Positions 1-64,000 of a stretch of DNA of 64,000 bases are shown here, piece after piece. The notes under the pieces are model-generated. The model saw nothing but the letters and a program-made list of their open reading frames with translations, was not told the DNA's origin and made no database searches. The DNA is taken from contig FN649749.1 in NCBI GenBank assembly GCA_000310025.1, positions 367,765-431,764 on the forward strand, read 5' to 3'. Origin of the DNA: Ectocarpus siliculosus. Lineage: Eukaryota; Sar; Phaeophyceae; Ectocarpales; Ectocarpaceae. Each line of letters starts with the position of its first letter. Within the stretch, counting starts at the first letter, position 1. The translations under genes and the position numbers were made by a program.

Positions 1-1087
1 TTTTTTCCCCCCCCCCCCCTTTTCCCGGGGTACAGGGCGGGGGGCCCCCCCCAACCTTAAAGGGGGGGGGGGTTTAAAATTATTCGCAACCCCTTCTTCC
101 CGGGGCCCTTTGGGGGCCCTTTTAAATTTCCCATCCAACCGCCGTCACATTTTTTAAAAAAAAGGCCCTCCCCAAAAAAAATTCCAATCCAGGGGGGGGG
201 GGGGGGGGGGGGCTAAACCGCCGCCGCGGTGGCTCTTCGTCTCTGCCCAGCAGCAAAACGTCGTCACTGCTCTACACTCGCACGCCCTTCTTCTTCCTCC
301 CAATACCACTTGTCCGTGGATCCGCGCGTGACATCAGGGGCAAATTTGCAAAGAGCAAGAGGTCGAGGGGTTCGAGGTACTACCACTGCTCTTGCTGCTG
401 ATGATGCTGATGATGACGATGCTGCTGTATGTTTTTCACCCAGGAACGAAAAATAAACATGTTACAAGCTCACCATCTCTCCGTTCGTCGTCAGTACACA
501 TGATTGCTGATGTACGCTGTGCTCGTTTCGGCAGATAGCCGGAAAACCAGACCTTAAGGTAAAGAGAAGGAGTGGGCCAACACACCGACCACGTCGACCA
601 ACTGAGGGTTGGATACGCATACGCATAGGCGCGAAGATGAAAGTCTCTCCAACAACATCAACGTCAACCCGAATTTAAACCTTTTTTTTTTTTCAACCCC
701 CCCCCCCCCCNNAATTTTTTCCCAACAATTTAACATTAACCGGAATTTTAACCCTTTTTTTTTTTTAACCCCCCCCCCCCCCCCCCCCCCCCAAACTGTT
801 CCTGCTGCTCTTGTTCGCCACTTTGGCAGGCACTTTAATTTCAAGAGAGGGACGAAGAAGACCAAAAGAGCCTGGAAAAGGGAAGGAAATCTGGCGCCAT
901 GATCGACATATCCCTCGCTCCTCCCTTCTTACCGGCTCTTGAGGCAGAAGCGTGAGCAAAAGTTCTTGTACCAGCCTGGCTAGACGCCTGAGATAGATCA
1001 CCTTCTGTGACCGTGCGTGTGTGACTTTTATCTTCAACCGGAGCGAGATTGGACTTGTAGGTATCGTAGGTGTACAATACAGCAGTT
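1..1087. other. Low-quality contig end, no gene recognised
   Basis: The first 220 bases and about 680-800 are long C, G, A and T homopolymers, with two undetermined bases at about 711-712. This looks like low-quality read-end sequence or simple repeat, not coding DNA. The short open frames here are dominated by homopolymers or are antisense shadows. Part of the promoter and 5' UTR of the gene that starts at 1088 must lie within the last few hundred bases, but I see no clear core promoter motif. Confidence 0.6.
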
Positions 1088-4000
1088 ATGGCGAGTTACA
1101 GGAGTATAGGATATTTGTGCGTGGTGCTCTTCTTGGTGCACCTGCTAGCAGCCAACGATGTAGAAGCTTTCCTGCTGCGGCCACCAGCACATCAGCAGCA
1201 GAACCGACGAGTTAGCACCGAGCTGAGTGCTGCTCAGAGTCAAAGGTGAAGCCCGTGTCTTGTTTGGTCCTTTCGTCTCGTTGCTGTGCACAGCAGTTCG
1301 ACGTTGCCCCGCGCCATGTTTTGCCTCATAATGTGCATGCTAGCGAATCTCCAAGGTTTCCATGGCCACCGCTGCTCCGTTGTGCCCGCCGCTGGTGCCA
1401 TCTTGTTGGCTCTTGTACTGCAATGATCGGATGTACTCTGCGGTATTTGGTGTCTCTGAGCTTGGGCGGGCGGGGGGCGATGCTGACTTGCATGCGTTGA
1501 GGTTGAGATGGAGCGACTTCTCAACGTTTTGCTGTTCTCTCTCCCTCCCTCATCATGTTCTCCGCGTGCCTGGAATGAAATAAACATGGCAGCATCACCC
1601 ACTACCGGAGGACGTATCATAACTTCCGCCTGGGTAAGTCGCAAGGAGCAAAGGGCGAGACCAACCAGTTCCATGTGGAGCCCGACTTGCCCGCCGTCGA
1701 TGAAGAACTTCTCGAACAAGAGACGTTTTTCTCCCTGTCCGGGTCCATTACCAAGGTGTGTGCGCGGGTGGTGTTTCCGAAAAGTCACGTACCACCCACG
1801 TGGAAACAAACCAGCACAAGACTTGACTTGGCAGTTCGTGTTGAAGTGCACAATCCTTTTGAGCAGCAGTGCAAGTCTAGTGGCTAGTACGCCGGCCGGA
1901 TCCAATCCACATGCGCTAAGTCGAGGTTTGTAATCTCTTTGCTAAGGACTCCGTTGCTGCCGAGATTGGTACATGAGGAACAGCAGTTCGGGGAGAAAAA
2001 ATGGATCACCTCCTGTTTTTGTATGTGTCGTACACGAAGTTGCAACTACACTTTCGACTTCCGTATCAAGTGGCTTGTGATCCCGTGAATCATCGAGACC
2101 CCGATTCCTGGTCAGCTCCTCGCAGGACGGCCCACCAACTCCTGTAGTATGCATACATGAGCCTGGGTAGATGTTTGACGCTGCGTAAAGCACGCCAAAT
2201 TGTGGCGGGGCGCACACCCATAGCATGTCCATCTCGAAAGGCAGAATCATGAAACATTTTCTGTTCTTGGCAATCCTCGAAACCACTATCTGCTAGTAAG
2301 TGCAGTCGCGATCGCGCAGTATGTGCGTCCCTCAGTATGTGCGTCCCTGCTGTTAGGTAAAGGCGGCACAAGACATGAACATCGCGTGTGTGCACGCGTA
2401 GCGCATAAGTACTGCTGTAGAGCCAATCCAACGGTATTGATGGATCACACGTTTGCTGTTGTACTGCGGTAATATCCAATGTTTCCATACCGCCTCTCAT
2501 CGACGTACATCGTAAGCAACTTCAACGAGTACCTGCCGGCCGTCTTGGGAAGGGAAGACGTGCCCCGCCAGTGACGACAGGTCCCGCACTGTGGGTGCTG
2601 CAATTTCAGCATTCTATACCAATTGTTGTATACGAGTGTGTGCATAGTAGTGGGTTGTTGTTAAAGTACCTGAAGCCGGCTGGTGTATGCATACCTGGAG
2701 ATAACGCTGTCGCTTTTTGCGTTCCCGCTCGCCACCGCTCATGATGGTTTTGGTCGTTCTCTCTCCCCAAGGTGATGGATGCGATCACGGGATACCGCAT
2801 CTCGTACAGCCGCTTCCGCCAAGGGTTCCACCGAGGAGCCAAGGGCGAAATCAGCGCCGTGACACATTTCATGACCGCTGCCCACGCGAAATTCATGCCC
2901 GTGTGAGTTTTTGAAGTAAAACAACAAACGGTATTCGACAGACGATTCTGGCCTACACATGCCCCGTGCCTGTACTGTAAACAGAACGGCGCACGTGATG
3001 GCCTGCAACAAGCGATGGTCGCTTGGAACAGCAACAGCCGGTCCGCCACGTGACTTGCGGCCGGAGTCACGCAGTGTCACGCAAATTTCTGATTTTTGTG
3101 GTTTGCGCCATATCCTTTCATATTCATGTGCAACATGCAACATGTCACAGGTACGTCGACGTGCCGAGGTCACGCAGAAGATGAACGTTGATATTGTGTT
3201 CTAGATAGGAGTCTTGTGCGTTAGGTACTGCTGTACATGTAGTAACGTCATAGACTCTTTAGAGAGATCTGTCTGCACGTTGGATGGTATAGTTTACGCA
3301 CCTCGCTACCCTCCACGGCACTCGTTAGAATGTAGGTTGCCGTTATGCATGTTTCTTTCATGGAGCACACAGGTATTTCGAGGGAAAGCCCTGGTCGACA
3401 TGTCGTACCCCCCAAAATTTGCATACTCCGCTGTGAATGTACATAGATGCACGCATGTGTCGTGGACGTTGTATCTGCCCACCGGGGGTTATGTTTGCCT
3501 TGGTCTTTAGTCTACCCCCTCCCCGGGGTTGCTAGCAAATAGATGAGAAAGAATGACAATGATTGGGCAGATTCCGTGCACCCCACATACTGCACCTATC
3601 TGCTGCTGTGACAGTGCTGTGCATACTTGTACTTGTCTTGGGATGCTGTGTTTGGAGATGAGTTTTGACGCCAGTTGCGTCTTGCGCCAATCGGGAAAGC
3701 ATCCGGAACGCCAGAAGACCTATGGCCTGCTGTACGTGCCGTTTGTCATTTCAGAATGATCGCGCAGGGATTCAATGGATTCCTCGTGTCATCGTTTTGC
3801 ATATTCGCGCAACACATGCAGTACTCATAGCAAAGGAAACATCATATAATTTCGCGTGGCGAATGATGTATCATAGGATGTTAATCGTTTTCGTTCGGTG
3901 TGGATCTATGTTGGTGTTTCTGCTCTGTTTTGAAGGGGTCAACGCGCAAACCTGATCCGCACCACTGCGGAGGCTAAGGCTGCCGGGGATATCGACACCC

Positions 4001-7000
4001 CAGTCACGAAGCTGCACGTGCACTTCGGATGCGGACGACTCGGCATGGGCTTGCTCTCCCCCGCCATGGCAAAGTCTGGACGTCCAGTGATCCTGATCGA
4101 CGGCCCTTTCGGAGACTACGAAGCGCTCGTCAAGGAGGGACACAAGACGGTCAACTTCTACGTCAACGGCGAGGTGAGGTACATGTAAATGTAACCGTAA
4201 GAGAGGAGGGGGCGTGGGCTGAAACTGAACTGCCAAGCACCGATGGGTAGTAACCGTGGACGCTGTAGTTACATCGGCAACACGTCATACTCGTTAACTA
4301 CATTACAAACTGCAGTTGGATCTTCCTTTGCAACCCGTCAGTGCGGGCGGAACAGGCCATGTTCGGGTGTTGGAGTCTTGGGGCTCAGTGAAGCTGCTCT
4401 ACACCCTCTCACCGGTGTTATGGGTGACCAGCATACGAAGTAGTAAGCACCATTGGTGGGTTCTGGCCCCCCACAAGGATGACACTGTTACGGTGTTCCT
4501 TCCCATCACACCAACCTCCTCATGTCCGGAATTGGCCTGCTGTGCTTGCATGCGCGTTGTGTCGCTCACAGCCGACGCTGACGGATGTGACCTTGATCAC
4601 GAGCGAAGCGGACCTGCCCGACGACCTATACAAGCCGGGGCTCAAGCTGTTCATCTGCTCGACTGACCCCGCCCTGCAGAGAAAGGCCGTGGACGCCTGT
4701 GACACTCTCACCACTTCACTTGGACCTGTGAGATGTACATGATCAGGAGACAGTACAGACGTACCCCAAGGTAGTAGATGGACGCACCCCTTCTTCCCAG
4801 GCGTTCTTATCGTACCTGTTGGGGACGAGTCGACGCGAGAGTTCACGTACAGGCCTCAATGGGACCCGTGGAAAGGCCGTAGTCCGCTTTGGAGATATTG
4901 ATTTGTTTCGACCGCTGGTCAAGGAGCACGGGAATAGTGTCAATTGTTGATATTGTACCCCTCCCAAGGGAACATGATACACACGACGTTTCGCGCTCGA
5001 CGCTTGCGGCAAGCTTTGAACTGTCGAAGGTTGTAGTGGGAGCAACGGGGCGAACGACTTTGCATCTGTCCGTGTGTTCCCTTCTACCTTGCGTGACCGA
5101 TTTGTGGATGCTTGTGTTTTGTTGCAGGTGATGCACAAGGTGGTCATGCCTCACTTCGACGTGGACAAGAGCCCCGGTGACCGCACCTACATCTACGGCT
5201 GCGAGAATGACCACGGGTATGCATACGGCATACGGCTATAGTACTTACTTGCTGCATGCGGTGTATAGGTCGTACTATGCAATAGGCCAGCATCGTTTTT
5301 TTGTCTGTGAAGCGCCACGCACGGCCGAAGTTTCTCCGTCGGGCGCTCCAACTTATGTACCGTTGATTTTCTTGTGGTTGGCAAAACTTATTGAGCTGAA
5401 GTATTCAGAGAACCAGTAGGCAAGCATGTCAGGAGGCTGCCCACTCATCTATGATTTCTCGCTTGTCCCGTTCTGGGACTCTCATGTAACCTTCGGTTAT
5501 TGCTGTTCGTTGGTGGAATGTACACTGCTGTTGTTCAATCAGGATGGTGGAAGAGCTGGGGGAGAAGCTGGAGGGCAAGGCGGAAGTTGTCACGTGCATG
5601 GTGAGCCGAAACACGGCTGGAAATTTCGGGAGGATCTTGGTTTCTTGCCGCAGCAGCAGATAGCCGTTTGCGCTGGTGGCACAGCGGTAGCCAGCCCCTC
5701 GCGAGATGGAAGCGCGTCAGCCACGGGGAGAATTGGACGTATTCACGCGGTCCTCCGCATTGCTTTGTGTGCTAATCGTTTTGGGGTCCCAACAAGCAGC
5801 GGTGTTGTTGTTTCGACCCTCGAAATCCTGCTGTTCCTGTCAATTCAAGGCTCAACCTCCTATGGACTATCGGCGATGACAGCAAGCGCGTACTGTACAG
5901 CGATTTTACCTCGATACACAGTGTGAACACAAACCACCCCGGTAGCCAACTGAGACGTGTTTGCTGACTTTCGGATTGCCCACAATTTGTTATATTTGAA
6001 GGTGGATCGAATCTGCACTGGGCGTGAGGTGACCGGCAACGACATCAAGGTCTCCGCTGAGCCGCACCTGGGAGAGGTGAGGCTGAGACTGACTGCTCTA
6101 GCTAGTGCTACACACTCGCTGTAGAATCGCGAAATGACTCGCCACAAGCACCTGGGGCCTCTGGCCGAATGAGTATCGTTAGACATGACCGGAAAGCGAT
6201 TGTGTCCCCCCGACAGGTAATGCTCTTGAAAGGGTGCATGTTATCTTGTGCATAGATTAGTTGTAATCGTCGGCGCTTCCTTGCGACTAGTGTGGTAACC
6301 TGTGTGACCCCTCCGGCCCCGCGCATGTTAACGCTTCCTGGATAAAAAATACCCGTTTTGTTTTTTTGTTATTTTCCCCTCGACCCTTGGAAACTCCCCT
6401 GGCGTGCTCTCTGCGCATATTTTTTGTGAACGCCTTGTGTAACCACTCCCGGGAAATCCAATGCACGCATGCCGGCCAACGTTGTCGCGGCCGTTGTGTT
6501 TGTGTTTCGCGTTGAAAACCTTTTTCCATCCACTTCACAATCGGGCACGTCCTTCCTGGTACCGTTGTACTGCTCCTAACAAAGACACGAGCTGCGTTGT
6601 GGCAGATGTGACGGTGTGATAAAGGGAAATTGCCGTATGTTAATGCTAGGTGTGCTAGACTCACGAAGCATGAAGGGAAATTCTTGTGCGTGCCGTCCGA
6701 CTGAGAAAAACGATCACATCAATCAACCCTTGTCAGTGTGGGAGGTGATGTGATGTGATGTCAAGGGGAAATGAGCGTAATTTCCTCGCTGAGGGCGAAC
6801 GGCGCAAGCTCCCCCAGTCGCCCTTCTCGTGCCTATCAACTTCTGTAGATGAGACTTTCTTTTTTCACGGAGCATTGGCAGACGTCAAGTATGGTACCTG
6901 GTGGATGACATGTTTGTCGTGCTCTCGACACTTGTCGTGATTGGAACAATCGAACGAACAGGTCGTGATCCTGCAGCCCCCTGTGGCAGCACCCCTCCCA

Positions 7001-10000
7001 GCCTTCGCCGGAGATAATGTGATGGTCCCGATGACCTACGGAGAGGCCAACTACTTCTGTCGGAGGAAGATCACCATGGTCAACGGTAAGTGGTTCTTCT
7101 GTTGTTGCTGAAGCTCGTGCTAAACCGCGCGTCGCGCGAAGTATCTTGAGATTTTCGAAGTCGAAAGGGGGCGATCTCATTGACGTGGAAGTACATGTAC
7201 CATGTTGCAGGTCTCTCGGTTGGTTTCCTAATACGCAAGGATTGGCCACACTCGCCTCTCTCTCATCACCCCTACCGGATCACGCGACGTCATTGATTCC
7301 CGCGAAATCTTCCGCTGCTTCTGTCATTGGTGGTGTGATCACTTGGTAGTTGATGAGAAGCCATTTGGCACTACTTCTTGCTCTTGCTCTGCGAGGTGCT
7401 GTTTCGGGGGTGTAATGTCTCCTCTCTCTCTCTCTCCCCCCCCCCCCTCCTACCCCGGTTCTTCTGTTGCCTTCTTTTTCTCCCATTTGCGAAACTCGGG
7501 GGGCGTTGCGCGTTGCACGCGTTGTGGTGGTGTTTTTAGGCATGCACACCACGTTGGCCTTCATCACGCTGTGCAGGTGAGCAAGCGGCAGGAGAGGGAC
7601 AAGGACTCGAGAGACTTTTGGACTTGTCCGACTTGCATTCACGTGACGGGGGGTTGTTATCTATTTCTGCGAGAATCGACGGAAAACCCATCCCAAATAC
7701 TGGCCTATTGCCTATTGCCTATTGCCTATTGCCTATTGCCCTGAGATAGCAGTTGTTATGGTTATTGCCCTGAGATAGCAGTTGTTATGGTTATTGCCCT
7801 GAGATAGCAGTTGTTATGGTTATTGCCATGAGATAGCAGTTGTTATGGTTATTGCCCTGAGACAGCAGTTGTTATGGTTATTGCCCTGAGATAGCAGTTG
7901 TTATGGTTAATATGAAGGCGGTTCGTTAGTTACCGACCCTGGCGTTTGTTCGAAAGGCACCAAATCCCTTGCACTGCTGTGGACAATACACGTAGTAGTG
8001 AAGGATAGTTGTTGGTCGCTGTGAGCGGGGGTTAAAGGAAAGGAAGACATTTTTTGACGGTGGGAATCTGCAAGCTTTTGGTTTCCCTCAAAGCGGAAGC
8101 GTTGTGATAAGGCCTTCGTCGCAGCTACGGTACTCTTGTGCAGACGTAGATAAAGTTGTTCCTATCAACAGAGATTGCACGCGCTTGCGGTACTGGATCC
8201 GTGCTACAGCATTTGTTTCTTTTTGACGGAGCCATGTGTTTTCTGTGCTACACGTGGTCGTGCCTTGTACTCTTGAGGTTCAGAAGCAGGCAGCTGGTGT
8301 GCCCTCTCCAACGCGTGCTTGTCTTCCATGTCTGTTTTCTGTTTGTCCAGGGAGGAATCGGGTGACCACCCCGGCGACCACAAGCTGCTCACCTGCAAGG
8401 ATGCCCCGCAAGACGTACAGGTGAGGTGAAGTCGAACTAGGTTATATGTGCCGCCAAACGGCATGTTGATGTTGTCGTTTAACTACACCTTGTCTTTCGT
8501 GTCGACGTCATGATTCACCTCTATCCTGTGTCATGGTACCTTCTAGAAAAAAATGTAACATTTCGGCGTGAGTGATTGTTGGAGGCCGTCGTGTCGTCTT
8601 GTGCTGGGGGCCGTTTTTGACGCACGCGTTGTGTCCTGTTCTGGTAGAGGGTCGAAATATCATGGTGTGAACAGGTATTGGATGTGTTCGCCGGCAGGGT
8701 GTGTCTCCTGTATAGCATGAACTCATCCCGATGCTGTCTTGCCATGGCGTCGGAAGACGAGCTTTGTTTGTCTACGTAGAGTCTCGTCGGATTTGAATGA
8801 CGCCTGTACCGAATTGTGTTCGATGCAGGACTCTATTTGGCACTGGGCTGTGGCTCGCCTTTTGCTGATTTTGTGGGAACACGACCACGAGATCATCCGG
8901 CACGCACACGGCTTGACCACGGATGATGAGGTGAGGGACGAGCGACTGAATGGAGGGGCCTTTTCTCTCTCGTTGGTTGTCGCACCTTGTCGAAGAGTCG
9001 CATACACCCGACCCAAGCGGTTAGGATTTGACGTGAGTTTTACGTTACGCCACGCTTACAATACGGGGCTTAGTTGACCGTGCCGTTCTGGCCACCCTCT
9101 GGCTGTTGTTTCCGGTGTTCGCCGAATCTGAAGGTTTGAGGTTTTTACAGACCTACGAGCGATCGATGGCAGCAACGACAAACACAAGCAATCCCATCCG
9201 AGGGATAGGCCGTCTTTTGGCTTGACCTTGGGGATGAAAGTGTTGTGCCATGTTTGGTCGTGAACAGGCAGAAAATACAGGGCTGGGTAGAAGAGAGCCC
9301 CGTATCCTTATTGAAACGCAGATTACCTCGGAGACCCTACAGTGGTCAATTCATGTTAGATCCGGTCGTTTGCCTATACACGATGCGCCGTATATATTTA
9401 GACAGCGTATGCATACAGTAGTACCGTACCGGAAAGCCGAACGAATCAGAAAGGGCTGTGTGGACCCTAACCCTAAAACCCTACGATCGTGACAAGAGTC
9501 GAAATGAAGATGAAAGACAAGGTGTAGGGTGTAGGGTGGAGAGAATAAAGAAAAAAGGGTATCTGGGTATCTGGGCTAATCTGCCTTTGCATTGCAGTAG
9601 TAAACCCCAAGATACGTAATGTATGCATACGGGTCCCCGTAGAAAATCAAGTTTTCTTTTCGCATGTGCTCACGGAGTCCATCTTCGCATGGATGCAATT
9701 CTGAAACGATATTTCCTTGATGTGGGTCCTTCCTCCCCGATCAAACTCTCCTTTCAGGTGTGTGAGAAGCTCATCGCGTACGCGCGCAGCTCGTTGAAAC
9801 GTTTCGACACGGTGGAAGACACGACCGGAAGGGTGCTCGCCGGGGGAGTGGCCAACCGCTGGAACACTCGCCTGAAGGTATGTACCGTGCTATGTACCTG
9901 CCTCGAGGCCGCAACATGGTAGTATGTCCCTGCCTTGAGGCATCGGGACTGCCGTATGCGGGCTTCGCTCGCATTGTTCTCGGTGGCTGTCGCAGGCTGG

Positions 10001-10892
10001 CTGGGCTGTCTTGGAGCTACTTTTTCTGTCGAGCCTAGCTGGCTCCAGAGGTTGGTTGATTGGTTATGATTCTATGTTCTGAGGTGATACCGTTCTGACG
10101 CATGCTGGACGCCATTTTCCTTGCTGTATGTATGAATATGTAGGTGGCTCTAAACTACCTGGACAGCCAGCCGAGGCCGGGCCAGATGGAGGCTCGCCTC
10201 CTCAAGATGTCTGGCGTCAAGTGAGTGTTGGGATACCCGTACTGTTGTCCCGCGGACGTTACGCGATGTGATTGTGATAGCATACAAAAGCAGAGGGGCA
10301 TAACGGAACGTTCACGTCATTGAGTAGACCGTTGGTCTGACTATCTAGGGGTGCAAGCCAAAGGATCAAAGCGTTAGTGCGTCAGGGCGTTTAGTGTGGT
10401 ATTCTTACTCCATTATATAGGATGTGGTATGGTGACACACGTAGCCCGTACACCTCTTACTTGTGTGGGGTTTTAGAGTGCGGTACTACAGAGCCTACTT
10501 GGTTTCACTTTCGAATATTGGTTTTGGTATTTATCACTAAATCCTGTCAATAGACCATCCATTCAACTGGATGAACATCACGAAAAATACGGATGCCGAG
10601 GCGGGGGGGGGGTAGCTGTGAATCCAATATTGCAATCCGTGTACCCTCGAGTGCTGCAAAACAATTTTGGATCATCGAATAGTCGCCGCCCTGCGTGTTG
10701 GTAGTAATCGCTTTTGGTACTATCGTATCATATATGGTATGCTGACTAGCTTGGTCGCGTTTTTTGCTGGTTCGTTGCCGTTTGTTGTGGTCGTGTTGGA
10801 ACACCAGGTACACGGATGTGGTGAGCAGCGTCAAGACCCTCGTCGAAGACAGCCACCGCTTCGTCGGGACCGCTCCCGTGTCACAGCCCTGA
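1088..10892 (+). CDS. M1PDH: Mannitol-1-phosphate dehydrogenase with N-terminal extension (15 exons)
   Basis: Reduces fructose-6-phosphate to mannitol-1-phosphate with NADH, the first step of mannitol synthesis in brown algae. Exons: 1088-1245, 1593-1755, 2772-2902, 3936-4173, 4572-4727, 5128-5216, 5543-5600, 6002-6076, 6962-7085, 7540-7576, 8351-8420, 8829-8930, 9758-9877, 10144-10220, 10808-10892. All are joined by GT-AG introns with matching phase and give 560 aa. The Rossmann motif GCGRLGMG lies at residues 182-189. The catalytic pattern of the polyol-specific long-chain dehydrogenase family, K-x4-N-x2-H, is intact as K392, N397 and H400 (KITMVNGMH). Residues 1-28 are a hydrophobic signal peptide ending VEAF, followed by a basic, Gln- and Ser-rich stretch. 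That resembles a heterokont bipartite plastid signal (inference). Residues of roughly 53-150 form an extension of unknown function, and such extensions are known in Ectocarpus M1PDHs. The catalytic exons are very secure. The join to exons 1-3 rests on phase and splice consensus only. Confidence 0.9.
7703..7908. repeat. Compound mini-satellite in M1PDH intron 10
   Basis: Five copies of a 7-bp unit (GCCTATT, 7703-7740) run directly into six head-to-tail copies of a 29-bp unit at 7735-7908, each containing CCTGAGATAGCAGTTGTTAT. The six copies are almost identical; I see only single-base variants in copies 4 and 5. The array lies wholly inside the intron between exons ending at 7576 and starting at 8351, so its length should not change the protein. 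Confidence 0.95.
9465..9483. repeat. Short telomere-like interstitial repeat
   Basis: CCCTAACCCTAAAACCCT in intron 12 of the M1PDH gene is about three degenerate units of a TTTAGGG-type telomere repeat. Further GTAGGGTG words follow about 45 bases downstream. It is too short to be a real telomere. It may be a scar of break repair or chance. Confidence 0.4.
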
Positions 10893-13800
10893 AGTGGCTG
10901 ACATGATGTGATGCGGCATATGATATCATACACGCATGTGATGTCATGTGACCCGATGGCATTTGCGTGTAGATGCATTGCTCCCTCAACAAGAACAACC
11001 TGAGCGTCCTCATGCAAGCCAGGACGGGAAGCAGGCACGAGTGAAGCTTGGTTGCTGCAGGTTACGGCGTAATGAACAGTTTGCGAAGAGCTCAATGATA
11101 TGTCAGGGCTTAGGTACAGTAGGCCTTCGCTGTCAGACGGGAGGGCGCAAAGGTAGTGTGTCCATAAGCATGCAGCAGGGGAAAGGCATTTGTCGTGTTT
11201 GCGCAATGGTGTAGCGTAGCCTGAAATGCTGAGATTCTCCTGGATTGGGCTTGCTTGGACTACAGCGGGATTTGTAGGATGGGGTGGGTAGGCCAAGCAT
11301 CAGGTATACTCTACATGACTCGACACCCGATAAGCGCGTAAGATACATACCATACCGTATAGGGCGTTTGGCCACCAGGGTCGTCAGTGCTGGGTTCACG
11401 ATTTCCAACCCCAGCTTCGGCCAAAAAAAAAAATGCCGGTCCATCCATAAGCGAAAATACGTTCCGAGAAAACGTGTGGAGTCTCTCTGGTTCCCTCCGT
11501 GACTTGTCTTTGTAGTGCGATACTTACGTTATTTGTTCCAGTGCACGCGAGCGCTTTGGTCAGTCAGCCCTAAACCAACTCCACACCTGACTAAAAGGGT
11601 GGGTTTTCACGCGTAGGACTTGGCGTTTTACAGGCAAACATCGCTGGGATAAAACTTCGCTCGCGTAGGCTGTGTTTTCTTCGCGCTTCGTTTGAGTGTT
11701 GGCGATTACATAAATACGTACGTGCGCAGTTCGATTGGGTAATTCGACTGTACTCGGTTGATGTGGTGATGGTAGCGGACTTCCTGAACGAGGGTTGTTT
11801 CATCTTGGTCCCGTTTGTGTTGAGTGGCAGTTCTAGTTACGAGGTCCGCGCGTGCGCGTGGCAATGTTTTGTGCTCCTTGGGTGTTGATGAACGGGATAT
11901 AGGTGTGGTGCCCATGTGTGCACGGAGCGCACGTTGATCAATTACGGATATATATGTACACATGAAAAAAGGCAGTCAAAAAGAGGCAGGGCGGTGTTGG
12001 GAGTGTCTCGCGCAAGGACCTTACTGACCCGGTCTGTCCTGATCGCTTTTCATCTCTCGACCATCTGGTCCCTTGACCCCTGAGTACCAACCGGATGTGT
12101 GACTGACCCGGTCTGTCCTGATCGCTTTTCATCTCTCGACCATCTGGTCCCTTGACCCCTGAGTACCAACCGGATGTGTGACTGACCCGGTCTGTCCTGA
12201 TCGCTTTTCATCTCTCGACCATCTGGTCCCTTGACCCCTGAGTACCAACCGGATGTGCCAAAATCCGTGGTCGTTCTCCTGTTCGCCTTCATTTGTTGTG
12301 TCGACCGCTTCCTTTTCAAGGCCTGGTCCCCTCTAGGGCGCGAAACACTATCTATTCTACGCACATGACGGCGCACCTCGGCGCCAAGTGTTGCTATGCC
12401 GTAGCATCGTAACAATGTACGGCTGGCATTCGCTTGGTCTACATGATGAGACGAACATACACTATTCTCCCACCATCGAGTAGCGGAGCTAGTGCTGGCT
12501 GCCCAGGCGTAAGAATGAATACAATGCTTTCTACGGGAGCGTTGTCTAGGGGGGTGCATGCGGGCCGACTCCACGGTTTGGGCAGTCAGTGAATGCCACG
12601 AGGGGGGTCGCTGTCCTTGAGATAACTGACCGCTGACAGCCACAAGTGTAACGTGTGAGGTCCAGGTGTCTGCGGCACAGGTAAGTATCACTTGTTGTTT
12701 TTCTTTTCTCGAGCACTCACTCTTCTTCTCGCGAACTCACTCTTTTCTCTAGATCTAGAGCGGTGATTGTCTCGCAGTACACGTCGGAAGACACTCAAAG
12801 TGAATTTGCTACATACGTAATGGAGACTACCTAGAGAGTCATTTTCAGCAGGGTCGAAGACGCGTCCGTCAGGATTTCAACAGATGGATCCCACTCATCC
12901 ATACTCCCCCCCTACGATCCAGTTCACAAGTCCACACATTGATCACCAATACCCCCTTTCGGCGGCTTTCACCTCTCCTCAACTTGCTCCTAGCTTCAGC
13001 TACATCATATGCATGTAGTCTAGTCTATGTTAAGGAGGTACAGACAACATGACCGCTTGTAGTTGATGCTCCGAGTGTTCAAGCGACGCAAAATACATGG
13101 AGCAGTTGTTTCCTCCCACCCATTGCCCCATCGTCTACATGATGAGTGCCAAAACCGATGTCTCGTACAAAGAGGCGTCAACCCTGCACGTTGTTCGGAT
13201 AACACAGGCTGTACATGAGACTGAAGTATACCGACATTCATCCGCCATCCAGCCGAAAGGTGGCGAGCGTTGCTGCGGGCTAGGACACGTTCCAAAACGT
13301 ACATATAAACGCAATACAAACATACCTCGACATATCCTCATACCGTCCTATCCCCTCCCGAGACCCGCCTGTCGAAGGAGTCCGCGATCTAGAAAACGTG
13401 TCGGTCGTGTTGTTCACCCCGATAAACCACTAAAGACTGACCTGTCTCTTCTTTCACTACGGCGGCACCAAAAGAATCATACAGGCACTGAACGAGAAAA
13501 GGCTAACAAGAAGACTGCTTGCAGTTCAAAGTAGTAGTCTACCTCTGTAATGGCTACTCTTGGTGATCCATAGCGCACACAGCTTTCGGCTTCCTATTTC
13601 CCTTGTACCCTTTGGGGCGTCGCTGGGCATGTCCTTGTTCTTATTACCTTGTCGGCCAAACAATCGCGACATCTAGGTTGCGAATAATCTTCGCAACATA
13701 TTTCCCTCCTCTACTGGCCTCTGTACAAAAACTATGTAGAACACAGCCAAGGGCAACACCAACGATAGTCAACAGAGAAATATCAGACAAAAGAACAAGA

Positions 13801-14090
13801 CCCGGCACCAGGATCTCCAATTCAAACGCGATAATTTATGAAACCGCAGCGAGATCGTCCTTTCTTGTTATCATCATCCTGTGACACCCTCCAAGCACCC
13901 ACCGCCGACCTTCGTTCCTGAGCGCTGGCCGGTCTTCCACAACCTCCTCCTGATGCTGCCACACAGACAGCTGTCATAAACTTTTGGCGTATATATATGC
14001 AGAATGATGGTTGAAACCATTACTTGCGCCGAGCGCAGATCATTTATGACCGTTTCTCTTTCAAGCGGGTCCGCACGGCCCCCCGCTCAC
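10893..14090. other. Gene-poor intergenic region
   Basis: Downstream of the M1PDH stop codon I find no supported gene. The open frames here are short and overlap on both strands. The largest one on the minus strand (12050-12691) is generated by the 79-bp tandem repeat. The M1PDH 3' UTR must occupy the first part. No poly(A) signal is clear enough to call. Confidence 0.5.
12024..12257. repeat. 79-bp tandem triplication
   Basis: Three head-to-tail copies start at 12024, 12103 and 12182 with CTGACCCGGTCTGTCCTGAT. The period is exactly 79 bp and the copies are almost or completely identical, so the expansion is recent or is kept homogeneous. Because 79 is not a multiple of three, each copy shifts frame. 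This argues against a coding role, although open frames happen to run through it. Confidence 0.95.
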
Positions 14091-14395
14091 ACAAGATAGC
14101 AGATCCGCTACAACCACGTCCACATCGGTCTGCTCCTGGTCGTCACCGTACTGATCCCAGAGTACGAAGTTGCAGTCGTCGTCAACGTCCACAAGCACGT
14201 GTTCGTGCTGAAGAATGGTGACATTGAACGGGTACTCAAACGTTGCTGGTACCCCCAGGCTCAGCCCGTCGGTTGTGGTCACAGTCTCAATGTAGCGCAC
14301 AGAGGCCCTGTTCGGGGAAGGGTTGTTGGTGAACTTCATGTCGAAAGAAAGATCGACGACCGCGAAAGCGCCGGCCCAATAATCAGGTTCGGAAA
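14091..14395 (-). CDS. Orphan exon of an unrecognised protein
   Basis: The minus strand holds a 305-base exon bounded by a good acceptor (CTAATTACCAG before 14395) and a good donor (GTGAGC after 14091). It encodes 101 residues with two leading bases, ending in phase 0. The peptide is acidic and well-formed, with segments such as FDMKFTNNPSPNRASVRY, YPFNVTILQHEHVLVDVDDD and CNFVLWDQYGDDQEQ. I do not recognise the family. I could not place flanking exons on either side, so this may be one exon of a larger gene or a remnant of one. It lies about 1.2 kb from the repeat element that begins at 15637. Confidence 0.5.
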
Positions 14396-15636
14396 CTGGT
14401 AATTAGTGGACGGGAAGGAGACAGAAACAAACAAAGCGGACAAACGAGGTTACGGGGTGAAGGGATATTCCACTAGACGAAAGGAGTGGCGGAAGAATAA
14501 GGCCTGGTTCCGGCCCAGGCATGTCAGACGTACTGGACGCCACGAGAGTTCCCACACTCTCATGTGTACTACTGTACGACGGCTTCAAACTCGTTGCCAG
14601 CAGCATGGACTTTACCAATGTGGTTACAATACTTCAGACCCCGAGGGGAGTATGTGCTATTGTAGACTAATCGTTTCGACTTTTTCTTTCGCTGTCTGTC
14701 AGGCTCCAGGTCCGTTGCATTATTCGTGCGGCGTTATCGTCCGCCATCCGACGAATGGCGTCGTGCACATCGTCCATCGTTTTTTCTGTCCAATTCTCGC
14801 CAGACACTAACTACTGTCCAGGCCAGGGACCGTTCTCATCGACACATTGCTGGACAAACAAACGTCCTCTTCCCTGCCTCAAGACAACTCTAACAACGTT
14901 CAATGCAGTCTATTAGTATTAAAAAAATGGTATATATTAGTGGGGGGGGGGGGCGCCAAAGTGTGTCAGCGGATCCACCCGGGTAGAACAGCGAAGAACA
15001 CCTTGCTTGGTCACAGGTATCCGTGTTACAGCAGTTTCGAAAACGCACACGTCTGTACTCCGGGCTTGCGCACGCTGGAGGAACACAACAAACAAACACG
15101 CCCGCCCGCGAGAAAGGTCTGAAACGCTTAGTAAAGCGGGTACAGTAGGCCATTCAAGTACTGTAGCAATCTAAAGAGGTGGGACGCCGTTGTGGCTCGA
15201 AGCGCGGCTGATTGATGGGTCGAGGTTATTAGCTGTCTGTCAGTCTGTCCCATTTGCCCTCTCTTCAACTCAGAACAACACCCGCCGCCTGTTTGTTGGA
15301 TCTCTCTTTTCTACACTGCTGCTGTCATCGACTACCGCATTTGTGCCGCTGTGCTGCTGCTGCTGGTGTTGTATTCTGCTGCTCGGGTCTTGGCTACCCA
15401 CATTGCATTGTTCACTTCCTCCCTGGCTCTCACCCTTTGTGAGGCACAGGAAAAACAAACGCTGTGGTACATACTGTGTAGCTAACAAGCATCCACGACC
15501 CGCAGTAGCACAGCTTGCATCAAGTCGGAACGTTGGACCGAAAATAGAACGACGTTATTTGTATGAACGTAGAACAATTAGTGACGACAAAATAGTTCTG
15601 CACCCAGGTCGCTGCGGACGTGAGATCGTCTACATA

Positions 15637-17483
15637 CAGTCGTGGGCCCGGTTTAGCGGTCCACAGTGTCACGGATTTTTATAACCGCTATTCAGGGCAT
15701 CGCCGCTAAACCACTTTAGCGGTCATTATCCGCTAAAAAACCAGGAGGCGTACTAGCGGTCATGAACCGCTAAATAAACCGGGAAAAAGCCCATTTTTGC
15801 CCTACAATAACAGCATGGAGAGCTGATATTGATGGGGCCATGCGTATCATTGCAGCAGTCATACGAAGGTGCAGATGAAGAAGTAACGAGTCAATGAAGG
15901 ACAACGCCGCAAGCACATTCATCAATGATGCATTTTAATTCGCCAAAGCACGAAGACTATTCTCCCTTCTGGGCTGTATGCCCCTTATCAGGACTGGAAA
16001 AAAATCGTTCGCGTCTCTAACGAAGTGAAGTAGGTGATGAGACAAACTTGTGACAACGCAATCATGGCAATCAACCACGTGCTTGAGCATCTCATTTCTG
16101 CCATGTGTCGCGTATCGATCACTCTTCACCCAAAGCAATCTCTCTGGTATCTGCCTTGCGCGCTGGAGGAGCGGCGTGCGCTGCGAGGAACGCCATTTTT
16201 GCCTTGCGAAATAGTGTGCTGCTTCGCTTACGCCACACGACTCCGCGCTCTCCACGCTGGCCAAAATCCGATGATACCTCCGAGCGTGGTGGCGGCGACA
16301 TCACCCCCCTGCCCTTCGCTCCGTTAAATTTTGCGGTGGTATCTATCCCTAGCTCTAGGTCGTCGTGTCGTCGTCGGAGGGGTTAGGCCCCCCTCCATGT
16401 ACATACCGGACAACTTTCAACAACCTCGTCATTCGCGCCCTTTTACGCAAAGCTTCGCGCGATCTCTTCCTGTGCGCACTATTTCTGCGTGCGCTACCGT
16501 CTGGTCAAGAAGCTTCAAAACCTCGAGATTCTAGCCCAAGTAGAGCCGCGCGTGGGGCTGTTGTCGTGTAGCTGCAGCGCGAGTTGTTTCTTTCCGCGCG
16601 CCTGGTGCTAGAAAGCCACCTTACACCTCTTGGCGCTTGGGCGGATTTGAGAAGTGAGGGGAACTCTACGCCTTCTTGGTTGCACGCCGGTTGCATCTCG
16701 TTCTCATCCGGAACCTCCACCTCCCCACACACATACCGTGTATGCGGCCACCACAGCAACCTTTACAATCATGCGTGCCGCTTGGACTCGTGCCGCATCT
16801 ATAAGCTTGCACAGCTCTCCATCCACGCACCGCATGGTGTGTGTCTTCAAAATTAGCATCGACCGCGCTAACCGGCTGACCAATGAAAAGACGTCGTCGT
16901 CAGTCTCAGCGTGGTTGAAAACACAGGGTTGAAAACACAAGGCACTTCTGTCTGTCATTAACTGGGACCTCGTGAGGGGGCGGCATGGGGCAGGTAAAAG
17001 CTTTCCCCGGAGTAAGGACAGACACGGTAGGTAGCAACAGAGGAAAACTGCCACCTTGCACTCGAGTTCGTTTTGGAGTGTTTTCACCATCATCATCCTT
17101 GCTTTCACCACCATCATTCTTCTCATCGTCGTTTCTTCAGCTATTTTTCGGCGATTCTTCTCTGGCCCTGAGTCGTTTGGTGTATGTGTGTGTGTCTCGC
17201 CGTGTCCTTTTCATTATGAGCATCGACCAGCTAACAGGCTGACCAAGTCGCTGTGCTGTGAGTATGTGCAAGCGAAGCGCGCACTACATGCAGGTCCCCG
17301 CAAAAATTGAACCGATAACCGCTATTGGTGGCTGCAAACATGTCCAATAACCGCTATTGAGGGCACGACCGGTTTAGCGGTTGTATGACCGCTAAACCGG
17401 GGTGCAGCCGTGTCACGAGATTTTATAACCGCTATTCAGGGCATCCCGCTAAACAGGGAACCGCTAAACCGGGCCCACGACTG
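15637..17483. mobile_element. Non-autonomous DNA transposon, or two MITE-like copies
   Basis: A 24-bp perfect terminal inverted repeat, CAGTCGTGGGCCCGGTTTAG plus CGGT, is at 15637-15660 and in inverted form at 17460-17483. Both ends are crowded with the word ACCGCTAAA and its complement. They also share about 45 bp in direct orientation, around TAACCGCTATTCAGGGCATC at about 15682 and 17427. The CAGTCGTGG start resembles hAT-type ends, but I see no convincing 8-bp target duplication. No transposase is encoded, so it would be non-autonomous. The other reading is two separate small foldback elements, about 15.64-15.80 kb and 17.30-17.48 kb, whose outer ends happen to face each other. Confidence 0.6.
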
Positions 17484-17930
17484 ACTGTATTTTTCCCCCG
17501 TCGTGGTGGGTGTACAGGGTACGTACGTGCATGCATGATGCGTGTTATGTATGTATGTACTGCGTGATAGTTTGGCTGCGTCTGCTTACTACGTGTATCC
17601 ATCTGTCCAAAACAAGAAACGCAGGGCTAGGGATGAACTGCCCAGTGATTGTAGGTAGCGAAAACAAAGAGGATAAATGTTGAAAGTACTCCTAAACGAA
17701 CTAGAGCACAAGGTAATAGCGTTTGGTAGACGCGTGCAGTTTTCTTCTGTTGTCACCGTTTCTTCTGTCTTTGATCCGAAGGACGGTTTATAGCCTCCCC
17801 TACGCTGCCCCCTCACGGGGGGTCCCAGTTCATGGCAGATAGAAGTGTTTTGTGTTTTCAACCGCACTAAGACTGGCGTATTTTCATTGGTCAGCCGGCT
17901 AGCGCGGTCGATGCTAATAATGAAAACACT
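16852..17930. repeat. Imperfect inverted repeat arms of a dispersed family
   Basis: The sequence at about 16852-17075, containing GCATCGACCGCGCTAACCGG, returns in inverted orientation at about 17690-17930, containing CCGGCTAGCGCGGTCGATGC. It carries along the neighbouring stretches around the GGACCTCGTGAGGGGGC and TTCTGTTG words. A third partial copy is at about 17160-17250. The right end of the element above sits between the arms, so the two repeat systems are nested or overlapping. Confidence 0.6.
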
Positions 17931-18312
17931 CACACGCGTGCTCCTGTCAGTGGATTCATTCGATCCGTCCCACCTTGCTTCACAAAAAATACATCCACAT
18001 CAATGTGGCCTCTACTTCTCTTCTCCGGAATGTGCGACACACACCATGATGCTACGGTCATGGCCCTACAACATACTGCTGTTTGCATGCTAGACGCGCG
18101 AATACAACGAACGCTTCTCTGCCCGCCTGTGGCGAGGGTGTGTGTGTGCGTTTCCTGGGCGACAATAATACGGCTCTGATGAATTTCAAGTCGTTTGGCG
18201 GCCTGGAATCCGCGGCGGCGGTGGGAGACGCAGTATCAGAAGAAACGGCAATAAATAAATAAATGCGGAACGAACAGTGCGTACTCTATAATCTATGTCT
18301 GCTTTTGCTTTT

Positions 18313-18385
18313 TGCATGTTCTTGCATCACCCCTTGCCACGGTGCTCTCTTTACCCCACTCCGGAGGGACGCCTGGTATTTATAA
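18313..18385. repeat. Short dispersed repeat, other copies at 57.06 and 61.4 kb
   Basis: The stretch with CATGTTCTTGCATCACCCCT, then GCCACGGTGCTCTC and CACTCCGGAGG, has a direct copy at about 57055-57110 and an inverted copy at about 61385-61455. No open frame is conserved between copies. It is probably part of a short interspersed or MITE-like family. Confidence 0.65.
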
Positions 18386-18820
18386 TTTATTTTTTTCGCA
18401 GTTCGCAGTTCGCAGTAGGTAGGCACACGAAATCGAGTTGCACAGCGACCTGACGAAATACTATTACTTACATGTTCGCGGCGGTGATAGGTATGTATGT
18501 AGCTGCCGCACGCACCACGGGGTCGCCACAACATCAAAACAACAAACACCAAGACCGATCGTGGGAGGAAATGGAAAATTGCACTCACTCATGACAAGCT
18601 GTGACGATAGCACGTGAAGGTTCAGTACACGCCGTCGTTGCTGCACCGTGTGCGCAAGTCAAAACGAACCCTAGGGCAGCATTTCCCGACGCATATACTG
18701 CTTGTTGTGTCGCCGGCAAAAAAAAAAGTAACGCCCAAATTTCGGTGTCCACTAGAAAAATGAACTAATGTCTGACACGACATCCTGTGAGTGAGTATGA
18801 ATAACATGATGTTGTCTTTT

Positions 18821-19095
18821 GGTGCAGCCCGTTTTTTTTTATCGTATTTTGCGACCTCTTCAAAGCACCCGCAGAGCAGCAGCTAGTTGCTGTTGCCCAT
18901 CGATCCACTACTACTTCTGTATGTGCACTCTGTTTGTTGCGGTTGTGGCAATTTTGCGCGTGGTGCAGCCCGTTTTTTTATCGTATTTTGCGACCTCTTC
19001 AAAGCACCCGCAGAGCAGCAGTTGTTGCTGTTGTTGCCCATCGATCCACTGCTGTAAGTACACTCTGTTTGTTGCGGTGGTGGCAGTTTTGCGCG
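18821..19095. repeat. Tandem duplication, period about 140 bp
   Basis: The stretch beginning GGTGCAGCCCG at 18821 is repeated starting at 18962, a period of 141 bases. The second copy is a few bases shorter in its T tract. Both contain CGACCTCTTCAAAGCACCCG and CTCTGTTTGTTGCGG. A minus-strand frame stays open through most of both copies and repeats a roughly 46-residue Asn- and Ser-rich peptide, but nothing else supports coding. Confidence 0.85.
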
Positions 19096-19195
19096 TCGCA
19101 ACATGAAGAAGTCAAAATCAATCCCGGCCACGGCGGTGTGTTGTGTCACACCGCCGTGCGTGGTGTTTTGTCTCTCGTCTCAAAAAAAGTGCTTC

Positions 19196-19543
19196 TTAGC
19201 TCCTTCGCCCACCTGGTATATCTCCCGTGAAGTTCTCGTTGTGGAAGCGTTGAAAGCCAGGGTCATAGCCAGCAGCAGCGCACACACTGTCCTTGTTCGT
19301 GACGCAGTCAAACAAGTTAAGGACGGCTCCAACTGGATCCGAGCACCCTCCGTGAGTGACCATGTCGTCGTCAAATGATGATGAATCCGACGAAGAGTGC
19401 TTTTTTCCGTTCCTGCCTCCGCCTCTGCTTCTTTTACCTCCTCTCAAAACGGAGTTGTTCCGGAACGCGCCGTCTTCCGCAGCAGCAGCAGCAGAGGTTA
19501 ACAGGAGAGAAGCTGCAGTGAGTATGGCAGAGGAGACTTTCAT
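19196..19543 (-). CDS. Small secreted protein, possibly first exon only
   Basis: Starting at the ATG at 19543 the minus strand encodes 115 residues. Residues 1-22 (MKVSSAILTAASLLLTSAAAAA) are a textbook signal peptide. A low-complexity basic and Ser-rich stretch (about 30-60) follows, then a compact region with CSDPVGAVLNLFDC and VCAAAGYDPGFQRFHNE. The second half is reminiscent of the start of an SnoaL/NTF2-like fold, as far as memory goes. I would not name a function. The frame runs on upstream to 19675, but the internal ATG directly before the signal peptide is the natural start. A GTGGGC donor near the end (about 19215) could join further exons that I cannot place. Confidence 0.5.
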   Translation of the reverse strand: MKVSSAILTAASLLLTSAAAAAEDGAFRNNSVLRGGKRSRGGGRNGKKHSSSDSSSFDDDMVTHGGCSDPVGAVLNLFDCVTNKDSVCAAAGYDPGFQRFHNENFTGDIPGGRRS

Positions 19544-20690
19544 GGTTCGTGTTGTATATGTAGCTCTGTGGATCAACTTGTGCTCGCGGTACGTTGGCGG
19601 CCGGTGTGTGCGAGCAAGTAGTGAGAATAATCTATCAAGAAATGAACCATGTGCCACAGCATCATCACTCTGCATGAAGAAAAAGGAGCTTTGCGTGGCC
19701 TCTTCGTCTCGGTTTTTCTGATCTTTGTTTGTGATTGCTTTCTTTTGTTTTGTAAGAAAAATACCCGCACACCTCCAATTAATTCATCTCCTGGAAAAAA
19801 TAGATTTTATCGGAAACGACCTCTGTAGTATCTATCTGTCTATCTATCTGTCTGTGTCGACTCCCTGGGCAGCATCACGATTCCCCGTGGGCATTTGGTA
19901 TTTGCTCGAGGAAAAATGGGAGGAAAATGTGGGGGAGTTTTGTTGGATCTTTCTTTGGATCTTTGACTATGGATGCACAGTAGTAACACCGCCGGTCATC
20001 TTGGAACAGAATCTTGTCAAAATTGAAATTTCAAATTTCAAATTTCAGCTCCAAACGTCCTGCCACTACCCTGTGCAGCTGTATGTAAACTTCGACACCA
20101 TTTTCCTACCGATCTTTGGAGAGTGTAATGAGATTCGACCCCTTCCTTCAGAATCAATCACCTTTCGTACACAAAGTTTGTGCTGTGTGGAACTCTCTTA
20201 TCCGACCACAGATAGATCCAGGTTGTTGTTGCGTCGTTGTTGTTCTCTTTCTTTGCTTAGACTAACGCTTTTTCTTCCAAGCCAACTCACACAAGATCCC
20301 AGCACACACGATCACCGGGCCCGGGTCGTCTGCACGCAAACTGAACAGAAGGAGGGTACATGCCTCGGCATAAAGCCCTGAACAGACGAAGGAGGGCACA
20401 TGCCTCGGCATAAAGCCCTCCTAATTAATAAAGCCTTAATCTAGCATGACGTCACGTCTGAGCATCCGACGGCCCCAAATAACCATCCATCCATGTGGTC
20501 AACCACGATCACATGTCCACCTCCAAAAACCATAGTAAGAGGCGACAAGGAACGCTCGTCGTTCGCATTTTGACGTGAGGCAGCCTCACGTTCATTCTGC
20601 TGCGCATATGCTTACGGCCAATACATACAATTGGGCCCATACAGCCAGTTGGTCTGCCGGTGTAGGTTGTGTTATATAGGTATTCGGACT
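19544..20690. other. No gene recognised
   Basis: Somewhat AT-richer sequence with a few simple repeats (CTATCTGT words near 19835) and a plus-strand open frame of 218 codons (19725-20381). The frame has no recognisable domain, has an odd hydrophobic and Phe-rich composition and shows no splice framework, so I do not call it. A 40-base stretch containing GAGGGTACATGCCTCGGCATAAAGCCC is duplicated at about 20350-20420. Confidence 0.5.
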
Positions 20691-20691
20691 G

Positions 20692-21232
20692 GTCTATAAG
20701 GCCCATGTTTATGGTTTCCAAATCTTTATCTTCCTTTCTTTGGACAAATGTTGACTTTTTCAATGACTTTTTCGACCTTTTTTTGGGCAGTCTGCCTCCC
20801 GAACGAATGCGAATCAGCTGTTCGACCTTTGAAAATAGTCACAGCTTTGGCTGAGATGTCTACAGATCGCCTATTTGTTTCGCCAGGGCCCACGTTTGAT
20901 TTTTTCAAGATGCACAATTTTCACGCAAGATTTTTCCAACACCAGCTTTTGGACAGATCTTGGCCCAAGATTTGCTCCGAGGTGGTCTTCAGGCCGAATC
21001 TTAATCTTGCACATCTTGAACAACTGCTGGAAAAAAATCAAACGTGGACCCTGGCAAAACAAATAGGCGGCCTGTATACATCTCAGGCAAAGCTGTGACT
21101 ATTCTCAAAGGTCGAACAGCTGATTCGCATTCATTCGGGAGGCAGACTGCCCAAAAGGTCGAAAAAGTCAGCATTTGCCCAAAGAAATGAAGATAAAGAT
21201 TTGGAAACCATAAACAAACATGGGTCTAAGCT
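20692..21232. mobile_element. Foldback (MITE-like) element with about 200-bp arms
   Basis: The left arm starts near CCCATGTTTATGGTTTCCAAATC (about 20700) and continues with TGGGCAGTCTGCCTCCCGAA and CAGCTGTTCGACCTTTGA. The right arm runs back through the same words in inverted order and ends in GATTTGGAAACC...CATGGG at about 21205-21228. Arms match well from about 20700-20915 against 21040-21228. The central 120-150 bases match less. The whole is about 540 bp and can form one long hairpin. Open frames on both strands across it are by-products of the symmetry. Confidence 0.8.
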
Positions 21233-21529
21233 ACTATAAATAGTAGATACCTCTGGGCCAAGGGAACACAAAAAAAAAAAATCCGGACCCAACCACAGAT
21301 GACCTGGATAGATTCGGGTGGTTGTCAAATGCAATGAATGATGGCTTTGGTTGGTTGTTCTTCTTCATTGTATGTCCACGGACGACGCATTCTGACAGCA
21401 CTTCAGTCAGCAGCTGCGTGCCCCGAGCTTGTACCATGCCTACCATGCATGGTGTTATTGTACAGACAGCACTTTTACGACCGCAAGGTACGCTGTATGT
21501 ACACACACTACACGTAGTAGTCGGGTGAT

Positions 21530-21663
21530 GTACATTATCCTTATTCGTGCCCATGGGTACCCATGGATACCCATGGGTATGGCACCCATGGGTACCCATG
21601 GGTGCCCATGGGTATACCCATTCGTGCCCATGGGTACCCATGGGCACGAATAACGATAGTGTA
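21530..21663. repeat. Dense CCCATGGGTACCC palindrome inside a longer inverted repeat
   Basis: A perfect 26-bp inverted repeat (21541-21566, TTATTCGTGCCCATGGGTAC and on; complement at 21628-21653) extends a further 8-10 bases on each side with a few mismatches. The space between is filled with at least eight more self-complementary CCATGG and GGTACC words. The segment can fold into a cruciform or be read as a short satellite with a unit of about 8-10 bp. Confidence 0.9.
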
Positions 21664-22339
21664 TATGATTGACGACGTAGTCGACAAACATTCATTTTGT
21701 TTGGTGAAGTGTGGGACAAGGAGGGGGTGATGCTGCTGCTGTAGTCGAATGTATGTAGTGTCTGGGCGTTTAGTTCAGTTTTGGGCACGGAAACAAACGT
21801 GCTGCAGGGATTGTAGGTGTACCTCTTCGGGCTTGTTGTGTACCATTTTCTTTGCTAATAGTGTGCGTGTTATTTAGATCTTCCGATGATGGCTTCAGCA
21901 TTTTTGTGACCTCGGACCGAGTCTTTGCTAGATTTTGGGATTAGCGACTGACACGAGTTTAATGTCAAGACAACAACAACAACAACAACACTACCCCCCC
22001 CCCACAGCCGGCCCCAAAAAATACTTGGCAAATTTTTCTCTCGAAACAATCTGTTGTGTTTCGAAGCCCTGTTGCCGCCGCATGTCTCCGACTGGTCAGG
22101 AGATTGTAGAAAAATGATAACTCTGGAGTGCAGATGTTTGTAGAGTGTGTAGAGGTAAATAGAGGCAAGTGATAGAGGTGGTATCAAGAGGAATAATAGA
22201 TTGTTTGCCAACTCGGCCTGGCCGGCTAGAACCCGGAACACCACCCTGCCGGCAGTTAGCATAGTACCAAAATTATTGTGCTTCTCCGGCCCGTGCTGTG
22301 ACATCCGGTTTCTTTCGTCGTTATCTCACTTGCACGTAG

Positions 22340-22520
22340 AGGGGGGCGGCGGAAGGCCCCAGACTATACATATAACTATCTATGCCATCGATTTATATTG
22401 GCTTGCGGGCTCTTCGGGTCCGTTTTATTCGAGTTTGCCTGTGACCACGGGAATCGACCACGTCTAGCGTTAGACATGGGCGGATGAAAGTACTAGGCAG
22501 ATGGTGGCTGGAACGGCTTT
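22340..22520. repeat. Dispersed repeat, second copy at 56.84-57.00 kb
   Basis: The words CTTCGGGTCC, CCTGTGACCACGGGAATCGACC and GGAACGG...GTGA occur here and again in the same order and orientation at about 56850-57000, with roughly 75-80% identity by eye. No coding signal is shared. The left inverted-repeat arm at 56 kb directly precedes that second copy, so both may belong to one larger element family. Confidence 0.55.
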
Positions 22521-22777
22521 TGACGTGAAGACAACAACATAATAATTCCCCAGTCCCGGCAAAGTCCCGGGAATGAGTCCGGTTATGTTTTTCGGGGTAC
22601 AGTCACGCCGGGAGGAGGCTATAGAACATACATGCTCAGGCAATTCGCCGCAAGCTGGCCCTCTTCCCCCGCCCCCAGTATGGCGCCCCGTCCACTCCCC
22701 TACTTGCCACTTAGTCATCATCCGATGACGACCTTCCTTCCACTTCCTCTTCTTCGAGACTTTCCGGCCAAAACTAC

Positions 22778-25434
22778 TTATACACAGAACTTCGTTTGAC
22801 GTGCCGTGGCCGCTACCACCCGCCTCCCCCTCGCCGCCGACTTCTTACCCTCTTTCTCATCGTCTTCATGTACCCCTCCTCCTCCTCCTCCTCCACCTCC
22901 TCCTCCTCCTCCTTCTTCTTCTTCNNNNNNNNNNNNNNNNNNNNNNNNNNNNNNNNNNNNNNNNNNNNNNNNNNNNNNNNNNNNNNNNNNNNNNNNNNNN
23001 NNNNNNNNNNNNNNNNNNNNNNNNNNNNNNTTTCTTCGTTTTCTTCCTCGTCCTCCTCTCCTCCTCCTCCTCCTCTTCTTCTTCTTCTTCTTCTTCTTCT
23101 TCTTCTTCTTCATCGCTCGACTCGCTGGAAGAATCACTCGATTCGCTGCGGGTGTCCCGTCGACCTTTTCCTTTGCCACCCTTGGCTTTAGCCCCAGTTC
23201 TTCCCTTGGTGTTCCCACGAAGTACCACCTTGGTTTTGTGTGCACCACGGGTCCACCCATTCGTTTTAGATCCTTTTCGAGCATTGCACCCACAGCTTTC
23301 TTCTCGTCTTCGCTCACAAGAATATCCTCCAGAAACTGTCGACCTATCGAGTCGGTCTTCCTCAGTTTCGCGTCCGCGGCGTGTAATTCGTCAACATGGC
23401 GACTCATAGAGTATTGCCATTGCCATCGGTTACAGAATATGCACTCCATCGGCACATTGGTACACGGCATGTTCTCCGTAAGTTTCTTTGCCGAACTAAG
23501 GGATATCGAGACGAAGGAACCTTCGTCCTTGGCGGATCTGGGAGCCAAAGGCAATCGGGAATAAAACCGTGGGGCTGCGTTTCCAACTCGGGGTGTGTTC
23601 ACCCAGGAGTTGCAACCCTCGTCTTGACCACAGAAACCGCAAATGCCCCTCCCCGTCAAGTCCTGCGTAGGTACGTTTCAGTATCGTACACGCGCAAGAA
23701 AATGATCAGCGATGATGGCTAAAGTCGTATGCGCGAGCATGTTGTATGCTTTCCTCATGTAGTACTACGTACGCCATTTTGCACATCCCACCCACCTTCT
23801 CAAGGATGTGCCCCGCGATATCCGCATTCTCGTGATGTTGATCTCAAGACACTCCAGCCTCGACCGTCTGGTTGGTCTGGTTGGGATTGCGGATGAGATC
23901 AGCGTGTATTGGGAGAGGGAGGGTCTTCCCGGAGGTAGTCTTTCGAAGGGTCGGCAAGGCATTCCACCCTTGCAGTTCCGCTGTCGTCCAAACCAGTGTG
24001 TCTCGTACGCCCGATAATCCCTCCGTTGTAAACGCGTATGTTAACGCATCGGTCATGTCTGGGTCCAGCTCGACTATCAGCTTCGTACGGCAGGTGTACG
24101 TGTGGACATCCAGCACCCGATCCTTCCACTCGAACGATTCGCCTGTCCCATCCACGAGCCCCCCAGTCTAAACCATGAGCTTCCCCGTCACGGTGGCCCC
24201 CCCAACCCCGCCGGCCCGGTCGTCCGAGTCGGGTGGAGCATTTGCCGTAAGAACGCCTATTTAGTGCATAGGTGGTCGATGCATTACGCCGCCCGGGCAG
24301 TTTCACAAGTGTGGCGAAAGGGTCACCGACATGCACCGAACAAAGTCATCGTTGGCGATACTACCGGAGACGCTGTTGGTCGAAGAGTACCCCCTCACGC
24401 GAAGTACCCTGTCCTTCCAACCGGTGTGGGAATAAGTCCGGTAAAGATGTGTGCGGCTGATGCCTTGTGCACCTGTGGTTACGTTGGCATCATTTCAAAC
24501 GCCATCGGTATCAACTCAACGTTCCGAAGTCTCTGTTCAAATCCAGCCCATTGCGTTTCATCACGGCTCTGTGAATCCCTTAGAATCCGATGGGTTCTCC
24601 CTTACGAAGTGGAGAGAGGCGGGTTTAATCTATTGTATGAAAGTTGGACAGATCCCCAGAGGCGGACAGCACAATATGGAGTACGAGTACGTCACGGATG
24701 TCCTGAATATAGCACGATCTCAAGCGAACTGACCTTCTTCCCGTCCACGTCGAGATACCGGGAGTGCTCCGTTTCTAGGTCGTTGTTCTCCAGCACCTCG
24801 TCAAGCATACCCTCGTCATTATCGACCTGTGTAGTTGGCGTGCCCCTAGTGCTAACAGCATCCTGCTCGGCGTTGTCGCCCAAGCTGTGGTCCTTTTCGG
24901 AGTCGTCGACGGACTTAATGCAGGGCATTGGCGCTTCGGGTCTACAGTTGGAGGCAGAAGAACCAAGGGTGTGGTGCGTTGGAATTAGGATTCGTGTACG
25001 GGCTCATTGGAAAAGCAACCGTGACAACCGAACAGCCACGCCACACGGCGCTCAAGCACGCTCTAGCTACGTTAGTCTAACACGAAAGGCTTGAACATCA
25101 TGATGCCCTCCTTCTCCGAGGTATCGGACATAGTCACTTCCGAGTCGGAGAAGTCCGGGTGAAGCTTCAAGATTACAACAGCCTCCGACCACTCCTCCGT
25201 CCAGCAGTCGGCCACTTTAACGTCTTGAGTGTCACAGTTCCCGGGGACATCCTTGTCTTGGCCTCCATCTAGCCAGCTGGCCACGTTGTTGTGGTTAAAC
25301 GTGTCGTTTAAACGACGAGATGTTTTTTGGTAGTCCGGGTATTTGCTGTACATCTCTTTGATCGAAACCGCAGCACCGACATCATCTAGTTCCTTCACGT
25401 CGAAGTTGCTAGAGTGAACCAGGGTTCTCGTCAT
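22778..25434 (-). CDS. Unrecognised gene or gene remnant with zinc-finger-like motif
   Basis: Several minus-strand segments have strong protein character: about 25434-25072 (begins with an ATG, ends PFVLD), 24928-24692 (acidic), 24570-24470, 24155-23844 (contains KLIVELDPDMTDALTYAF) and 23659-22866. The last has C-x2-C pairs and a CTNVP...C-x2-C...W-x6-H-x4-H pattern that suggests a zinc-binding module. It then runs into Lys/Arg- and Glu-rich low complexity and the assembly gap at 22925-23030. Two frames stay open into the low-complexity tail. I could not connect all segments with confident splice sites, so exon joins, and whether the gene is alive, are open. The cysteine/histidine pattern vaguely recalls large lineage-expanded protein families linked to transposons. 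This is not a firm assignment. Confidence 0.4.
22925..23030. other. Assembly gap (106 N)
   Basis: A run of undetermined bases lies inside a (TCC)n/(TTC)n tract that continues on both sides (about 22880-23110). The repeat is the likely reason the assembly broke, and the true length is unknown. Any protein read across it is unreliable. Confidence 0.98.
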
Positions 25435-27657
25435 AGCGAAACGGTTTACAGGTTCAGCAATGACAGCAAGTCGCTTCGTAGCTAACCCAAGGGCTCACCT
25501 CGGGCGTTCATGGCAGAGCCTTGTGGTGTGCTTAGCTCGACTACCTACGTTGCCGAGGCTGCCAGATGGATCAGGCATCACCAGGTAACGGTTCAAGCGA
25601 CGTAACCTTGCCTAAAGCGCAGACTACGCTGCAGTGCATAAACTGGTTGACTTGGTTAACTATAGGAAATAGTGTGGAGTCGTTGTTCATATATGATTTA
25701 GTACATCAAGAGATATACCCCCCCCCCCCCCCGCTCCCTCCCCTCGGAAGCCCCAAAATGAAAAAGTGGAGTGTGGTCCAGGAAATGTTTTTTTGTGTCC
25801 CCTTGCACGGGCGGGTATATATTTCAGGAATATACCGACCACCTGCCCAGATTCCTGGTATTCCGACTTTAGGCAGGTACCGGTACAATGGTTACTAGCA
25901 GTAGCAAGCAATGTGCAGGCGTTCCCCCTTGCTCAGTGTTGCCTGGGAGTGAGCGATGGCGAGCGACTGAGAGAGAAAGGAAGGACAAGGAAGGGAACAG
26001 ACTTAACAAGCGAAGCGGCTCCAACCTGCACACAGTGGTCGGACTAGCTCCACACTGAACCCGGTTCAGATGTCGTCACATCTCGTCACAGTTGGGGCTT
26101 CCAGCCCAACTTGTTTTCGAGAGTGTTTGAACGATGCATTTCACGTTCGCAAGACGGGCGCAGAAGGACTTTTCGGTGGTGTTCTTTCATAGACGGCGAT
26201 AACACAACTAACCTCCACCACGAACCGATTGGTGGTGTCCTGAGTGATTTTCTCATCCTCGAGCCGAAGGAAACTTCGTCTGTGGTGACTCCAATGGCGG
26301 AGAAATCGACGTGTAGACTATACGACTGCTCTTAGGATTTGACAAATCCTCTCTCGTGAGTCCGGCTGGCGAAACCGGCGGCATGTCGTTGACCTTGTGC
26401 GGGTTCGCGCACGGTTTACAACGAGCTACCGGACTCTGCGCTTGGCATCCGCCCCGGGCATGTCGGAAGGAAGGTCCAAGTACAGGAATTTGTCATCGAC
26501 AGGGCGGTCATCCCGAGAGAGTACTGTCGAAAGGACCGCTGACAAAAAAATTAAGTGGTCTATTGTAACTCCACAAGTCTATCTAGTGGTCATCTTGCTT
26601 CTCAACAGACCGACTTCGAGAATATGAAGGAGGAGCTGTCCCAGTACAAGGGCAGCCCGTTTGCGCTCGCCCTTTTGCAACACCGTGCTCGTTGTTCGTG
26701 CTCCATCTTGGTACAAATCTCAAGATGTTCTCATAGTCGTAAGGTGGCTACATACTTTCTCCGGAATATTCTATATTGACTCTTGACTTGTTGTGCGCTG
26801 CCCGGATGACACTCTAGGCAGTCAAGATCTACTGTACTGTCCCCTTCGCGCTATACGACAGGGGGAGCTGATGATGATGTGGATCTTGGTCCCCTCAGCT
26901 CCATCGTGGCAGTGCCTTCATGCGAGGCTTACGCAATGGGGATGGATCTCGGGAAATGATACCAAACACATTTAGATTATTATCACCTCTGGCGATAGTT
27001 CGTCCCCTCCCCACGACCACGCTATCGGCAAATCGGAAAGCTGGGATTGGTATGTTTTTTTTTGTATTCCCTTGTTGTTCAATAATTAACCTGTTGTCTG
27101 AAAAATTCAAGGGACCACGCTCAAACAGGCATGTAGTTGTTGTTCAGAGAACATCGACTGTACTTTCGCGCATCTTCGTTGGACGCTGACCTGGTCAGGG
27201 AAAAGCGAAATATTCGAGAAACCTCAAGGGGTCGTGCAGAGGGTCGAATGTGAACACTGATTGCTGCACCTGGCACAGAAAGGTGGAGGGGTCGTCAGGA
27301 TCGGCTAGGGAATTGTTTTTTCAGCGTAGTTTTGCCGGACTGATGTTCCAGACATCGCCTGATCCACCAACAACGATAACTGATACCCACCCCAATCCAC
27401 CAGTAGTTTTGGTAGGAGCTCCCGAACAAGTAAAGCGCGCGAGCGATACCAAAAGTGGCAGAGGGCGTAAGTCCTCGCATTAACGCAAGTGTAGACGTGT
27501 AAGCGAAAGGCGTGCAACTCGCCCTCTGCCTGGTCGTCCAGAAGATATGGGATTTCCTAACTAGAGGCAAATACCATCGTCAGTCATTGACGAGGCGATC
27601 TTTGTCTGCTAGCTCACCAAAATCCGGCCGGGAAAAACGGTCGGTGACAACATCTGA
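25435..27657. other. No gene recognised; flank of the LTR element
   Basis: Short frames on both strands only, with no domain I recognise. There is a C tract at about 25720-25735 and a local inverted repeat near 25810-25875 around GGGCGGGTATATATTTCAGGAATATACC. Sequence composition is close to that beyond the right end of the LTR element (36863-37870), consistent with one intergenic region split by the insertion. Confidence 0.45.
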
Positions 27658-27661
27658 CAAG

Positions 27662-28200
27662 TGCTCTGGACGGCCGTATGCACCGGTTTTAAATAGTGTG
27701 ATGACGGGCACTTGTGATGCAAGGAACAAGTGTCCGAGTACACGTCCCTATGATGGGCACTGGGACATTACCCATAAGTGCCCGGAGGAGGGTTCTCGAC
27801 AGATGTAACCTGGAACCAACGGAATAATTGCTATTGGCTCCACTCCCCGCGCGATGATGAAACGGTTCCTCCAACTGACGGCTGCCCCCAGCCGTCAGTG
27901 ACCTTTGTGTCCGGAAACTGAGAACGAAGCCTTTTGTGATCGAACCTGATCTGAGCGCTCCTGATCGTTATCGCAACTGTGAGTGATAAACACGCCTGAC
28001 CCTGCATGCCAGACCGGATAATAAAGTATTGGAGGAGTTGGAACCGCATGCATAATTGGAGTACCGCTGCCTGCTTGCTTGTGTTGATCACGGAACGCTT
28101 GGCATGTGTCTACACTCGAACTCAAAGAGAATAGCTAATGATCTGCGCAGGTGAGAGTGGATAACCTGGTGATAACGTCGTATAGCCCTTCTCTGGAACA
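27662..28200 (+). repeat. 5' LTR
   Basis: About 539 bp, TG...CA. It shares with the 3' LTR the long blocks around GGGCACTTGTGATGCAA, CCCTATGATGGGCACTGGGA and CTAATGATCTGCGCAGGTGA. It contains a perfect 10-bp hairpin (27875-27884 with 27889-27898, loop CCCC). The start could be shifted by a few bases, since the outermost 20 bases are poorly alike between the two LTRs. It was fixed by the TG...CA rule and the flanking CAAG repeat. Confidence 0.88.
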
Positions 28201-28231
28201 TGGTACGCGTACGGAGAATCGAACTCCGGGC
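28201..28231 (+). other. tRNA primer-binding site, unusually long
   Basis: Directly after the 5' LTR, TGGTACGCGTACGGAGAA is complementary to a tRNA 3' end: CCA, a discriminator A, a seven-base acceptor strand and a T stem. The match does not stop at 18 bases. The next bases, TCGAACTCCG, complete a full T loop and the other T-stem strand, with CGGAG and CTCCG paired around AATCGAA. The primer tRNA would start with ACGCGTA. I cannot say which isoacceptor that is. Confidence 0.8.
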
Positions 28232-28239
28232 ACAACCGT

Positions 28240-29420
28240 TGGGGGACAAAAGCCGCCACTGCCGCAGCAGCAACACCAACAGTATCAGCAGGAGCTGCAA
28301 CCCCCGCAGCGCCCGGCGCCGTACCCACAGCTGCCGGGGCAGCACCACTACCAGCAGCCGGCATACCAGCCGCCGGCGCGCCAGCCCTCCTACCCGGGGC
28401 TGCCCCTACCGCATGGGTGCCGGGGACACCGGCCCCACAGAGTGTACGGCCCACCGCAGCATGGGCATGTGCCACCTCAGCCGTACGTCGGGGCCGCCAC
28501 GCCTCACCATGTGTACGTGGAGCCCCCTGCGGCCCTCGCCAATGCGGGCCAAGCCTACCTGTCCGCCTGGAGAACCACAAGCACCGCGACAGCATCTCCT
28601 CTACAATCATACAGATGATGGGGGGCTCACCCAAAGCTGTCGGAATGCCGATCTTCCAGGGACTGCCGCTCACATCGCAAACGGACCTGACCCACCGCCA
28701 GGACCCATCCCTGTTCTGCAATCGCCTCTCCGACGCCTTCAGGATGGCGGGCATGGGCGTCATGAAGCTTGAGGAGGACGTGACTGCCGCCGCCGGTGCT
28801 TGGAACGTGATGAAGCCTTGGCCGGACGACCGCACCACCTTCCGCCTAGGCATCTTGTACGGCATGCTACCCGCCACCATGGCCGTGACGGCCTCCATCA
28901 CCCGTGGATATGACGTTCAGGTCCACAACCTCAACGGTGGCATGGCCGGGGTCAAATTCGAGCACTTCACCGTCACGGACCCCCTTCGGCTGCCCGTGTC
29001 CGAGGTTGCCCTCCAGGGGCTTTCCGGGAGCCACGAGAGGCAGGCCCTTGACCGCATCCGCCTCAAGGATGGCGAGTCGTGGGAGACCGGTCTGAGCCGC
29101 CTCGTCCAGCTCGCCCGCGCGGCGGGTGCTGCCCGACCGGCCGTACCTCGCCGAGGAGGACTGCTTCTGGATGATACTCACCGTCGAGGATCTCCACCAC
29201 CTGCTTAACCGCGCCGTCACTATGTGATTCCCGCAAGTCGACCAGGTGCCTTTTCTCGCCCACCTCGTCGGTGTCATGGGAAACAACCGGGCGGTGCTCG
29301 AGCAGTACCCCATCCACACGCACGCGCTGGGTTCGTCGCAGATGTGGCGGCGCGGGCAGATCTGCTACGACTGCTACCATAGCTTCGTCATCACCCTGAG
29401 CGAGAACTCCCAATTCTACG
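28240..29420 (+). mobile_element. Gag-like region of the LTR element
   Basis: A Pro- and Gln-rich start is followed at about 28.62-29.15 kb by a well-formed globular region with words such as PWPDDRTTFRLGILYGMLP and LPVSEVALQGLSGS. This position fits a capsid. At about 29.35 kb a short Cys/His cluster (CYDCYH) may be what remains of a nucleic-acid-binding knuckle. Assignment as gag rests on position and composition, not on a recognised family motif. Confidence 0.55.
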
Positions 29421-30329
29421 CGCGCCCCAACCGACGGACATGGCCGCCTTGCACACGAAGTCGCTGCGACTACCGCCGGGAGAAGACACCTTCTCGCGCC
29501 AGATTTGGCAGTCCGGTTCTGTCTTCGCCATGCAAGGCGTGGACTACGCCAGGCCGCCTGCGGAGGACCACATGCCTTCGTCGTCCGATTCTGGCGAGGA
29601 CGATCCAGCTTGGTGGCCTTCGAGGGTGCACGGGCCGCGCAGCGGGGGAAGACAGATCGCTTCAATGGACGGGGCTCGGGGCGTTGCGACCGCGCCCAGA
29701 GAGCTGGCCGCTATGCATCGGCGCCACTCGGGAGTGAACCCCGCAAGCGTGACCGCGACCCCCGCCCCGCCGCGGCGTCGGACGCCCCATCGAGAGACTC
29801 CAGGCGACCCCGCCGCGCCACCGAATAGCTACCACCTTCCGCGACGCGGGGGCAACCCACGCAAGCACCCCAGCTTCCGCCGGACGCGCCCTCCCCTGAT
29901 GCCGACCCTAAGGACATCCAGGCCTACATTCGCGCGCACAGAGTATGCTTCAACAGCAGTCGCAATGTGGGCGCATGGTCGAGGTTCACCACTGCCCCTG
30001 CCTGCACACCGAGACGCCCATCCCCTTCAAGGCCTACCCACGTGGCCCCCCGCCGCCGCCGGCCCTTGCGGCTCTTGGAGACTTCGACGAGAACCTCCTC
30101 TACGCCGCGGAAGCACTCTCGGCGTGGTCTAACCCGCCCCTGCCCACTCGGCGGCCGGGAACAGCCGCGAACACACCTGAGAGTGCGCCCCGGATGGTAC
30201 CTCTCCAAGGGACTCTCCGGGGAACACACCTAACCATCGCGGGCGGGAGGCAATTCGCGGAGGCAACCCGCATGACCGTCACCGCTGTGGCTCCCATGGC
30301 CGCTATGTCGGGGCCCTCCCGCGGCTCCC

Positions 30330-30720
30330 ACCAGACCTGGGTCACCGCCTGCCTGTGGAACAAGATACGCCACCGTCTGGGCTACAGTGCCACCGTGCTT
30401 CTGGACAGCGGCGCCGGAGGGGGCAACTTCTGCAGTGACAAATTCGCCCGGGCCGTCGAACGTACAGAGTACAATGGCAAACGCATCGTCTCTACGAGGG
30501 GGCGAAGCCTGCTTCGTGCACCTAACCCTTCCGACAGTGGGGTTGCGCCAATGTCAGTCGTCGGCACGGCGGTTCTTCCGTTGGTCTTCCTACCAGTGGA
30601 CCGTGTTTTCCGAGCACGACTGCGTGTAGTGGAAGGACTTCCGTTCGGGCTGATCCTGGGCGCCGCCTTTATGCGACACTACGACAGTGCATCGACTTCG
30701 CCGGCGCGGGCTCCTTCAAG
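30330..30720 (+). mobile_element. Retropepsin-like protease region of the LTR element
   Basis: The segment contains ATVLLDSGAG, matching the D-[ST]-G active-site loop of retroviral-type aspartic proteases. About 80 residues later comes GLILGAAFMRHY, matching the conserved hydrophobic-hydrophobic-G-x-x-[FL] end of the fold. It lies between the gag-like region and reverse transcriptase, as expected for Ty3/Gypsy elements. Confidence 0.8.
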
Positions 30721-31619
30721 CCGGCACCGGACGCTGGCAGCGTGCCCCTACTACCACACCGAACCCTCGGCCGTGGAGGGACCGTACCCACGCCCTCCAA
30801 CCGGATGAAGGGGACAACTGGTGCCGTGTACCAGGTTGGCAGGCCGCTAGGCTCGGCGCAAGGACCGGACGGAGGCGGTGCGTGACGACAGGGGCGATCC
30901 TACCAAGTCCCGCTGCCGCCGACCGATACGCTGGACCCACACAGGACACCTTCTGCTCCATGGAGTGGTGCACGGCGGCGCAGCAGGGAGGAGAGACAAG
31001 CGAACTACAACATCCCCGCAGCTAATGGCCACAGAGGCGCTGGAATTGGGCAAAAACTGCATGGGAGGATGGCGGTTCCTTACGCTGGCCGATGACCCTA
31101 GCGGAGCAGCAGACCGTACCCTGAAGGGTCAGCGTCGAAGTGGATGCCCTGTTGCCGGGGCCCCAGCCCCACACAGCCTAGCTGCTGGTCGTCTTCCCCC
31201 TCCGGATGTTCGACCCCCAGAGCGGACCGGGTATCCGCGTGGCCCGAGGCGTCCAGTGATGGAGACCCGGCACCCTCTCGAAGCTCAAGTTGGCCAACCG
31301 CACGACCGCCCCCAAGTCTATCGGAGCGGGTTTGCAGGTCGCCATGGCGTACGCCACCAACTGCGACGACTTGGAGAGGATGTTGCTGCTCAAGGAGCCG
31401 ACGCCGACGCCGTCGGCACAGGAGCCTGCGCCCAAGGGCGCCGCACCGCCACCGGACTCGACCGCGGAGCAAGGCATACGCGTCAGCGAGGCAAACACGG
31501 GACAACTCGGGCCCCAGTCGCCGTCCCGTGAGCTAGGGTTGTTCCCGGCCAACCCCAAGATTGTGGACGCCCTGCCGGGGCGCGAGGTGCCGATTCCGCT
31601 TGTGGACGAGAACGTCGCA

Positions 31620-32870
31620 CCAGTCGCTTGCAAACAGCAACAGTACAACCCCATTCAAGCTGAGATTGCCAACAAGCAAGTCGACCTCTGGCTGGCAACG
31701 GGTGTTGTATGCCCTTCTACTTCAGTTTGGTGCAGCCGTACTTCGATCGTGAAGAAGGACGGGAGCAACCGTGTCACGGTCGACTACCGACCACTCAACG
31801 CAGTCACGAAGAAGGACAGCGGAGGCCTCGGCACGCTGGCGACCATGCACTACCGCATCAAATGCAGCAAGCTCTTCACCCTCCTAGATTTGCCCTCGGC
31901 GTATCATCAGCTCAGTATCCGCGAGGCCGACCGCCACAAGACAGCCTTGAAGGATGCGCGTGGTCGACCTTACGAGTTTACGAGGTGCGGGTCCGGACTC
32001 ACGACCATCCCTACGATCTTCTCCGCTCACCAGGGGACACCCTTCACGACGTAGAGACCGAGGGAGGTATAAAATGATGGTTGGACGACATCCTCCCACA
32101 CAACGCCACCCTGGACGAGCACCTCGCCCTCATTGAGAAGATCTTCGACCTCTTGCGCAAGGCGGGGTACCCGGTGCATGTGTGTTCTGCATGGCGGAGG
32201 TGGAGTTCTAGGGCGTCATGGTCGGCCAAGCGGGCGGGCGACCAGCGCCCTCCAAGATCAACGCGGTGCGGGAGATGGAGATGCCCACCACCATGGGAGA
32301 AGTAAGGGCATTCCTGGGGCTTGCCGGTTTCCTGCGCCGCTTTTCCCCAACTTCCGCACCCTCACAGCGCCGACTACGGATTTGCTACGGGATGCGGCGT
32401 TCAGCTCACACCGAGCCCGCAACCGCCGCGTACCGTTGGGCACCTCGCAGACCGAGGCTTTCCGAGCAGTCTTCAGCGCCCTCATCTCCCACCCGGTGCT
32501 GGCTACACCGGATTGGGCACTTCCCTTCACCTTGCACACAGACGCCAGTGCTCACCCAGGCCGTCGAGGGACGCGACGCGCCTCTGGGGTACGCCAGCCA
32601 TCGGTTCACACGGACCGAGGAGAGACTGTGAGGTCCTCGGGATGCTGTACGGCATCGAGCAGTTCCGGACCTACCTGCAGCACCGGAGGTTCACCCTCAT
32701 TGCCGACTGCGCTGCCTTGACATGGCTGTTCACCAGCCAGAACCTTGCATCGAAGATGCACCGGTGGTCGCTACGACTTATGCAGTTCGACATTGACCTC
32801 CAATGGCGCAAGGGTGAGGACCACACCACCCCGGACGCCCTATCGCGACTCCGCTGCAAGGGACCCGGAG
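31620..32870 (+). mobile_element. Reverse transcriptase and RNase H region of the LTR element
   Basis: RT words: VKKDGSNRVTVDYRPLNAVT (the K-DG-R-C/VDYR-LN block), LFTLLDLPSAYHQLSI (the F-x-LDL-x-x-AYHQ block) and a thumb-like stretch at about 32.22-32.34 kb. RNase H/connection: about 32.5-32.86 kb, with HTDAS-type and ADCAALTWLF words, then GEDHTTPDALSRL, the typical N-x-x-AD-x-LSR end. All are hallmarks of Ty3/Gypsy pol. Confidence 0.92.
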
Positions 32871-33109
32871 CCACCAGTCAACACAGCGTTCCCCGACGAC
32901 ACCACGAGCCCGGTGGAGAACCAAGGCTCCACAGGACCTGTGCTGGATGGTGTACCGCTCAGGACCTTGACGCCCCCCACCTACGAAGGAGACGGCGACC
33001 CGGCCCCGCTGGAACCGGTGAAGACATCCAACCCGATCGAGATGATGAGCCCGTGCTCGATGGCGTTCTCTCGCCGCGCTAGGACCCACCGAGCCCTCCG
33101 GTGCACCGG

Positions 33110-34230
33110 AGATGAGTCTGGTCGTCTTCTACGCTCTTCAGCTCACACCGGAGGGCCCGGACGGTGACCTGCAGCGACTGCGAAACTACAAGGATACGCG
33201 GTCGGCCCTGGCTCCCAGACTGCCACGGGCTGTCGTCCTCGGCTGAGGAGCTGATGGAGCATTGTTTGCTCTCCAGGGCCTCCTACACATCAAGGCGGCA
33301 GTTGAACCGGATTGGATCACGTTGGAGTGCGCTCGTGTCAACAGCTGGGGCCAGAGAATCCACCTTGTGCGCTCACCCCTTTCAGGCGAGCGGTGCATGC
33401 ACACACTGGCGGAGGTGCGACCGGAGGTCCTCATCGGCAACGCTTGCCGCCGATACCACGCCTACGGCCAGGGAGAGACCGCCGCGCGCCAAGCGACGCA
33501 AATCGCTGAGACCTTCACCGCTTCTCGAGCGCAATTCCTGCTCATGGAGTGCCCCGCGGGGTTCTCGCGGTCTGGCGCGACCGCCTGCGACCATGCTTGG
33601 AGCTGGCCCGGTGCACCGTGGAGGATGCCACCCTGTATGCTACGGATGTTGGCGTCCCCACCGGGAAGCACCGAGTCTTCGTCGTGGCCATTAAGTGGCA
33701 GCCCGGCGTGATCACCGATACCTACGCGGCGAAGCTGGGCCTCTGGAAGCTACGTCTACAGCAGAGGGTAGCCACAAGCCGACCGTTGGTGAGCTACTGG
33801 GACGCCAGGGCCACTTCTTTCTGAAGCGCCCTCCCGGCCACAAAAGAGCCTTCAGCTTCGCGCAACCTACCGTCACCATCACGCACGGGATCATCATGGA
33901 TCGCCGACCGGCGGAGCACCAGCCCTACCCCGCCGACGACGGACCCCTCGCCGACGCACAGGACCTGTCACAGGAGGAGTTTGTGCACTCACCACGTCCC
34001 AGACAGTCGTCGACGTTCCGCCAAGCGTGCGACCGGTCGATGCCGCACGGACGCTCGAGGAGTTCGCCCTGCCCCCCATGCTACGGGAAGCCTTTAGCGC
34101 ACTGGGCATCCACGGCATCGTCAACCGGAACGCCGACCAGCGTGACAGCATGGACGGCGAGTTGGCGATCGCGCTGGCCAGTGTGGACATGCCCCACCGA
34201 CGACATCGCCACCGTTGACGCTGCGATCGT
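33110..34230 (+). mobile_element. C5-cytosine DNA methyltransferase-like region inside the LTR element
   Basis: Between RNase H and integrase lies about 1.1 kb that is not part of ordinary Gypsy pol. In family order I see RPEVLIGNAC (33.42-33.45 kb, motif IV-like), RAQFLLMECPAGF (about 33.53 kb, motif VI-like), ATDVGVPTGKHRVFVVAI (about 33.65 kb, a good motif VIII), QPTVTITHGIIM (about 33.87 kb, like the PTIT word of the target-recognition end) and TLEEFALPP (about 34.05 kb, motif IX-like). Spacing fits a short C5 methyltransferase. It shares the broken state of the rest of the element. The call rests on my recognition of motifs. A profile search would decide it. Confidence 0.7.
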
Positions 34231-34239
34231 CGACAAGCC

Positions 34240-34650
34240 ACGCTTCGTCGTGATCCCTTGGGTCACGAGGGGTGTGTCCCGCCGAGCCGCGCGGCCGACA
34301 CCGACACCCACCGCCGCACCGGCACCCCGGGAGACGGCGAGCACTGGCGAACGCCGCGGCCGCGGCCGCCCCCGTGAGAATGAGCCTACGCGCCGGCCAC
34401 CATCGGCCCCACATGCCATGGAACCAGGTGCAGAGGAACCCTTGGACCAGAGCCCCAACGCTGCCGCCGCACCCACCTTAGGACCGGCACCGCCACCGGC
34501 GCTGGAGCCGATACCGGACGCGGACGCCGGCCCCGCACCAGCGGCCACCGCGTCGCCGCCGTCGCCACCACCCCCGGCACCAACGGCGCCGCAAGAGACC
34601 CTCTTGGACGACAACACCCCACTGGACACACCGGAGCTACGACAAGGTCT
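34240..34650 (+). mobile_element. Pro/Ala-rich linker of the LTR element
   Basis: About 400 bases encode a low-complexity Pro-, Ala-, Thr- and Glu-rich stretch (PTPTPTAAPAP, APPPALEPIPDAD, ASPPSPPPPAP). It links the methyltransferase-like region to the integrase. It includes a basic patch (RRGRGRPRENEPTRR) that resembles an AT-hook core, GRGRP. GC content is very high. Confidence 0.6.
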
Positions 34651-36430
34651 CCACCAAGCTGGCGCAGATGGAGGACACCTTGTGCAACGCCGCGCGACTT
34701 GTGGAGGCCCAGCAACGAGACCCGACACTTCGACGTCTCCGAGCCGACTTGGGAGCGGGACAAGGAGAGGACGACGACTACATCCTAGCCAATGACAACC
34801 TGCTGTGGCACGCTCCGCGTGACCGCGCGTACGCAATTGCGGTTCCCAAAGAGTTGGTGCCCACCGTGCTGGCGCTGGTCCATGGTACGTACGGCCATCC
34901 TGGAACGGCACGCACCACTCTCTTAATTGAGCGGAAATACCACTGGCCGACCCTCAAGAAGGACGTCCAAGCCTATCTGCTATCCTACAAGTGCCACCGG
35001 CGGAAGCGTGCCTGGAGTCAGCAACTACTCATGATGCCGGCACGGATCCTTCAGCCGTTGGAGATGCTCGAAATGGACATCCAAGACCTCAAGGTAACTT
35101 CTGACAAGGGCAATCGTTACCTACTCGTGGTGGTCGACCGAGCTTCCAAGTTCCTCACGGCCTTTCCGCTCCCGTCCAAGGAAGCAATTGGGGTGAGTCG
35201 CAAACTCTTGGAGCCCCTTCTCATCTTCGGCCTACCCCTCTCCATCCGCTGCGACCCTGGTAGCGAGTTCACCGCAGAGGTGATGCAGCACCTCTGCCGC
35301 TGGCTGAAGGTGCCGCTGAACTACGGCCCTGCCAACCACCTCGCGCCCAAGGGGCGGTTGAGAGGTTGGGGGGGTGGCTGCACGAGACTCTGTCCCAGCT
35401 GTGCACCGCGTGGCCCAAGCGGTGGGACGATTTCGTGCTCGTGGCGACCTGGATCCACCGCGTTACGCCCGACGCGTCCCTGCCCGGCGGAGCGTCCCCC
35501 TACCGCATCTTCTTCGGTCGGGAACCACGCAGCCACATCGACGTGGTCACCCAAGCGCTGGACGACAGCTCTTTTGGCCGGGGACTCGAATGGACTGTCG
35601 CCGAACAACAACGAATGATCAGGAAATCCTCACCTACCGACACGAGGCCCAGAACCGCCATCGGGAACGCCACAACGCCCGAGTCGCACGGGAGGCACCT
35701 TGAGCTAAAACTGCGGTTGGAAACTACGTTCTGGTCAAGGAACCGGCCGCCACGCTACACCGGGACAGTCACCACCCGAAGCTCACCCACGACCACTACA
35801 CCGGCCCGTGGAAAGTCACCGAGGTCATCCACGACCGTCTGAGCTTCGCGGTGCAGCTCAACCGTCGCCGGATCTGCCGATGCAAGGTTGCAGCACCTGA
35901 TTTCAAGCCCTACCATACGCGGCCGCAAGATCTTCGGCTGCCGTTCGAGGATGAGTTTGCCCATGTGGTGTGGCCGCCTGACCTCGGCCTGGCCGACATC
36001 TCCGTCGATGCCGTGCCGCTGTACACGCTAGTGGACAAACGGGCGGTACACGGTGCCGACAACACTCCGACGTGGACCTGGGAGTACCAAGGTCGCTACC
36101 AGGACGGTGCTCTCTCACCTTGGCTGACCGAGGACGAGGCCGGCGACAGCTATTCGCCGCTCGAGCTGGACATCTTCCACGCACTGTACGAGTTGTACCA
36201 CGGTGAGAACGCCGCCCCACGACCCGCTGGACCGCCCACTCGGGGCGAACGCGAAGTGGCGTCCAGGGAACAGGCACTGCAGCTCGTCCCCGTTGGTAAC
36301 AGGTTGGCCGTGAATTCGCCGACAGCGAGGACCACCTCAAGGTTTTCAAGGCCACCGTCTTCGACTACTGCGACCCTTACTGGTGCGTGGAGTACCCGGA
36401 TGGAGATTGGGAGGTTTAGGCGCCGTACGG
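34650..36430 (+). mobile_element. Integrase and chromo/Tudor-like tail of the LTR element
   Basis: The zinc-binding part has HGTYGHPGTARTTLLIERKYHW, with the H-x-x-x-H and later Cys of the HHCC module. The catalytic core shows MDIQDLKV, YLLVVVDRASKFLTAFPL and SIRCDPGSEFTAEV, the D,D block of a DDE integrase, and beyond it HETLSQLC-type words. At about 35.8 kb YTGPWKVTEVIHDRLSFAV matches the GPY/F module. Two further small domains follow: TWTWEYQGRYQDGALSPW (about 36.1 kb, chromodomain-like) and DYCDPYWCVEYPDGDWEV (about 36.37-36.42 kb, Tudor-like). Such tails are typical of chromatin-targeting Gypsy elements. Confidence 0.85.
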
Positions 36431-36465
36431 CCGCCCTGTTGGCATAGTCGTGTACCACGGTCTAT

Positions 36466-36475
36466 GCTGGGGGGA
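36466..36475 (+). other. Polypurine tract of the LTR element
   Basis: GCTGGGGGGA directly abuts the TG that opens the 3' LTR at 36476, the normal place for the plus-strand primer. The tract is short but well positioned. Confidence 0.7.
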
Positions 36476-36858
36476 TGTTCGTATGCTGTCCAGATGCACC
36501 GGTTCTAAATAGTGTGATCACGGGCACTTGTGATGCAAGAACAAGTGTCCTGAGTACACGTCCCTATGATGGGCACTGGGACATTACCCATAAGTGCCCG
36601 GAAGGGGGGTTCTCGACAGATGTAACCTGGAACCAACGGAATAATTGCTATTGGTTCCGTTTCCCGCGCGATGATGAAACGGTTCCTCCGACTGACGGCT
36701 GCCCCCAGCATAATTGGAGTACCGCTGCCTGCTCGCGTGTGTTGATCACGGAACGCTTGGCATGTGTCTACAATCGAACTCATAGAGAATAGCTAATGAT
36801 CTGCGCAGGTGAGAGTGGATAACCTGGTGATAACGTAGTTTAGCCCTTCTCTTGAACA
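36476..36858 (+). repeat. 3' LTR
   Basis: About 383 bp, ending TTCTCTTGAACA, followed by the CAAG target duplicate. It matches the 5' LTR over about 365 aligned bases with some 17 substitutions by my count. It is shorter than the 5' copy. The first 20 bases are the least certain part. Confidence 0.88.
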
Positions 36859-36862
36859 CAAG

Positions 36863-37872
36863 GATAGAACACAAGGATACGACGCTCAATCAAAATTCAT
36901 CAACACGTCGTTAGGACGAAGCGAAGGGATGGTGGCGTCACAACGCCCGTTTTGTCCGTTCGTCTCGGGCCCAATGGACGTGCTTGCACCAACTCTATTT
37001 CTGTGGTTTTTGTGGCAGTGGCTGATGCAACCGCTGGTTACACATCCCAATGCGGTCTTGTAGGGGTGTCGGTACTGGATGGAGAGTCCCCAGTACGTGG
37101 CTCGAAATACCCAAGGAATCTGGGCGAGATTCAATATGTTTTTGGTACGCTGCTGGCCTGTGCGATGAGTGCCATTAATCTCGTATTGTAGCATGCCAAG
37201 TCTACCTTCCGACAGCTACCGTTCAATTCGCTGCTACTGTCCAAACCCGAAGAAAATATTCGGTCAAAACGGAGCTACAAGCTAACAAAGACTATTGACT
37301 GAGTTCTCTATTGCACTACTTCGATGGGGAATGAAGATTGGACAACCATGAGTTCTCCATCTCCTGCCACAAAAATATGTTCGCACATGTATAACCCCGC
37401 ATCTGTACTACTCCCCCTACATATTTCCCCTCTTCTTGCCCGCCCCTGCTCCGCCCATATTCCGGAGAGACAGCTAGCTCCGCGGCGTGTGTATCGAAAC
37501 ACGTGGACTTGATTCATACGTGGTCGGAGATCTGATGGTTGACTAACCTGCGCACTGTGCAAAACTTGTGCAGTACCTTTCCATTTACCGCCAGCACGGC
37601 ACACGTCGTCACTCGACCCAGCGGACTATTGTGGTATGAGTCCTGGTCCCTAGCGAACAAAGTGATGAGTGCACCTCTGCATCATCGGCACTTCGCCGCA
37701 AGAGCTATTACTGCCACTCCCCACCCTCCGGCCCAGTTGTGTTTTGCTTTGACTACGTAGGACAACACGCATTGTCTCCACGTTCGAAGAATGCAAAAGA
37801 AAACACAACCTCACGTATTGGTACGACCTAGCCGTTCCGCCGAGTATGGTGGGCTACAAGATATAGATAATA
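36863..37872. other. No gene recognised
   Basis: About 1 kb between the LTR element and the last exon of the kinase gene. It holds short frames only. It must contain the 3' UTR of the minus-strand kinase, but I see no definite poly(A) signal. Confidence 0.5.
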
Positions 37873-40800
37873 TCAAAAGTTTTCCAATTCTTCGAAGAGG
37901 GCATTTTCTTCCGCGCTGAGAGGCGGAGAGTCGTCCTCTACGGATTCAGGATAGCTCTCGAAGTTAGACGTATCACCCAGTCCCTGCACCTTAGGTAGGA
38001 AAGGCGCCTCCACCTGTACCAGTAACCCGAGAGCAATTGTACAATCAGGGAATGCTACGAATTGGTGCACCAGTGCATAGAGTTCTTCAATCGTACCAAA
38101 GTATGAAACCAGCGTTTACATTGGCCGAGGGTTCTACATACAAATAATGCACCGTGGTTGTCGTGTTGTCTTGAATGAAATGAACAAGTGGTTGTTCTCG
38201 AGTATTTGACTGTACCGTAACCGATATAGCATCAAAGCACTGTACCTGCCCATTGTACACTGCCTCCCAGTCTATGCCGTGGAACCATTTGTGCTCCTTT
38301 ACCGCCCGCGACCCCCCCTTCATGCACCCTGTTTTCGTCCGCGTGCGTCGGAGTCAAGCGTGACGCAAGACAAGTCAGCAGCGCGCCCATTGCACGACGG
38401 TATGCAGAAGACGGGTTCTTTGGATAAAGTTCGAGGTGCAGCACGATGCCACCAATACCTCGGCGAACGATTAGAGAAAAAGAAATATACTCTGCGATGG
38501 ATATACTGGGTGTATTGCATTGACCGATTCAACAAGATAGCCCATCTGAATCCGTGGTCACAGCGTGCGTAGAGCACGAAGTTCAGTGCTTGACCAAGAA
38601 CAAGCAAGGGGGAGACAAAAACCAAAAGGACGTCCTCTATGGACCTTGACGCGTTAATGGGCGTGGAGATTGCTGGTTGGGAAAAGCCGTTTTCAGGGCT
38701 GGCCACTTTCTAGATCATTTACTCCGGTATGGTTTAATGTACGCATGATTTAACTAACCTGCCCACTGGATGGGGATTTCAACGCCGTTAAACAAGGGAT
38801 ACCGGTCGATGGTATTTACATAGTGCATTCATCTGTAGGCGAGGACAGTAAATGGAGTACATGACTGTACTACTACCCGCGGCACCTTTGCCTTGAAAAT
38901 AGGATACTACTACTGTAACATCAAGCGCCGTCTTACCCAGGCGGCTGGTACGGTCGATGGTGAGTAGCCGCTTAATAATGTCCTTCGCTTTACTATCCAC
39001 ATGACGAGGGATGTCCAGCTTGCCCGCCAAGATCTTCTGGTAGATCCCGATCGGGTTTTCGTCGTAAAAGGGGGGGAATCTGTGCGCGGGGAAACACGCG
39101 GAAAGGCGACGATGTATGCTTCGCGCCAAAGCAATGGACCCTCGTTATGGCTCTACTCAAGTCGGTGTGCCAAACACATGGCGACCTCGCCCTAAAAAAC
39201 TGCCCTACTAACGCAACCAGGATGCGTTGCCCTCTAGACTATCACAGCTGAAATTACCGTGTAAGGTGTGTCTCTAGCGGGGAAGTGTTTCGGAATGTCT
39301 CCCATCACAAACTCCGAGAAAGGCCTTCCCGCGCCCTCCGAATCACCACTTGCCTGCCCACGGGTGCTTGTCCCTGCCCCCTATAGGTGTTTGCCGATGC
39401 TTTAAGCTTTATTTCATTCATTTTTTTAGATCGTTCGTGGGGATGCTACGTTTTGAGATTCACGACACGCAGTCTATGCTGCATGGGACGCTCAGCGCAC
39501 GATCAACTCGTACTGTAGGCCAAAACGACGTTCATTCTACATACCAAGCATCGGGTGGCAAAGAAGACGTATCCTCTTACCCAGCAAGCATCTCGTGAAT
39601 GAGCACCCCCAGCGCCCACCAGTCGACCGATCGGCCGTGCCCTTTGCTCTGGCGGGACGATGAAAAAAGGGGCGGTGAGAATAAGTTGCCGACTGCTTTA
39701 CTATATTAACGGGTACTCTCTGCATGATGCCATTGAAGTGTGGCCTGGTCTTTGGTGATGACTCCAGACACATCCGGATACTGTGAAGATGCCCTCCAAT
39801 GATAAGCAGTGTTGTCATTGTACTATAGTACAACTGACCTGGATGATTTCGGGCGCAAGGTATTCGGGGGTCCCGCATAGAGTCCATGTCCTGCAAGGAG
39901 AAGAGACAACCGCAAGATTGAAATAGCGGATATGGGCAGGCAGTTGCAAGATGTTGCGCCGAGAAGTGGATAGAACAAGTACGAAACCACAGTGTGCACG
40001 GTTGTAGCCCTTTGTGAGGGAACAACGCTGGCTGTCCATGACAACCCGTCGACAAGCACCTCGGCACGTTGGTAAGCCAAATATGCATAGAGAATCGTGA
40101 GTAGAACGCACCACCTAGACAATCCAGACTCGTAACACTGGCCCGGGACTTGGCAGGACGGACTTGTGGTGGCTAGACCACTGTGTCAATTAGCTATTGC
40201 TCCTCGTGAAGCACCGTTTCGTCACACTCTTGTCCTCACCGATCCTCGACAACCTTGGCGAAGCCAAAGTCAGTCACCTTGATCCGCCCCTCTCGTGTGA
40301 TGAGGAGGTTCTGGTTCACAAGAAAAACTACTCAGTCAGTTGCATGTAGTCGGACTAAGGGGCTGCAGTTCGGATGGTGTTTAGGCGCTAGGGGTGTTGC
40401 GCAACTCGCATTAGAAAAAAGGAAATCACACGCACAAATTAGACTACCAGGCACGGGGAAGGTGCAAACGTTGTGATAGGAACTCGAGGCAACGAAGACA
40501 CATTAATAAACGATTACTCAACTTGTAGGCATGCTTCAGTTTGGGCGTGGCCCGCTTACGTTGGGTGTGTAAAAAAAACGGAACCAGCCCAAACATTGGC
40601 TGCATCTGACCTGTTCAGTACGATTTTCTCCAGTTTCTTTTACGGGTGACAACGACACAGTTCTCTCTGGACATGTTGCTCGAGTCACTCTTTTACTTGT
40701 TCTGCGGGACGATACCGAGGATCAACTGCGACAGGAAGTCAACACACCTCGGGCTTGAGATCACGGTAGACCACGTTAAGACTATGCAGATAGGAGAAAG

Positions 40801-43747
40801 CGAGCACTATCTCCGCCGTGTAGAGCTTCCCTTGGTGGTCGGGGAATCTGAATTTTGGACGGTCGGGTGTCAAAGAAAAGCCGTAACACGATGAAAGTAG
40901 CGCACGTGAAGAACTTGGGGCAATCATCGGCTTCGCTACTACTGCTTTGGTTCTACGAACTCATCATCCTGTAAACGAGTACAAGCACCACTAAGCCGTA
41001 CTTCGGCACCAAGGACAGAATCCAGATCCCCCCTTCAATACAAGCTCAAACTGTTCTAAACACTGTATATTCATCAGGTTTGCGCAGATTCACCATTTGT
41101 TTGCTCTTAATGCGCTTAAGCTAAACCTCACATGAAAGCGCCGGGAACGGAAGCATCTCTTCTTGTCCAGGCACTGACTGGATTGTTTTCAACACCAATA
41201 CCCCCTGATCGACACATGATATTCAAATACGGTATAATTATACGGCACCGCGCACATCTTAGCAAGTAAAGTGATCAGCCGTAACATGATTGTACCCCCA
41301 GTAGTGGTTCTAACACATGACATCACCTGACACAAGAACGCAAGTGGCTGAATAGCTCCCCCCCCTCCACATATTCCATCACGAGGTACAGCTTCGTGTC
41401 GTCCAGAAAGTAGCCAAACCTGACGTTGGTAATGACGTCGTTCCGAGCAACCGTATATGATAGTCCAGATTGGTTTGCGGTTGTAGTGGTTGTGGTTCTT
41501 GTGGTTGTGGTTCATGATTTTGTTGTCCCGCCTCTTTGGGCGTCAATTTTTTAGTACGAAGTACATTACATTAATTTGTACCGTGTTAGAATGTGTTTTG
41601 GACTGAGCAGCCGGGGTCACACGAGAGGAAGGCTACCCAACGTGTCTTTCTTTCGTACTCTCCCCCTGCCTTCGAGCTTGCCTTACGCTCAATATAGAGA
41701 ATGATTCCACTATTTCTGTCCCGCATCGGCTGTGCAGTCGTTTTCGTTCTCCACGAAGTACTTGCTATCCACACGTGTTTGGGCGTACGTGAGAAGAAAA
41801 CGCGGTTCGTGTGTCCAAACGTCAAAGGTTGCGATAGATTGCTACGTGTAACACTCGATATTGCAGAAACTTTTGGTGCCATTGAATGACGAGAAAGACA
41901 TGGCGAAAGAGGGAGCAGACAAATAGAGAATGCCTGTTTCTAGCTTGTTGGAAAGCTTGTAGAAAAATGCGTTCGCTTGGATGCTCGAGGAAAAAATGTA
42001 CTATCGCCAAACATTATCGATGTCTTTCTTTCCGTCTTTTGTTGCCGGTAGGTGTTTATCGTATCTACGCTATACTCTTGTTGACCAAATGCATATAGTC
42101 CATATATACCCACGAGTATGGTGACCTATAGACCGTGCACATAACCAGGGGTTCATCGATACGTTCCAACACGTCGTTGTCGAGGATGTTCGTAAGGGAA
42201 AAGGTCAGTTGCTGTGCTCATTCCGCGCACCAACACATTACAACGGAGAAAGTTACTTTTGCAGGACCAACTGACAACACGTGCGACCGCTGTTTAGGAA
42301 CCCCTTACCAGCGCAACGCTGGCTTGTTTTATGCTCTGCAAAGCATGAAATATGCAGCAGTGCTGTCGTCTGTACCTGGGGGGCTATTTCATGGGCTCCA
42401 CACAGTTCCAATCTTGTAGGCAAGCTCTAACACAACCCAAACGCCTAGCCCGCTTAAACCTCTTAGCAGGCGACGCATTCTGTAATAGTATTAAGGTTTC
42501 ACACCCGAGAGTGATTCCTGAAGGCCTCATTCGTAGCCCCACCTTCTACATAGATGCAGACAACTTTGGGCGTAGAGACCCACGCTCCTTTTTCACTCTC
42601 TTTCTACACTCTGTTCTCGGGTAGTGAATAACCACGAAGACCTGGAGACGTTCTCTTTTGAATACAGGCTCCACAAGCCACAATTCGCCGTCTAGAGCTA
42701 TCTACCATCTGCAAGGCCTGCCCGTGAGATTTGATGTGGTGAATCTCTGCATTTTCCAATGACGCCGTCTCTCTGGCTCCAGACCAGTCCTCTCACCACA
42801 CCGCACGCTAGCTGCTGGATCCTGGAAATGGTAGTCTCCCTACGCGATTCATTCGCACGCAAGCACTTTTCAGCGTTCGTTTCCAACGTCTCACATGTTG
42901 ACTATGGCAGGGTGCTCGATCATGCTCAGGAGTGACACCTCATTCTTCACGTGCTCCACCTGTGCCAAAGCACGTACAAAACATTATTGACGAATGAACA
43001 GACATACCGTTGCTTCAACGCAGCGTGGCATCGTGAAAAGCTCAGCAGCAACACGCCCGCAACGAACGCTGCACAAGACACGTTATTCTTCTGTGTGTAC
43101 TCATATAGCTTGTAGGGCACTTCAAGGGTTTGTGGATACGCAAGACTTCTAATTTCCCGCGAAGTTACGCGGTTTACCTCTCTCTACATAGCTCGTCCAT
43201 ATTTCACCCTGTCGCGCTGAAGACCCACCTGTTTCATCCGTATTATTGACGCCTTCTTTGATATCTTGAGGGCGAAGAATTTTCCGTTGTCCAAGTGGCG
43301 TACCAGCCGTACTCTGCCGAAAGTGCCGGTGCCTTCGATGTGTGTAATTAGAGACCAAGAACGGAATGAAAACGGCGAAGCCATCTACGAATCACAGAAA
43401 TCAGGACTGCTTTCAAGAGACGAAACAGTATCTCGCCGTCGTTCAACTACAGTACAATGGAACGACTCCTGGGGCTCTGTGCTTGCTGATGGCATGCAGC
43501 TTATGATCGGGGGATGGCCCACGGACAAGCATGTAGTCTTTGTTAGGCAGGGTCTCGACCATCACGTCATCGCAACAGCTCCAAGCGAGAAACACCCACC
43601 TAAAGTCTCCATGACCTCGAGGTCGCGCAAGCCAAAGTGATGCTTATCCCTTCTCGTGAAGTCTTCCGAGTGCTCTTCTTCCTCCCCCTTTTTCTCCCCC
43701 GCATGGCCCAACTGCGCCGCGACGTACAGTGTTCCACGAGCTGTCAT
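37873..43747 (-). CDS. cAMP-dependent protein kinase catalytic subunit (11 exons)
   Basis: A Ser/Thr kinase of the AGC group, acting in the cytosol and nucleus when released from a regulatory subunit. Exons in gene order: 43747-43600, 43332-43229, 42959-42895, 41419-41327, 40847-40748, 40310-40240, 39890-39839, 39648-39581, 39079-38937, 38328-38246, 38013-37873. All have GT-AG introns and consistent phases, giving 355 aa. Counted from the ATG at 43747, key residues fall at mammalian PKA-C numbers: Gly loop G50-T-G-T-F-G55, K72, E91, D166 in YRDLKPE, D184 in DFG and T197 in the activation loop ([15 protein letters not shown]). E127, E170 and E230, which bind the substrate's arginines, are also present. 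The C-tail has DTSNF and ends FEELENF, like the PKA hydrophobic motif. An upstream in-frame ATG at 43816 exists, but the numbering favours 43747. Confidence 0.93.
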
Positions 43748-44720
43748 GGCGATAAGAGTACACAGACTCCCCGGTATGTGCAACACTATGCGGACTAAGC
43801 CTCCATATCTGAGCAACCAATCGTCCGCACGCGCGAATGTCGTCTACATGTAGCTACCGCTCGCTGTGGCGCGTTGTTTTTATATTTTGAGATGCAACTC
43901 TGTTGCAAGGAGGGCCGGCGGGAGGTCCCTGTGGGAAAATTTGTCATCTACAAACAAACGTTAGCGGGTTGGGTTGAGTACACTCTATCGTTCGTACGTC
44001 AGCGGCTCATCTGCTTGTACACTTACTATCTTGGAACACAGACACACTCTGTACCTATGTGCTTAGAACTATGCAGTTTACATCGTCGTATTTCATCGCC
44101 GGATCAAAAAGAGACACACGTTCGCATAGTTGGTGCATATGTAGATATCGGCGACGGTCTCTCGTTGGGGGCGGCTAGAAACGCTGCCGAACCTCACGCA
44201 AGTGCATGCACACCTTAGACATGCCACGATGCAGAGCCTTGAACATGGTCCTGTCTGTCCCGCGAGCGGACGTCTTGATATTATTAGCGCGTTTCGTGGA
44301 CTTGATTCGCGCCGTCGATTTAGCAGCTCCAGCCGAAACTGGTCTCCGTAAACCACCTATTGTGACAAGATAGGTCAAGAGGAGCTGATAGTGGCTCCTA
44401 TCTCTCTCCCCCTCTCCCTCTTCGATCTATCTATCTATCCATCTCCCTGCCCAACGATCATGAAGCCCATTAGACGACGCGACGGTTTCAGACGCACGAC
44501 CCAGAACACCACATGAATCGGCATGAACCAAGCCGCATTTTAGGGGACAGCGGACAGCGGAAGGCAGAAGGGGTGGGGGGGGGGGGGTCTCGAGTCTCGA
44601 GAATAGCCGAAAGAAAAAAAAACGCGGCGTAATTTCTCGGAAGTAAAAGGTCGTAAGCATCATTCGCGCAGACGCGCAGACGCGCAGACACATCTACCAC
44701 GCACCTCGCACACCGAAAGC
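43748..44720. promoter_or_regulatory. Shared intergenic region of two divergent kinase genes
   Basis: The PKA-type gene starts leftward at 43747 and the CIPK-like kinase starts rightward at 44721, leaving 973 bases that must hold both promoters and 5' UTRs. I see pyrimidine-rich tracts (TCTCTCTCCCCCTCTCCCTC and ATCTATCTATCTATCC at about 44400-44440), a G12-type tract near 44576-44588 and a CGCAGACGCGCAGACGCGCAGACAC triplet repeat at about 44668-44692, just before the second start. No TATA box is convincing. Confidence 0.6.
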
Positions 44721-51409
<6,689 letters not shown>

Positions 51410-52269
51410 ACGAATGTATACAAAGGTTGCCGCAGCAACAGGTTCCGAATGAAGTATCTAGCGGAAGAGAATAAAACGACCTTCGATATAGGGTGTAGTG
51501 CCGGAGCGCGCCGTACAGAAATGGAACGGACAGGGCCGGTGTGTTTACATGTGGTATGACATGCATGTCATATGGAAGAGGGCACAGCTGTGAGGTGCTC
51601 AACACTAGAAGTACAGCCGGGTTGGTACAGTCAATAGCTCGATGTTTTCAAGTGGCAAGCTCGAAAGAGGATCGGAGGAAACACAGTAAAAAGCTTTTGC
51701 TGGCCTTTCCACAGCAGTAGTGGTAGAGGTTTCGTGTTTCTGCAACACCCCCGCGTCCCTCCTTGGACGCGCGTTGTTGACTCCTGTCCCGACCCGACGG
51801 TGTCGTGCGTGATGTTGTGGAGGTAGCGTAAATTTCCGTGGGAACTGTGCGACTTACACATGCCAGTACCACACTTTGATGTCATGTTTGTGTACGATTA
51901 AATTGTAGCGCCTTGTAAGAGGGTAGTAGACCAGTAATAGTACTGTCTTGTGTACAGAATTGCCCCATGAGAGGCAAGACGGCACATCCGCTGTTTCTTA
52001 CCAGGGACACGGATAAAAGTAGAGAAAGGGTGCCCGCCGCCCATGCGCTTCTCATTAAGGTATCCGCGAGGAGTGTGAGGGATTGACTACGAGTGGAAAT
52101 AGAGTACACATGTACTCGTCACATGTTTGAAATGAAAACAGCGAAATTAATCAAGGCGCCTGAGTTCTTGCTGAAAATGGATTGTACACGTCATTTTCCG
52201 CCCTGGAAGGGAAGGGAGGTACACCTACGTGCACTTGTTTGTTTTTGTTGGAAACAGGTCGTGTAATTT
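51410..52269. other. Convergent 3' intergenic region
   Basis: 860 bases between the stop of the CIPK-like kinase (+) and the stop of the RimM gene (-). It must hold both 3' UTRs. No gene or notable repeat is seen. Confidence 0.6.
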
Positions 52270-55269
52270 CTATTCTTCTGATCCTGGTGGGAGGAATCCC
52301 CGTATGGCAACCTTTTCTTCCACCTCAACAGCAAGGTCTAAAAGGCCCTCAGGCAGGTCCATTAGGATCGTGCAATTGCCTTCTTCAACCCTAACTACCG
52401 GCACTAGGGCCGGCACGAAGGGAATATAACATTCCTTCGGTATGTCGCCGGGGTTTTCAAGGGGGAGCCGCAACTCCAACAAGTCGCTAGCAAGCCCAGC
52501 TGTAGGGGAGATGTCGTTCCCCAAGACAACCCCGACGACTTCTCCGATGTAGACGGACTCGTCGTCTTGCCTGTATGCCCGTCCCCCGACGAGATCTCTG
52601 ACCATATACTCGTTCTCCTCCAAGTCTACCTCTTCATCCTCTAGCACGTACACCTTGTGCCCCCGCAACGCCGCAGCAGCGTCTCTCGTCTTTACACCCT
52701 TCACAGTAGCAAACAGGGAACAAACACAAAAAAGAGGGGCCGGGACATCCTAAACAAGAAAAAAAAAAAAGCGCAACGAATAACGGCAATGAATGTAATG
52801 GCACAAACAGGGTAACCATGATCGTGGGCACACTCCAGATAAACTTCGCCAAGTGAATCCGAACACTTGCGCATGGAGTGCGTACAAAGTAAACTTGATT
52901 TCAAGGAACCTCGCGGAGCTGACAGAACAAGTCGTTACTGCAAGCGACAATAGTGCCAAGCACCTCGTGGTCTGTACTGCTTGACAGAATACAGAGACAA
53001 ACAAGACACAAAACACAACCAACGAATCCCCATTTGACTTCTTTCGTCTCGTTTTTGAGACAAAAACAAAAACACGCCTCACCTCAAGCTGCAACAAGAA
53101 TATCTCCTCTTTCTGCCATCGCCCCCCAATCAGCTCAATATCCCGAGGGAAACGTCTGTTGGGTGCCTTGATGTGCTTGATGCCCGGAGTGCAAAGCCTG
53201 TTAATCGCGAAATCTGTTGACGAGCGTACCTTGACCTCTCCCTTGATGCCATGCGCACCTTGGATGTGTCCAACCTGGCAATGGAAAGGAAAATATAGAA
53301 GTTATTGTTTTCCGCAATCTTGGGGAAGCAGACTTTTCATGGTGTTCTTAAGGGGGCCCAGTATAGGGGTTTTGACGCTGGCTCTTTTCTCATACTTTAA
53401 CCCAACATAAAGAAAGAAAACAAACTTTCCGCCGGAGGAACCTGACGCTTATTTAGTACTAAATATCAGTAGAGGACACCATCAGGAGGCGTCATGGGTG
53501 CTGGTACGTTCGTGTATGCTATTGGAGCTGAAATATCGAAGGTCGCAGCAGCCTCTAAAAACAGTCCGAATTTTGCGCGCCGAAACCAAGCGGCATCCAA
53601 CATTTGTCACAGCCGTGCTCACCGCCACGGACAACCCCTGAACGGAGGTTGTCAGCAGTAGCTAGTGATATCAGCTACTGCTGAACCCGCAGTTCAGGAG
53701 ATTGGGTCAGTGGCGGCGAGCACAAGCAAAACATGACTGGGTGTCGGTCTAATTTGCGGAGATTTGCGGAGAGTGTAGGCCACTACTACGACCCTCGATA
53801 TCACCACGGCAGAAGCGGATTTGAGCGCACCAACACGCACCCCCCGCTGCTATAGGATGTGCTCTAGTGACATTAGTACTATGCCGCAGGTTCCTGGCAA
53901 CACAGACCTTATTTAAGCGCCTGTCGTTTTGGCTCGTTTGACTTGAATATAGAATAGTGTGAATTTCTGTCTTGATTTCAAAGGAGGCGTGTGGAGGTAG
54001 ACGCGTGAAATGTACGTTTTGAGCAGCCTCTACTGCCGCTATGTGCAAGAATCAACGATTTCTGTTTTTCGCGATGCCCTCCGACTGGTCTTGTGTGTCT
54101 CTTGTGCGTTTTTGGTGCCCCTGCGTTTGTTTTCGAAACTAGTTAGCAACATCAACATTCTTGTTATGCGCAGAACTACTGGACGCCCATATGGGGACAC
54201 TTTCGGGACAGCACTCACATTGTCTGTTTACCACACCGCAGTCGCCCTACAGTAGGCTCCGCCGTGTGAAACGCATATGAGAACCCTTGGTCTATCATGC
54301 TCGGGTGAGGTGGAACGCTGTGTGATATGCTGTGTGATGCCTCTCCTCCGCCTCGGACCTGCTGTTACATTCTCCCAAGCCGCGTGTCCCCTAGGTGGTA
54401 AAACTGTACATAGCCTGGTACCGGAAAAAATGGCTGACCGGGACACTTCTCATTCTCAAGCCAAGTCACCCTTCGTCTGGCAAGGAGCTCGGAACTCTTC
54501 GATTTGTTTGGAGGGACTGTAGCCTCTCGGCCCAATGCCTGACAAAAAAAATAAACAAATTGCAATTTTTTTTTGCGGAGGGACTGGATACTACAGTACG
54601 AGCGTCAACACGTTCCGGAGAAGCTTAAAAGTGTCGTGGTTCATTGCGCTTCACCACCACTATCTGCGTCTAGCGAACTGTGGTAGGAGATTAAAGAGCA
54701 CCCCACGACACGAATGTGTTACATCACGGATTGAATTACGTATAGAGCAGCTACTGTTGAATGGGGCAGCGCTCGCGATTCAAACCCCAAGACGCTGTGA
54801 GGCAATGTATTGGTAGCTTGCGTAGACTAGACCAATATAAAAAAGCATCAAGCACTTCGCGTTGCCTCTGCTGCTCCATCACCGATCGTTCACGGAACAA
54901 ACAACTTGCCTCAATATATCCAAAGGTGGATGGGTCGTACGGGTCGATGTCCTCCTCATCGGGGTACTCCACCAGACCCCGCTCTATTCGTCGTTGAATC
55001 CGTCTCTTCTCAAGCTCCTCCACTTCTGCCCTCTCTATTGCCTCCGCCTCGCGCATTTTCGCTTCAGAATTTCGCAACTGCCGTTCCCAGGGGTCAATCT
55101 CGCCCGCCTTGCTTTTAGAGGAGTACTTGTTAGCGTGTCTCCTTCTCTTCTTGCCCGCATGCTTGCCCTTTCCCGCGCCGAAGGCATCTTCCAAGCGGAT
55201 ACCCGCGGTGTTACTGTTGTCCTTGGCGCGTTGCTGGGTATCTTCTTGACCAAAGGCCGGTGCGGAGAC
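52270..55269 (-). CDS. rimM: RimM-type 16S rRNA processing factor, 5' end incomplete
   Basis: Assists maturation of the small-subunit head in bacterial-type ribosomes, so in an alga it should act in plastid or mitochondrion. Visible exons in gene order: 55269-54910, 53274-53083, 52698-52270, giving 326 residues. The RimM N-domain reads VGHIQGAHGIKGEVKVRSST. The LEGVKTRDAAAALRGHKVYV word spans the second intron. The PRC-barrel half follows (EYMVRDLVGG, GEVVGVV, YIPFVPALV, MDLPEGLLDL). The first visible 114 residues are a charged, helical extension (KKRRRHANK, EAEAIERAEVEELEKRR) not found in bacteria. The first visible intron (54909-53275) starts GCAAGT and ends AG, a GC-AG intron. An upstream exon with the start codon and targeting signal must exist before 55269; I could not place it. 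Confidence 0.9.
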
Positions 55270-55929
55270 CTACAGCACCCAACAAGATACACATGAAAGG
55301 TTACACAGCCATTGGTAGCTCGTGCGAACATTGTAGCCCTTCAAACAGCTCAGGGTCGCCTTCGTTTGATCGACAGACACGTTCCGATCCGACGAGTGAG
55401 AAACGTTTCGGCGGGGGGTGGGATTCAAGGTGCTAACGTCTGGGTCGCCGCGGCAGCACCACAGGCATATCTTGCTGCATGTTTGCGGAGCAGGAAACAT
55501 TATTCCAGCACCTTGCTAGATATGTTTGTGAACAGAATGGGGTGCTAGATAAACTTTAGCAGACAGGGGGGTGCACCCCGCGGTTTCGTCAACAAAATGG
55601 GGTCCTCCAACAAGCTCCCCTCATCCAGGCCCTAGTAATCCCTGTTCCTGTGGGTGAAAAAAAAGTTGGGCGTCCTTCCTAAGGAGTGGCGCATGGGGCT
55701 GAAGCGTTAGAAGGCGGTTGAAAGGCGCCTACCCTGCGCCAGGTGCTGCGTCCCACATCGAAAAAAAATATACCCCATTTTGTGCCTCAACACGCAGGGT
55801 ATACCCCATTTTGTCAATTCCAACAAAAAAATGAAAGCAGTGATGGCTGTTTCTGAAGTTGAACAGCATTAGGTTAGCACATGCCAACCGGTGATTGGCC
55901 ACATAAAAACGTCAGAAGAGAGAGCAGGT

Positions 55930-56760
55930 CACACAGTACTGCTGTAACCTGAACAGTGCAACGAACGGGCGATTTGTCTTCTCGGGAAAGAAAACACGGT
56001 CCGAGGAAGGCCCCTCCCTGTGGCTGGAATCCAACACGATGCAATTTCAACTCATTTTTCCGGCCAGGAATCTCACTGTTGGACGTTGAAACTCGTATGC
56101 CTGGTATATATATTTTCAGTTCTGTCATACGGTGGAGATCTTGTGGACTGCTGTCTCATCTCGCCTCATCCCCAGTTCAGGGCTTGGTTGAAAGCCCAAA
56201 CGCCCCGAAAGGTGCTTATTACTCTCACCAGAGTTTTTGAGATATCATGATGCTACGGTCACTACCTGATACTGCGGTTCGCACGCTGGAAACGCACAAA
56301 TATACATACGTTGTTCTTCGCTACCCTTTCGAGGATGGGTGTGTGCGTTTTTGCTTGGAGAAAACGCCGCATTTTGCCGCTGAAGTCGTTCTGCTGGCCA
56401 TGACTCCGACTGCTGAATTACAGCAGTACGCAGAAACATGTAGTTCCAGCAGTCGAGCCATGTCGTGGCGGTGTCAGCAGAGATGCAGAGCAATGCACAT
56501 CACCGTGCAGACCGCCGAGCCCGATGCTCGGACGTTGGCACGCACATCTATATATATATATATGCATACGGCACACATGCTGCACATGACATACATATGC
56601 AATACACATGCGTGCGGCATGCGAGCTTCCAACCGAGAAAATCCAGAAAATAAATGTTGGCAGCCAAATTCTTAAAGGGATCTTTATCGACGAAAAAGCT
56701 AGCGCCGAGCTCCCAAAAATGGCGCAAACCCTTTTATTGAATGGAAGTTTTATTTTCTGT
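55930..56760. repeat. Left arm of a large inverted repeat
   Basis: Sequence here returns inverted at about 61.5-62.4 kb. Matching words in order include GCAATTTCAACTC, CTGTCATACGGTGGAGAT, GGACTGCTGTCTCATCTCGCC, GATGCTACGGTCACTACCTGATACTG, CGCACGCTGGAAACGCACA and GTCGTGGCGGTGTCAGCAGAGATGC. Identity is perhaps 75-85%, with insertions. It could be one end of a roughly 6.3-kb element or one of two independent insertions of the same repeat. Confidence 0.75.
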
Positions 56761-57998
56761 TTTTCTAGTCTATGGTTACCTCGCATGGCGTGTAGAGGAG
56801 ACCGGAGGGTTCTAGACTATCTGTCATTGATTTCCATTTACTTGCAGACCCTTCGGGTCCATTTCATTTTAGTACTCCAGCATACCTTTTTGGGTAAGTT
56901 GGCCTGTGACCACGGGAATCGACCGCGTGAAGTGTTCGACTAGTATGGACAGGAGAGAGTACTGGGTAGAGTGATCGGAACGGTTCTTAATGTGAGGGCA
57001 ACAAGTAGTCTATCGAAGTCTATGCATAATCTGTTTTACTGTGTTTGCTGTTTGCATGTTCTTGCGTCACCCATTGCCACGGTGCTCTCCTTCACCCACT
57101 CCGGAGGCAGGTCTTGAACTGCATACATTTGAGTACTAGATAGGGCGGGGTAATGAGCCGCTGGGTAGCGACTCAATACCTTGCAATAGTCTTATCTACG
57201 ATGCTGATGGTGCACGAATCCCGACACACAGCAGCGTGAATCGTTTGTGGTGCAGCTACGCGTGCACCAGAGGGACAGGCTGCAGGGGTGCGACGGGCGC
57301 GACGATGGTAGTATGTGCGGCCCCGTTCAAAAACTTGCACTTTACATGCGGTTGTTCCTTTTCCGTTGATGCACATGCACACACCCACGAAGAAACAAAT
57401 GTGGAGTCTTTCCGCTGTGCGGACGCACACACGCACACCAGGGCATCTGGAAGAGGCACGCATGCGGCATGTACCTGGCGGCGAGCGTATCACACATCAC
57501 ACCGACGAGGAGCACGACCAGCAGCGTAGACATAGGATTGTGACAAGACAGAGGGCAAATATTGCGTCAGGCTCACAACTTGCCCGCCACATTCGTCTCA
57601 AGCCTTCCAAGTTTCCCGCCAAGTGAAAGCAAGCAATCTACATATTGTATCACACATCACGGGACATTGCTACATACAGCTTGAACCAAAAACAACAAAG
57701 CCGTTGATGGTCATGACTTTGATGCGAGAGACCCACCAGCAGCAACAGCAGGCAGGGCACGGCTTTTGCTAAGACAGTCAGTAGCGCCGCGCAAGTGACC
57801 GATCCCGCGGGGAATCACCCTGATAACGCACAGCAGCACTAGCCCCTCACGCCCTCCACGGTTTCTCTCGATGGTAGGTGCGATCTCTGGACTTGGGAAG
57901 GTGTGTTGTGTTGTCTGTTGTTCGTTTGTGATAATCGGTCTGCTGTTGTTTTGGGAGCAGTCGATTGGACCACTCAACATTAATAAACACCTGCCAGG

Positions 57999-59040
57999 TT
58001 ACACACGGCGCATGACTATACCCACGGCGCACAGGTCGTATAGGCCCGGCCCCTCCGGGTGTTCATAGATAGCTGGTCTCGGATCAGCGTCCTGTTGTTC
58101 TTCCGCTGATGTGGTGTTGTCATACCGGGGTTTGAACTCTACCGCGTGTCTGTGTGTGTGTGCAGTCTCCGATAGCTCGGGTATTTTACCTCTCCACAAT
58201 TCCTGGGCATCCAGGAATGCAAATTTGGGTCACATATGCCTGTAAAGCACGGCCATCTGTTGCCGAAGGAAGACCAAACCGGTGTGACGAGAGCGCGTGA
58301 TTTTTCTTCTTCCTCAGAAGTGAACAGATCGTCAAACGGTGCCCTACAGGTCTCGTTCTGGTCCGAAAGGTACGATAAATATGCGTCACGGAAATCAAAC
58401 TTTGGGCCCCTGCAACACACGGCGGAACTCAGGCCGATACTTGGAGCCTTTTTTTCCCTCCTGGGAGATGAAGGGAAAAAAGGTCGCGCTTCGCGCTCCG
58501 CGGCTTATTATTAGTACAAGTTTTGATTTGGGTACCGACCAAGACACCAAAACGGAGCACTTTAGTTGAGGTAGATATTTGCATCCGTGTCACCCGGCTG
58601 GAGGTATCACCTGGAATGTGTGGTGCACCGCATAAAAGTGGCACACAGCAGTCTTTTCCAGAGTGTTGACTTTCCGCTTCAACCACTAGTCTACACAAGT
58701 ACGGCCAGCGTTCGAGTTGTTCGAGTGAGCAAGGTTCGTTCTTGGTTCATACCTTAACTTGCTGATCAACGTCCTTGTCTCTGTTGCTTGCCCCCGAGTC
58801 CGTCATGAAAAGCAAGGTTTTTGGCGCCGCTCTTCTACGCCGATGTGGCCATCTTGCGGACAGACAGCGGATTTGGCGGGGCTGCAGTGCTTCTGCCGTC
58901 ATAAGCACCTTCACCGCTGTTTCGCTCTTGACCACCAGGGGTGATGCGGAGAGGAGCGAGTGAACCACTAATGCCGAACTTTCCGCAGCCAGAGAAAACA
59001 AAAGCAGTGCTGTCGTCGCTTGCCATGCTGGCACTGTCAT
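57999..59040 (-). CDS. Unrecognised secreted or lumenal protein (three likely exons)
   Basis: Three minus-strand segments have protein character and splice sites. Exon a (59040-58753) begins MTVPAWQATTALLLFSLAAE, a signal peptide, and ends before GTATGA. Exon b (58409-58190) follows a GTTGCAG acceptor and encodes an acidic, Cys-bearing segment with DAYLSYLSDQNETCRAPFDD (one N-glycosylation sequon) and WPCFTGICDPNLHSWMP, then a GTAAAA donor. Exon c (58136-57999), FKPRYDNTTSAEEQQDADPR to a stop, would join b in phase 0 across a very short 53-base intron. Exon a to exon b does not join in phase, so at least one exon or a different boundary is missing. No family is recognised. The gene sits between the two inverted repeat arms. 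Confidence 0.45.
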
Positions 59041-59049
59041 GATGTGGGC

Positions 59050-61450
59050 ACTTGCTAAACTGGCAGCGTAACCGTGTCTCGCTGGCTGGTGTTCTGTTTC
59101 AGTCCATCGAGGTCTCTCGTCTCTCGTCGCCTTGTCGCGTGGTTCTGCGTACCCCCTTTGGGCAACAAAATGGAAATCGGCGTCTACCATAATGGCTGAC
59201 AGTTCCGCCACCACCCCAACAGCTGGCCAGGGCGACAACAGAGCTGAGCTGCTTTCCAGAGAGAGGGTGGAAGGGCAAACATAGAGCCCTGGACTGGACG
59301 CATCGATGTTGACATGGAGAAGGCGAGGTCAACACAATAGAGTCAACCGCGCGTTGTGATAATGTACTTGTATTCATATCTTGCATATAGACTACTGTAG
59401 ATGGACGAATAGAAATTTCTATCGACCTACAGCAGTACAGCACTGCCGCTCGCTGTACTGCTCTAGAGTGGAGGGTGATGGGGAATCAATACCTTGCTGT
59501 AGTCTGTCTGCGATACTGTGCGATGTCATTGTAAGGTCACTTATGGCGGTGTATGATTCGTTGTTTTCCCGGTCGTGTTTATGTTATTTACAGAACGGGC
59601 CGGAGACAACAACGTCGGGTCGAGCGTCAATTCCTTGGTCGAAAAATTGATGAAAAATAATCCACCGGGACACAGCGTTTTTGGAGTTAAAATACGCGGG
59701 CGAAGCCCACGAATACGCCTGTGAAACCCGCTGTTGGAAGTATGTACACATAGATAGAAGGGCAGAACACGCCTTAAAAATGCTGCACCTCTTTCAATGA
59801 AAGAAATAAAACACCAGACCAGAGAGGTTTCCGTCACTATTGCAGCAAAGAAAAGAACCGCGTGCAGATTTGCCGCCCAGAAAGGAGGTGGGTCTTCGAA
59901 ATGTGTTCACTACGAAAATTAACAGGATGGAGACGATATAGAAACACGCACGTATCGCTGGGTGTGTGTATGATACTCTCCTCCCTCCTCGCTGTTTCTG
60001 AGCTCTTGGTGATGCTGCCACGTGCTCGAGATCAACACTCTAGTGTGTATTTTGAAGAACTCTCAAGTGTGTATAGGATAGATCAACACTCTCAAGTGTG
60101 TACTGGTTCTTCTATCCTACTGCTTTGGGCGTGAGATATGCGCCAGTTGCAGAAGCTCCGGGCTGTTCTAACTCGGTGCGCCGAAAATTGTAGCTGCCAA
60201 AATTACTCGAAAACACACAAGAAGATGCACGTAGGCGCCAAGCTAAATCTGTCCCGCCACCTTTTATGTTGCCATATGGTCGAAGACGTCCATTTTCTTG
60301 TAAAAAACTGGGGGGCTGTCGCATCCTACTGAATTTCTTGTTGTCTTCGTTATGATAAATACTGTAGATGTGTGTATCTTGCTATTTAACAACAACAACA
60401 GCTATTATAGTTCCTCTTGATCTCTGAGGACCACAAACAGCTTGTTCAATCCCTCAAGAGAGGCGGCGGAGAATCCTATCAAAATCGTACGGCAGACAGC
60501 ACGTGGTGGTCTGCAACGTGTGGAAGTACAGTGCTACAGAAGTGAGTAGCGCAGCCAAAGGCGGCGTTGCGGTGCGGGGGGCACCGCGAAAAACTCACTC
60601 TCGCCCGCTAGGACATTGCACTCAGCTACCCCTTGTTTCTTACGTCTTGGGAGTATCGTGCGATCCTGTTTCTCATCGGGATGTATGTCGTCGTCTAGAT
60701 TGAGGTGTGGTTGGAACCCATTTTTCTTAGTGTTCGCGAAAATTTGAGCCTCTGTCTCATACTTCATGGTTATTTTTCTTAGCTGCGGCTGCGGGCCCAT
60801 TCTATATGTATATTTATTATTGAACAGGAACGACGCGAGACAAATGAAAAATTACAGGAAACCCATTTCTTGCGGTGCAGTCGACCATGTTTATTTTAGC
60901 TAGTACTCCGAGTCATCACCAACATAACATTCATGTACCTTCCCAACTCAACTATTTATTTTCGGTGATTTCTCTGTACGGAGTGAAGCAGCAGCAGCAA
61001 GTATATCTATACCCCGCGAGCTGTGTGTATGGTACGCCTTGTGTGGCGGCTGATAAGAGACCGGCGATAGGGGGCACGGAAACTGAGGTAGCGAGAGTCG
61101 ACAACATGGATGGGAGAAAAACCCTACCGCCTCTAGAAAAGCTCTTTCGTTTATTGCCCGTGTCACAGGTAGGTTTCATTTCCCGGTGATCCCTCTCCTC
61201 CCATTGAAGCAAGCATCAACAGTGACAAAGGTATCCACCACGAGCTGTGTGTATGCTACCCTTCCCCCGCCAGTGTTGTCTAGGAGATGTCTATCGCCAG
61301 GCGCCTACTGACTACTCTTATCCTACAGCTCTACTGCAATTCCTGCAATAGTTTACATTTGGTGAAAAATCGTTCGGGTAATACAAGGCGTCCCTCCGGA
61401 GTGGGGTAAAGAGAGCACCGCGGCAAGGGGTGATGCAAGAACATGCAAAA
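59050..61450. other. No gene recognised
   Basis: Short frames only. The local repeats are a near-tandem repeat of GATCAACACTCTCAAGTGTGTA at about 60030-60105 and the inverted copy of the 18.3-kb dispersed repeat at about 61385-61455. Confidence 0.45.
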
Positions 61451-61499
61451 AGCTTCCAGCAGAGAAACGACAGAGTAAATACGTACGCATACCTTCGTA

Positions 61500-62400
61500 T
61501 CAAAGGATTCGGGGCAGGTCGGCGCGAGCTCATAATATTTTCAACGGTTTTCTGGATTTTGTTTGGTTGAAAGCCCACAGCCGCGCGGATGGATGTGTAC
61601 ATGTGCATGCCGACCTCCCGACCTCTGGCTCGGCAGTCTGCACGGAGATGTGTGCACTGCTCTGCATCTCTGCTGAAACCGCGCCACGAGCTTTTTCATC
61701 GATACTCTAAAGAGATCCCTGTGGAGGATTTTTGCTGCAAAAAGAAGTAATTTCTGGATTTTGGGGGTTGAAAGCCCGCAGAATTACGGATGGATATGTG
61801 AATATATGTGCATTGCATGTGCCGGCGTGCCGGCCTCCTGACGTCGGGCTCGGCAGTCTGCACGAGATGTGTGCACTGCTCAGCATCTCTGCTAACACTG
61901 CCACGACATATACATTGCTCGACTGCTGCTGGAAACTTACTTAGGGCTGACTCTGTGTGTAGTTCATTCAGCAGTCAGACTCAATCATGGCCTCATGGCC
62001 ATCATCAGCAGAAGAAGGACGAATTGATTGAGCGGCGTCATCAAGCCGTTTTTTTCTGTTTTTCTCCACGCACACACACACACACACCCTCGGAAGGGGC
62101 AACGAAGAACTGTGCGTTTCCAGCGTGCGAACAGTATCAGGTAGTGACCGTAGCATCGTGATGTGTCAAGAATCCGGTGCGGATATGGCGAGATGAGACA
62201 GACAGCAGTCCAGAACATCTCCCCCGTATGACAGACATGACAGACCTGAACAGAAAAAAACAAAAAAAACGTGGTGCGTCATATTAAGAGAATAAAAAAA
62301 AAGAACGAACTGAAATTGCTTCGGTTTGTACCGCCTTTCTTCATGTACGCTGGGAACGCTACTGCTGCTGTACTCTGTTTTCCCCACACGTACACGCTCG
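61500..62400. repeat. Right arm of the large inverted repeat, internally duplicated
   Basis: This is the inverted counterpart of 55.93-56.76 kb. It also contains an internal tandem duplication: about 61555-61690 and 61745-61915 share GGTTGAAAGCCC, CGGATGGAT, GGCTCGGCAGTCTGCACG and GATGTGTGCACTGCTC. A (CA)n tract at about 62070-62087 lies within it. Confidence 0.75.
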
Positions 62401-64000
62401 CTCCATAGCCGCTCAGATCTGACAGCTGCCGCGCCAACGCTGCGCTGATGTTGTTGGCATGTTGTGATGACACAGGGTTCAACATCAGATAGATCAGAAA
62501 AACAGCTTGTCACCGCGTAATGCGTACGTGTTTGGTCGAAGCTGACGTCTTCTGCCGGGCTGTTCGACACGACAGCCCGACTCAAGCCGACAGCTGACGC
62601 GACAGATGGACAGAATCAGTGCGTGGTCTTCTTACAGCCACAGGAAAAATCTGGAGACTGTGAGGAAGACTTTACAAATCTATAACTAGTCTTATACAGT
62701 TTGTAAGCACTTTGAAGCACAATCGGGCATGGATTAAAGGCCGCAGATGATGCGGCAACCAACATGAGCCTTTTTTCCATGAAAAAAGTAATTGTCTACG
62801 CACACCACCGATGTAACGTGGTGATCTTTTGTGACGGCTGACTCTTCGACACTGTAATCCGCTTGATCCAGAGGACCTAGGTGTGGTGCAATTCGCAGGG
62901 CGGAGTACACTTACTTGTGAAAACACTTCACAGGGTGACACTTTTGTTTTCATTTTCTGGCTCTGGCCGTCATGGGCAACCTGCGAGATGATGGTAAAGT
63001 GATCCCTCTAGGACCCAGGATCGCTTTGATTTGGCCACGTCAGGACGCGACCTTGAAACGGTTGTAGACGTCGCAACTCAAGCGCTGTACGTGACGAACT
63101 TGTTAATCAGTACCATTTCCAGTGCCGCAAGTGGCGAAGGAACTAACGCCTGTGCTGAAATTCACAGCAGATATATCGTTGCTTTCGTATTATTTGAAAG
63201 CGAACGTTCATCCATGGGCGTATTGCAGTTGTGACACCGATCATATCCATCTATGAAACAGTACGTACTTCTGTGTGCCTCCCACCACCACCAATTTGTC
63301 GGCAGGTGTACAACCACCCACGAAACGCGCGAGGTGCACGATAACGTATTTCGTTTGTGAGACAGTATCTACTGCTGTGGACTAAGAGTACATATGCAAA
63401 CTATGGGTTCTATGAGTCATGACAAGGTGACATTCAGGCCCAGCACCAAAATGCCCACGACAACAGATTTCTTAATGAGAAAGTTGTTCAGAATGCAGGG
63501 CACATCACGCAGCATACCGCACGGTCCCTCTCGCCACGTAATGGTTCGGGTACGTATTCGTAGGAAGTGGCAAGACAAACATACATGCGTCATCGCGAAA
63601 TTTGCATTATTGTCCCTTTTCCCTGGACCGTTTGCGACCTTGATTCTGTTGCTGCTTGGCCAGGGACGCCGTAGGGCGCGTTTATTCCGTCCAGATTATT
63701 TACGACGCCTTCGACAACTGAACACTTGCAGGAACATTCGTTCGCCTGCCGTACGTAGTTTTATCGTTGTCATGTTCTCGTGCTATTGCCACATCGCTCG
63801 ATTGGACGGGTCTATCGGTTATCTCGGAAACACTCGCGTGCAAGCGTGGAAGAAACGAGCATCCATCCGACGCATGCCTCTGCGGTTGACAAGCGAGAAG
63901 AGGTCCATGTACATTCATTTCCAGCAAGAATGTGATTGCATGGACTATGATAAGAGGCAGGGTTTCTTAGAGAGAGGGAACCCACTCTGTCTTTTGCCCC
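62401..64000. other. No gene recognised
   Basis: Only short overlapping frames on both strands, with no recognised domain and no clear repeats. Confidence 0.45.

Follow-up and report, generated by a model that had tools for sequence, protein, structure and literature searches.

A C5-methyltransferase-derived domain without the catalytic Pro-Cys in a Ty3/Gypsy retrotransposon lineage of Ectocarpus

What is a region resembling a C5-cytosine DNA methyltransferase doing inside a retrotransposon of Ectocarpus siliculosus, a species listed, in the accessible text of PMC11244446, as being without DNMTs and 5mC? A sequence-only reading of this locus had noticed words resembling motifs IV, VI, VIII and IX of these enzymes between the RNase H and integrase of a Gypsy-type element, and had proposed that the element, now an old broken copy, once brought its own methyltransferase to a host without a maintenance system. 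We therefore asked whether the resemblance is genuine, whether it extends to related elements, and what has become of the presumed enzyme.

Layout of the element in the window

Within the window, that is, the whole 64-kb stretch of E. siliculosus DNA under analysis, positions 27679-36858 correspond to a single Ty3/Gypsy element with numerous frameshifts and stops, which was delimited by tblastn with relatives, repeat pairs and LTR alignment. Reverse transcriptase (RT), RNase H and integrase are found in this order between the LTRs, which identifies a Ty3/Gypsy LTR retrotransposon. Its parts are listed below, with the evidence for each in brackets.

27679..28200, plus strand: 5' LTR, TG...CA (repeat pairs D1-D3, LTR alignment)
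28201..28229, plus strand: primer-binding-site-like stretch starting with TGG and resembling a tRNA 3' end and T arm (direct reading)
28651..29428, plus strand: gag-like region with one frameshift and one stop (tblastn with P0009)
29880..30088, plus strand: CCCH-like zinc-finger region of gag, broken (tblastn with P0009; zinc finger by eye)
30290..30796, plus strand: aspartic-protease-like region, LLDSGAGGGNF (tblastn with P0009 and P0010; protease by eye)
31722..32280, plus strand: reverse transcriptase, in three frames (tblastn; PF00078 at E 5.1e-5 on one piece, under the cut-off)
32439..32863, plus strand: RNase H, in three frames (tblastn; PF17917 in relatives)
33220..34098, plus strand: C5-methyltransferase-fold domain without the Pro-Cys nucleophile, with frameshifts and one stop (tblastn, hhalign, AlphaFold and VIA-align of relatives, motif table)
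34099..34820, plus strand: proline-rich linker from the domain to integrase (tblastn with P0001)
34824..35587, plus strand: integrase, H2C2 zinc domain and rve core (PF17921 at 1.3e-11, PF00665 at 9.1e-10; tblastn)
35620..36413, plus strand: C-terminal region of integrase, with a Tudor-like DPYW.VEYPDGDWE stretch at its end (tblastn)
36495..36858, plus strand: 3' LTR (repeat pairs, LTR alignment)

The two LTRs are 93.4% identical over 363 aligned columns (K2P 0.069) and differ by 12 transitions and 12 transversions. The 5' LTR has about 159 bases (27891-28049) that its 3' counterpart lacks. Inspection of the outer ends of the two LTRs revealed no target-site duplication, and no tRNA gene was found in the 64-kb window. 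The protease region gave no Pfam match, and the Tudor-like tail matches PF21743 below threshold in relatives (E 0.0038-1.5). Downstream of the element, 38791-39144 and 39818-40114 on the minus strand read like pieces of an intron-bearing protein kinase gene, one with a sub-threshold match to PF00069 (E 0.021), the other with none.

Fold, position and distribution of the domain

The domain of the window copy is spread over three frames, as pieces 33220-33579, 33573-33953, 33779-33985 and 33988-34098 in tblastn. The first is 79% identical to P0001, another copy in the same genome, and motif I in the window copy bears one stop and a Gly-to-Asp change (the names I, II, IV, VI and VIII are those that we take to apply to the C5 methyltransferase motifs). 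Standard family profile searches miss the domain because its score falls under the cut-off. The check that the sequence-only reading had proposed for the raw region, PF00145, failed, with no match on five window ORFs at E up to 10, and there was likewise none on the polyproteins P0001-P0003. When domains were cut out of relatives, PF00145 matched three of five members below threshold (best E 0.14) and TIGR00675 (dcm) two of five, again below threshold (0.051), so that the Pfam gathering score of 22 bits was reached by neither the window ORFs nor the relatives scanned. A sequence profile search of the PDB returned three unrelated weak matches and no C5 enzyme. These scores are too weak for Pfam and NCBIfam to serve as sole proof of homology, and on their own they would favour a chance resemblance or an unrelated insert.

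Profile-profile comparison and predicted structures point the other way. In hhalign, an alignment of 10 domain sequences scored 53.35 against 35 C5 enzymes, five times the best of 200 column shuffles (10.68), with a score of 3.06 for the reversed alignment. The domain set omits P0011 and P0012, where the domain is partly missing, and P0015-P0024 enter only the motif IV count and the part-order check described below. The reference set was built from 40 loci, six of which (L164, L169, L170, L171, L185 and L186) failed the ORF filter, with Dcm added; it carries both motifs by construction, since the filter demanded PC[QP] and EN[VP]. For AlphaFold models of relatives, used in two fold matches, C5 methyltransferases are found in every PDB match listed, and the predicted C5-methyltransferase fold spans the entire domain, with a target-recognition region of low confidence in model 1. 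Replicases and other methyltransferases occur among the BFVD structural matches (rows 33-50), and no DNMT3 is among the structural matches listed, which does not count against kinship. Identity to bacterial, viral and eukaryotic C5 enzymes is about 10-12%, too low in our view for a reliable tree.

We conclude that 33220-34098 is homologous to C5-cytosine methyltransferases. Given the hhalign score, the two fold matches and a constant position throughout a lineage (see below), chance resemblance or an unrelated insert is scarcely credible, and we ruled it out, barring errors in both predicted models. The motif words noticed earlier are thus real and correctly ordered between RNase H and integrase. 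The list itself held for its order, but the motif IV word is without the catalytic Pro-Cys, and motif I and the acid-Trp of motif II had been overlooked.

The domain recurs in the same genome. Searches of the 189.5-Mb assembly gave at least 55 matches to the 154-residue domain piece of the window, and at least 87 and at least 67 with the domains of two subfamilies, which come down to at least about 53 places after hand merging (54 merged entries, or 53 if two neighbouring pieces on contig C16 are one). Three copies have long open frames through integrase, namely P0001 (1649 residues, without the start of RT), P0002 (1807) and P0003 (1943), and P0004 and P0005 are further frames from this genome. 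The description "old broken copy" consequently fits the element in the window and not its family, with its open copies and a domain under purifying selection (see below). Protein searches retrieved 7, 2 and 17 proteins, 7 of the 17 previously found. Relatives beyond this genome, including P0011, P0017, P0018 and P0020 from Ectocarpus sp. CCAP 1310/34, are predicted proteins, several of them gene models with missing pieces.

The sequence-only reading had proposed to check whether the region always lies between RNase H and integrase, and related copies do carry the domain at the same place. The order RNase H-domain-integrase holds in all 16 proteins, among 24, that show the three parts whole or partially, and integrase places in the genome agree. 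After 102 of the 152 integrase matches listed (those of at least 42% identity) were merged into 70 places, the domain was found upstream on the same strand in 32 of the 41 places with a mean identity of at least 56%, some of the nine others being short fragments, as against 4 of the 29 places below 56%. The domain is therefore mostly a trait of one integrase lineage. In a sister Gypsy lineage of about 48-53% integrase identity (at least a dozen places) there was no domain match, which fits lack of the domain as well as its divergence. Members of this sister lineage with 48-51% integrase identity, several having long open frames, lie at G000 C150, C227, C156, C141, C120, C14, C165, C16:6699549, C88, C19 and C21. 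Within the domain-bearing lineage, trees of nine proteins built from RT and from the domain recover the same three clades, between which the domains are about 33-39% identical.

Catalytic residues and selection

Motif IV was located in 16 of the 24 proteins examined, P0001-P0004 of the E. siliculosus genome among them (P0005, P0011, P0012, P0015, P0017, P0019, P0021 and P0023 gave no match), and none has the Pro-Cys. The position usually occupied by Cys, counted gap-free from the preceding strand (hhalign places a gap there in the P0003 clade), holds Arg in eight proteins, Cys in three, Lys in two, and Ala, Asn and Trp in one each. Where Cys is found it is part of Cys-Cys instead of Pro-Cys. 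Cys stands at the nucleophile site or just before it in 13 of the 16, and at neither in P0003, P0013 and P0014. In the motif table of copies from the E. siliculosus genome (those at least 55% identical to a query), most read NAC and then Arg, Ala or some other residue; one broken copy has Cys there, and Pro-Cys never occurs. Neither the proteins nor the copies tabulated thus bear out the idea of an element equipped with a working methyltransferase, although the three Cys-Cys proteins and the broken copy with Cys mean that some copies may still be active. A scan of viral contigs with domain alignment A3, which is a weak test, turned up no viral source that retains the nucleophile.

The residues expected to line the SAM pocket behave differently from this variable position. 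G20, G22 and G23 of the motif I GxGG and D41 and W42 of the motif II acid-Trp are invariant in nine of nine relatives (some broken copies differ), as is the motif VI Glu, E120. The motif VIII Arg is present in eight of the nine, with Lys in P0014. An HxxDxG stretch (positions 247-252 of the first row of alignment A3) is also invariant in all nine domain sequences, and we know of no role for it in C5 methyltransferases. Invariance of GxGG, the Asp-Trp and the motif VI Glu beside a varying nucleophile position, together with that of HxxDxG, would suit a domain that still binds SAM but has acquired a different chemistry or come to sense SAM. To our knowledge, no enzyme of this fold without the Cys performs other chemistry on nucleic acid, and we regard such a change of chemistry or role as very unlikely.

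The domain is under purifying selection. Selected copies whose alignments had sufficient codons gave 60 pairs, and the NG86 omega of the domain could be computed in 58. Its 95% bootstrap confidence interval lies below 1 in 49 of these and reaches 1 in nine, mostly those with small dS. In six older pairs (L034 with L039, L043 and L049; L033 with L044 and L046; L036 with L046), omega is 0.15-0.34 for the domain, 0.07-0.31 for RT-RNase H (from five of these pairs) and 0.04-0.18 for integrase. Individual copies enter more than one of the 60 pairs, which are thus not independent; dS approaches saturation in the deepest of them, and stops interrupt several copies. The domain's dN exceeds that of integrase in 21 of 21 pairs of the window's subfamily and the comparison is mixed in other subfamilies. 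This faster change, the lost nucleophile and the numerous broken copies are all compatible with a decaying passenger, in which the remnant of a once-active enzyme is now a neutral or mildly useful spacer. We nevertheless think this unlikely, as it sits poorly with omega significantly below 1 in most pairs, with a full predicted fold and SAM-site residues kept across clades so divergent in sequence, and with open frames through domain and integrase in some copies. A domain that has lost its Pro-Cys, has kept its SAM-site residues and motif VI Glu, and is under purifying selection looks instead like a retained pseudo-methyltransferase: probably, a Ty3/Gypsy lineage whose elements end in a Tudor-like stretch captured a C5 methyltransferase into Pol, where it has become a catalytically silent but functional nucleic-acid binder.

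Host methylation, known systems and a possible role

The state of methylation in the host bears on this reading. A genome-wide search with PF00145 found only two pieces, about 2 kb apart, of one multi-exon gene on the minus strand (L052, G000:C2:8121500-8131400), whose open frames with PPCQ, ENV and GIPNSRLRYY we take to be DNMT2-like. No other C5 DNA methyltransferase was found in the genome by PF00145, which is in line with the earlier supposition of a host without a maintenance system. DNMT2 homologues are likewise the only ones reported in brown algae among the DNA methyltransferases sought, and Schizocladia has DNMT1 and high 5mCG (PMC13076208, accessible text). The observed/expected CpG ratio of the element is 0.97 (flanks, 0.94-0.97), and hence gives no hint of prolonged CpG methylation; it is 0.83-1.00 in three other loci, L034 being the lowest.

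Might the domain be an active methyltransferase whose nucleophile is non-canonical, either the Cys one residue earlier or the Cys-Cys, and which methylates element cDNA or RNA as proposed for dinoflagellate and charophyte elements? The abstract of the paper on the methyltransferase retroelements of Symbiodinium and Klebsormidium reportedly tells of de novo CG methylation. The retained SAM-site residues and the Cys at or next to the site in most proteins are in line with an active enzyme, and the methyltransferases of those retroelements keep their key residues (PMC5890265, accessible text). Against it stand the three proteins with Cys at neither position, the free variation at the nucleophile position, the CpG ratio of the element, the equal numbers of transitions and transversions between its LTRs, and the negligible 5mC reported for Ectocarpus (PMC12477816, accessible text). 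On balance, we consider an active enzyme quite unlikely.

How might a retained pseudo-methyltransferase have arisen and what might it do? The Ty3/Gypsy lineage that bears the Tudor-like tail would have acquired a C5-cytosine methyltransferase within Pol, after RNase H and before integrase, and the ancestral domain would have been active while its hosts had 5mC. Loss of the nucleophile may then have accompanied the loss of DNA methylation in brown algae. The present domain would not methylate cytosine and would still work by binding nucleic acid, perhaps also SAM. Travelling in the particle with RT/RNase H and integrase, it could bind cDNA or target DNA, leave that DNA unmodified, and help integrase and the Tudor-like C-terminal module to hold or choose the target. 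We offer as a possibility, and only tentatively, that the captured enzyme became a silent SAM-/DNA-binding module for replication or target choice, and that selection maintained it while its copies diverged to some 35% identity, in hosts of a group lacking DNA methylation.

Unlike M.HhaI, DNMT1 and DNMT2, the domain is without the motif IV Pro-Cys, has about 12% identity to M.HhaI, and lies inside a retroelement polyprotein. DNMT3L is a methyltransferase-fold protein without activity of its own that is kept for binding, a vertebrate host gene product that partners the active DNMT3. It may serve as a working analogy, although our analysis turned up no active partner, and we claim no kinship.

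Methyltransferase-bearing retroelements are already known (PMC5890265, PMC12344493), and DNA-methylase retrotransposons of stramenopiles are named in general terms in the accessible text of PMC6338049. The closest in architecture is KnitGypsy-Dnmt3 of Klebsormidium nitens, which likewise has a C5-methyltransferase domain in a Gypsy-type Pol polyprotein under purifying selection (its Ka/Ks is <0.2). Its methyltransferase is of Dnmt3 type and keeps the key residues, and the element has DIRS-like repeats and a host that methylates its DNA (PMC5890265, accessible text), whereas the family in the window has lost the Pro-Cys, has ordinary LTRs and lives in a host group without reported 5mC. LINE-Dnmt and DIRS-Dnmt3 of Symbiodinium are also retroelements with captured C5 methyltransferases, of other retroelement classes and with key methyltransferase positions conserved (same source). 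In Ectocarpus itself, Gypsy elements have Tudor, chromo and NADAR domains in Pol, and Gypsy-10_Ec32 has a C-terminal Tudor domain, which the Tudor-like tail of the window family may resemble. Sola1-1_Ec32 encodes an accessory protein with a DNA-methyltransferase domain; in contrast to the element described here, it is a DNA transposon, and its protein is a predicted N4-cytosine/N6-adenine enzyme with a ParB domain. All these published Ectocarpus elements are described in PMC12477816, in whose accessible text the words methylase and DNMT are absent and one of two uses of "methyltransferase" concerns Sola1.

In the literature surveyed (titles and the beginnings of abstracts, mostly outside subscription papers), we found no account of a brown-algal Gypsy element with a C5-methyltransferase domain, nor of a catalytically stripped domain. 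Capture of methyltransferases by Gypsy elements is known, and the catalytically stripped, selected form is, as far as this survey goes, new. Such capture extends to algae without 5mC, and the fold can persist under selection after its usual catalytic residues have vanished. Whether the loss of the nucleophile in the elements coincided with the loss of methylation in their hosts has now become a testable question. Some retroviruses carry a dUTPase at a comparable site in their polyprotein. If our reading is true, the domain would be, at that site, the fossil of a lost methylome with a new job.
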